Shown here in pieces: positions 1 through 38,369 of a stretch of DNA of 38,369 bases. The notes under the pieces are model-generated. The model made no database searches. It saw only the letters and a list, made by a program, of their open reading frames with translations, and was not told the DNA's origin. The number at the start of each line of letters is the position of its first letter. The stretch's first letter is position 1. The stretch is from Prosthecobacter sp. GTDB taxonomy: Bacteria; Verrucomicrobiota; Verrucomicrobiia; Verrucomicrobiales; Verrucomicrobiaceae. The stretch is taken from positions 1-38,369 of the forward strand of contig NZ_JAQSEA010000145.1 of the NCBI RefSeq assembly GCF_029946185.1. Reading direction: 5' to 3'. The position numbers and the translations under genes are program-made.

Positions 1-773
1 ATGCCAAGGGCACCGCGCATGGCCCCTACGATCTCCTCATCATCTGCGACGGCGCACAGTCCACGCTGCGGGATCAAAGCGGTGTGCCCGCACGCGTCAG
101 CCGCTATCCTTGGGGCGCGCTGTGGTTCATCGGCCAGCGCAGGCCGGAGTTTGATCCGCAAGTCCTGTGGCAATGCGTCGGCTCCACCCGCGAACTCACC
201 GGCTTTCTCCCCACCGGCACGCAGGACGATCTCCTCAGCCTGTTCTGGAGCATCCGGCTCGATCACATCGACCGCTGGCGAAATACCCCGCTGGAAGATT
301 GGAAACGCGACATCCTCGCACTCGCCCCGCAGGCCGAAAGTTTCCTCGCGCAAATCGACTCCCACTCGCAAGTCGCCACCGCCGCGTATCACGATGTCCG
401 CATGAAGCAGTGGCACGGCGACCGCGTCGCTATCCTAGGCGATGCCGCGCATGCCCTCAGCCCGCAGCTCGGCCAGGGCGTGAACCTCGCGCTCATGGAT
501 GCTGCGGTACTCGCGCAATCACTTGCTACTCATGCCGTGTTGTCAGAAGCCCTCGCGCAGTACTCACGCACCCGCCGCAGCCATCTGCGCTTTTACCAGT
601 TTGCCACCCGCTGGACGACTCCTTTCTTCCAGTCTGATATTCTGCCGCTGGGGTGGCTGCGTGATCTCGTGTTCCCGATCATTCAACGCATTCCCCCATT
701 GCGCCGCCAGATGACGGCGACGATGGCGGGTGGGAAGACGGGGCCGTTTTCGAGTCTCAAAGACATCCGCTAG
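1..773 (+). CDS. FAD-dependent monooxygenase, C-terminal part (5' end outside window)
   Basis: The open frame runs in from the window edge (first full codon at base 3) and stops at 771-773, so the N-terminal FAD-binding half is missing. Two hallmarks of the PHBH/UbiH-like flavin monooxygenase family are visible. One is a DLLIICDGAQSTLR segment near the start, matching the family's second FAD/NADPH-contacting DG motif. The other is GDRVAILGDAAHALSPQLGQG further on, matching the GD motif that binds the FAD ribityl chain. Such enzymes hydroxylate or epoxidise aromatic, quinone or terpenoid substrates using NAD(P)H and oxygen. The substrate cannot be read from this fragment. An internal ATG at base 84 lies inside the conserved domain and is not the real start. 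No partner gene is visible in the window on this strand. Confidence 0.85.
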   Translation, partial: AKGTAHGPYDLLIICDGAQSTLRDQSGVPARVSRYPWGALWFIGQRRPEFDPQVLWQCVGSTRELTGFLPTGTQDDLLSLFWSIRLDHIDRWRNTPLEDWKRDILALAPQAESFLAQIDSHSQVATAAYHDVRMKQWHGDRVAILGDAAHALSPQLGQGVNLALMDAAVLAQSLATHAVLSEALAQYSRTRRSHLRFYQFATRWTTPFFQSDILPLGWLRDLVFPIIQRIPPLRRQMTATMAGGKTGPFSSLKDIR

Positions 774-810
774 CCCTCCCCCTGAAGGCTTCCTTTTTCG
801 CTCAATGGAA

Positions 811-845
811 CAAAAAACAGCGCCCGGATAAACATCCGAGCGCTG
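811..845 (-). terminator. Intrinsic terminator of the small lipoprotein gene
   Basis: Bases 818-829 and 834-845 form a 12-bp inverted repeat with one mismatch and a 4-base loop. Read on the minus strand, the hairpin is followed directly by six T residues (complement of 812-817). It lies about 50 bases past the stop of the minus-strand gene ending at 896, which is the layout of a Rho-independent terminator. Confidence 0.8.
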
Positions 846-895
846 CAAAGGGGAAGCGAATCAGTTCAGGTGAGACGCCCGCTCCAGACGCTGAC

Positions 896-1150
896 TTAAC
901 GGTGATGGCTGCCACCGCTATAGCCTCCGTAGCCGCCACCTCCGTAGCCGCCGTGGTGACCACTGTAGCCGCCGCGGTAACCACTGTGATGACCGCTGTG
1001 TCCGTGGCTGTAGCGGCTGTAGGAAGGGCGGTAGGATCTGCCGTGTCCATAGCCACCGCCGTAGCCGCCGCCATAATAAGGGTCGACACAGGAGCTTAAT
1101 GAAGTGAGGGCAAGGACTGCGGTGAACAGAAGAACCAATTTAGTTTTCAT
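896..1150 (-). CDS. Small Gly/Tyr/His-rich lipoprotein
   Basis: The 84-residue product starts with a lipoprotein signal peptide: positive MKTK, hydrophobic stretch, then LTSLSSC with the lipobox cysteine at residue 21. The mature part is low-complexity, built from GGY, GHG and HHSGY-type units and very rich in Gly, Tyr, Ser and His. No enzymatic domain is visible. Such tails occur in outer-membrane or cell-surface lipoproteins, and the His content suggests possible metal binding, which is inference. The gene stands alone between the FAD monooxygenase and hemC, and it has its own intrinsic terminator just downstream. That independent transcription unit supports a real gene despite the biased composition. 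Function unknown. Confidence 0.7.
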   Translation of the reverse strand: MKTKLVLLFTAVLALTSLSSCVDPYYGGGYGGGYGHGRSYRPSYSRYSHGHSGHHSGYRGGYSGHHGGYGGGGYGGYSGGSHHR

Positions 1151-1273
1151 AGTTGTTCATTCCGACGCAGTCCCTCCGCGTCTATTCAAACAATCGCTGC
1201 GATTATAAAGTGGCGGCGAATTGCAACCGCCACTCCGTGGGCGTTCTTCGCGGCAGAGATGCGGTTCAAGCCA

Positions 1274-2224
1274 TCACAGCATGCCCGCCAGATCTGCTGC
1301 GAGTTGCGCGGCTTCCTGGACGGGGCGCTGGGCTGCGCGCTCGACGGGTGGCAGGGCGAGATCGGCTTCATTGAAGACGCGGACGGCCATGTGGAGCTGG
1401 CCGTCGATGATCCAGGTGTGGGCACCGACGGGGGTCTGGCAGCCGGCACCGAGGATTTTGAGGAACTCGCGCTCGGCGGTGACGCGGGATTCGGTTTCGG
1501 CGTGGTTGAGGGCGCGGATGGCGGCGATCGTGGCGGCATCGCCGGAACGGCATTCGATGGCGATGGCACCCTGCCCGGCAGCGGGCAGGAACTTCACGGG
1601 ATCGAGCGTCAGAGCGCACAGGTGGGTGCCTTCGATCTGAATTTGCTCGTCCTTCATCAAGCCGAGGCGCTGCAGGCCGGCAGCGGCGAGCAGCACGGCA
1701 TCGAGCGCGTTTTCGCCGATGACTTTTTTCACGCGCGTGGGGACGTTGCCACGGATTTCGACGATCTGGACATCTGGGCGCAGAAACTTCAACTGTGCGG
1801 CACGTCGTACGCTGCTGGTGCCGACACGAGCGCCCTGCGGCAGGGTTTCGAGGGTGTAGGGATGCGCGCTGACCAGCACGTCCTCAATGGCCGCACGCGG
1901 CAGCACGGCGGCGATGGTGAAGCCGGCGGCGAGATCGCTCGGTACGTCCTTCAGGCTGTGCACGGCGGCGTCGATCTGGCTGTTTTCGAGTGCGATTTCG
2001 AGTTCCTTGATGAAGATGCCTTTGTCCACCTGCGCCACGTCGCTGAACTCGGAGAAGCGGAGATCCTGGCGTTTGTCACCACTGGTCAGAATGATCTGGC
2101 GCTCGACGCTGAGTTGCGGGTGCGCAGCCTGCAAGTCCGCCGTGACCATGGTTGTCTGCGTGAGGGCGAGTTCGCTGCCGCGGGTGCCGAGGATGATTTT
2201 TGCGGGGGTCATGGTGGGGCGCAC
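1274..2224 (-). CDS. hemC: Porphobilinogen deaminase (hydroxymethylbilane synthase)
   Basis: HemC joins four porphobilinogen molecules into hydroxymethylbilane in cytosolic tetrapyrrole synthesis. The 316-residue protein has family-typical length. It shows the N-terminal ILGTRGSELAL motif, HSLKDVP with the catalytic aspartate at about residue 93, the VGTSSVRRAAQL basic substrate-binding segment, and LGAGCQTPVGAH with the dipyrromethane-cofactor cysteine at about 262. A second in-frame ATG four codons in (base 2212, MTPAKII) is an equally plausible start and fits the usual family N-terminus better. hemA and a CcsA/HemX-like gene lie upstream on the same strand, but two unrelated genes separate hemA from hemC. 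Confidence 0.96.
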   Translation of the reverse strand: MRPTMTPAKIILGTRGSELALTQTTMVTADLQAAHPQLSVERQIILTSGDKRQDLRFSEFSDVAQVDKGIFIKELEIALENSQIDAAVHSLKDVPSDLAAGFTIAAVLPRAAIEDVLVSAHPYTLETLPQGARVGTSSVRRAAQLKFLRPDVQIVEIRGNVPTRVKKVIGENALDAVLLAAAGLQRLGLMKDEQIQIEGTHLCALTLDPVKFLPAAGQGAIAIECRSGDAATIAAIRALNHAETESRVTAEREFLKILGAGCQTPVGAHTWIIDGQLHMAVRVFNEADLALPPVERAAQRPVQEAAQLAADLAGML

Positions 2225-2380
2225 AGCTTTTCACGTACCGGGGCGGGGTGCAAGGGAAGGGCTGAAGAAATCAAGCACTTCGGAGAACCAGAAATGGTTA
2301 ACCACGGAATACACAGAAGAATGAATCAGACACGGGTTTGACTGCGCTGCGCCCTGCGGGCAGCCTTCGGCTTTCTTCTC

Positions 2381-2932
2381 TCAGCATGGCGTTCTGACCT
2401 GCGCCATGCTGCGCTCCACTTTCTCCCGATCTGCCGCATCAAGTGGATTGCCTGCATGCAGTTCCTCCAAGCGTGCCCAGGTGATGAGGCCGGTCCCCAG
2501 CAGGCCGCGCACCCATACGATGTCCTTTGGTCGCCCCGCGTAGAGCTTGTTGTAGGCGATGTCGTGCGGATCAAGGCAGTGCCCAAGCAGCCCTTCGGTG
2601 AGCTGAAGGGTCGTTACTCGCTGCTGCCAGCCGGGCGGCGTCCACTTCAAGAGGCTTTCACTGACGTAATCGACAAAGAAGCGATGCTCGGCAGAGAAGT
2701 CGCTGTCCTCACCCAGCTCCCGTTCCATGATATTGGAGTCGAAATATAAAATTGGCGTGCCGACCGGGATCACATCAATGTCTTTGCTGGTGCGCAGGAT
2801 GGCGGGAACGTCGGGGTTGACGACGGCCACGGAGGCGCTGCCGATCATCCAAACGTCGGTGACTCCCACTGGCAGCCAGCGGCGCAGTTCAGGCCACAGA
2901 ATGGCAAAATCAGCCTGCGTAAGCTCTTTCAC
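2381..2932 (-). CDS. Nucleotidyltransferase-fold protein (DUF6036/AbiEii-like)
   Basis: This 183-residue protein has the minimal signature of the nucleotidyltransferase superfamily: a GS pair in MIGSASVAVV (about residues 31-32), followed after a spacer by a D-x-D in TSKDIDVIP (about 51-53). A later DPHDIAYNKLYAGRPKDIVWV stretch resembles the lysine-containing helix seen in AbiEii- and DUF6036-like proteins. Some relatives are toxins that transfer nucleotides to tRNA or proteins; others have no known role. Its start overlaps the end of the upstream gene by 23 bases, so the two are almost certainly co-translated. The pair sits between hemA and hemC, an unusual place, which suggests insertion. 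The fold call is moderate; the biological role is not established. Confidence 0.6.
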   Translation of the reverse strand: MKELTQADFAILWPELRRWLPVGVTDVWMIGSASVAVVNPDVPAILRTSKDIDVIPVGTPILYFDSNIMERELGEDSDFSAEHRFFVDYVSESLLKWTPPGWQQRVTTLQLTEGLLGHCLDPHDIAYNKLYAGRPKDIVWVRGLLGTGLITWARLEELHAGNPLDAADREKVERSMAQVRTPC

Positions 2933-3293
2933 GAATAGTCTCCATTTCCTGCGGCGTCACAAAGGGCGCGCCTTTGAAAGGCATGCCCGAACGAAGTCTT
3001 TGCCCGGTGTCTCCTGAATCTTCTAGAATCCTGGCCACAGCCTCCACATCTCCAGCCTGAAGCAAAGCCAGCCATTCTGTATCATGGGCGGAAAGAGTCT
3101 CCTCGTCACGCAACAGCCAGTTCACGCCTTGCACCAGCATCTGAGGCTGCTCACGCAATCGTGCGGCGACCAGTTTGCCTTTTTGCCAGCGAATCCAGTC
3201 CTGCACCAAGTAATTCGGCGGCAGGTCGAGCCAGGGCGGGAACATCGGGACTTCATCCGATGCGCCGTGTGGGGTCTCCATGACGACTGACAT
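2910..3293 (-). CDS. Unrecognised 127-aa protein paired with the nucleotidyltransferase-like gene
   Basis: I do not recognise this family. The product is acidic and Trp-rich, with MFPPWLDLPPNYLVQDWIRW near the N-terminus, LLRDEETLSAHDTEWLALLQAGD in the middle, and a short helical C-terminus ending RERAYAG. The frame is open further upstream to 3365, but that would run into the end of hemA with low-complexity sequence. I therefore chose ATG 3293 (MSVVMETP); ATG 3281 is an alternative. Its end overlaps the start of the nucleotidyltransferase-like gene by 23 bases. Small partners translated just ahead of a nucleotidyltransferase-like protein are often antitoxins, so an antitoxin role is possible but unproven. 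No helix-turn-helix is evident. Confidence 0.55.
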   Translation of the reverse strand: MSVVMETPHGASDEVPMFPPWLDLPPNYLVQDWIRWQKGKLVAARLREQPQMLVQGVNWLLRDEETLSAHDTEWLALLQAGDVEAVARILEDSGDTGQRLRSGMPFKGAPFVTPQEMETIRERAYAG

Positions 3294-3345
3294 GCCGGTA
3301 TGATGCACTCGGCGGGCCTCGGCGGCAAGCGCGGCTTCGCGGCCC

Positions 3346-4410
3346 CTACGCCACAGCCAAATCACCGCCGGGCTTGAGGAAGCCGTATTTTTCGAGCTGT
3401 TCTTCGATGATGCGCTCGCAGGAGGCGAGCTGGCGCATGCGTTCGCGGCGGCCGTCGTCGGCGATGGCCTGGAGGGCGTCGATGTCGTAGAGGTACACGC
3501 CTTCGATGTCGTTTACGGCGGGGTCCACGTCTCGCGGGACGGCGATGTCGATGATGAGCAGGGGCTCCCAGCGGCGCTTGCGCATGACTTGGTCGATCTG
3601 CTCGGGCTTGATGACAAAATGCGGGGCGCTGGTGCTGGAGATGATGACGTCCACTTCGTGCAGGGCGTGCTCCCATTCGTCGAATTTCATCGCGGTGCCC
3701 TTCATCTCGGCGGCGAGTTCGACGGCTTTATCGTAGCTGCGGTTGGAGACGATGATGCTCTTCGCGCCGCGTGAGAGCAGGCTCTGCGCGCAGGTGCGGC
3801 TCATTTCGCCAGCGCCGACAAGCATGACGCGGCACTCTTTGAGATCGTGAACTTTTTCCGCCAGATCCACGGCCACGCTGCCCACGCTGGTGGAGCCGCG
3901 CTGGATGGTGGTCTCGTTGCGCACTTTTTTGCCGACGGTGAAGGCCTGCTGGAAGAGCTTGTTGAGCGAGCGGCGGGTGGTGCCGGTGTCGAGCGCGACT
4001 TTGTAGGCCGCCTTGACCTGGCCGAAGATTTCCGTCTCGCCCAAGACCATGGAATCGAGCCCGCTGACCACGCGGAAGAGATGCCGTGCGGCTTCGGCGG
4101 AGTCGAGATTGTACAGCACGAGGGCTTCCGCGTGTTCGGGCTGCAGTTCGAAATGGGTGACGAGGTAGTCGCGCAGCGCGGCATGGCCGTGATCGCCGCT
4201 GGGGAGGGCGTGCGTGGCGTAGAGCTCCACGCGGTTGCAGGTGCTGAGCACCACGCATTCCTCAAAGCCCGGCAGCCCGCTGACCTGCTGCACGGCATCC
4301 GGCACCTTGGCTTCGGGAAACGCCAGGCGCTCACGCACCTCGACAGGGGTGGTTTTGTAGTTCAGGCCCACACAGACGAGGCCGCTTCGAATGTCCGTCG
4401 GTTCAGGCAT
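3346..4410 (-). CDS. hemA: Glutamyl-tRNA reductase with short C-terminus
   Basis: HemA reduces glutamyl-tRNA(Glu) to glutamate-1-semialdehyde with NADPH, the first committed step of C5-pathway tetrapyrrole synthesis. Visible motifs are LNYKTTPVEVRERLAF, the catalytic VLSTCNRVELYAT with the nucleophilic cysteine at about residue 58, GLDSMVLGETEIFGQVKAAY, and the NADPH-domain segment VMLVGAGEMS. I set the start at ATG 4410 (MPEPTDI); codons further upstream only read through the neighbouring gene. That start lies inside the last codons of the CcsA-like gene (8-base overlap), implying translational coupling. The protein is about 354 residues and stops about 40 residues after VYLYDIDAL, so most of the usual long dimerisation helix domain is absent. 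No continuation is seen in the other frames downstream. Confidence 0.93.
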   Translation of the reverse strand: MPEPTDIRSGLVCVGLNYKTTPVEVRERLAFPEAKVPDAVQQVSGLPGFEECVVLSTCNRVELYATHALPSGDHGHAALRDYLVTHFELQPEHAEALVLYNLDSAEAARHLFRVVSGLDSMVLGETEIFGQVKAAYKVALDTGTTRRSLNKLFQQAFTVGKKVRNETTIQRGSTSVGSVAVDLAEKVHDLKECRVMLVGAGEMSRTCAQSLLSRGAKSIIVSNRSYDKAVELAAEMKGTAMKFDEWEHALHEVDVIISSTSAPHFVIKPEQIDQVMRKRRWEPLLIIDIAVPRDVDPAVNDIEGVYLYDIDALQAIADDGRRERMRQLASCERIIEEQLEKYGFLKPGGDLAVA

Positions 4411-5182
4411 GTGTGACGATCCACAGAGAGATGAACGGCAGAATGAAGCCGATGACGGCCAGCCACGCGGTCTTGCGCGGCGAAGTGAAATGCCGCCACA
4501 TGAGAAACGCGCATACGGCATACAGCGCCCAGACGCCCCAGGCAAAGACGACGTGGCCGGTCTTGGTCATGGGGAGATGCAGGGCAAAGGAGACACCCAG
4601 CGAAATGCTCAGCAGCAGCAGGCCGAGGTGCACGAGCCGCTGGATGGCCTGCGCGAGGCCCTGAATGGGTGGCAGTTGATAGAACAGGCCGCCGATTTGG
4701 TGGCGCTTCAGCATGCGCTCCTGAACGAGGTACATGACACCCGTGACGCAGGCCAGGGCAAAGGCCGCGTAGGCGATGAGCGCGAGCGCGATGTGCAGCT
4801 CCACCAGCGCATTGATCTGCCCCTTGGGCGGATACGGCGCAAAGCCCGCGGTGATCGCGATGCCGTGCATGATGCTGACCAGTGGTGCCGTGAAGAGCCC
4901 CAGCAAGGACAGCCGGAAGGAGGACCCGAGCAGAAAGTAGAGCATGACAATGCTCCAGGCGATGAAGACAAGGATATCCGCCAGACTTTTCATGGGGCAC
5001 TGGCCCACTTCCTTCCCGCGGAGGTAGATGAAGTCGGTCTGCAGCGCAAAGCCGAGGGCCATGAGCAGAAACTGCGCCCGCGCCCGCTTCCAGGCACCCG
5101 CTTTGAGCGCCAGAAGAGCCTGCACGATCGCACCCACAAAAACGAGCGTGGCGGCGATAAGGATCTGCTGGGAGGTGGGCAT
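4403..5182 (-). CDS. CcsA/HemX-like cytochrome c assembly membrane protein
   Basis: A roughly 259-residue integral membrane protein with about eight hydrophobic segments. It carries features of the cytochrome c assembly family (CcsA/CcmC/HemX): SIMHGIAI, ELHIALALIAYAAFALACVTGVMYLVQE and a conserved histidine before the last helices (LHLPMTKTGHVVFAWGVW). Family members handle haem at the membrane or, as HemX, affect HemA levels. I chose ATG 5182 (MPTSQQIL), which begins just before the first membrane helix; upstream in-frame sequence is charged and unlike the family. It is the first gene of the minus-strand haem block and overlaps hemA by 8 bases, the hemX-hemA arrangement known from other bacteria. 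Whether it acts in cytochrome c maturation or in HemA control cannot be decided here. Confidence 0.8.
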   Translation of the reverse strand: MPTSQQILIAATLVFVGAIVQALLALKAGAWKRARAQFLLMALGFALQTDFIYLRGKEVGQCPMKSLADILVFIAWSIVMLYFLLGSSFRLSLLGLFTAPLVSIMHGIAITAGFAPYPPKGQINALVELHIALALIAYAAFALACVTGVMYLVQERMLKRHQIGGLFYQLPPIQGLAQAIQRLVHLGLLLLSISLGVSFALHLPMTKTGHVVFAWGVWALYAVCAFLMWRHFTSPRKTAWLAVIGFILPFISLWIVTHA

Positions 5183-5249
5183 GAAGGCGGGGGATATAAA
5201 TACTCGCGGTCTTGGGGCGTTTCTGCAAGGATGAAGACGTTTTGGCAGC

Positions 5250-5284
5250 TTGTCAGTTTTGGGGGAATATGCTTTAATTTTGTC
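5250..5284 (+). promoter_or_regulatory. Candidate sigma-70-type promoter of the toxin-antitoxin pair
   Basis: A TTGTCA (5250-5255) and a TTTAAT (5273-5278) are separated by 17 bases, a good match to -35 and -10 boxes. The predicted transcription start, seven bases past the -10 box, falls on the A of the antitoxin ATG (5285), so the mRNA may be leaderless. No Shine-Dalgarno-like sequence is visible before the ATG. Confidence 0.45.
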
Positions 5285-5488
5285 ATGCCTGCTGCCAAAC
5301 CGCGTCCATCTGGAATCAAGGCCCAAGCCGCAAAACTGGCCCGTGCGCTGCCTGAGTCTGCTTCATGGGATGATTTGATGTATGAAATCTACGTCCGGCA
5401 GAAGATCGTCAGTGGTCTGGCAGACATCGAAGCTGGCCGGGTGAAGACGCATGCCGCCATCAGTAAAAAATTTGGCCTGTCAGCGTGA
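5285..5488 (+). CDS. ParD-like/small antitoxin of a type II toxin-antitoxin pair
   Basis: The 67-residue protein (MPAAKPRPSGIK to KKFGLSA) is a small, helical, mostly charged polypeptide. Its segment WDDLMYEIYVRQKIVSGLADIEAGRVKTH is typical of the antitoxin that precedes RelE/ParE-family toxins. These antitoxins bind the toxin through a C-terminal helix and usually repress their own promoter. I chose ATG 5285 because earlier in-frame codons would run antisense through the CcsA-like gene. The TGA stop overlaps the GTG start of the toxin (GTGA, 5485-5488), a classic coupled arrangement. The antitoxin itself looks intact although its toxin is broken. Confidence 0.75.
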   Translation: MPAAKPRPSGIKAQAAKLARALPESASWDDLMYEIYVRQKIVSGLADIEAGRVKTHAAISKKFGLSA

Positions 5489-5795
5489 AGGTCCTTTGGT
5501 CAGCGCAGGCAGAAGCGGATTTGGACTCGATTCATGCCTTCATTGCCCGCGACTCCGAACATTATGCGGGTTTGCAGATCCGGCGGATCATTGAGCGTGT
5601 CGTTTATGTCGCGTCACATCCCATGAGCGGGCACCACGTGCATGAACATCCTGCGGCAGGACTGCGGGAGGACTGCGGGAGGTACATTCGGGGTCCTACC
5701 GGATCATCTATCACCAGACCGACAGCCAGTTCGTCGTGGTGACGGTCGTCCACATGAAGCAGCGCCTTTCGCGCAAGCGTCTCGGCGGCGCATGA
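5485..5795 (+). pseudogene. ParE/RelE-family toxin gene broken by an 11-bp tandem duplication
   Basis: The frame opens with GTG 5485 and reads as a ParE/RelE toxin: MKVLWSAQAEADLDSIHAFI, then IERVVYVASHPMSGHHVHEH. At 5660-5670 and 5671-5681 the 11-mer gactgcgggag occurs twice in direct tandem, which shifts the frame and ends translation at 5742. Removing one copy restores the frame exactly. The rebuilt protein continues LREVHSGSYRIIYHQ and FVVVTVVHMKQRLSRKRL, the typical family C-terminus, and stops at 5795, giving 99 residues, the normal ParE size. ParE toxins act on DNA gyrase and RelE toxins cleave mRNA; which applies is not decided. The truncated product lacks the strands and C-terminal residues needed for toxicity, so it is probably inactive, unless the duplication is an assembly error or a phase-variable state. 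Confidence 0.85.
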
Positions 5796-5834
5796 AGCTT
5801 GCGCATCCCCGCATCTCCTCCATGATCGCAGGAC

Positions 5835-6368
5835 ATGGCTCCTGACATTCTCGACAGCATCCGTCGCACCATTCGCGACGTGCCTGATTTTCCCAATCTT
5901 GGCATTCTTTTCAAGGACATTACCCCTGTGCTGGCAGACCCAAAGCTGCTGGCGCAGACGATTGATGGGATGATCGAGATCACCGGCATCACGAAGGTGG
6001 ACAAGGTGGTGGGCATCGACGCGCGGGGTTTCATCTTTGGCGCTCTGATTGCAGAACGGCTGGGTGCGGGGTTCATTCCGGTGCGCAAAAAAGGCAAGCT
6101 GCCGTGGCAGACGCGGGGCATTGATTACGCGCTGGAATACGGCACGAATTCGGTGGAGATGCACCTGGATGCCATCGCGCCTGGCGAAACGGTGCTGCTG
6201 GCGGACGATCTGCTGGCAACGGGAGGCACGGCTGCGGCGGCGCTGCATCTGATCGAGCAGGCGGGGGGCAAGGTGCTGGGCAGCACGTTTTTCATTGAGC
6301 TGGCCTTCCTGAACGGCCGCGAAAAAGTAAACGACTCCGGCCCGGTTCATTCACTGATCACTTACTGA
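5835..6368 (+). CDS. apt: Adenine phosphoribosyltransferase
   Basis: Apt salvages adenine by joining it to PRPP, giving AMP and pyrophosphate in the cytosol. The 177-residue length is normal. Diagnostic segments are VPDFPNLGILFKDITPVL near the N-terminus, VVGIDARGFIFGALIAERL, FIPVRKKGKLPWQT, and the PRPP-binding motif VLLADDLLATGGTAAAA. The ATG at 5835 is preceded by a plausible gcagga ribosome-binding sequence. glnD begins 11 bases after its stop codon, so the two are probably one transcript. The broken toxin gene ends 39 bases upstream. Confidence 0.97.
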   Translation: MAPDILDSIRRTIRDVPDFPNLGILFKDITPVLADPKLLAQTIDGMIEITGITKVDKVVGIDARGFIFGALIAERLGAGFIPVRKKGKLPWQTRGIDYALEYGTNSVEMHLDAIAPGETVLLADDLLATGGTAAAALHLIEQAGGKVLGSTFFIELAFLNGREKVNDSGPVHSLITY

Positions 6369-6379
6369 CCTCTGCTGCG

Positions 6380-9181
6380 ATGACCGAACGCGACTACCTG
6401 CGGCACCTGAACAAAAGTGCGGAGAAATTTTTCCCGCCTGAAGACAAGCTGCCACGAGGCCGCACTGAGACGCTGCGCCAGGCGAAGCGCTTCCTCAAGA
6501 TCAAGGAGCAGCGTATCAAGCAGCGGCACCGCGCCGGCAGTTTCAGCGGTGCGGAGACCTGCCGCATGCGTTCGGATGTGATGGATCTGCTGGTGCGTAC
6601 TCTGTGGGAGGAGAGTCTTTCCGCCTTGGACCCCGCAGTGCGGGCCAATCTCAACGTGAGCGTGATCGCCCACGGCGGCTACGGGCGGCGGGTGATGAGT
6701 CCAGGCAGCGATGTGGACCTCACCTTCATGTTTCCAGGGAACAGCGGCAAGGTGTCCACCGAAGTCGTGCAGCTTATCCGCGACTACCTGCTGTATTTCT
6801 ACGATTTGAAGCTCAAGGTCGGCCACGGCTCACGCTGCGTGGGGGAGTGCATCAAGCTGGCCAATGAAAGCATGGAGACCAAGACCGCGCTGATGGAGGC
6901 CCGGCTTATCACCGGCCAGAAGGCTGCGTTTGAGGAATTCCGCTCCCGCTTTGACAAGGAATGCATGGACGGGCAGGAGGCGGACTTTTTGAAGCTGCGG
7001 CAGATTGATCTGAACAACCGCCACACCAAGTACGAGAACACGCCTTTCGTGCAGGAGCCGCATGTGAAGAACGGCTGCGGTGGTCTGAGAGACTACCAGA
7101 ACCTGATCTGGATGACGTATGCGCGGCACCGCACGCTGAACCCCAAGGATCTGATAGCACTCGGGCTGATCTCGAAGGCGGGCTGGAAGGAAGTGGAGCA
7201 GGGGTATGACTTCATCCTGCGTGTGCGCAATGAGATGCACTACACCGAAAAGCGCGCCGAAGATCTGCTGACGCTGCGCCTGCAAGGACCGGTGGCCACG
7301 AATCTCGCGTACCGCCACAAACGCATCCTGCGGCGCATCGAGGCGCTGATGCACGAATACTACACGGCCACGCGGGACATTTTGCAGCGAAGCAATGAGG
7401 TGATGGACCGCTTCCACCTGCAGGCGCTGGAAACTGGCGCGAAGACAGGCCGGCTCATGGGCTTCCTGGCGCGGCGAAAGTCGGAGAAGCAGCAGGAGAG
7501 CTTTGATGGCTTCCAACGCAAGCATGAGCGCCTCTACGCGGAAAGCCCGACGATCTTCAAGGACGACCCTGAGCGCATGATGCGCCTCTTTCTCCACACG
7601 CAGAAGCGCCACCTGCGCCTCAGCCCGGATTTGTTTCAGCTCATTCAGGACAACTTCCGCCTGGTGGACACGGGCTTTCGCTACAGCAAGACCAACCGCG
7701 AGACGTTTGAGACGATCCTCTCCCACAAGGGGGATGCGGCGCGCACGCTGCGGCAGATGCACCGTGTGGGCTTCGTCGGCCGGTACATGCCGGAGTTTGG
7801 CGCGCTCACCAACCTAGTGCAGCATGAGTTCTTCCATCTCTACACGGCGGACGAGCACACGCTGCGCACCATCGACAAACTCGATGAGCTGAGCGATCCC
7901 ACCCTGAAAGGCGTGGACCTCTTCCAGCAGCTCTTTCACGATCTGCAGCAGCCCTATGTGCTGTATCTCGCTTTGATCCTGCATGATGCGGGCCGCGCGG
8001 CGAACAAGAAGACGCATAGCGATGAGAGCACCACGCTGGCCGCCGCTGTGTCCCGCCGTCTCCAGATCAAAGGCGAGCGCCGCCGCCAGTTGCTCTTCCT
8101 TGTGGACAACCACCTGCTGATGTACCGCACCGCCACGACCAAGAGCCTGGACGACCCGCAGGTCATCGAGGAATTCATGAGCATCGTGCGCACGAAGGAG
8201 AATCTGGACACGCTGATGCTCATGACCTATGCCGACTCCAAGGGCACCAGCGACAAGAGCTGGTCCGGCTACAAGGAGGCGTCCATCCGCCAACTCTATC
8301 ATAGCGCGCTGCGTTTCATGAACGCGCCGGCGGATTTCATGCGCAATGTGCAGGTGCCGCTGGTGGACCTGAAAAAGGAGGTGTCACGCCGCCTCGGCAG
8401 CGGATTCGAAGCGGAAGTGGACGCGCACTTCCGCCACATGCCGCCCTCCTACTTCAATTTTCGCGAGGCTGAGCTCATCGCCACGCATTTGCGCCAGTTC
8501 CGGCTCTTCTTTGAGCAGCTCATCCGGGAAGAGGCTGCGGCAGGACTGCTGCCGGTCATGGACTGGGTGGATCATGTGGACCAAGGCTACAGCGAACTCA
8601 CCGTCGTCTGCTGGGACCGCCATTTGCTGCTCGCGCGTGTCTCCGGCGCTCTGGCGGCGGAAAACATCAACATTCTCAGTGCAGATCTCTACCAGCGCGC
8701 CGATCACCTCGTGCTGGACACCTTCCGCGTCTGCAATACGAACTTCGCCGCTGTCACCACCAAAAGCGCGCGCAACCGGGTCGAAAATTCCGTGCGCAAA
8801 GCCTTCGGGGGGCAGACGTTTGATTTCGCTGATGCGATCCTGCAGAAGCTGGGCAAATCGATCACCATGCTCGATGAGATTGGCGCGGAAATCCCGCAGC
8901 GCATCTACGTGAACAATCACCTCTCCCTGGATCAGACGGTGCTGGAGCTCCAGCTCGTGGACCGCATCGGCCTACTGTATGACATCTTCATGGCCATTGG
9001 TAGTCTGGGCCACAACGTCACGCACGCGCGCATCAGCACGGAAAAAGGCGTCGCCATTGACGCCGTTTATGTGCAGAACGAGAACAACCAGAAAATCACG
9101 GATCGTGAGCAGTTGGACGAGCTGGCCGCAGCGGTGACGGCCGCCGCCAGCCTGCGTCTGCGTGCCACGGGCAAGGGGTGA
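6380..9181 (+). CDS. glnD: [Protein-PII] uridylyltransferase / uridylyl-removing enzyme
   Basis: GlnD senses glutamine and adds or removes UMP on PII proteins, which control glutamine synthetase and nitrogen transport. The 933-residue length fits the family. In order: an N-terminal nucleotidyltransferase domain with GGYGRR (about residues 99-104) and the metal-binding DVD (about 111-113); a central HD hydrolase domain with LILHDAGRAANKKTHSDES (HD at about 535-536) and DNHLLMYRTATTKSLDDP; and two C-terminal ACT domains, the first around SELTVVCWDRHLLLARVSGALAAENINIL, the second around VLELQLVDRIGLLYDIFMAIG. The usual GGDHS after the HD pair reads KKTHSDES here, a mild deviation. apt lies 11 bases upstream. 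No PII gene is in the window. Confidence 0.96.
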   Translation: MTERDYLRHLNKSAEKFFPPEDKLPRGRTETLRQAKRFLKIKEQRIKQRHRAGSFSGAETCRMRSDVMDLLVRTLWEESLSALDPAVRANLNVSVIAHGGYGRRVMSPGSDVDLTFMFPGNSGKVSTEVVQLIRDYLLYFYDLKLKVGHGSRCVGECIKLANESMETKTALMEARLITGQKAAFEEFRSRFDKECMDGQEADFLKLRQIDLNNRHTKYENTPFVQEPHVKNGCGGLRDYQNLIWMTYARHRTLNPKDLIALGLISKAGWKEVEQGYDFILRVRNEMHYTEKRAEDLLTLRLQGPVATNLAYRHKRILRRIEALMHEYYTATRDILQRSNEVMDRFHLQALETGAKTGRLMGFLARRKSEKQQESFDGFQRKHERLYAESPTIFKDDPERMMRLFLHTQKRHLRLSPDLFQLIQDNFRLVDTGFRYSKTNRETFETILSHKGDAARTLRQMHRVGFVGRYMPEFGALTNLVQHEFFHLYTADEHTLRTIDKLDELSDPTLKGVDLFQQLFHDLQQPYVLYLALILHDAGRAANKKTHSDESTTLAAAVSRRLQIKGERRRQLLFLVDNHLLMYRTATTKSLDDPQVIEEFMSIVRTKENLDTLMLMTYADSKGTSDKSWSGYKEASIRQLYHSALRFMNAPADFMRNVQVPLVDLKKEVSRRLGSGFEAEVDAHFRHMPPSYFNFREAELIATHLRQFRLFFEQLIREEAAAGLLPVMDWVDHVDQGYSELTVVCWDRHLLLARVSGALAAENINILSADLYQRADHLVLDTFRVCNTNFAAVTTKSARNRVENSVRKAFGGQTFDFADAILQKLGKSITMLDEIGAEIPQRIYVNNHLSLDQTVLELQLVDRIGLLYDIFMAIGSLGHNVTHARISTEKGVAIDAVYVQNENNQKITDREQLDELAAAVTAAASLRLRATGKG

Positions 9182-9347
9182 TCTGTTGATGCCTTTTCAA
9201 AACGGCAGCGTGCGGAGAGCGTAGCGTTGTTCCTGCGGAACAAGGAAGGCAGCGCCACAGCAAAGAGGGTGGAAGTCCGTGAGGTGTGGGTGTGATCAAG
9301 CGTTCACTTGATGCACAGCAACAAGGGTGTTTTCATGAGTGATACCC
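9182..9347. other. Non-coding stretch between glnD and repeat copy A
   Basis: No convincing reading frame lies here. A short inverted repeat around 9226-9244 (gttgttcc / ggaacaag) may help end glnD transcription, but it lacks a following T-run. The rest holds no signal I can name. Confidence 0.4.
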
Positions 9348-9654
9348 TGATGCGTTGAAAACGGGGCTGTTTTTCATGTGCTGAGAATCTTCTCGGGGAG
9401 AGCGACAGGTGATGGCGGGGCCAAGGTGCGGCGGGGCTGGTTGAAGACGCTGCTGGTGGGCGTGGGATGCGGCGGAGTGCTGGCTTTGCTGCCCAGAATT
9501 GTCTGCCATACCCAGGGTCGCCTCGCTGAGGCTCGGCTGACCCTGGGCTGGACTACGCAGCCCCTTCAGGGCTGGTGTGTGGCGGGACGAAGCGACGAAA
9601 GAGCGCAAAAGGCCCTTACTAAGCGCCATGGATTCAGACCCTTTTTCAACTGTG
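9348..9654. repeat. Dispersed structured repeat, copy A
   Basis: This block matches bases 20249-20621 in the same orientation, starting with tgatgcgttgaaaacggg and ending with tttttcaactgtg. The flanks are highly similar; the centre differs in length. Inside is a nested hairpin: arms 9511-9519 and 9539-9547 pair perfectly (9 bp), enclosing a 5-bp stem at 9520-9524/9528-9532. A second small stem, agccc/gggct, follows. Open frames over the element are not conserved between copies because of 1-base indels, so it looks non-coding. It may be a non-autonomous mobile element or a structured RNA. The BlaI-type gene begins 77 bases after its end. Confidence 0.8.
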
Positions 9655-9666
9655 TGAGTCATCCCA

Positions 9667-9730
9667 TTCGTTAAAAATTTCATGTTTTAGACTTGCCGCC
9701 CCGGCATTCATTCGCTAAAAAAATAACGAA
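9667..9730 (+). promoter_or_regulatory. Candidate promoter and BlaI-type operator
   Basis: TTGCCG (9693-9698) and TAAAAA (9716-9721), 17 bases apart, form a possible promoter. Overlapping its -10 box and abutting the ATG is an imperfect palindrome, TTCGCTA-N6-TAACGAA (9711-9730, one mismatch between the arms). A third half-site, TTCGTTA, lies at 9667-9673. BlaI/MecI-family repressors bind dyads in their own promoters, so autorepression is plausible. The half-site differs from the TACA/TGTA type known from staphylococci. Confidence 0.4.
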
Positions 9731-10117
9731 ATGTCCGACTCAACTCAATTTTCCCGGCGCGAGCGCCAGATCATGAACGTCCTGCACGCGGAGGGCAGCG
9801 CCACGGTGGCGACGGTGCAGGCCCGGCTGCCGGACCCGCCGACGGACATGGCGGTGCGGCGGCTGATGCACATTCTGGAGGAGAAGGGTCATGTGAAGCG
9901 TCTGCGCAAAGAAGGGCGCGAGGTCATTTATGCTCCGGCGCAGTCCAAAGCCCGCGCGGGACTCAACGCACTGAAGCTGGTGCTCGACACCTTCTTCGGC
10001 GGCGCGGTGGATGAGGCGCTGGCTGCGCACCTCACCCGCAAAGACGCAGCGCTGACGGATGAGCAGACTGCGCGCATTCAGAAGCTTATCGACGAAGCAA
10101 AGAATGAAGGCCGCTGA
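9731..10117 (+). CDS. BlaI/MecI-family transcriptional repressor
   Basis: A 128-residue cytosolic winged-helix regulator of the penicillinase-repressor family. The N-terminal half has SRRERQIMNVLHAEGSATVA, then the recognition-helix region DPPTDMAVRRLMHILEEKGHVKR and the wing EGREVIYAPA. The C-terminal half, ALKLVLDTFFGGAVDEALAAHL, matches the dimerisation helices. In characterised systems the repressor is cleaved or inactivated when a BlaR1/MecR1 membrane protease is triggered. The next gene, 18 bases downstream, encodes such an M56 protease, so the pair forms a standard BlaI-BlaR1-like unit. No beta-lactamase gene is adjacent. Confidence 0.9.
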   Translation: MSDSTQFSRRERQIMNVLHAEGSATVATVQARLPDPPTDMAVRRLMHILEEKGHVKRLRKEGREVIYAPAQSKARAGLNALKLVLDTFFGGAVDEALAAHLTRKDAALTDEQTARIQKLIDEAKNEGR

Positions 10118-10135
10118 TTTTCCAACGCACCGCTC

Positions 10136-13100
10136 ATGAACACGACACCGCTGCTCGAACTCCTCTCACACACGGCGATGAAAGGCGCGGCGGTGCTTCT
10201 GGTGGCGCTGCTCCTCGGCCTGATCTTGCACACGACGGCTGCCTCACGGCGCTACGCCATTTGGATCACCGCTATTGCTGCGCTGGCTGTTTTACCGTTG
10301 GCGATGTGGGCGCTGCCTGCATGGCGTGTGCTGCCGAAGGCGACGTCTGAGATGGACTGGCCGATTATGGAAGAGCCGTTGGTCAGCGACCGTGCAGCAA
10401 ACCTTCTGCCGTTGGCAAATCGTGGCGTCACTTCAGCTGTTGCCAAATCTGAAGTGTTGCTGCCCGCCCAGGCTGTGGCCGAGCCTGCCTTCTCTTGGAA
10501 TGTTTCATGGCAGGATGTGGTAGTCGCGCTGCCGGTGGTGTGGCTGTTCATTGCAGCCCTGCTGCTGCTGCGCCTTGGGTGGAGCGCGTGGTGTTTGTGT
10601 CGGTTGGAGCGGCATTTGCAGGCTGGAAGCTGTGAGCAAGTGGCTGAAATCGCGCGGGAGATCGGTCTGCGTCGATTGCCGCAGCTTTGGCTCGGTGCCG
10701 CCGATGCGGTGCCGATGGTCTGGGGTGTCTTGAAACCACGCCTGCTGCTGCCACAAGGATTTGAAACTTGGAGCCGCGAAAAACAACGTGGTGTGCTGCT
10801 GCATGAGCTGGCGCATTTGAAACGTGGCGATCCTCTTGCGCTATGGGCCGCGCAATGGGTGAAGGCGCTGCATTGGTTCAATCCGCTTGTGTGGCTTACG
10901 TTCCGCCAGTTGCGTGCGGATCAGGAGCGCGCCTGCGACGATGCCGTGCTGCGGCATGGCGTGCGTGCCAGCGACTACGCGCAGGCACTTCTTGACCTCA
11001 GCCGCCACAACCGACTTGCTCCCGGGCTGGCGCTTTGTGCGCTGACCATCACCCGTTGCGCTCCTGTGGAGGCGCGGGTGAAAGCCATCCTTGACCCGAC
11101 GCGTCGCCGCGAAGGTCTGACGCTGCGCTGGCTAGCCGGACTGGCCGGTGGTGCCCTGCTCATCACCCTCCCTGTGGCGATGCTCCATGCGATTGAAGGC
11201 CACGCGCTGCGCGGCCGTATTTTGGACCGCAACGGGGTGGTGCTGGCGGAGAGCACGAAGGAGAAGGTGCGGGTTTATCCGCTCAAGACGCTGGCGGCGC
11301 ATGTGGTGGGATATACCCGACTGCCAGATTCAGATGACGCAAGACTGCATGGGGGTGCCGGAGTGGAGAAGAAGGAGGATCTCGCATTGAAAGCAGGCAA
11401 CGATTTCACTCTCTCACTCGACGCACGCATTCAGGCCGTGACGCAGCAGGCGATGAAGGATGGGGGCGTGGAGCGTGGCGCAGTGGTGGTGCTTGATCCA
11501 CGGACGGGAGAAATACTGGCCTCCGTTTCCTTGCCCAGCTATGACCCGAATCTTTGTATTCCTTCCATCAGTTACAAGAACTGGGATCGCTACCTCACGG
11601 ATGTGGACCAGCCGCTGTTGAACCGTGTGGTGAAAGGGAATGTGCCGGGCGACGCATTCACGCCACTGACTGCTCTAGCAGCCATTTCGAAGGGTCTAGG
11701 GGATAAGACCTTCAATTGCCGGCGCGCGACCACCAGCTACCAGTCCAAGTTCGAGTGCCTGCAAATCAGGCAGGGAGGAAAGGGGCATGGAACCATCGGA
11801 GTGGAACAAGCACTTCAGACCTCATGCAGACATTACTGGTGTCAGCTGGGAATGCTGGCGGGTTTCGATGCGCTTGGCAAAATGGGAAAAGACATCGGTT
11901 TTGGTCAGCGCTACGGGGCTCTCGAGGATGAGGACTCAGGGGTATTGCCGACGCAGGAATGGTGGGAGAAACGCCGCCAAGGCAAGAGGGCATGGTCGGA
12001 AGACAACACCGCGTCTCTGGCGGAAGGCTATGGCTATGCGAGTGTGACTCCGCTGCAGATGGCTGTCCTGGCCGCGACAGTAGCAAATTCTGGGAGAGTA
12101 CCCCAACCCACACTAACAATGACCGCCAAGACCGGATGGCGGGCCGATTTGATCAAAGAGGGCCTCTCCGCATCTCAAATCGAGAAACTGCGCGAAGGCA
12201 TGCGTCTTGCAGTGAACAGCGAATCCGGCAGCGGCCGGAGTGCGCGCAGCGGGAAGGTGATGATCGCAGGTAAAACTGGCGCAACGAAAGGTGTGAGTCG
12301 CACGGACAAAGGTGAACTGATTGAAAGGAATAATTCCTGGTTCATTGGCTTTGCTCCGTTCGACCAGCCAACGTTTGCCTTTGCCATTCTGAATCAAGGT
12401 GGCAAGACGGTTGGCGACTGCGCCCCCATTGCGAAGCGCATCGTGGAGGAAATTCTGGCTCTTCCTGCGGATGGCTCGGGAGAGGTAAAGCCAGTGGAGG
12501 AAAAGAGTGCGACAGCTCCGACGAAGTTCGACTTCGATGCCGCTGAGACTTCACGCCAGATCAAGGCGCTGTCAGCGGAAGCCGGAATCATCATCAAGGA
12601 GTTCAAGATGGGGCAGGGCAACGTGTCCATCCTCGGCGAGGCCGCAGGCATGTTACCGGCCAGGAATTATCAGTTCAAACTGATGCAGCTGGGCAAAGAG
12701 CGGAATATTCAATGGACTGTGCCAACAACCCGAGAGATGGACAACAAAGGCGTGCGCATTGAAGCCAGCGGTGTCTATGAAGCTGAGGCGCCGAATGACG
12801 TGCCAGCAACCGCAGCGCCCAAGCCCGCGAGTGAGGCGGCGATGCGGCAGCAGAGCGATGCTGCGGTCCGCATGAGGCCTGTGCTGGCAAACCAATGGGC
12901 GCAGTTGAAAAAAATCGGACTGCTGGCTGATCTACCAGCAGAAGCGCGGCCGTTTGACACGGGTGAAAGCGAAGAAAGTCGTGTGAAAAGTGGGCTGCAG
13001 TTCCGCTTCGATGTTTCGCGCGGGGCAGGACATCGGTGGTTGCTCGCCACAGTGTATAGGTCGAAAAACGTGGATGAAGCGTCTCTCCAGTGGCCTGAAC

Positions 13101-13576
13101 CACCGGAGGCGTTTCATCGCACCTATGCGGCTGCCGGCCATTGTTCGATCTCGATTCTCAGCTCTGACGGCGAGCACCTGATCATCATCGTCTCCCAGCA
13201 GAAATGGTCTATGCTGATCGCGCCGGATGAGTTTCAGGAACCACGGCCTGCGGGCAAGCTGGCTCCTGAGTATAAGCAGGAAGGTTTCACCTTGGTTGCA
13301 CCCAAAGCGCCCACTCTCAACCCGGCACTGCAAGACGTGCTCTCGACGATTTCGCAGGAAGAGGCGCTGCGTCCGAGAGCTTTCTGGCCTCCACCAAATC
13401 AAATAATACATCTGCAAACTCCTCTCATCCCGTCTTACGTCCCTAGAGAGGTGTTGCATGCGCCGTTGCATCGCCTCGCTGGAGAATTCAGCGCCGAATC
13501 CGAAGAAGCGCTGCTACGCAACTCGCAGAGCAGTCGTCGCTGGCAACAGGCTTTGGTCGTACGTTTGCCACAGTAA
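10136..13576 (+). CDS. BlaR1-like M56 metallopeptidase fused to a degenerate PBP2-like transpeptidase domain
   Basis: This 1146-residue membrane protein has three parts. Residues 1 to about 350 form a BlaR1/MecR1-type M56 protease with about four membrane helices, a zinc motif HELAH (223-227) and the downstream glutamate in ADQERACDD (E264). Residues about 357-785 resemble a class B PBP (PBP2): RGRILDRNGVVLAES, LSLDARIQAV, GAVVVLDPRTGEILASVSLPSYDPN, and KTG at 713-715 in IAGKTGATKG. The SxxK active site, normally PGSTFKP, reads PGDAFTP (D506, T509), and the SxN motif reads SCR (563-565). Catalytic Ser and Lys are therefore absent. Residues about 790-1146 are unrecognised. By BlaR1 topology the PBP-like part lies outside the membrane. 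The domain may sense peptidoglycan ligands non-covalently and trigger cleavage of the BlaI-like protein; that role is inference. Confidence 0.88.
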   Translation: MNTTPLLELLSHTAMKGAAVLLVALLLGLILHTTAASRRYAIWITAIAALAVLPLAMWALPAWRVLPKATSEMDWPIMEEPLVSDRAANLLPLANRGVTSAVAKSEVLLPAQAVAEPAFSWNVSWQDVVVALPVVWLFIAALLLLRLGWSAWCLCRLERHLQAGSCEQVAEIAREIGLRRLPQLWLGAADAVPMVWGVLKPRLLLPQGFETWSREKQRGVLLHELAHLKRGDPLALWAAQWVKALHWFNPLVWLTFRQLRADQERACDDAVLRHGVRASDYAQALLDLSRHNRLAPGLALCALTITRCAPVEARVKAILDPTRRREGLTLRWLAGLAGGALLITLPVAMLHAIEGHALRGRILDRNGVVLAESTKEKVRVYPLKTLAAHVVGYTRLPDSDDARLHGGAGVEKKEDLALKAGNDFTLSLDARIQAVTQQAMKDGGVERGAVVVLDPRTGEILASVSLPSYDPNLCIPSISYKNWDRYLTDVDQPLLNRVVKGNVPGDAFTPLTALAAISKGLGDKTFNCRRATTSYQSKFECLQIRQGGKGHGTIGVEQALQTSCRHYWCQLGMLAGFDALGKMGKDIGFGQRYGALEDEDSGVLPTQEWWEKRRQGKRAWSEDNTASLAEGYGYASVTPLQMAVLAATVANSGRVPQPTLTMTAKTGWRADLIKEGLSASQIEKLREGMRLAVNSESGSGRSARSGKVMIAGKTGATKGVSRTDKGELIERNNSWFIGFAPFDQPTFAFAILNQGGKTVGDCAPIAKRIVEEILALPADGSGEVKPVEEKSATAPTKFDFDAAETSRQIKALSAEAGIIIKEFKMGQGNVSILGEAAGMLPARNYQFKLMQLGKERNIQWTVPTTREMDNKGVRIEASGVYEAEAPNDVPATAAPKPASEAAMRQQSDAAVRMRPVLANQWAQLKKIGLLADLPAEARPFDTGESEESRVKSGLQFRFDVSRGAGHRWLLATVYRSKNVDEASLQWPEPPEAFHRTYAAAGHCSISILSSDGEHLIIIVSQQKWSMLIAPDEFQEPRPAGKLAPEYKQEGFTLVAPKAPTLNPALQDVLSTISQEEALRPRAFWPPPNQIIHLQTPLIPSYVPREVLHAPLHRLAGEFSAESEEALLRNSQSSRRWQQALVVRLPQ

Positions 13577-13816
13577 AGACGGTGTCCATTCTCCATGGAT
13601 GGCCTGATTGAAGCAGGGAGAGAATCCATGGCGCGGACGCACCGGCAACATCAAGACCGGCAGCCTGCACTTCTCACACTCCAGACGTTGACAAGCGGCG
13701 GTGTAGCGCGGGATGTCGGTGCTGCAAAAGGGGCTACTCGGTATCGGAATACCGAGCTACAAAAATGCATCCATACGGTGTGAGCGAACAACCAGTGAGT
13801 GTGAGAAATGCAGGTT
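13577..13816. other. Non-coding stretch with a small palindrome
   Basis: No credible gene is present; short frames here lack codon structure and homologous-looking motifs. A perfect 8-bp inverted repeat with a 4-base loop (ctcggtat at 13737-13744, ataccgag at 13749-13756) is followed by aaaaa after five bases. It might act as a weak terminator for the M56/PBP gene, but it lies about 160 bases from that stop. Confidence 0.4.
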
Positions 13817-13902
13817 AAGTACGATGGACACTCCTGTCCGTCGATGCCCAGTGATTGCGAATCGCCCCCCCAGACCGACGGATAGGAGGGGCCATCGTAC
13901 TT
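13817..13902. repeat. Large palindromic element with 27-bp arms
   Basis: Bases 13817-13843 and 13876-13902 are inverted repeats of 27 bases with three mismatches, separated by 32 bases. Both arms begin, reading outside-in, with aagtacgatgg. The element lies in non-coding DNA between the convergent M56/PBP gene and esterase gene. There is no T-run after either arm, so a simple intrinsic terminator is unlikely. Size and form fit a REP/MITE-like palindrome or a folded RNA. Confidence 0.75.
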
Positions 13903-13976
13903 GGGAATTGACCGGCGGCCTCCGCTATTAGCTCTGGCTCCGATCTACATCAAGCCCATGAAGGCATCTCACATTT

Positions 13977-14828
13977 TTACTTCGTTTGCCCCAGCAGGCC
14001 GCTGTCTGTGAGCCACTCGGTGAAGCGGGTGGGCCAGCGGGAGGCGGCGGTGGGTTTTGCGTCGGCTTTGTAGCCGAAGCCGTGGCCGGCGTTGGCGAAG
14101 ATGTGCATCTCGGCTTTCACACCGGCGGCTTTGTATTTGAGGTAGAGAGTGGCCATGCCTTCGGAGATGTCTGGGCGGTCGCTGTAACCGGCGGCGATGA
14201 AGAGCGGGGGCATGCCTTTGGTGGCATTGAAAAGACCGGAGGTGCCGGGGTAGATGAGGCCTTGGAAGTCGGGGCGGCTGGACTGCTGCTCTATGGGATC
14301 TGGGGATTCTTTGTGGCCGGGATCGTTGGTCATGGCGGCAAAGGCGGCGAGCTCGCCGCCGGCGGAGAAGCCGAGGATGCCGATGCGGTCCGGCTGGATG
14401 TGCCACTCGGGGGCACGGCTGCGGACGGTGCGGATGGCGCGGCGGGCGTCGGCCATGGCGTGGTCCTGAATGGTGTAGGTGCTGCCGGGTTCGCGGGCGA
14501 GGCGGTATTTCAGTACAAAGGCGGCGATGCCGTGATCACGGAACCATTCCGCCAAGGCGTAGCCCTCATGACCGAGGCAGAGCTTGGAATGGCCACCGCC
14601 GGGGCAGATGATGACGGCGGTGCCGGTGGATTTGTCTGCGGCGGAGACGAACGGGGTGAGGGTGGGCTTATGGATGTTGCAGACGTTGCTGCCTTCGATT
14701 TTCTCGGGTTCGGCGGCGCGTGCCTCTGAACCGGGGGCTCCTTGGGGCCAGAGGGGAAGGGCGGCGGGGGTGTCTGCGGCGGAGAGCGCGAGAGGCAGAA
14801 AAAGGCTGGCGAGGAGGGAGCGGAGCAT
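13977..14828 (-). CDS. Secreted alpha/beta-hydrolase esterase (acetyl-xylan-esterase-like)
   Basis: The 283-residue protein begins with a signal peptide (MLRSLLASLFLPLALSAA) and is likely periplasmic or exported. The alpha/beta-hydrolase core shows the oxyanion segment ICPGGGH (about residues 74-80), the nucleophile elbow GFSAGG with Ser at about 155, an Asp in GYSDRPD (about 217-220), and the catalytic His in NAGHGFG (about 249). This is the pattern of the BD-FAE/acetyl-xylan-esterase-like enzymes abundant in Planctomycetes and Verrucomicrobia, which remove acetyl or other acyl groups from polysaccharides. The exact substrate is unknown. It is a single gene, transcribed away from rpmH and towards the M56/PBP gene. 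Confidence 0.85.
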   Translation of the reverse strand: MLRSLLASLFLPLALSAADTPAALPLWPQGAPGSEARAAEPEKIEGSNVCNIHKPTLTPFVSAADKSTGTAVIICPGGGHSKLCLGHEGYALAEWFRDHGIAAFVLKYRLAREPGSTYTIQDHAMADARRAIRTVRSRAPEWHIQPDRIGILGFSAGGELAAFAAMTNDPGHKESPDPIEQQSSRPDFQGLIYPGTSGLFNATKGMPPLFIAAGYSDRPDISEGMATLYLKYKAAGVKAEMHIFANAGHGFGYKADAKPTAASRWPTRFTEWLTDSGLLGQTK

Positions 14829-14880
14829 GGGTTAAATGTAACGCTGAGAAAACCAAAGTTTACTGGAAATCATCGCATGA

Positions 14881-14928
14881 TTGACAAATCAAAGACTCCC
14901 GCTAGTTTCGCGCCCCCTTTTCAAGGGG
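14881..14928 (+). promoter_or_regulatory. Candidate rpmH promoter and leader hairpin
   Basis: A consensus -35 box TTGACA (14881-14886) is followed after 16 bases by TAGTTT (14903-14908), a weak -10. The leader then holds a perfect 6-bp hairpin, cccctt/aagggg (14914-14919/14923-14928). The ATG of rpmH is at 14985, giving a leader of about 70 bases. Confidence 0.4.
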
Positions 14929-14984
14929 AGGCCGTGATTTGTCCGGTCTGAACTTACAATTCCCTTTCACCACCCCAAACGACC

Positions 14985-15173
14985 ATGGCCCAGACATTCA
15001 GAACCTACCAGCCTTCCAAGCGCACGCGCAAGCAGCAGTTTGGTTTCCGCGCACGCACAGCGACCGCCAATGGTCGTGACATCCTGCGCCGTCGCCGTCG
15101 CGCCGGACGTAAGCGTCTCCTGCCAAAGGGCGTGGAAATCCACTTCAAGCGTCACACGCAGCAGCACACCTAA
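14985..15173 (+). CDS. rpmH: 50S ribosomal protein L34, C-terminally extended
   Basis: L34 is a small basic protein of the large ribosomal subunit. The recognisable core runs [20 protein letters not shown], then [21 protein letters not shown], matching the family throughout. The protein is 62 residues long, whereas L34 usually has about 44-47. The extra residues form a C-terminal tail, [17 protein letters not shown], with several histidines and basic residues. rnpA follows 24 bases downstream, the conserved bacterial order. Confidence 0.95.
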
Positions 15174-15197
15174 TTTTGCTGCGGCGCGCTCCTCCTC

Positions 15198-15569
15198 ATG
15201 CGCCTTCCCTCAAACCTGCGGATGAAACTCGCGTGCGACTTCGCACGGGTGAAGACGCAGGGTAGCAGTCAGGCCGGAAAATTTCTGGTGCTGGGTGCTT
15301 TACGTGTGGAAGCGCTGGAGGAGTTCCAGTTTGGCCTCATCACCGGGGGCAAGCTCGGCAATGCCGTGGTAAGAAACCGCATCCGCCGTCTGCTGCGCGA
15401 GATCGTACGCGCACACCGTGCGGAGATCGCCCCGGGCTGGCAGATGGTGATCATCGCCCGCTGGCGTGCCCCCAAGGCCACGCTGGCAGAACTGGAATAT
15501 GACTGGCTGCGGCTGGCGCGGCGCATGAATCTGCTCACCCAGAAGCTCCCTGCCCCACCCGCTCCATGA
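15198..15569 (+). CDS. rnpA: Ribonuclease P protein component
   Basis: RnpA binds the catalytic RNase P RNA and helps it cut 5' leaders from pre-tRNAs. The 123-residue basic protein has the family signature [15 protein letters not shown] (the RNR motif), preceded by [21 protein letters not shown] and followed by [23 protein letters not shown] 15198 ([15 protein letters not shown]) is used; the internal Met in LRMKL (ATG 15222) is a possible alternative. The stop overlaps the yidD start (ATGA, 15566-15569), so both are translated from one message. Confidence 0.95.
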
Positions 15570-15808
15570 AATGGCTCATCCGAATTTTCATCCGCGGCTA
15601 TCAAGTGTTCATCTCCCCCGTCATTCACGCCATTGGCGGTCCCGGCTCCGGATGCCGCTTCACACCGACGTGCTCGGTGTATTTTCTGCAAGCCGTGGAG
15701 ACCCATGGCGTACTGCGCGGCTGCTGGATGGGCCTGTGCCGCATCGGCCGCTGCCAACCCTGGGGTGGAAACGGGCATGATCCGGTGCCTGGTAGAAATG
15801 CCGACTGA
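15566..15808 (+). CDS. yidD: Membrane protein insertion efficiency factor YidD
   Basis: YidD is a small membrane-associated protein that assists YidC-dependent insertion of inner-membrane proteins. The 80-residue product shows the family pattern: an amphipathic N-terminus [18 protein letters not shown], the cysteine-containing [19 protein letters not shown], and [11 protein letters not shown] near the end followed by GHDPVP. It overlaps rnpA by four bases and is followed 156 bases later by yidC. That gap contains no gene; it shows only short AT-rich and CATTCG-like runs and may hold a yidC promoter. Confidence 0.95.
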
Positions 15809-15964
15809 GGAAACCGCATGACGAATTTCCTCAAACAGTGTAATCGCAGGTATGGGTGTCATTCGACATTCGTCGTTCTGTCATTGTTTGCACACCAACT
15901 GCCCGGGCCATTGCTGCGGGCAGCTTTTCTCAATTCTCTCCCTCTCACCCAAAGCTAAAATTTC

Positions 15965-17773
15965 ATGGACCGCAAAAGTTGGATCATCGTGACGCTCTGC
16001 GTCGCCCTCATGGGAGTGAACTGGCACTACATGCAGGAAAACCAGAAGCTGGCGCAGACCGAAGCGGCGCGCAAAAAGCAGGAGGAAATCGCCAAAAAGC
16101 CTGCTGAAACACCCACAGCGCCTACGGTAGCGGCCCCTGCGAACAGCGCGACATCTGCAGTGCCAGCGGCACCTGTGACTGCCGCACTGCCGGAAGAAAC
16201 CCACTCGCTTAAGGTGGGCACGGTGACGTTTGAGTTGACCTCGAAAGGCGGCGGCATCGCCCGCGCAATCTTGGCGGGTACGGATCAGGTGACGCTGAAC
16301 AAGAACGGCGCGGAAGCCATCGGCGCTCTGCGGCGTGAAGCGTCCGGAATGGATGCGACCTCCTACAAGCTGACGGCGAAGAGCGACAAGGGCGCGACTT
16401 TTGAAGGCACGACGGCGGAAGGCATCGTGGTGACCAAGGCCTACTCGCTGAGCGAGGGGGCGGAAGGTGATGAGCATCTCATCGATCTCAAGATCACCCT
16501 GAAGAACACCGGCACCGCGCAGCACCGCTCTGAGGAATACTACCTCTACGCCGGAGCCGCGAGCGCTCTGAAGCATGACGAAGGACGCTATGACGGCTTC
16601 TTCTGGAACAACGCCGGAGACACCGACCACGAGCTGTCGAACTACTTTGGCAAGGGCGTCTTCAGCGATGCGCCAGACGAGTACCGGCATTCCTTCAACG
16701 CACTGCGCTATGCAGGCGTGATGAGCCGCTTTTACACGCACATCATCACTCGTATGGCGGAGAAGGATGCATCGGGAAAGCTCTGGGCAGACCGGCGCAA
16801 ACTCGCGCAGCCCCTTGATGCCGCGAACGCTGGCAAGGCTGAAATCGAAGACTTCGCCTACGATGCCGTGATGGGCCTGCCGGTGGTGGATCTCGCACCG
16901 GGTGCCACGGTCACAGAAAGCTACCAGATTTACCTCGGTCCGAAGGAATACGACCGCCTGAGCAAGATCGGCCACCAGCGCAGCTACGCGATGTTTTACG
17001 GCTATTTCAAGATCGTCAGCATCGCGCTGTCGAAGGTTATGCGCTGGATGCACAACATCAGCGGAAGCTGGGGTCTGGCGGTCATTTTGCTGACGATTTT
17101 CGTACGCCTCTGCCTGTGGCCGATTCATGCGAAATCGACCATGACGATGAAGCGCATGGGGCTGCTGGGTCCGCTGATGAAGGAGCTGCAGGTGAAGTAT
17201 AAGGACAACCCGCAGCAGCAGCAGATGGAGACGATGAAGCTCTACAAGGAGTACGGCGTCAATCCTCTGGGCGGCTGCCTGCCGTTGTTCCTGCAGTTCC
17301 CCATTTTCATCGGTCTTTACAGCGTGCTGGAAGTGGCGGCGGAGCTGCGCGGCCAGTCCTTCTGGTGGGTGCGAGATCTGGCTGCTGCGGATACGCAGGG
17401 CTATTTCATGGGTTTCCCCGTGAACCCGCTGCCGATCATCATGGGCCTGACCATGGTGGCCCAGATGAAACTTACGCCGCAGCCTGCAACCGTGGACAAG
17501 ACGCAGCAGCGTATTTTCATGCTGATGCCGCTGTTCTTCCTGTGGATCAGCTATGATTTCGCTGCCGCCCTGGCCTTGTACTGGTCCACCCAGAACATTT
17601 TCAGCGTCTTCCAGACCTGGGTCATGAAGCTTTACATGCCTGAGCCGAAGCTGGAAAAGGCGGCGCTGAAGCCGGCTGCCAAAGCCGCGCCTGCCCAGAG
17701 TTCCTTCTTCAACGCCGGCGGGGACCAGAAGGACAAGAAAAAAGGCCCGAAACCACCCCGTTTGGGAGGCTAG
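15965..17773 (+). CDS. yidC: Membrane protein insertase YidC (Oxa1 family)
   Basis: YidC inserts and folds inner-membrane proteins, alone or with SecYEG. The 602-residue size matches the Gram-negative type with a large periplasmic domain. Residues about 4-22 form the first membrane helix (SWIIVTLCVALMGVNWHYM). A Pro/Ala/Thr-rich linker and the beta-rich periplasmic domain follow. The conserved C-terminal part has MRWMHNISGSWGLAVILLTIFVR, the charged loop with MKELQVKYKDNPQQQQMETMKLYKEYGVNPLGGCLP, and further helices ending near QNIFSVFQTWVMKLY. The tail is Lys/Pro-rich (DKKKGPKPPRLGG). It sits in the standard rpmH-rnpA-yidD-yidC-jag order. Confidence 0.97.
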   Translation: MDRKSWIIVTLCVALMGVNWHYMQENQKLAQTEAARKKQEEIAKKPAETPTAPTVAAPANSATSAVPAAPVTAALPEETHSLKVGTVTFELTSKGGGIARAILAGTDQVTLNKNGAEAIGALRREASGMDATSYKLTAKSDKGATFEGTTAEGIVVTKAYSLSEGAEGDEHLIDLKITLKNTGTAQHRSEEYYLYAGAASALKHDEGRYDGFFWNNAGDTDHELSNYFGKGVFSDAPDEYRHSFNALRYAGVMSRFYTHIITRMAEKDASGKLWADRRKLAQPLDAANAGKAEIEDFAYDAVMGLPVVDLAPGATVTESYQIYLGPKEYDRLSKIGHQRSYAMFYGYFKIVSIALSKVMRWMHNISGSWGLAVILLTIFVRLCLWPIHAKSTMTMKRMGLLGPLMKELQVKYKDNPQQQQMETMKLYKEYGVNPLGGCLPLFLQFPIFIGLYSVLEVAAELRGQSFWWVRDLAAADTQGYFMGFPVNPLPIIMGLTMVAQMKLTPQPATVDKTQQRIFMLMPLFFLWISYDFAAALALYWSTQNIFSVFQTWVMKLYMPEPKLEKAALKPAAKAAPAQSSFFNAGGDQKDKKKGPKPPRLGG

Positions 17774-17819
17774 AAGGGCGTGCTTTCCCCGTAATCAAGG
17801 CGGGAAGAATGCTGGTAGA

Positions 17820-18311
17820 ATGACGAATGAGTTCATCCCTTTGTCCCCGAGATCCATGACGCCGCTCGAACACTCACACCACATTCTTGACACCATGCTG
17901 GGCTATCTGGGCTTTGTAGTCCAGATCGAGGAGGACAACGGCCCGGACGGCCCCACGTTGCAGGTGCTGACGGATGATTCGGACGCGCTGATCGGCCGCC
18001 GGGGTGAAACGCTGGAAGACATCCAGTATCTGGTGAACCGCGTCCTGCAGCGCCACCTGAAGGATGCCCCGCGCGTCCGCGTGGACGTGGAATTTTACCG
18101 CTCCATGCGCGAGGACAAGATGGTGGCGCGGGCCAAGGAGCTGGGCGACCGCGTGCGCGCCACTGGTCAAAACGCTGACCTGCCGCCAATGAACAGCTAC
18201 TACCGGCGTCTGATTCACAACGTCTTCGTCAACGACCCCGAAGTCATGAGCGTGAGCTTGGACGGCAGCGCCCGGTTCAAGCGGATCGTGCTCAAGCGCC
18301 GTTCAAGCTAG
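17820..18311 (+). CDS. jag: Jag/KhpB-like KH-R3H RNA-binding protein
   Basis: The 163-residue protein has a KH-type domain with the GxxG loop in DALIGRRGETLEDIQYLVNRVL, followed by an R3H single-strand nucleic-acid-binding domain in PMNSYYRRLIHNVFVND (Arg and His of R-x3-H present). The N-terminal Jag domain of longer homologues is absent. Jag/KhpB proteins bind RNA and influence cell division and envelope synthesis in other bacteria. Its place 46 bases after yidC is the usual one. ATG 17820 is used; an internal ATG at 17856 (MTPLEHSHH) begins closer to the conserved domain and could be the true start. Confidence 0.9.
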   Translation: MTNEFIPLSPRSMTPLEHSHHILDTMLGYLGFVVQIEEDNGPDGPTLQVLTDDSDALIGRRGETLEDIQYLVNRVLQRHLKDAPRVRVDVEFYRSMREDKMVARAKELGDRVRATGQNADLPPMNSYYRRLIHNVFVNDPEVMSVSLDGSARFKRIVLKRRSS

Positions 18312-18451
18312 GGCAAGGCCCTTCCTTTGCATGGAGGAAAATGAGCTTCGTTCTTTACTCGGGGTGTGGTTTTGAGTTATTTCTTATAACTCGCGCAAAT
18401 TGCTGCGCGCCTGCACACCCTGCCCCCTTCTTCAAACAACCCCGTATTCCC

Positions 18452-20152
18452 ATGAAATTGAGCCGCTACCAGCCTGTCGTACTTGCCCTTGCCTGCAGCG
18501 TGGGATTTTTGCACGCCGATGTCGTGACCCTTAAGGACGGCAAAAAACTGGAAGGCAACATTCTTTCCGAGACGCCCACGTCGATCCGGATGAAGTATCA
18601 CCTGACGCCGAAGATCATGGATGAAAAGGACATCCTGCGCAGCGAGATCGCTGAAGGGGGCATCCTCAAGCAGAAGCCGGAAGAAGTGGAGATTATCGAA
18701 ATTCGGAAGGCCGTTCCGACCCCGGACCTGCTGTCGGCGGAAAAATACGAGCAGCTCATTCAGGACCGGCTGCGTCCTTTCGTGAACCGCTACCCCGGCA
18801 CGAAGGAAGCGGCTGAAGTGGAGGGCATGATCAAAGAGGTGCAGGAGGAAAAGGAAAAGGTCGTGGCCGGCGGCGCGAAGCTGGAAGGCAAATGGCTTAC
18901 CCGTGAAGAGGCGAAGGCAGAGGGTCTCAACATCAAGGCTTACGCGATCCGTGCGGCGATGCTGGAGAAAATACAGGCCAAGGACTTCTCCGGTGCGCTC
19001 AAGGAATTCGACAAACTCAACGACCCGAAAAGCGGCAATCCGGCCTCGGTTTATTATCCCAAGGCCGTCGCAGAGATTCTCGTCGTTCTGACATCGTACG
19101 ATAAGCAACTCGCGCAGATGACGCAGGACCAGCCCGCCTTGCAGAGGATCCGTGAGGAGAGTGTCAAGAGACTCATCGAGCCTGACCTGACGCGGATGAA
19201 CGACGCCGTTAAACGCGAAAAGGAGAACTGGCGGACCACCTTTGAATCGGAGCGGAAGTCGAGCAAATGGTTTACCCCATACAAATACGATCTGGAGAGC
19301 TTGAAGACGCTCAGCAAAACCGTCACCGAAACCAAGGACGCTCTGAGTGCTCTCGATTTAGGCTTGATCACCAAAGTGAACGAAGCCATCCAACGAATGC
19401 TTCGTGCGGATGCCAAGGCAGGCAAGGACAAGGCGGAACTTACCAAGATGGGTGAGGCCATCATTGAAGGTGAAGGCGTCGCAGGAAATGCTGATGGCCC
19501 CGTCAAAGAATTCTACCGCGAAGTCTTCACCAACTACCGCGCCCGTCATGCCTACTTTGCCCAGCAGGTGAACACGCCGCAGGGGCAGACGCAGCCTGCC
19601 GCCGCCGGTGCCGTCGGAGGCTCCTCGGCCATCGCTGGCTCGGCCGCACCTGGCATGGATGATAAAGTGGCGGCAGCACTCGCTGCAGCGAGTGGCAACC
19701 CAGCCCCCGCTAATGGTACGACGCCCCCTGCGGATGGTACGGCGCCGGGAGCCATGCCCGCGACACAACCCAACGGCTACCCTGCGCAGCAGGGTGGTGT
19801 GCCTCCGGGAGGCCAGCCGCAACAGCCTGGTTACGCGCAGCAGCCTCAACAGCCTGGCTATGGCCAGCCGCAGCAGCCTGGTTACGCGCAGCAGCCTCAA
19901 CAGCCTGGCTATGGCCAGCCGCAGCAGCCTGGTTACGCGCAGCAGCCTCAACAGCCCGGCTATGGCCAGCCGCAGCAGCCTGGTTACGCGCAGCAGCCGC
20001 AGCCCGGCTACGGCCAGCCTCAGGCCGGGGCGCCCATGCCTCCAGCTGAGGAAGAGGGCATGAGCATGATGACCATGATCCTCATCGGTATTGGCGTGGT
20101 CGTCCTTGTGCTCCTTCTCACCCTCCTTGGCGGCAAGAAGAAGAAAAAGTGA
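18452..20152 (+). CDS. PTPDL-type secreted protein with PQQPGY repeats and C-terminal membrane anchor
   Basis: I place the start at ATG 18452, where MKLSRYQPVVLALACSVGFLHA forms a signal peptide; the longer upstream frame lacks one. The mature N-terminus DVVTLKDGKKLEGNILSETPTSIRMKY resembles a small beta-barrel seen in Verrucomicrobial secreted proteins. It is followed by IRKAVPTPDLLSAEKYEQL, the PTPDL motif that names a Verrucomicrobial family. A long helical middle follows, then an Ala/Pro/Gly-rich linker, then 17-residue repeats (QQPGYAQQPQQPGYGQP). The C-terminal hydrophobic segment MTMILIGIGVVVLVLLLTLL ends in GGKKKKK, a tail anchor with cytoplasmic lysines. The protein is thus tethered with its bulk outside the cytoplasm. 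Function unknown. Confidence 0.8.
   Translation: MKLSRYQPVVLALACSVGFLHADVVTLKDGKKLEGNILSETPTSIRMKYHLTPKIMDEKDILRSEIAEGGILKQKPEEVEIIEIRKAVPTPDLLSAEKYEQLIQDRLRPFVNRYPGTKEAAEVEGMIKEVQEEKEKVVAGGAKLEGKWLTREEAKAEGLNIKAYAIRAAMLEKIQAKDFSGALKEFDKLNDPKSGNPASVYYPKAVAEILVVLTSYDKQLAQMTQDQPALQRIREESVKRLIEPDLTRMNDAVKREKENWRTTFESERKSSKWFTPYKYDLESLKTLSKTVTETKDALSALDLGLITKVNEAIQRMLRADAKAGKDKAELTKMGEAIIEGEGVAGNADGPVKEFYREVFTNYRARHAYFAQQVNTPQGQTQPAAAGAVGGSSAIAGSAAPGMDDKVAAALAAASGNPAPANGTTPPADGTAPGAMPATQPNGYPAQQGGVPPGGQPQQPGYAQQPQQPGYGQPQQPGYAQQPQQPGYGQPQQPGYAQQPQQPGYGQPQQPGYAQQPQPGYGQPQAGAPMPPAEEEGMSMMTMILIGIGVVVLVLLLTLLGGKKKKK
19820..20020 (+). repeat. 51-bp tandem repeat inside the PTPDL gene
   Basis: The unit starting cagcctggttacgcgcag recurs at 19823, 19874, 19925 and 19976, a spacing of exactly 51 bases (17 codons). 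There are three full copies and a shorter fourth that lacks six bases. Copies are almost identical at the DNA level, with a few silent changes in the last ones. Copy number could vary between strains without shifting the frame. Confidence 0.95.
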
Positions 20153-20248
20153 CCGCAGGCCCATGGGCTTGCTTCATCCTGCTCTGGGTTCGCAGAACCC
20201 AGGGTCGGTGAACGCTTTCTGCCGGGCGGCTGACGAAGACTCAGACCA

Positions 20249-20621
20249 TGATGCGTTGAAAACGGGTCTGTTTTCTCGTGCTGAGAATCTTCTCGGGGAG
20301 AGCGTCATGTGATGGCGGAGCCAAGGTGTGGCGGGGCTGGTTGCAGACGCTGCTGGTGGGCGTGGGATGCGGCGGAGCGCCCCATCTTCGCACTCCGTGC
20401 TACGAAGGGCAGGCTGGCTTTGCTTCCCGGATTGATGGTGGAGGAACCCAGGGAAGCACTCGCTAAAGCTTCCTCCTTCGCCCAAGCTACGGAGGACGAG
20501 CTGGCATCCCTGGGCTGTAATCCGCAGCCCATTCAGGGCTGGTGTGTGGCGGGACGAAGCGCCGAAAGAGGGCAAAAGGCCCTTACTAAGCGCCATGGAT
20601 TCAGACCCTTTTTCAACTGTG
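20249..20621. repeat. Dispersed structured repeat, copy B
   Basis: Same family and orientation as 9348-9654. The outer segments (to about 20378 and from about 20507) match closely; the centre is longer and different. The outer hairpin is kept with other bases: arms 20447-20454 (cccaggga) and 20507-20514 (tccctggg). Inside is another stem, tcctcc (20471-20476) with ggagga (20491-20496). A 1-base length difference near 20270 breaks any shared reading frame with copy A. The element starts about 100 bases past the PTPDL stop. Confidence 0.8.
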
Positions 20622-20988
20622 CGTTGTATTATCAGCGCCTGCTTTCGAATGTCTTGTTGTGTTCGGGAGCTGGCTGGCCTGCGAGAGCGGTAGCTGCGCT
20701 TCCTTGTTCGCTAAAAGCTACGACGGACAGGCTGTTCTTCGCAATGCGAGCGCAGTCCCTAGCGGGATTCGGGGTGGCTTCGCGGGCTTGGGCTGGAGAT
20801 ACAGCGTCTTCCAAAACTGATTTCCGGATAGCGGCGCATGGCCACGTGTCTGCCCAGCGCTGGTAGGGCTGGCTGTCCTCAGCCAGCTGCCATCGAAGCC
20901 TATGATCTGCGATCAAGAAACAGCCTGCTAAACGGAAATGAGTTTTGCAAACCGCTATAAGTTTTGAAATTCGCTAGATCACAATCAC
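20622..20988. other. Non-coding stretch downstream of repeat copy B
   Basis: Short open frames on both strands have no recognisable motifs and are judged spurious. A perfect 8-bp hairpin with a 4-base loop lies at 20868-20887 (gctggctg/cagccagc). The sequence is compositionally similar to the repeat and may be a decayed member of another repeat family. Confidence 0.4.
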
Positions 20989-21024
20989 AAAAAAAGGGAG
21001 GGCTTTGCGGCCCTCCCTTTTTTT
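20989..21024. terminator. Strong bidirectional intrinsic terminator
   Basis: A near-perfect 15-bp inverted repeat: seven A, gggaggg and c at 20989-21003 pair with g, ccctccc and seven T at 21010-21024, around a 6-base loop. It ends in a T-run on either strand. It sits 19 bases past the rplS stop (minus strand) and closes the non-coding region downstream of the PTPDL gene on the plus strand. Confidence 0.92.
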
Positions 21025-21043
21025 GAAAAACAAACGCGAAAAA

Positions 21044-21403
21044 TTAACGTTCGCTCTGGGCCAGTTCCTTGACGGACATGGCTTCCTTACCCTGGCGCTG
21101 GCGCAGGTAGTGAAGGCGGGCGCGACGCACTTTGCCGTTCTTGGTCACTTCGACCTTGGCCACTTTTGGGCTGTGCACGGGGAACACACGCTCCACGCCT
21201 TCTCCATAGGAGATTTTGCGGACGGTGAAGGCTTCGTTGATGCCGTAGCCTTTGCGGGCGATGACGATGCCAGCGAAGATCTGGATACGCTCTTTGTCAC
21301 CTTCGACGACTCGGGTGTGGACCTTGACGCTGTCACCCACGGTGAAAGCGGTGACTTCCTTTTTCAACTGCTCTTGATTGATCTTTTCGATGATGTTGCT
21401 CAT
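21044..21403 (-). CDS. rplS: 50S ribosomal protein L19
   Basis: L19 lies at the interface of the 30S and 50S subunits. The 119-residue product has normal length and the family pattern: [54 protein letters not shown] and [18 protein letters not shown] good Shine-Dalgarno-like AGGAG lies six to seven bases before its ATG on the minus strand. It is transcribed divergently from nadC, with about 133 bases between the starts, and has a strong terminator after it. The trmD and rpsP genes often found beside rplS are not present here. Confidence 0.97.
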
Positions 21404-21536
21404 GACACGCTCCTATGGCCACGCTACGCAAGGCCATGAATCAGTCAGGCCGGGGGCGAGGGGCGGGGAAGATGAAGAGTTTTTAAAATTTGGCAACCTG
21501 TTTTTCCCCGTACTGGAAACCTCCCCGGTACAGCCT

Positions 21537-22388
21537 ATGATCCGGCCACCCATGGAACCCTCTGTTTTAGCCCTGATCCGCGCCGCCATTGCCGAAGATG
21601 TCGGCACGGGAGACGTCACCTCCCTCTACTTTACGCCCGAAAATTCACGCTCCAGGACCGAGATCGTCGCGCGTGAGCCCGGCATTGTCTCCGGGGCTGA
21701 AATCGCCGTGGCCGTCTTCAAAGAAATCGACCCCACGCTCGAAGTGGAGGTCTGCATTCCGGATGGCAGTCCCTTTGTGCGCGGCAGCATCCTCATAAAA
21801 GCCGCCGGCAGCACCCGATCACTGCTCACTGCCGAGCGCACAGCGCTGAATTTCCTGCAGCGCCTCTGCGGTGTGGCGACCCAGACGCAGCGCTACGTGG
21901 AGGCCGTGAAGCCACACGCCGTGCAGGTCTGGGACACGCGGAAAACCACGCCCGGCTGGCGTCTGATCGAAAAAACTGCCGTGAAGCACGGCGGCGGCAC
22001 CAACCACCGCATGGGCCTGTACGACCACGCCATGGTGAAGGACAATCATCTGGCCGCCAACAGCGATCTGACCTCCCTGCAGACTGCCATTCACAAACTG
22101 CGCAGTGAGCGCCCAGGTGTGCGCGTGCAGCTCGAAGCTGACACGCTGGAGCAAGTGGCTGATTTCCTTACTCTCGAAGGGGTGGACATGCTGCTGCTGG
22201 ACAACATGGGCTGCGAAAAGCTGCGTGAAGCGGTGAAACTTGTGAACGGCAGGCTCTGGCTGGAAGCCAGCGGTGGCATCACGATTGACACCATCAAGGA
22301 TGTGGCGGCCACGGGTGTGAATGCGATTTCTGTGGGTGCGCTGACGCATTCCAGCCGTGCGCTGGATCTGGGGCTGGATTTGTATTGA
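21537..22388 (+). CDS. nadC: Nicotinate-nucleotide pyrophosphorylase (carboxylating)
   Basis: NadC converts quinolinate and PRPP to nicotinate mononucleotide, CO2 and pyrophosphate in de novo NAD synthesis. The roughly 283-residue product shows IAEDVGTGDVTS near the start, ERTALNFLQRLCGVAT, the catalytic and phosphate-binding WDTRKTTPGWRLIEKTAVKHGG with TNHRMGLYDHAMVKDNH, and the C-terminal LEASGGITIDTIKDVAATGVNAISVGALTHS. Starts at 21537 (MIRPPMEP) and 21552 (MEPSVLAL) are both possible; the frame further upstream runs antisense to rplS and is not family-like. nadA and nadB are not in the window. Confidence 0.96.
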   Translation: MIRPPMEPSVLALIRAAIAEDVGTGDVTSLYFTPENSRSRTEIVAREPGIVSGAEIAVAVFKEIDPTLEVEVCIPDGSPFVRGSILIKAAGSTRSLLTAERTALNFLQRLCGVATQTQRYVEAVKPHAVQVWDTRKTTPGWRLIEKTAVKHGGGTNHRMGLYDHAMVKDNHLAANSDLTSLQTAIHKLRSERPGVRVQLEADTLEQVADFLTLEGVDMLLLDNMGCEKLREAVKLVNGRLWLEASGGITIDTIKDVAATGVNAISVGALTHSSRALDLGLDLY

Positions 22389-22416
22389 GCGCTGTTTGGC
22401 GAGAAGCTAAGCGCTC
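22387..22416. terminator. Candidate hairpin between convergent nadC and the 522-aa gene
   Basis: Bases gagcgct (22387-22393) and agcgctc (22410-22416) form a perfect 7-bp stem with a 16-base loop, overlapping the nadC stop codon. No T-run follows, so its role as a terminator is uncertain. Confidence 0.3.
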
Positions 22417-22439
22417 CACAGAGTCGTGCGCGATCACCC

Positions 22440-24008
22440 TCATCTGCTTTTCTCGGTGTCCGTCGGCTCCTTCACTGGCACCGGCTCATACTGCCAGGTC
22501 CAGTCTCCGAGATAGTCGGGGTTCTTCATCGTACGGGTGTTCTTTTTGATCTGCCCGCCGTCATCTTTGCCATCAAAGCCCACGCACCAGAGCATGTAGC
22601 GGCCTGCGGGCGTGGTGTGATAGCGGACTTCCTTCCCATCCGAGGGGTCCAGCGGCACGGAGGTGGCAAACTCGGGCACGAGCTCCTGCAACGCTGCCGG
22701 ATACTTGGCGTGCTTTAAATAAAAGCGCTCCAGCGCGATGGCCGCGAGCACCTGACGCTCACGCGCTTGAACGAACAAGGCACTCTTACTGATGCCAATG
22801 AAGGCAGGCACCACCATGCGGGCCATGATGTAGTCGGGATGCAGCAAAAAATTCTGCTTCGCATTCAAATCTTCGCTTATCCCATCCGCAGATTTGACCG
22901 CCGCAGCAATGCCACCTGTTTGCAAGGGAGCGATGATGTGTTTCCATTCCTGCTCGGCGGTCACACTCTTCCAGTGGTCAAACAGACCACCCGGCAGCGC
23001 ACGAAAGCCATTGAGGGAGAGACCTTTAAGGTTTGCGATAGCATCGGCAACATCCTTGCCGGGCTTCTTTCTCCCACCGGCAACTTCTTGAAGGTATTCC
23101 AAGGCGTTCAGTCCCGTGGCCATCTCTCCCCGGAAGGCCTGCAGCAGGGTCTTGTCCAGATTGTGCGTGCCTAGAGTCTGGTAAAGCATGCGCAGATCCT
23201 CCTCAGCAAAGACGTTCTCTCGCAACCCCAGCCATATCCCCTCGTTGGTCATGGCTTTTGTAGCGTTGCCCACCAGGAAGCCGATCAGCAAGGGTTCGGC
23301 TGCGCAGCCGAGTCCCATTTTCTCTGCTGCCAGCAGGCAGCGGGCTGCCTCTGCCCCCTGCCTGGCATCAATGGCGGCACGTGCGCGCAGGCATAAGGCA
23401 CGCGTCAGAGTTTGCTCTGCGGTGTAGTGCCGCAGAGAGAGACTGAAAAGCATCTCTGGCAGCTCCCGCTCGCGCAGTCCAGGGGTGAAGATGGCCGCCC
23501 TGCGCTGAGGTGCCAGATCGGCAAGCTGCTTGAGCAGGGGGAAAGTGGCGTCCAGCGCTGTCAGCACATCCTTTCCGGGCTTGGAGGATTCCTCCGGGAG
23601 ATCGAGATACTTCGCCTCACGCAGAAATTTGACCCACGCCTGCATGTCAGCCACCTCGCCCGTTTCGACACCGCTCGAAACCGGGGCTTTCCCCTCCCAC
23701 TGCATCTTCTCCACAGCCCGACGTTTCGCCCCCGGCGCTCCTTTGGATTCGTCGTGATCGATGGCTTCGGTGATTCCCCGCAGGGGTTCGATGGCGAGGA
23801 GGTTTTGCGCATCGGGCGGCGTTTCGGGCAGCAGTTTGCGGAAGTCGAGGGTTTCGCCTTCGCGTTCTAGCATGGCCTTTGTCGCGGCCCAGCGGCGTCT
23901 GCCGCTCCAGTTCGTCCAGGCATACAGCAGAACGACGAGGGTGACGAAGGTGATGAACAGCCACAGCAGAATGCGGATGTAGCGTTTGGAAAAGAGTCGG
24001 CGGAGCAT
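22440..24008 (-). CDS. Large membrane-anchored protein of a sigma-factor operon
   Basis: I do not recognise the family. The 522-residue product has one N-terminal membrane helix (ILLWLFITFVTLVVLLYAWTNW, about residues 13-34) after a short basic segment, so most of it probably lies outside the cytoplasm. The middle is helical and TPR-like in feel, without a clear repeat signature. The C-terminal part contains LERFYLKHAKYPAALQELVPEF followed by PLDPSDGKEVRYHTTPAGRYMLW. This resembles the region seen in type II secretion pseudopilin-like Verrucomicrobial and Planctomycete hypothetical proteins with 'YP..L..L.P.y.....DP..G.....' pattern. It follows an ECF sigma factor and an anti-sigma-like gene, suggesting a role in the same stress or envelope response. 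Function unknown. Confidence 0.7.
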   Translation of the reverse strand: MLRRLFSKRYIRILLWLFITFVTLVVLLYAWTNWSGRRRWAATKAMLEREGETLDFRKLLPETPPDAQNLLAIEPLRGITEAIDHDESKGAPGAKRRAVEKMQWEGKAPVSSGVETGEVADMQAWVKFLREAKYLDLPEESSKPGKDVLTALDATFPLLKQLADLAPQRRAAIFTPGLRERELPEMLFSLSLRHYTAEQTLTRALCLRARAAIDARQGAEAARCLLAAEKMGLGCAAEPLLIGFLVGNATKAMTNEGIWLGLRENVFAEEDLRMLYQTLGTHNLDKTLLQAFRGEMATGLNALEYLQEVAGGRKKPGKDVADAIANLKGLSLNGFRALPGGLFDHWKSVTAEQEWKHIIAPLQTGGIAAAVKSADGISEDLNAKQNFLLHPDYIMARMVVPAFIGISKSALFVQARERQVLAAIALERFYLKHAKYPAALQELVPEFATSVPLDPSDGKEVRYHTTPAGRYMLWCVGFDGKDDGGQIKKNTRTMKNPDYLGDWTWQYEPVPVKEPTDTEKSR

Positions 24009-24038
24009 GGTATGAAAGGGGTAGAGGGCGGGGGAGGA

Positions 24039-24338
24039 TTAGTTGGCGGCCAGCAGGGCCTCGATGGCGGCGGCGCGCTGCTGCCACAGCATGGGTAGAG
24101 CGGGGTCGGTCAGGCTGACCGAAGGCGGTGCTGCCGGTTCAGATGGCGTGGTGAAGTACAGCACCAGGGTGGCTGCCCAAGCCACGCCCCAGCTAGCGAG
24201 CAGCCAGCGCGGAGTGCGTGTCGCCCGCTGGGCCTGCGCGGCAGCCTGCCCTAGCATTTCTTCCCGCCAAGCAGGAGGTAGAGCCCGGCGCTGCAGGGCG
24301 CGCAGATCGTTTTCAAAAGGGTCGGGGTTCGTGCTCAT
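24039..24338 (-). CDS. Small single-pass anti-sigma-like protein
   Basis: The 99-residue protein has a soluble N-terminal half (DPFENDLRALQRRALPPAWREEMLGQA) and one membrane helix (LLASWGVAWAATLVLYF). Its short outer tail ends in ALPMLWQQRAAAIEALLAAN. No zinc-binding HxxxCxxC anti-sigma motif is visible. Its start overlaps the stop of the ECF sigma gene by four bases, and such coupled small membrane proteins commonly restrain the sigma factor. Anti-sigma activity is therefore inferred from position and topology only. The 522-residue membrane protein follows 30 bases later. Confidence 0.7.
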   Translation of the reverse strand: MSTNPDPFENDLRALQRRALPPAWREEMLGQAAAQAQRATRTPRWLLASWGVAWAATLVLYFTTPSEPAAPPSVSLTDPALPMLWQQRAAAIEALLAAN

Positions 24339-24841
24339 GAGGGTTTCAGTTCGTCGTACAGTGGGCGCAGCTCGCTGCGGAGCTTCTCCAGGGCGTAGCG
24401 GTAGCGGCTGGCGGCGGTGTTCAGCGGGATGCCCTGCACCTCCGCGATTTCTTCAAAGGTCAGGCCGTCCCACAGCTTGAGCTGCGCCACGCTGCGCTGC
24501 TCAAGCGGCAACAGGGACAGTGCGCGGGCGAGGCGCTGGGCCAGCTCCGCCTGATCTGGATCTTCCTGCGGTGCAAAAATCTCCACCGGGGCGGCTTCCT
24601 CGGCACTCCGCCGCACGCTGTGGCGCCGCAGCCAGTCGATGGCGTGGTGATGCGCCAGCCGTAGCAGCCAGGCGCGCAGATTGGCGATGCCCGCGGGGAC
24701 CGGCTGCCGTGCCAGTTTGATGAAAAACTCCTGCAGCAGGTCCTTCGCGTCAGCGTCGTTGCCGGTGAAACTGGCGAAATAATGGAACAGGCCCGCCGCG
24801 TGGGCATCGTAGATTTCGGGCAGTGTCGGGGCGGCGGGCAT
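24335..24841 (-). CDS. ECF-type RNA polymerase sigma factor
   Basis: A 168-residue sigma-70-family factor with only regions 2 and 4. Region 2 is seen in EIYDAHAAGLFHYFASFTGNDADAKDLLQEFFIKLAR with the RAWLLRLAHHHAIDWLRRH core. Region 4 is seen in LPLEQRSVAQLKLWDGLTFEEIAEVQGIPLNTAASRYRYALEKLR, a clear helix-turn-helix. ECF factors direct RNA polymerase to specific promoters after an envelope or stress signal. The gene leads a three-gene minus-strand operon and overlaps the next gene (anti-sigma-like) by four bases. The target regulon cannot be read from the window. Confidence 0.93.
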   Translation of the reverse strand: MPAAPTLPEIYDAHAAGLFHYFASFTGNDADAKDLLQEFFIKLARQPVPAGIANLRAWLLRLAHHHAIDWLRRHSVRRSAEEAAPVEIFAPQEDPDQAELAQRLARALSLLPLEQRSVAQLKLWDGLTFEEIAEVQGIPLNTAASRYRYALEKLRSELRPLYDELKPS

Positions 24842-24988
24842 GCGGGGGCAGTTTCACGGACAGGACGCATGGCGGCGAGATTTTTGTCTGTTCGAATTGA
24901 CAAATCCGGCTTCCCTGCCAGTCACGGCACAAAATTACCCTTGTAATCCCCGCGTGTGGGAGCATCCTCAAACCCTACTTTTTTACGC

Positions 24989-25339
24989 ATGTCACGTCCC
25001 CCCAATCGCGGTCCATCACGCGGCGGCCCAGCCCGCCGCGGCGGCCCACCCCGTCGCAACGGCCCCCCTCGCTTCATTCCACCACCACGTCCGCCGGAGC
25101 CTGTGGACGCTGGCAAACAGAAGGAAGAAGCCATCGAACTCGAAGGAACCATTGCCGCCGTGCTCGCCGGTACCATGTTCCGCGTGAAGCTGCGCAACAG
25201 CAGCGGCCACGAAGTGCTCGCCCATATTTCCGGCAAGATGCGCAAGAAATTCATCCGTCTCGTCATCGGTGATGCGGTGAAGATCGAAATGTCGCCCTAC
25301 GACATGGACAAGGCACGCATCGTTTATCGTATCGGCTAA
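24989..25339 (+). CDS. infA: Translation initiation factor IF-1 with basic Pro/Gly/Arg-rich N-terminal extension
   Basis: IF-1 binds the 30S A site and aids start-codon selection. The C-terminal ~70 residues match the family: [40 protein letters not shown], and [16 protein letters not shown]. Ahead of this OB-fold lie about 48 extra residues ([19 protein letters not shown] onward), rich in Arg, Gly and Pro with RGGP-type units. Normal IF-1 is about 72 residues; this one is 116. I chose ATG 24989; a further upstream ATG at 24956 is possible but would add unlike sequence. It stands apart from the usual ribosomal protein operon and may be a second, specialised copy. The next gene starts 22 bases later. 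Confidence 0.9.
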
Positions 25340-25361
25340 GCCTCCGCCGGGCGTCGCGATC

Positions 25362-25916
25362 ATGGCTGGAGACATCGTTTATTTTGACCTCGAAACACGT
25401 CGTACCGCGAACGACGTCGGGGGATGGGGCAACAAGCACAAGATGGGCATCTCCGTGGCCTGCACGTTCAGCACCGGGCAGAACGAGTACAGCATCTACA
25501 CACAGGACGAAGTCCCCGCGCTCATCACGCAGCTTAAAAACGCGGATCTCGTGATCGGTTACAATCACATCGGATTCGATTACGAAGTGCTCAGAGGGCA
25601 TGATGCCTGGTTTCACCCTCAGGAAGATCTGAAGTGCAGTCTCGATCTGCTGATTGATCTCGAAAAGGTCCTGGGTCACCGCATCAAGCTCGACGCCGTG
25701 GCTGCGGCCACGCTGGGCATGGGTAAAACAGCCGACGGCCTCGACGCACTGAAATGGTGGCAGCAAGGTGAAGTCGCCAAGATCGCGGAATACTGCTGCT
25801 ATGACGTGAAGGTGACCAAGTGCGTGCATGAGTACGGCGTGGAACACGGCCATGTGAAATACCATGACCGCAATGGCCGCGAGCAGATTGCGAAGGTGGA
25901 CTGGAAGAAGCTATGA
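25362..25916 (+). CDS. RNase H-like 3'-5' exonuclease domain protein (DEDDy type)
   Basis: The 184-residue protein carries the three acidic motifs of DEDDy exonucleases: ExoI YFDLETRR with D9 and E11, ExoII VIGYNHIGFDYEVL with N68 and D73, and ExoIII YCCYDVKVT with Y144 and D148. That places it in the DnaQ/RNase H-like group acting on DNA or RNA with two metal ions. No helicase or polymerase domain is attached, so the substrate is unknown. It follows infA by 22 bases and its stop overlaps the start of the next gene (ATGA, 25913-25916), indicating a small operon. Confidence 0.75.
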   Translation: MAGDIVYFDLETRRTANDVGGWGNKHKMGISVACTFSTGQNEYSIYTQDEVPALITQLKNADLVIGYNHIGFDYEVLRGHDAWFHPQEDLKCSLDLLIDLEKVLGHRIKLDAVAAATLGMGKTADGLDALKWWQQGEVAKIAEYCCYDVKVTKCVHEYGVEHGHVKYHDRNGREQIAKVDWKKL

Positions 25917-26323
25917 CGCCGCTGCTCCGCCTGCTTCTGCGCGCTGGCTGGGCACCCGTGGCGGTTTTGATTTTTCATCAGAAGATCATGCGCACGCCTT
26001 GGCGGCAGCAGCTTGATTTTGTGATGCACTACAGCGGTGGCGTGGCCATCGCGTTCTTTCTATGGCACGCGCTCGACTGCTTCGCGCATTGGTTTGGCCA
26101 GCGCACTCCATTTGCCCGCTACGTCTTCACCTTTGCCCTCGCCTGTACGGTGGGATTGTTCTGGGAGTTTGCCGAACTTTTTTCGGATGTCGTGTTCCGC
26201 ACGCACATCCAGCATAACATCCATGAAACGATGCGCGATCTCATGGCCGATGCGACCGGTGCGCTGACCACGCTGGTGCTCACCTGGGTGGTGCGCTGCT
26301 TTGTCGCGAAGCGTGAAGAGTAG
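25913..26323 (+). CDS. Small membrane protein resembling DUF2238/YjdF
   Basis: The 136-residue protein has about four hydrophobic segments. Its most telling stretch is GLFWEFAELFSD, then HIQHNIHETMRDLMADATGALTTL. This matches the pattern 'G..wE..E...D...HIQ....ETM.DL..D..GA' that I associate with DUF2238/YjdF-type inner-membrane proteins of unknown function. Conserved acidic and His residues inside membrane segments suggest metal or ion handling, which is inference. It is coupled to the exonuclease-like gene by a four-base overlap. Confidence 0.65.
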   Translation: MTPLLRLLLRAGWAPVAVLIFHQKIMRTPWRQQLDFVMHYSGGVAIAFFLWHALDCFAHWFGQRTPFARYVFTFALACTVGLFWEFAELFSDVVFRTHIQHNIHETMRDLMADATGALTTLVLTWVVRCFVAKREE

Positions 26324-26348
26324 GCGTGTCTGAAATTGCGTCAGTACA

Positions 26349-26377
26349 GCAGCCATCCCGATCTGTGAGATGGCTGC
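26349..26377 (+). terminator. Candidate hairpin closing the infA operon
   Basis: A perfect 9-bp stem (gcagccatc/gatggctgc) with an 11-base loop lies 26 bases after the membrane-protein stop. There is no T-run, so it may be a Rho-dependent or processing site rather than a true intrinsic terminator. Confidence 0.35.
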
Positions 26378-26478
26378 GAATGTAGTGGAAGGCGGAACTC
26401 GCACGCATGGGGTGCAGCGCGGAGCTTAGCTGGTGCTGCCCGTGCCGTGTGCGGGAGCCCCGATTGTGAGCGGAGGCA

Positions 26479-27645
26479 TCACTCAATGCGCCATGTTGCC
26501 TGGCGGAGTACGGCGAGCTTGGGCTCCTTCATGGTTTCATACCAAATGGTGAGCAGTGTGCCATCGGCCAGTTCGACGGTGCTTGGATAGCCGAGATCGC
26601 CGCCGATGCCGTCGCCGGAGATAATCATCGCCTCGCCCCAGGTTTGGCCGTTGTCGCTGCTGATGCGGGCCTGGTTGCCGTAGGGCTTGCGACGGTGGCC
26701 GTAGGTCATGAGCAGGCGACCATCACGCAGGCGCAGCAGATGGGAGGGGAGACCATAAACGCCGATGCTGTGCGGCTCGCTCCAGGTCTTGCCACCGTCC
26801 TTGGATTCGGTCTGCAAGGTTTCGCCTTTGTTCGCGTCGTTGTGATTGCGGATCTGCGCGATGAGGGTGCCGTCTGCGGCTTCAACGGCGTGCAGTTCGT
26901 GATACGATTTGACGGCGCTGTCGCCTTTGCGGGTGGGGATCTCCGCGAGCCATTGCCAGGTGAGGCCGTCGTCCTTCGACTCGGCGACACCGATTTTTTT
27001 GTCCGCTGTCCAGAGCTGCTTGCCGGCATAGAGCAGGCGGCCATCCTTGAGCTGGATGGGGCCATGCGGACTGTTCACGATGGTGGGGATGCGGGTGGAC
27101 CAGGACTTGCCGCCATCGGTGGAGCGGAGCGCCCATTCGCCGAGTTCTGCTTTGCGCTCTTCATCGTTCAGGCGCTCGTGCGCGGCCTTCCATTTCACAA
27201 ACTGCTCCTGCGGCATGGTTTTGGAAGTCCAGCCTTTGTCCGTGTGCTCGGCAAAGGTGCTGGCCTTCTTGAAATGATCTTCATAGGCCAGTGACGTGAA
27301 GGTGGTGACGACGAGTGTGCCCTTCGCGGTTTCCAGCACGCCGGAGTCGCGGTCATCCGTGGCGGTGTCCAGCAGTACGCGAGGCCAGGTCCAGGTGGCG
27401 CCGTTGTCGAGGGAGGTCATGGCATGCACCTGGCCGAACGGGCACACATGCGACTCACGACCACCGGACCAAGAGACCCACAGCTCGCCATTCTGCCTAC
27501 GCGCCACCGTGGACCAGCCATGGTAAAACTCCGGCTGCTGGGAGATCACTTTCGTCTCAATGATCTTCGCGGCAGGTGCGGCAGCGTGACCGATGAAAGG
27601 AAAAGCGAGGGCGGTGGTGGCGAGGAAGCGGCGGCGGTTGGTCAT
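26479..27645 (-). CDS. Exported sialidase-like (BNR/Asp-box) protein
   Basis: The 388-residue protein starts at ATG 27645 with MTNRRRFLATTALAFPFIGHAAA, a Tat-like export signal; the longer upstream frame is Cys-rich and not signal-like. The body has at least five Asp-box-type S-x-D-x-G-x-x-W segments: SLDNGATW, STDGGKSW, SKDDGLTW, SKDGGKTW and SSDNGQTW. These mark a six-bladed beta-propeller of the sialidase/neuraminidase superfamily. Many PVC relatives are annotated as exo-alpha-sialidases, but substrate varies and some are only glycan-binding. It is the last gene of the minus-strand sulfatase cluster. Confidence 0.85.
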   Translation of the reverse strand: MTNRRRFLATTALAFPFIGHAAAPAAKIIETKVISQQPEFYHGWSTVARRQNGELWVSWSGGRESHVCPFGQVHAMTSLDNGATWTWPRVLLDTATDDRDSGVLETAKGTLVVTTFTSLAYEDHFKKASTFAEHTDKGWTSKTMPQEQFVKWKAAHERLNDEERKAELGEWALRSTDGGKSWSTRIPTIVNSPHGPIQLKDGRLLYAGKQLWTADKKIGVAESKDDGLTWQWLAEIPTRKGDSAVKSYHELHAVEAADGTLIAQIRNHNDANKGETLQTESKDGGKTWSEPHSIGVYGLPSHLLRLRDGRLLMTYGHRRKPYGNQARISSDNGQTWGEAMIISGDGIGGDLGYPSTVELADGTLLTIWYETMKEPKLAVLRQATWRIE

Positions 27646-27742
27646 AGTGCTGGAGAGTACGCGGTGGCTCCGTCTGCTTTCGCAGCAAAGCCTTGGTCCT
27701 AACACCGAACCAGCGAGTGATGTACAGCAACAAGCCAACACC

Positions 27743-28708
27743 TCATTCTACTGCTTTTCTGCGCACAAACTTCTGCACCCGTGTGCCTGTCCCCTCAGCG
27801 ACATAAACGGCACCGTCGGGGCCGACTGCAATGTCATGCCCGAGCTGGAACTGACCGGCAGCTTTGCCGTAGCTGCCGAAGGTGTCGAGCACTTGGCCAG
27901 AGAGATCGAGCTCCACCGCCTTGCCGCGCTGCTCCCGCTTCAAGGAAGGGGAGCCGCCATCTATGACGAAGAGATGGCCGTTGGGACCGGTCGCGATGCC
28001 GTAGGGTTTGCCGAGCTGCGTGCCTTTCCATTCATGGAGGAAGACGCCCTTCGCATCGAAGACCTGCAGCCGTTCATTCTCGCGGTCGCAGACGATGATG
28101 CGTCCCTGCGCATCCACGGTGATGCCGTGCGGCAGATTGAATTCGCCCGGCCCGTGGCCCTTCGTGCCCCATTCAAATTCAAAGCGGCCGACGGCGGTGA
28201 ATTTCATCACGCGCGTATTTTGGTAGCCGTCGCTCACGTAAAAGGAGCCGTCTGCCAAAACGGCTACATTCGTGGGCAGATTGAAATGTGTGGAATCGCT
28301 GCCGGGTATCCCCGCCTCGCCGAGCGTGAGCAGCACCTCACCTGAGGGCGAACACTTGAAGACCTGATGCAGGCCCACATCGGTGAGCCAGAGATTGCCC
28401 GCATGATCCACCGTCAGCCCATGCGGCATGATGAAGCGGTTCGCCCCCCAGGAGCTGAGAAGCCGGCCCGTCGCGCCGTCGAACACGCTCACGGTTGGCG
28501 CAGGGATGGCCTCTTTGGGAAAGGGCTTTGACCACACCCGGCCGCTGCGATGAAAGACGAAGACGCGGTTCTGCGCATCGACACCGACCCCGGCACACAG
28601 GCCGAGAACATGACCTTCCGGAAGCTGCGGCCAGCCGGGGAAGACTTCATGCTGAGACTGCGCCAGAGACGCAGTGGCGAGGAGAGCGAAGAAGAGGATG
28701 AAGCGCAT
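27743..28708 (-). CDS. Secreted NHL-repeat beta-propeller protein
   Basis: About 321 residues, starting at ATG 28708 (MRFILFFALLATASLAQ, a signal peptide). Repeated blade motifs include FIMPHGLTVDHAGNLWLTDVGLHQV, FNLPTNVAVLADGSFYVSDGYQNTRVMKF, FNLPHGITVDAQGRIIVCDRENERLQVFD, GKPYGIATGPNGHLFVIDGG and LGHDIAVGPDGAVYVAEG. These are NHL repeats of a six-bladed propeller, similar to the lyase domain of peptidylglycine alpha-amidating enzymes. Whether it has lyase activity or only binds ligands cannot be told. It lies between the DUF1080-like gene and the sialidase-like gene on the same strand. Confidence 0.85.
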   Translation of the reverse strand: MRFILFFALLATASLAQSQHEVFPGWPQLPEGHVLGLCAGVGVDAQNRVFVFHRSGRVWSKPFPKEAIPAPTVSVFDGATGRLLSSWGANRFIMPHGLTVDHAGNLWLTDVGLHQVFKCSPSGEVLLTLGEAGIPGSDSTHFNLPTNVAVLADGSFYVSDGYQNTRVMKFTAVGRFEFEWGTKGHGPGEFNLPHGITVDAQGRIIVCDRENERLQVFDAKGVFLHEWKGTQLGKPYGIATGPNGHLFVIDGGSPSLKREQRGKAVELDLSGQVLDTFGSYGKAAGQFQLGHDIAVGPDGAVYVAEGTGTRVQKFVRRKAVE

Positions 28709-28724
28709 GGAAGGAGTCAAATAC

Positions 28725-29420
28725 TCACTTCAGCTTGGAAACCTTCACATCATCCACATCTGCCGACTTGTTCACGGCGAGGGTGATCATGCGTTTGGTC
28801 GGATGGGCGATGCCTTCGCTGGAGAAGGAGCCGGTGTCCTGTCCGTCGATGCGAACGGTCATCTGATCGGCGACGATTTTGATGTTCATCGTGTGCCACT
28901 CGTTCGGTTTGAGGTCGAGTTTGAAGGACTTGGTTTTTGTTTTGAGCAGCGCAGCGAGTTCAGGGGACTTGTCGCCTTTCTGACGGCGCTCACGGATTTC
29001 GTTGTTCATGCCTCCGGTCTTGGAATCGGTGAGCGTGACAGATTTGTTGGTGACGCGGGCGATGCAGAGATGACCGGCGTGCACGGTCTTGAGTTCACGA
29101 TCGACAAAATCGACACCGAGGTCATCGCCGTCACCGAGTTTGAATTTCAGCTCCACGATGCCGTCCTGAAACTCGACATTGTGGAAGATGGCGACGCCGT
29201 GATCGGCCTCCGCATGCTTGGTGACGTGCATGACTCCGTCGATGAGATCGACCTGCTGATGGCCTTTGGCGCGCCATGCGCTGTTGCTGGTCCAGCCGTT
29301 GCCGATGTCCTCTTTGCCCGGTGAGGCTTCGTCGCGGGAGAAGTCGTCGGAGAAGAGCGGGGTGGCAGTTTCTGCGCAAAGGGAAAGGCCGAGAGAGAGG
29401 AAGATGAGAAGGTGCTTCAT
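28725..29420 (-). CDS. Secreted concanavalin-A-like/DUF1080-type protein
   Basis: The 231-residue protein has a signal peptide ([17 protein letters not shown]). Next comes [10 protein letters not shown], a mid-section [34 protein letters not shown], and later [29 protein letters not shown]. This order matches the jelly-roll fold of the DUF1080/3-keto-disaccharide-hydrolase group, widespread in PVC bacteria as glycan-binding or hydrolysing proteins. Catalytic activity is not certain. It lies 15 bases after the EF-hand sulfatase and 16 bases ahead of the NHL gene, consistent with one transcript. Confidence 0.75.
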
Positions 29421-29435
29421 AGGTTGAGGAGTAAA

Positions 29436-31073
29436 TTATTGTTTGGGTGGATTCGGCACGGTGCGGGCGATGTATTCGGCTTCGTCGAGGGAGCCGTTGC
29501 CGTCCACGTCGCGGGCTTTAAACCAAGCTGCGGCATCGGCAGGATTGCGCTTGGCGCTGAACTCTGCCGTGCTGAGCTTGCTGTCATGATCCGTGTCGAG
29601 CTTCTTGAACATTTCGGCGCGATTGGGATCGCTTTTCGTTGCCGCCTTGCCCTTGGGTTTGGCATCTCCACCGATGGGCAGGGGCAGGTAGTCGAAGTCG
29701 AGGATCATCTTCTTTTGCAGGGCGGTCTTCAATTCCAGCGTTGCGACTTCCAGACCTTTTTGGCCGTAGAGATTGTGCAGTTCGTCGGGGTCTTCGTTGA
29801 GGTCGTAGAGTTCATAGACTGGTCGCGGGCTGGTGAACCAGAGGTCTTCAAACTCGGTGGCGAGCGCCTTGTCTTCGTGCGCTTTGACGATGTCCTTCCA
29901 ACTCGGATCGTTGCCGCTGTCCACGGGCGTGTAGCGCATGTTGGGGGTGAGATTGTAGATGAGCTTATAGCGGGCGCTACGCACGCAGCGGCTGTAGTCC
30001 ATGCCGCTGGCGGTGGTGCTTTCATTGAAGGTGGCGCTGCCATGCGGGCCGCGTTCGGCGAAGATGTGCTGGCGCTCCTTTTCAAACTTCGCGCCTTTGA
30101 GCAGAGGCAGGAAACTGACGCCGCTGATGCGCTCAGGCACTGGAAGTCCAGCGGCTTCGAGGCAGGTGGGCGCGATGTCTTCTCCTGAGATGAGCGCGCT
30201 GGAGTCGCCGCCGGGTTTAATGACGCCGGGCCACCAGGCGAGCAGGGGCACATTGAGTCCGGGATCATGCAGCGAGCCTTTGCCGCTGGGGAAGGCCATG
30301 CCGTTGTCGCCCATGAAGATGACGAGGGTGTTCTCCAGTCCGGCGCGTTCTTTGACGATGTCGAGCACGCGCTGGAAGTCTCCGTCGGCATGCTCGATCT
30401 CGCCTTCGTAGGCGGCGAGATCGCTGCGCACGCCGGGCAGGTCCGGCAGGTAGCCGGGCACTTGGAGCTTCGCGGGGTCGGGTGGGTTTTTGCCGGTGGT
30501 CCAGGGATGATGAGGATCGCTGAAACCGACCCAAAGGAAGTAGGGCTTGTCCTTTGGGCGCTGGTCAAAGAACTCGTTCATCTTCGCTGGCACATTGTCC
30601 TGGCCGGACGCATCGACGTAATCAAAGCGATCTTTGAAGGTGGCCATGTGATGCTCATCGAACACCTGTGCTGTGGCTTCAGGACTGCGCCCCGAGCCAT
30701 CGAGATGATAGGTGCGGCCGCAGCAGCCGACGAAGTAGCCTGCGTCTTTTTTCAGGATCTCCGGGAAGGTGATTTCATCTCGCGGCAGCGGCGACGAAAA
30801 GCGCGTGATGCGGCAGGCCACCGGGGAGCGGCCGGTCATAAGGGTGGCGCGCGAGGGAACACACTGCGGGGCACCCGTGAACATGCGGCGGCATATGATT
30901 CCCTCGGCTGCGATGCGGTCGAGATTCGGCGTCTTCATCTCCTCACGACCGTAGCAACCGAGGAAGGGGTAGCTGTGATCGTCAGAGAGGACGAAGAGGA
31001 TGTTCGGCGGAGCCGCGAAGAGCGGTGAACCGGTGACAACGAGGAAGAAGGCGATGGCGGTGGAGCGGAGCAT
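29436..31073 (-). CDS. Secreted sulfatase with C-terminal EF-hands
   Basis: A 545-residue type I sulfatase. After the signal peptide (MLRSTAIAFFLVVTGSPLFA) comes PPNILFVLSDDHSYPFLGCYG with the metal-binding Asp pair. The formylglycine signature GAPQCVPSRATLMTG follows, with Cys71 the residue converted to formylglycine. FSDPHHPW and IFMGDNGMAFP supply further active-site residues. The C-terminus carries two canonical EF-hand loops, DTDHDSKLSTAE (about 493-504) and DVDGNGSLDEAE (about 522-533), implying calcium binding. Substrate is probably a sulfated polysaccharide. The maturation enzyme (FGE or anSME) is not in the window. Confidence 0.93.
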   Translation of the reverse strand: MLRSTAIAFFLVVTGSPLFAAPPNILFVLSDDHSYPFLGCYGREEMKTPNLDRIAAEGIICRRMFTGAPQCVPSRATLMTGRSPVACRITRFSSPLPRDEITFPEILKKDAGYFVGCCGRTYHLDGSGRSPEATAQVFDEHHMATFKDRFDYVDASGQDNVPAKMNEFFDQRPKDKPYFLWVGFSDPHHPWTTGKNPPDPAKLQVPGYLPDLPGVRSDLAAYEGEIEHADGDFQRVLDIVKERAGLENTLVIFMGDNGMAFPSGKGSLHDPGLNVPLLAWWPGVIKPGGDSSALISGEDIAPTCLEAAGLPVPERISGVSFLPLLKGAKFEKERQHIFAERGPHGSATFNESTTASGMDYSRCVRSARYKLIYNLTPNMRYTPVDSGNDPSWKDIVKAHEDKALATEFEDLWFTSPRPVYELYDLNEDPDELHNLYGQKGLEVATLELKTALQKKMILDFDYLPLPIGGDAKPKGKAATKSDPNRAEMFKKLDTDHDSKLSTAEFSAKRNPADAAAWFKARDVDGNGSLDEAEYIARTVPNPPKQ

Positions 31074-31085
31074 GGAGCAGAAGGC

Positions 31086-32153
31086 TTATTTCGTGACGGG
31101 CTGCATGGGGTAGTCGAGCGTGAACTGATGCTGGTCTAGCTCATGCACGTAGGGGGTGTCATCGACGAGGACATTGTTCACGACATCGTAGGTCAGGGCG
31201 TGGACGCAATTCTCGGCAGGAACAAAACGCAGCAGGCGCAGCGCGGGCAGGGAGAGATAGTCGGTGAGCATGGAGGTGACGGGATGGCCGTCGTCTGCAT
31301 CGGTGGTGAGTTTCAATGCAGTGACGCGGCTTTGATCGCCACAGAAGATGAGGCGCAGGTTTGCGTGCTTGCGGAAGAGCTTGTCCCACATCTGCTCGGC
31401 GGTGTTGCCGAGTTTGCCGTGAATCTTGACCCAGCGCATGCGGCCTTTGGGATCGTGGATGAAGCCTTCTTCGGTCTTCGGTTTGTCGAGGATGCCGAGG
31501 TCCATGTGGGTGGTGATCAGGGCATGACGGGTCGCATTTTTCGTGAGCAGTTCATTGGCCCAGGCGAGCACGTCATCGGGCGCATTGCATTCAAGGCTGA
31601 GATGGATGAAGTCCATGCCGCTGGCGCTGAAAAGCTGGGCGCTGTTTACGTTGTTGGCGGAGACGTTCTGATCTTTGCGGGTGTGGGTGTAGCTGCCGAG
31701 ATACCAGGGATAGTCCTTGAAGCTGGCGGCTGGGAAATGCTCCTGAAACAGATGGGCGTCTCCCTTGCTGGTCATGTCGTGATTGCCGACGGTGAGGCTG
31801 AAGGGCGCCACGCCACGGAGGGTGTCGAGGTGTTGTTTCGCGACGGCCCATTCGCTGGCGTTATCCTTGTCCACGATGTCTCCGACATGGCTGACGAAGA
31901 CGATGTTTTGATCGTCGCGATGCGCGGCAATCCATTTCACCTGGGACTCCAAGTTTATATTGGTGACAGGGTCGGTGCTGTCAGGTGTGGCCTTGCAGCC
32001 TTTGCCCATGTAGGACTGGGTGTCGGGAATGATGACGACGGTGAAGGCTGCCGCAGGCATGGCCGGCAGGGGCTGGGTGCCGGTGATTTTCTTGGAGGCG
32101 GCGGAGGCGGGAATGCAGAGGAGGGCGAAGAGCGGAAGGAGCAGAAATTTCAT
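31086..32153 (-). CDS. Secreted metallophosphoesterase
   Basis: The 355-residue protein has a signal peptide ([18 protein letters not shown]). It then shows the calcineurin-like phosphoesterase motifs in order: [28 protein letters not shown] and [10 protein letters not shown]. The usual last GHxH motif is not clear; FCGDQSRV stands near the expected place, an odd substitution. Two-metal phosphoesterases of this type remove phosphate from varied substrates. The start overlaps the end of the upstream sulfatase by four bases, so it is translated with it. It suggests that phosphorylated as well as sulfated groups are processed by this cluster. Confidence 0.85.
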
Positions 32154-33691
32154 GGAAGGATGGGGCGGGGTTCGATGTCGGTGGGGTTGATCCAGTTGGT
32201 CTTCATGGTCTTGCCGCTCATGAACTTCTCGTAGAATCCGGCGTTGCCGGGGCTGGCGTGTTCGTATTTGTCGAAGATGTTGCCTTGATCGAACATGCGC
32301 GGATCGCCCTGCTGCTTGAGTTCGGTGTGGAGTTGATCACGCATGGCGGTGGCGCGTGGATCGGTGGGTGAGTTCTTCACGAAATCGGGGTCGGACTTGA
32401 GGTCGTAGAACTCCATGCCGGGACGCAAGCCGAAGCAGAGCTGCCAGAAAGGATCGGCGGGGTTTTTGCGGTGGGCGTCGAGGATGAAGGTCTTGGTGGC
32501 ACCACCGTCGCAGTCCAGGTAACCGGTCTCGGGATTGCCCGCAGGCCAGCGTGTGGGCTCGAAGTTTTCGATGAAGACACTGTCTTTCGTCACGATGCCG
32601 CGGATGGGGTAGCCCCAGTCATGCGGGCGGCCAATGTCGGTGCGTTCCCTGCCGATGAGGACGTGATCGCGCACGTGCGCAGGCTTGTTGGCAAAGAGAT
32701 CCGTCAGGCTATGGCCCGGGGACTCCGCCATGCCGGTGTCTGCCCACTTCAAACCGGCGAGATCGACAAAGGTCGGCGCGAGATCCACGAAGCTCACGAA
32801 ATCGCTGAGCTTGCGGCCTGGCTGCAGGATGCCCTTCTTCCACATCATCGCGAGCGGCACATGGTTGGCCTGCATGTTGGTGTTGCCCTTGCCGCGCGGG
32901 AAGGGCATGCCGTGGTCCGCAGTGACGATGACGAGGGTGTTCTCCAGCAGGCCGCGTTTTTCGAGGTCGGCGATCATGCGCCCGAGATGGCGGTCGAAAT
33001 GCTCGACCTCAAAGGCGTAGTCGAGCATGTCATTGCGGATCACGTCGTTGTCCGGCCAGTAGGCGGGAACGTGGTCGATGTCCGTGAGCTTCTTGCCACC
33101 CTTGGCGACACCGCTGCCGAATTCATAACCGCGATGCGGCTCCACGCTGCCATACCAGAAGCACCAAGGCTTGTCGGCAGGAGCGGCATTGAGGAAGTCG
33201 CTGAAGTTCGCTGCGTAGTCGCAGTTTAGGATGTCAGGGGTCGGTGCTTCGGCCCGGCGTTTGTTGTAGGGGGTGCCGGTCATTTTGCGTGGTTTCCCGT
33301 CTGCATCATTCGCCACGCCCGGGCCCCAGCCTTTGGTGGTGTAGCCCACATTCCAGCCATGCTCCGCCAGGGCCTCGCCCCAGCCTTTGAACTCTGGCGG
33401 GAAGTAGCAGATGTGATTTGCCGCTTCCTTGAGCTGCCATGAATTGCGACCCGTGAGGATGCAGGCGCGTGAGGGCGCGCACTTCGCATTCGGGGTGTAG
33501 GCTTGGCTGAAGAGCAGGCCCTCCTTCGCCACACGGTCAAAGTTCGGCGTCTTCACCCATGGCGTACCGTAGGCCCCTGCATGTGCCCCCCAGTCATCGG
33601 CGATGGCGAAGAGGATGTTTGGCGGCGGCTCCGCTGCGAATGACGATTGCCAAAGGCAGAATGACGAAAGGAGGAGGGTGGTGAGTTTCAT
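32150..33691 (-). CDS. Secreted sulfatase (heparan N-sulfatase-like)
   Basis: A 513-residue type I sulfatase with a signal peptide ([20 protein letters not shown]), [20 protein letters not shown], and the signature [15 protein letters not shown] with Cys71 as the formylglycine precursor. The [12 protein letters not shown] segment and [15 protein letters not shown] further on fit the N-sulfoglucosamine sulfohydrolase-like group, which often shows [11 protein letters not shown]. That substrate preference is inference. Its stop overlaps the start of the metallophosphoesterase gene by four bases. Confidence 0.93.
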
Positions 33692-33742
33692 GCGGAAAGG
33701 TTGAGTTATTGGGGCGCTGTTTTCTCGTTGATGCTGTTCAAG

Positions 33743-34036
33743 TCAACGCAGTGTGAGTTGCACATGCTTCAAGTCCATGACCTGTGTGCCGGGCATGGAC
33801 AGGGCTTCGAGCGTGAGTCTTGCCGGACCTTGCGGTAGCTTGACGGTGCCGAGCTTTAGAGTGGACCATTCAGTGGCCATGTCGTATAGCTGCCACGGCG
33901 TGGCGCTGTCATCGTTCGCCTTGGCCTTGGAGCCGCCGGTGATGATGAGCAGGATGTTCGGCTTGTCCGCAGGGGTCTGAGCGAAGGATGAAAAGGGCGC
34001 AACGAGGCAGAGAGCAAAAACAAGAAGGCGTGGCAT
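33743..34036 (-). pseudogene. Sulfatase deletion remnant (N-terminus joined to C-terminal tail)
   Basis: The 97-residue frame starts like a sulfatase: a signal peptide MPRLLVFALCLVAPFSSFAQ then DKPNILLII, where the metal-binding DD would follow. Instead, after TGG, it jumps to ATEWSTLKLGTVKLPQGPARLTLEA and PGTQVMDLKHVQL. This is like the C-terminal LG-v-LP-aG tail seen in many PVC arylsulfatases. The whole catalytic core, including the formylglycine signature, is missing, so it cannot be an active sulfatase. The frame is still open and could make a small secreted protein. It lies between two intact sulfatase genes. Confidence 0.7.
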
Positions 34037-34063
34037 GACTTGAGAACGATGAAACCGGCGGTT

Positions 34064-35479
34064 TCATTCCTTAAACACCGTCTGCAAATTCACCTGGTCG
34101 CCGAGATCGGCGGAGAGCTTCACCAGGCGCTCGAACATCTGCTGCTTCAGCGCGGCGTGCGCGGGCTTCGCCGCAAGGTCTGTCATCTCCTGCGGATCTT
34201 CAGCAAGATGGTACAGGCGCAGCACCTTGGCCTTCGGATAGGCGATGAGCTTCCAACCGTCGTGGGTGATGGCGCGCTGGAGGTCCAGATAGGCCCCATA
34301 GACGGAGTCGTAGCTGGACTGCTTCTGCGTGCCATTGAGCAGCGGACGCAGGCTGTGGAAGAAGAAGTGCTGTGGCTTATCGGCTTCGGCGAGATCCAGC
34401 GCGGTGGCCATGACGTCCTGCAGGTAAATGGCGTTGTCATTCTTCGCGCCTTTCGCCACGCCGGGTCCGGCAACGATGAAGGGCACGCGCACGCTGTGGT
34501 CATACATGTTCTGTTTGCCGATGAGACCGTGATGGCCCACGGCGAGGCCGTGGTCGGCGGTGAAGAAGATCCAGGTGTTGTCAGCCTGACCGTTCGCATC
34601 GAGCGCGTCGAGAATCTTGCCGATCTGCACGTCGAGATGAGTGATGAGCGCATAGTATTCGCTGCGGTGCGTCTTCACGGCAAACTCGGTGCGCGGCATG
34701 GGCGCGAGATGTTCGTCGCGCAGTTTCTCGGAGCAGCCGATGGCGTCCTTGTAAGGATACTCGGGGATGAAATTTTCCGGCACCTTGATGCGGCTGAGCG
34801 GATACATGTCCTGGAACTCTTTGGGAGCCTGACGTGGATCATGCGGTGCATTGAAGGCGGCGTAGATAAAGAACGGCTTCTCCTGCTGCTTCGCGTCATT
34901 GAGAAACGTGATCGTATGATCATTCACGACTTCGCTCCAATGCTTGCCTCCTTCCCAAAACCCGCCGAGCGATTTGTCATACGGGCTCCAGGAATCGGTC
35001 TGACCGGCAATGGGGCGGTCGTAGGAAGTGGGCACGGTCTTCGGCATGCCGGGGCGTACGTCCATGGCCATGTCAAAGATCTTCGTCGCATCGGTCGGCA
35101 CATGCCACTTGCCGGTCATGTAAGTCTTGTAGCCCGCCTTGCTCATCAGCTGCGACCAGAGCACGCCGGACTGGCGTTCTTTGTCGGTCTCTTTGTAAAC
35201 CGCGCCAGCATCCCACACGCTGCGGCCAGTGTTCAGCATCGTACGGCTGGCCACGCATACCGCGCCGCTCCACGAGCCCATGTTGTAGGCGCGGGTGAAG
35301 TTGGTGCCGCGTGCGGCCAGGCGGTCGATGTTCGGTGTGTCGATGTCCGTGTGGCCGAAGGCGCGCACGGCCTCATAGGTGAAATCGTCGGCGAACAGGA
35401 AGAGGACATTCGGCTTCGCCGCGAAGGACGAATGCACGAGAACGAATGACGCAAGTGTGATTAGCAGGATGGATTTCAT
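34064..35479 (-). CDS. Secreted sulfatase with CxASR signature
   Basis: The 471-residue protein has a signal peptide (MKSILLITLASFVLVHSSFA) and KPNVLFLFADDFTYEAVRAFG. The signature is GAVCVASRTMLNTGRS: Cys75 precedes V-A-S-R, so Ala replaces the usual Pro of C-x-P-S-R, a variant the C-x-[PA]-[ST]-R consensus allows. Further support comes from MTGKWHVPTD, YAAFNAPHDPRQAPKEF and FFTADHGLAVGHHGLIGKQNMYDHS. It is a full-length, probably active choline-sulfatase- or iduronate-sulfatase-like type I enzyme. The remnant gene follows 27 bases later and another sulfatase lies 20 bases upstream. Confidence 0.92.
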   Translation of the reverse strand: MKSILLITLASFVLVHSSFAAKPNVLFLFADDFTYEAVRAFGHTDIDTPNIDRLAARGTNFTRAYNMGSWSGAVCVASRTMLNTGRSVWDAGAVYKETDKERQSGVLWSQLMSKAGYKTYMTGKWHVPTDATKIFDMAMDVRPGMPKTVPTSYDRPIAGQTDSWSPYDKSLGGFWEGGKHWSEVVNDHTITFLNDAKQQEKPFFIYAAFNAPHDPRQAPKEFQDMYPLSRIKVPENFIPEYPYKDAIGCSEKLRDEHLAPMPRTEFAVKTHRSEYYALITHLDVQIGKILDALDANGQADNTWIFFTADHGLAVGHHGLIGKQNMYDHSVRVPFIVAGPGVAKGAKNDNAIYLQDVMATALDLAEADKPQHFFFHSLRPLLNGTQKQSSYDSVYGAYLDLQRAITHDGWKLIAYPKAKVLRLYHLAEDPQEMTDLAAKPAHAALKQQMFERLVKLSADLGDQVNLQTVFKE

Positions 35480-35499
35480 GGTTGGGATAATGTGCTGCG

Positions 35500-36981
35500 T
35501 TACCGTACCTGGCCTTTCGTGCGCACTTTGGCGAGCATAGCGGTGAGTTCGGCGACTTTGTCCGGCATGTCGGCGTAGCGGTTGTGCTTCTGGGAGAAGT
35601 CTTCCTTGAGATTGTAGAGTTCGCCGGGCTGGGTGTTCTTGGAGTAGCCGTTGGCGGCATCAAACCAGGCGGGCACTTTGCTCACGCCGCCGGTTTTGGC
35701 TTCGATCAGCACCCAGTCGCCATGACGCAGGGCGTAGCCATTCGGGTTGGTGTTGTGCACGACGGTGTCGCGGGCACTCGGGCCTTCGCCCTTGATGAGA
35801 TTAAGCTGGTTGTAGCTGTCCTCGGCAGAACTGGCGGGAATATCACTGCCGACCAATGCGGCGAGAGTGGCGAAGATATCGACCTGGCTGATGAGACCAT
35901 CGTTCACCTTGCCCGCCGGAACCACGCCGGGCCATTTCACGACCAAGGGCACACGGTGGCCTCCTTCCCAGATGTCGCGCTTCACACCGCGTAGCTGACC
36001 CATGCTGCGGTGCTCAAAGTTCTTCACCCGCTCATAGGCGTAGTGCTCCGGGCCGTTGTCGGCGCTGAAGATGATGAGCGTGTTGTCTGCAAAGCCATGT
36101 TTTTCCAATGCCGCCAGCACGCGGCCCACGGTGTCGTCGGTTTGCACCACGAAGTCGCCGTAGCCGTTGGCTCCCGATTTACCGACGAACTCTTTGGCTG
36201 GCACGATCGGCGCATGCGGCGAGGTGAAGGGAAAGTAGAGAAAGAAGGGCTTGTCCTGCTTCTGTTTACCGATCCATTCCTCCGCCTTCGTGGTCAGCGT
36301 GGGCATCACCGCCCAAAAATCCCAGTCCTTAGCCGAGGGGCCGGGCCGCGCTTCCCAGCTGCCTTCCGCCGTCGGCGCGGTGGTGTTCAGTTCCACCGTG
36401 GGCGTGGTAATGACGCGGTCATTTTCAAACCACGCGTAAGGTGGGAAATTCGGCACGTCGTCACCGAAGTAATAGTCAAACCCGTGCGACAGCGGTCCGC
36501 CGGAAATCGGCTTGCTCCAGTCGAAGGCATCCGGTGCGAAGAACTTTTTTTTGCCCTCGCCCTGCAGCTCCGCACCCGGCTTTTTAATCGACTCCCAGTC
36601 CCAGCCGAGGTGCCATTTGCCGATGCATGCGGTGCGATAACCCTTCGCTTTCAGCATCTCCGCCACCGTGAGTTTTTCAGCGTCCATGACCGGCTGGTCA
36701 AACGCGTTCACGATGCTGTGAAACTTCCGCCAGTGGTAGCGTCCCTCCAGCAGCGCATAACGGCTCGGTGTGCAGATGCCGGATGAACTGTGCGCATCCG
36801 TGAACCGCATGCCTGACCGCGCGAGTTGGTCCAGATTCGGCGTGGGAATCTTCGACTGCGGATTCTGAATGCCGAGATCGCCATAGCCCATGTCATCCGC
36901 ATACAGGATGACAATGTTCGGCTGGGCGGCGTGGAGCGTGGCGCCGAGCAGGAGGAGTGTGGAGAAGAAGCGGAGCATCAC
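35500..36981 (-). CDS. Secreted arylsulfatase A-type enzyme
   Basis: A 493-residue arylsulfatase with a signal peptide (MMLRFFSTLLLLGATLHAA), QPNIVILYADDMGYGDLGIQ, and SGICTPSRYALLEGRYHWR, with Cys70 the formylglycine precursor. TACIGKWHLGWDW, FPFTSPHAPIVPAKEF and IIFSADNGPEHYAYER complete the active-site pattern. The DMGYGDLG and CTPSRYALLEGRY combination is typical of the ARSA/GALNS subgroup, which acts on sulfated sugars such as galactose- or GalNAc-6-sulfate. The exact substrate is inferred only by resemblance. Downstream on the minus strand is the CxASR sulfatase. Confidence 0.94.
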   Translation of the reverse strand: MMLRFFSTLLLLGATLHAAQPNIVILYADDMGYGDLGIQNPQSKIPTPNLDQLARSGMRFTDAHSSSGICTPSRYALLEGRYHWRKFHSIVNAFDQPVMDAEKLTVAEMLKAKGYRTACIGKWHLGWDWESIKKPGAELQGEGKKKFFAPDAFDWSKPISGGPLSHGFDYYFGDDVPNFPPYAWFENDRVITTPTVELNTTAPTAEGSWEARPGPSAKDWDFWAVMPTLTTKAEEWIGKQKQDKPFFLYFPFTSPHAPIVPAKEFVGKSGANGYGDFVVQTDDTVGRVLAALEKHGFADNTLIIFSADNGPEHYAYERVKNFEHRSMGQLRGVKRDIWEGGHRVPLVVKWPGVVPAGKVNDGLISQVDIFATLAALVGSDIPASSAEDSYNQLNLIKGEGPSARDTVVHNTNPNGYALRHGDWVLIEAKTGGVSKVPAWFDAANGYSKNTQPGELYNLKEDFSQKHNRYADMPDKVAELTAMLAKVRTKGQVR

Positions 36982-37078
36982 GTGTGAACGTGCTGTGGAA
37001 GGCTTTTTGTCAGGGAAGATCGTGGCGACTCAGCGAGGAAATCACACCGATAAACAGAAGCACTCGCCCTGCTCCAGG

Positions 37079-37468
37079 CTAGGCGAGTTCCATGGTCGAA
37101 ATCTGAATCTTGCAGGTTTGCTCAAGGCCGTAATATTTTTCCAAGATGGAATGAACCATTCTCTCGATGTCGCGATCTTCGACCTCGTTAACAACAAACG
37201 TACAAAACAGGTTCGGTTCCCATCCTGTTAGTTCGGAACCATTTGGCAGGAGAACTCCTTCCTCGGGAAGAATTTTCATGGGGTCATCTTCATCTAAATA
37301 CTGCAGATTGATCTGACCAGCATGCAGTTGAATCCAAAAAGGCGGGAGTTGGGCGCTGCCCTCCCAAGCCTCCAGCAGTGTGCACCATCCATTTCCTTTG
37401 TGCGCAATTGAAGTGGATCCGACGGACTGCATCGCTGTTCGAAGGTCTGTTCCTATTTGTTCCATCAT
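37079..37468 (-). CDS. Orphan 129-aa protein in AT-richer DNA
   Basis: I do not recognise this protein. It is soluble, acidic and without a signal peptide. It contains NGWCTLLEAWEGSAQLPPFWIQLHAGQINLQYLDEDD in the first half and GWEPNLFCTFVVNEVEDRDIERMVHSILEKYYGL near the end. The size and alpha/beta pattern recall small YbjN/TY-Chap or immunity-type proteins, but that is weak. The DNA is visibly less GC-rich than the surrounding sulfatase genes, and the product is cytosolic where its neighbours are all exported. Both points suggest recent acquisition. A second start codon lies immediately after the first (37465). Confidence 0.55.
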   Translation of the reverse strand: MMEQIGTDLRTAMQSVGSTSIAHKGNGWCTLLEAWEGSAQLPPFWIQLHAGQINLQYLDEDDPMKILPEEGVLLPNGSELTGWEPNLFCTFVVNEVEDRDIERMVHSILEKYYGLEQTCKIQISTMELA

Positions 37469-37563
37469 TATGAAGTCAGCGTTGGTTGGCCCGGAAAAAT
37501 TTCAAAGTGAATCGGAATCAAAGCGGCGAAGCTGGGAGAAAATCTTGGGCATTCATGGAAGAG

Positions 37564-38369
37564 TCACTGTTTCTTTTTTCTCTCCTTCGCACTCTTCCAC
37601 AGCACAATATCGGGGAAATCATTCGCCGAGTCCGGCCCCGCCGTGCTGCGGCCGCGTTCGATGTCGGCCTTCAGAAGGTCCAGGAGCTGGTGCACGATTT
37701 CGGGTTTCGTTTCGAAGAGATTCGTCGTTTCACCGATGTCGTGCTGCATGTCGTAGAGCTGTCCCTTCGGCGAACCGGCGGGCATTTGCTTCTCGGTCGG
37801 TGACGACCAGCCGCCGGAACCTTTCGCAAGCGCGAGCTTCCACGGTCCCTGGCGGTAGGCGAAGTGGCCGCTGATGGAATGATGGATGACGCCGTGGCGC
37901 GTGGAGACAATGGGCTGGCCCTTCAGCGCGGGCAGGAAGCTGACGCTGTCCTCGCAACTGCCCGCAGGCACCGGCTGGCCGATGATCTCGGCGGCGGTGG
38001 CGAAGAAATCGACGAGGCAGGTGAGCTGGTCGGAAGTGGAACCTGCCGCGATCTGCCCAGGCCAGCGCACGATGAAGGGGATGCGATGCCCGCCGTCCCA
38101 GATGTCCGCCTTCGACCCGCGCAGATTCGCGCTGACGTTATGCCCCTGCTTGGCGAGTTTGTCGATACCCGCTGCCTTGGAGCAGCCGTTGTCACTGGTG
38201 AAAATGATGAGCGTGTTGGTCGCCATCCCGTTGCGCTCCAGCGCCTCCGCTACCGCGACGACGACATCATCGGTCTGCATGACAAAATCGCCATAGTCCC
38301 CCAGACCGCTTTTGCCTCTCCACTCCGGCGCGGGAACGATGGGCGTGTGCGGCGAACCGAGTGGCAGGT
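37564..38369 (-). CDS. Arylsulfatase, C-terminal part (5' end outside window)
   Basis: The frame continues to the window edge; the visible N-terminal residues include GSPHTPIVPAPEWRGKSG and YGDFVMQTDDVV, well inside a sulfatase. IIFTSDNGCSKAAG and RGSKADIWDGGHRIPFIVRWPGQI are the conserved segments with the metal-binding Asp-Asn and the lysine/arginine-rich loop. The signal peptide and formylglycine signature lie beyond the window. The protein ends with a lysine-rich tail (SAKERKKKQ). It resembles the neighbouring ARSA-type gene at 35500-36981, suggesting local duplication. An internal Met at 38280 is not the start. Confidence 0.92.
   Translation of the reverse strand, partial: LPLGSPHTPIVPAPEWRGKSGLGDYGDFVMQTDDVVVAVAEALERNGMATNTLIIFTSDNGCSKAAGIDKLAKQGHNVSANLRGSKADIWDGGHRIPFIVRWPGQIAAGSTSDQLTCLVDFFATAAEIIGQPVPAGSCEDSVSFLPALKGQPIVSTRHGVIHHSISGHFAYRQGPWKLALAKGSGGWSSPTEKQMPAGSPKGQLYDMQHDIGETTNLFETKPEIVHQLLDLLKADIERGRSTAGPDSANDFPDIVLWKSAKERKKKQ

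Follow-up and report, generated by a model that had tools for sequence, protein, structure and literature searches.

M56-BlaI switches are mainly familiar as penicillin sensors. The window analysed here, 38,369 nucleotides from Prosthecobacter sp. (a draft assembly of 317 contigs), carries such a switch in which the protease is fused to a PBP2-type transpeptidase domain that has lost the serine and lysine needed for acylation. What, then, does it read? The protein belongs to a family of BlaR1-related switches with a PBP domain as the likely sensor; that domain is often dead, and the loss of the active site in many members means that these switches probably sense something other than penicillin. 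The reading preferred below, with roughly even confidence, is a BlaR1-like switch that reads the state of the cell wall without acylation, its ligand and output both putative. The parts of the protein are as follows.

10136..13576, + strand: fusion of M56 protease, PBP2-type pseudo-transpeptidase and tail, 1146 aa (Pfam, NCBIfam)
10169..11089, + strand: M56 peptidase domain, aa 12-318 (Peptidase_M56 PF05569, E 1.8e-39)
10313..10507, + strand: loop linking helix 2 to helix 3, aa 60-124, at the position of the BlaR1 EL1 loop (AF2)
10802-10816 and 10925-10927, + strand: HELAH motif and Glu264 codon, within the M56 domain
11204..11383, + strand: remnant of a class B PBP pedestal, aa ~357-416 (PBP_dimer profile)
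11477..12448, + strand: PBP2-type transpeptidase domain, aa 448-771 (Transpeptidase PF00905, E 7.9e-47; Foldseek)
11645..11665, + strand: motif 1, PGDAFTP, aa 504-510, replacing PGSTFKx (alignment with intact PBPs)
11822..11830, + strand: motif 2, SCR, aa 563-565, replacing SxN (aligned on the SCN of intact PBPs)
12272..12280, + strand: motif 3, KTG, aa 713-715, retained (alignment with intact PBPs)
12521..12790, + strand: tail module 1, aa ~796-885, with a ferredoxin-like fold of the PilO/GspL type (profile match and fold)
12878..13198, + strand: tail module 2, aa ~915-1021 (AF2)

The open reading frame was confirmed as real. The HELAH motif and Glu264, noted in a sequence-only reading of this DNA, are intact: H223, E224, H227 and E264 are invariant across 16 fusions (alignment A2), and HExxH is kept in all 25 M56-PBP fusions. 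The four membrane helices proposed in that reading are compatible with helices modelled by AF2 at aa 4-30, 36-59, 125-160 and 330-349. The loop between helices 2 and 3 is 61-81 aa long in the 16 fusions and of low identity in three of the four pairs scanned; AF2 confidence is low over aa 60-122 of the window protein.

The second domain was earlier described as PBP2-like with a dead active site, and this description holds. The nearest NCBIfam model is PBP2/MrdA TIGR03423 (8.3e-86), with 288.8 bits falling below the cutoff of 455, and the best Foldseek chain is Pseudomonas aeruginosa PBP2 (7kis_B, TM 0.82 by target length). The single class D model in the NCBIfam listing scores 14.9 bits. Asp506 stands in place of the serine and Thr509 in place of the lysine. 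The fusion seems to lack the PBP head, judging by profile coverage: the best PBP_dimer stretch in the window protein spans profile positions 4-22 of 180, and the relatives scanned match either the first ~22 positions or about 102-165.

The remaining 364 aa (783-1146) correspond to the roughly 360 C-terminal residues that had been called unrecognised. That stands for Pfam, where a search of aa 783-1146 gave no match, and fails for aa ~796-885, which resemble PilO/GspL in fold. A profile search links this module to a different ORF of the same genome (E 1.9e-11), itself with a weak, sub-cutoff match to PilN. In fold comparison it reaches Z 11.4 with PilO and 11.0 with PulL; designed proteins sharing that fold score as high as Z 9, and Foldseek with the weak AF2 tail model (mean pLDDT 63) gave no match at E <=0.001, so the assignment rests on fold together with the sequence match. 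In G057 a sequence resembling tail module 2, as judged by eye, directly follows the M56 domain. In G021 and G002 the tail includes an MreC barrel (PF04085, E 1.4e-31 and 2.1e-31).

Is the dead site a peculiarity of this one protein? At least 25 M56-PBP fusions were found, at least 24 in the same order of Verrucomicrobia as the window and at least one elsewhere in the class. The earlier reading had called for the SxxK position to be tabulated in homologues, and they do not all keep it: lysine is lost in 14 of the 25 and serine in nine, which rules out a local mutation in the window protein. Serine and lysine are both present in 11 fusions, serine alone in five and neither in nine. All three motifs (SxxK, SxN and K[TS]G) survive in five (G037, G067, G091, G166 and G573), so the family combines sensors that might be acylated with non-acylatable ones. 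Among unfused class B PBPs the three motifs are intact in 20/20; this set comes from 18 genomes, of which 15 carry fusions, and leaves out ten other carriers (G015, G170, G259, G298, G116, G122, G275, G573, G093 and G120). The BlaI-M56 locus and its operator also occur in G016 and G057, whose M56 proteins give no PBP hit, so the PBP domain is dispensable for the switch.

A wider scan of a genome collection covered both domains in one locus (L085) among the 38 loci with matches listed; the rest matched M56 alone, save one PBP-only match. In a viral scan, five loci matched, always inside M56 residues 135-319. An open-licence literature search found no M56-PBP2 fusion, or M56 sensor with a dead PBP, named in titles or abstracts.

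The tree from an alignment stripped of the motif columns requires five changes at the serine and five at the lysine. It is rooted on two unfused class B PBP rows that do not form one side of any branch, which leaves the root unsure. G213 and G165, which have a PBP module without M56 and lie outside the 25, contributed to both the tree and the first clade test. A single fusion clade was rejected (AU p 0.013 and 0.019, for groups picked after the tree was seen), and at least two captures are favoured. Capture of FtsI was considered and rejected: the two outgroup rows, initially presumed to be ftsI, are nearest TIGR03423 in NCBIfam (452 and 357 bits) and were counted merely as unfused class B PBPs.

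Judged from substitution rates, the dead domain is under purifying selection in two pairs whose members both carry a dead site. For the window genome (G000) and G028, dN/dS is 0.27 (bootstrap 0.20-0.36), and for G021 and G002 it is 0.24 (0.15-0.37); unfused PBP2 in the same pairs is lower, at 0.07. The dead motifs are more than chance, because the nearest relative found (G028) shares them and the domain is restrained in its nonsynonymous change. Cassette-like swapping of the PBP segment is suggested in some pairs by sliding identity and by contrasts in dS: 0.59 for M56 vs 1.77 for PBP in G012-G028, and 0.68 vs 0.16 in G021-G002. The two parts are alike in G032-G015 (1.13 and 1.46). Within the focal genus, the PBP part changes fast and looks exchangeable, while the protease and tail on either side of it are better conserved.

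The control region of the operon contains the following.

9669..9684, + strand: operator box 1, CGTTAAAAATTTCATG, upstream of blaI, conserved before blaI in the focal genus
9692..9697, + strand: -35-like CTTGCC between the two boxes, interpreted as part of a promoter
9713..9728, + strand: operator box 2, CGCTAAAAAAATAACG, an inverted repeat whose end lies 2 nt ahead of the blaI ATG, matching CGYTAWWWWWWTARCG
9731..10117, + strand: BlaI/MecI-family repressor (PF03965, E 2e-21, aa 8-122)

The adjacent BlaI-like repressor of the earlier reading is confirmed, its Penicillinase_R domain scoring 76.9 bits, above the gathering score of 22.6. A BlaI homologue adjoins 23 of the 25 fusions, the window counted; none was found beside the fusions of G067 and G091. 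Box 2 is the sole exact match to CGYTAWWWWWWTARCG in the window genome. The 19-nt form of box 1, searched with up to 3 mismatches, has one other genome site, at 3 mismatches (control 0). In 15 of the 19 genomes the operator at the blaI promoter has a single site, with reversed controls at 0 in 19/19; the switch may therefore mainly control its own operon through this predicted operator. A regulon search of the window genome at <=1 mismatch gave 3 forward sites vs 4 in the reversed control, the two extra sites being at chance level, and inspection of a second exact site in G016 gave no clear target. The gene after the fusion is convergent, and with no further exact operator site the window operon makes only BlaI and the fusion. 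Elsewhere in the focal genus, the first ORF past the fusion, picked mechanically, is on the opposite strand in 7 of 9 other loci. Outside the genus, 7 of 15 loci have the picked ORF on the strand of the fusion, which leaves room for co-transcribed genes.

These features suggest a two-gene switch in which BlaI would repress its own operon by binding the two boxes that flank the promoter. The M56 protein would lie in the membrane with its protease on the cytoplasmic side, as in BlaR1, and would display an apparently headless PBP2 transpeptidase fold outside. With serine and lysine lost from the window protein, this sensor is not read through ordinary covalent penicillin binding. Its groove or surface may instead contact a cell-wall ligand (stem peptide or muropeptide) or an elongasome protein reversibly. 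Such contact could shift the loop that in BlaR1 occupies the sensor site, upon which the protease would cut BlaI; the main output, given an operator unique at exact match, would be more repressor and sensor. The model for these steps is the BlaR1 mechanism as excerpted from PMC9834060. Counted in favour of wall-state reading is the direct binding of BlaI by a dipeptide from peptidoglycan turnover, described in an excerpt of PMC3305447. In Helicobacter pylori, an excerpt of PMC5626683 states, PBP2 binds MreC through the PBP head.

Several observations were counted against wall-state reading: the 11/25 relatives with serine and lysine that could be acylated, the apparent absence of the MreC-binding head, the presence of MreC in just 2/18 fusions scanned with Pfam, the PBP-free loci of G016 and G057, the same-strand next ORFs outside the focal genus, the middling, not extreme, variability of motif columns in the dead domains, and the draft state of the assembly.

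Other readings share much of this evidence. The PBP domain could be bait, so that inhibitors, toxins or phage proteins attacking the wall machinery bind the PBP2 mimic, or the MreC mimic in two relatives, and trip the switch. Repeated capture of PBP2, the added MreC, the loss of catalysis and the segment exchange or fast change of some pairs (dS of G012-G028 and G021-G002; sliding identity) would all fit. However, the attacker is hypothetical, the head that binds MreC is apparently gone, exchange can occur without an arms race and other pairs have similar dS in both parts (G032-G015); as such, the idea is unlikely. A broader version is doubtful, if slightly less so: an integrated-decoy receptor, in which a BlaI-M56 switch has taken copies of the elongation machinery (of PBP2 repeatedly, of MreC in a single lineage), stripped of catalysis and exchanged as a cassette, so that anything attacking or engaging the genuine machinery would do the same to its copy and set off the switch. 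No more probable than the bait is a reading of the induced protein itself as the output: held in the membrane, this pseudo-PBP2 would tie up or obstruct elongasome partners or substrate, and in relatives with an intact site it would be an inducible extra transpeptidase. An operator with no other exact site in the window genome and an operon limited by its convergent neighbour to BlaI and the fusion speak for this, although BlaI may bind degenerate sites missed by the pattern, and BlaR1 and MecR1, in the same excerpt of PMC3305447, control a separate resistance gene.

If the PBP domain were a functionless relic in decay, this would explain why catalytic residues are gone in many members, why G016 and G057 lack the domain and why dN/dS exceeds that of unfused PBP2 in the same pairs. 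Yet dN/dS is far below 1 in both doubly dead pairs, with bootstrap intervals that exclude 1 and so weaken this reading, and the frames are long and open, with a conserved tail following the domain; decay is quite unlikely. Less probable still, and indeed improbable, is persistent beta-lactam sensing, non-covalent or through another nucleophile. The KTG and the fold are retained and some relatives keep SxxK, but Asp506 and Thr509 replace the serine and lysine, and the S301A form of PbpP in Bacillus thuringiensis, per an excerpt of PMC8092216, is catalytically inactive and gives no sigma-P activation.

Under the preferred reading of wall state without acylation, this is a family whose captured PBP2 sensor has lost acylation several times while selection persists in the dead pairs tested. 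It forms a natural series (intact, lysine lost, both lost, all motifs lost) that lets one ask to what, apart from beta-lactams, this fold responds, and whether a covalent sensor can decay into one that reads wall state non-covalently. With just one operator, a reporter test is simple.

With BlaR1/MecR1 and BlaI/MecI the window switch shares the M56 zincin with HExxH and a distal glutamate, predicted membrane helices, the helix 2-3 loop, a C-terminal sensor domain past the last of these helices and an adjacent BlaI repressor. It differs in that their sensor is class D-like with an acylatable SxxK, whereas the window sensor is PBP2-type without the serine and lysine; it also has extra tail modules, its operon lacks a beta-lactamase or resistance PBP gene, and the protein scores 83.6 bits on NCBIfam blaR1_generic, below the cutoff of 400. 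With PBP2 (MrdA) it shares the transpeptidase fold, the best NCBIfam match and KTG, but it falls below the TIGR03423 cutoff, apparently lacks the head, has lost SxxK and SxN (DAFT and SCR) and is fused to M56. PbpP, the sigma-P sensor of B. thuringiensis, is likewise a PBP used as a signalling sensor in the excerpt of PMC8092216; there a Ser-to-Ala mutant is silent and signalling runs to an ECF sigma factor, whereas the window protein lacks the serine by nature and is paired with BlaI. The window switch would be BlaR1-like in its working, yet it lacks the defining feature of the BlaR1 sensor.

The fusion gene lies in a draft genome (6.19 Mb, 317 contigs, 95.9% complete), with the following features at its locus.

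9669, conserved operator box 1, CGTTAAAAATTTCATG, 5' of blaI
9713, conserved operator box 2, CGCTAAAAAAATAACG, 5' of blaI
9731-10117, BlaI-family gene (PF03965, 2e-21), ending 18 nt upstream of the fusion ORF
10136-13576, forward strand, fusion gene, 1146 aa product
13977-14828, minus strand, next gene, convergent to the fusion

Elsewhere in the window, a 603-aa ORF (18341-20152) behind yidC and a KH/R3H gene has no Pfam match at E 0.01.

Pfam places Peptidase_M56 at aa 12-318 and Transpeptidase at aa 448-771 of the fusion. By NCBIfam the second domain is nearest PBP2/MrdA (288.8 bits, under the model cutoff of 455); only one class D model is listed, at 14.9 bits. The best Foldseek chain for the AF2 model (mean pLDDT 71, pTM 0.47) is P. 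aeruginosa PBP2, with a TM of 0.82 by target length. Since the PBP_dimer profile matched the window protein and the relatives scanned only near the profile ends, the window fusion seems to lack the PBP2 head.

The sequence-only reading had described the PBP2-like site of this M56 fusion as dead, and this was borne out: the Ser and Lys of SxxK are replaced by D506 and T509, SxN reads SCR, and KTG is kept. Tabulating SxxK in homologues, as had been proposed, indicates that the observation is not only correct but general. At least 25 M56-PBP fusions were gathered, at least 24 in the order and at least one elsewhere in the class. A scan of 386 genomes of the order gave at least 22; a class scan of 286 genomes (234 outside the order) added at least two in the order (G093, G120) and at least one outside (G573). 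Within the focal genus, at least 10 of 48 genomes scanned carry a fusion. Ser and Lys are both present in 11 of the 25 gathered fusions; five have Ser without Lys, none has Lys without Ser, and nine have neither. The full set of three motifs is found in five (G037, G067, G091, G166 and G573), and HExxH of M56 in all 25. Every one of 20 unfused class B PBPs inspected has all three motifs intact; they come from 18 genomes, 15 of these also with a fusion.

The dead PBP domain is no ruin, judging from pairwise dN/dS far below 1 in both pairs bootstrapped, where loss is assumed to predate each split. These are the window genome with G028 (identical dead motifs; 0.27, bootstrap 0.20-0.36) and G021 with G002 (nearly identical dead motifs; 0.24, bootstrap 0.15-0.37). 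The unfused PBP2 of both pairs gives a lower value, 0.07. Sixty residues invariant in unfused PBPs show a mean retention of 64% across nine dead domains. Among them Ser, Lys and one Leu are retained in 0/9; otherwise the motif columns are of middling variability.

A tree of 47 PBP domains was built with motif columns left out (support is weak for 13 of its 44 inner branches). It requires five changes each for Ser and Lys, and the fusion domains do not form a single clade. The three f4 fusions cluster with unfused PBP2 from their own genomes (100/99), and the G166 domain with a different class B PBP (100/92). A single clade of fusions without G166 was rejected (AU p 0.013), as was the same constraint with G275, G093, G120 and G573 also removed (p 0.019). 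Because the test groups were picked after tree inspection, and the tree has long branches and an unsure root, the claim is limited to at least two captures of the PBP domain.

Synonymous distances for the M56 and PBP parts were compared in twelve pairs, values above about 1 being near saturation. Some pairs show a sharp contrast (0.59 against 1.77 for G012-G028, 0.68 against 0.16 for G021-G002) and others none (1.13 against 1.46 for G032-G015). Sliding nucleotide identity in four pairs is likewise uneven along the gene; for G021-G002 the PBP core is 95-99% identical and the flanks ~75-88%. G016 and G057 agree with the fusion loci in BlaI, operator and M56 but give no PBP match; in G057, read by eye, the M56 part passes directly into sequence like tail module 2 (aa ~915-1021 of the window protein). 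The simplest reading is that the PBP segment has been exchanged, gained or lost.

The tails are diverse. An MreC barrel is found in the fusions of G021 (L042:3627-8054) and G002 (L043:1394-5452), where the third motif is also lost (LAD), and the G124 fusion (L123:2996-6298) ends in an FGE-sulfatase domain. Part of the window tail matches a second ORF of its own genome (E 1.9e-11), which itself has a weak, sub-cutoff PilN match. In the predicted structure, aa ~796-885 fold like PilO (Z 11.4, 86 residues, rmsd 2.9) and PulL (Z 11.0, 72 residues, rmsd 1.7); Foldseek alone on the tail model returned nothing at E 0.001 or better. A locus in G213 (L125:1725-4112) has a PBP module and tail belonging to this family, with no M56 or BlaI match upstream; between G213 and G029 the unfused PBP2 is 98% identical and the PBP module 59%.

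The operator pattern CGYTAWWWWWWTARCG was derived from these same blaI promoters. Its matches there are by construction, and it is the remainder of each genome that serves as the test. The 19 genomes searched were those of 17 fusion carriers plus G016 and G057: 15 have a single copy, G016 has two, and G124, G180 and G298 have none; the reversed control gave 0 in 19/19. By coordinate comparison, each of the 15 single-copy sites is just upstream of blaI. The extra exact copy in G016 (G016:C2:1455733-1455748) lies outside the blaI locus. At 7 of the 9 focal-genus loci other than that of the window, and at 8 of 15 beyond the genus, a mechanical ORF survey picks a next ORF on the opposite strand. 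Good support for a two-gene operon is therefore confined to the focal genus. There, as far as exact-pattern sites go, BlaI may mainly control its own operon.

As proposed for BlaR1 (PMC9834060), an extracellular loop sits in the active site of the sensor, and signalling begins once a beta-lactam excludes it. The corresponding place in the window protein is a 65-aa low-confidence loop in the AF2 model, with little conservation in three of the four pairs compared. Such a loop could be displaced by a reversible ligand, acylation not being needed. BlaI itself can be bound by a peptidoglycan dipeptide, as stated in PMC3305447. In PbpP, another PBP sensor, Ser to Ala abolishes signalling (PMC8092216); the natural absence of Ser in the window-type sensor therefore points to another input. 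Plain PBP2-MreC docking by the window protein is unlikely because that contact, according to PMC5626683, is mostly via the PBP2 head, which is seemingly missing here. An acylatable class D-like sensor, a feature of BlaR1, was looked for in the window protein and not found; the system is therefore not classed as BlaR1, although it would work alike.
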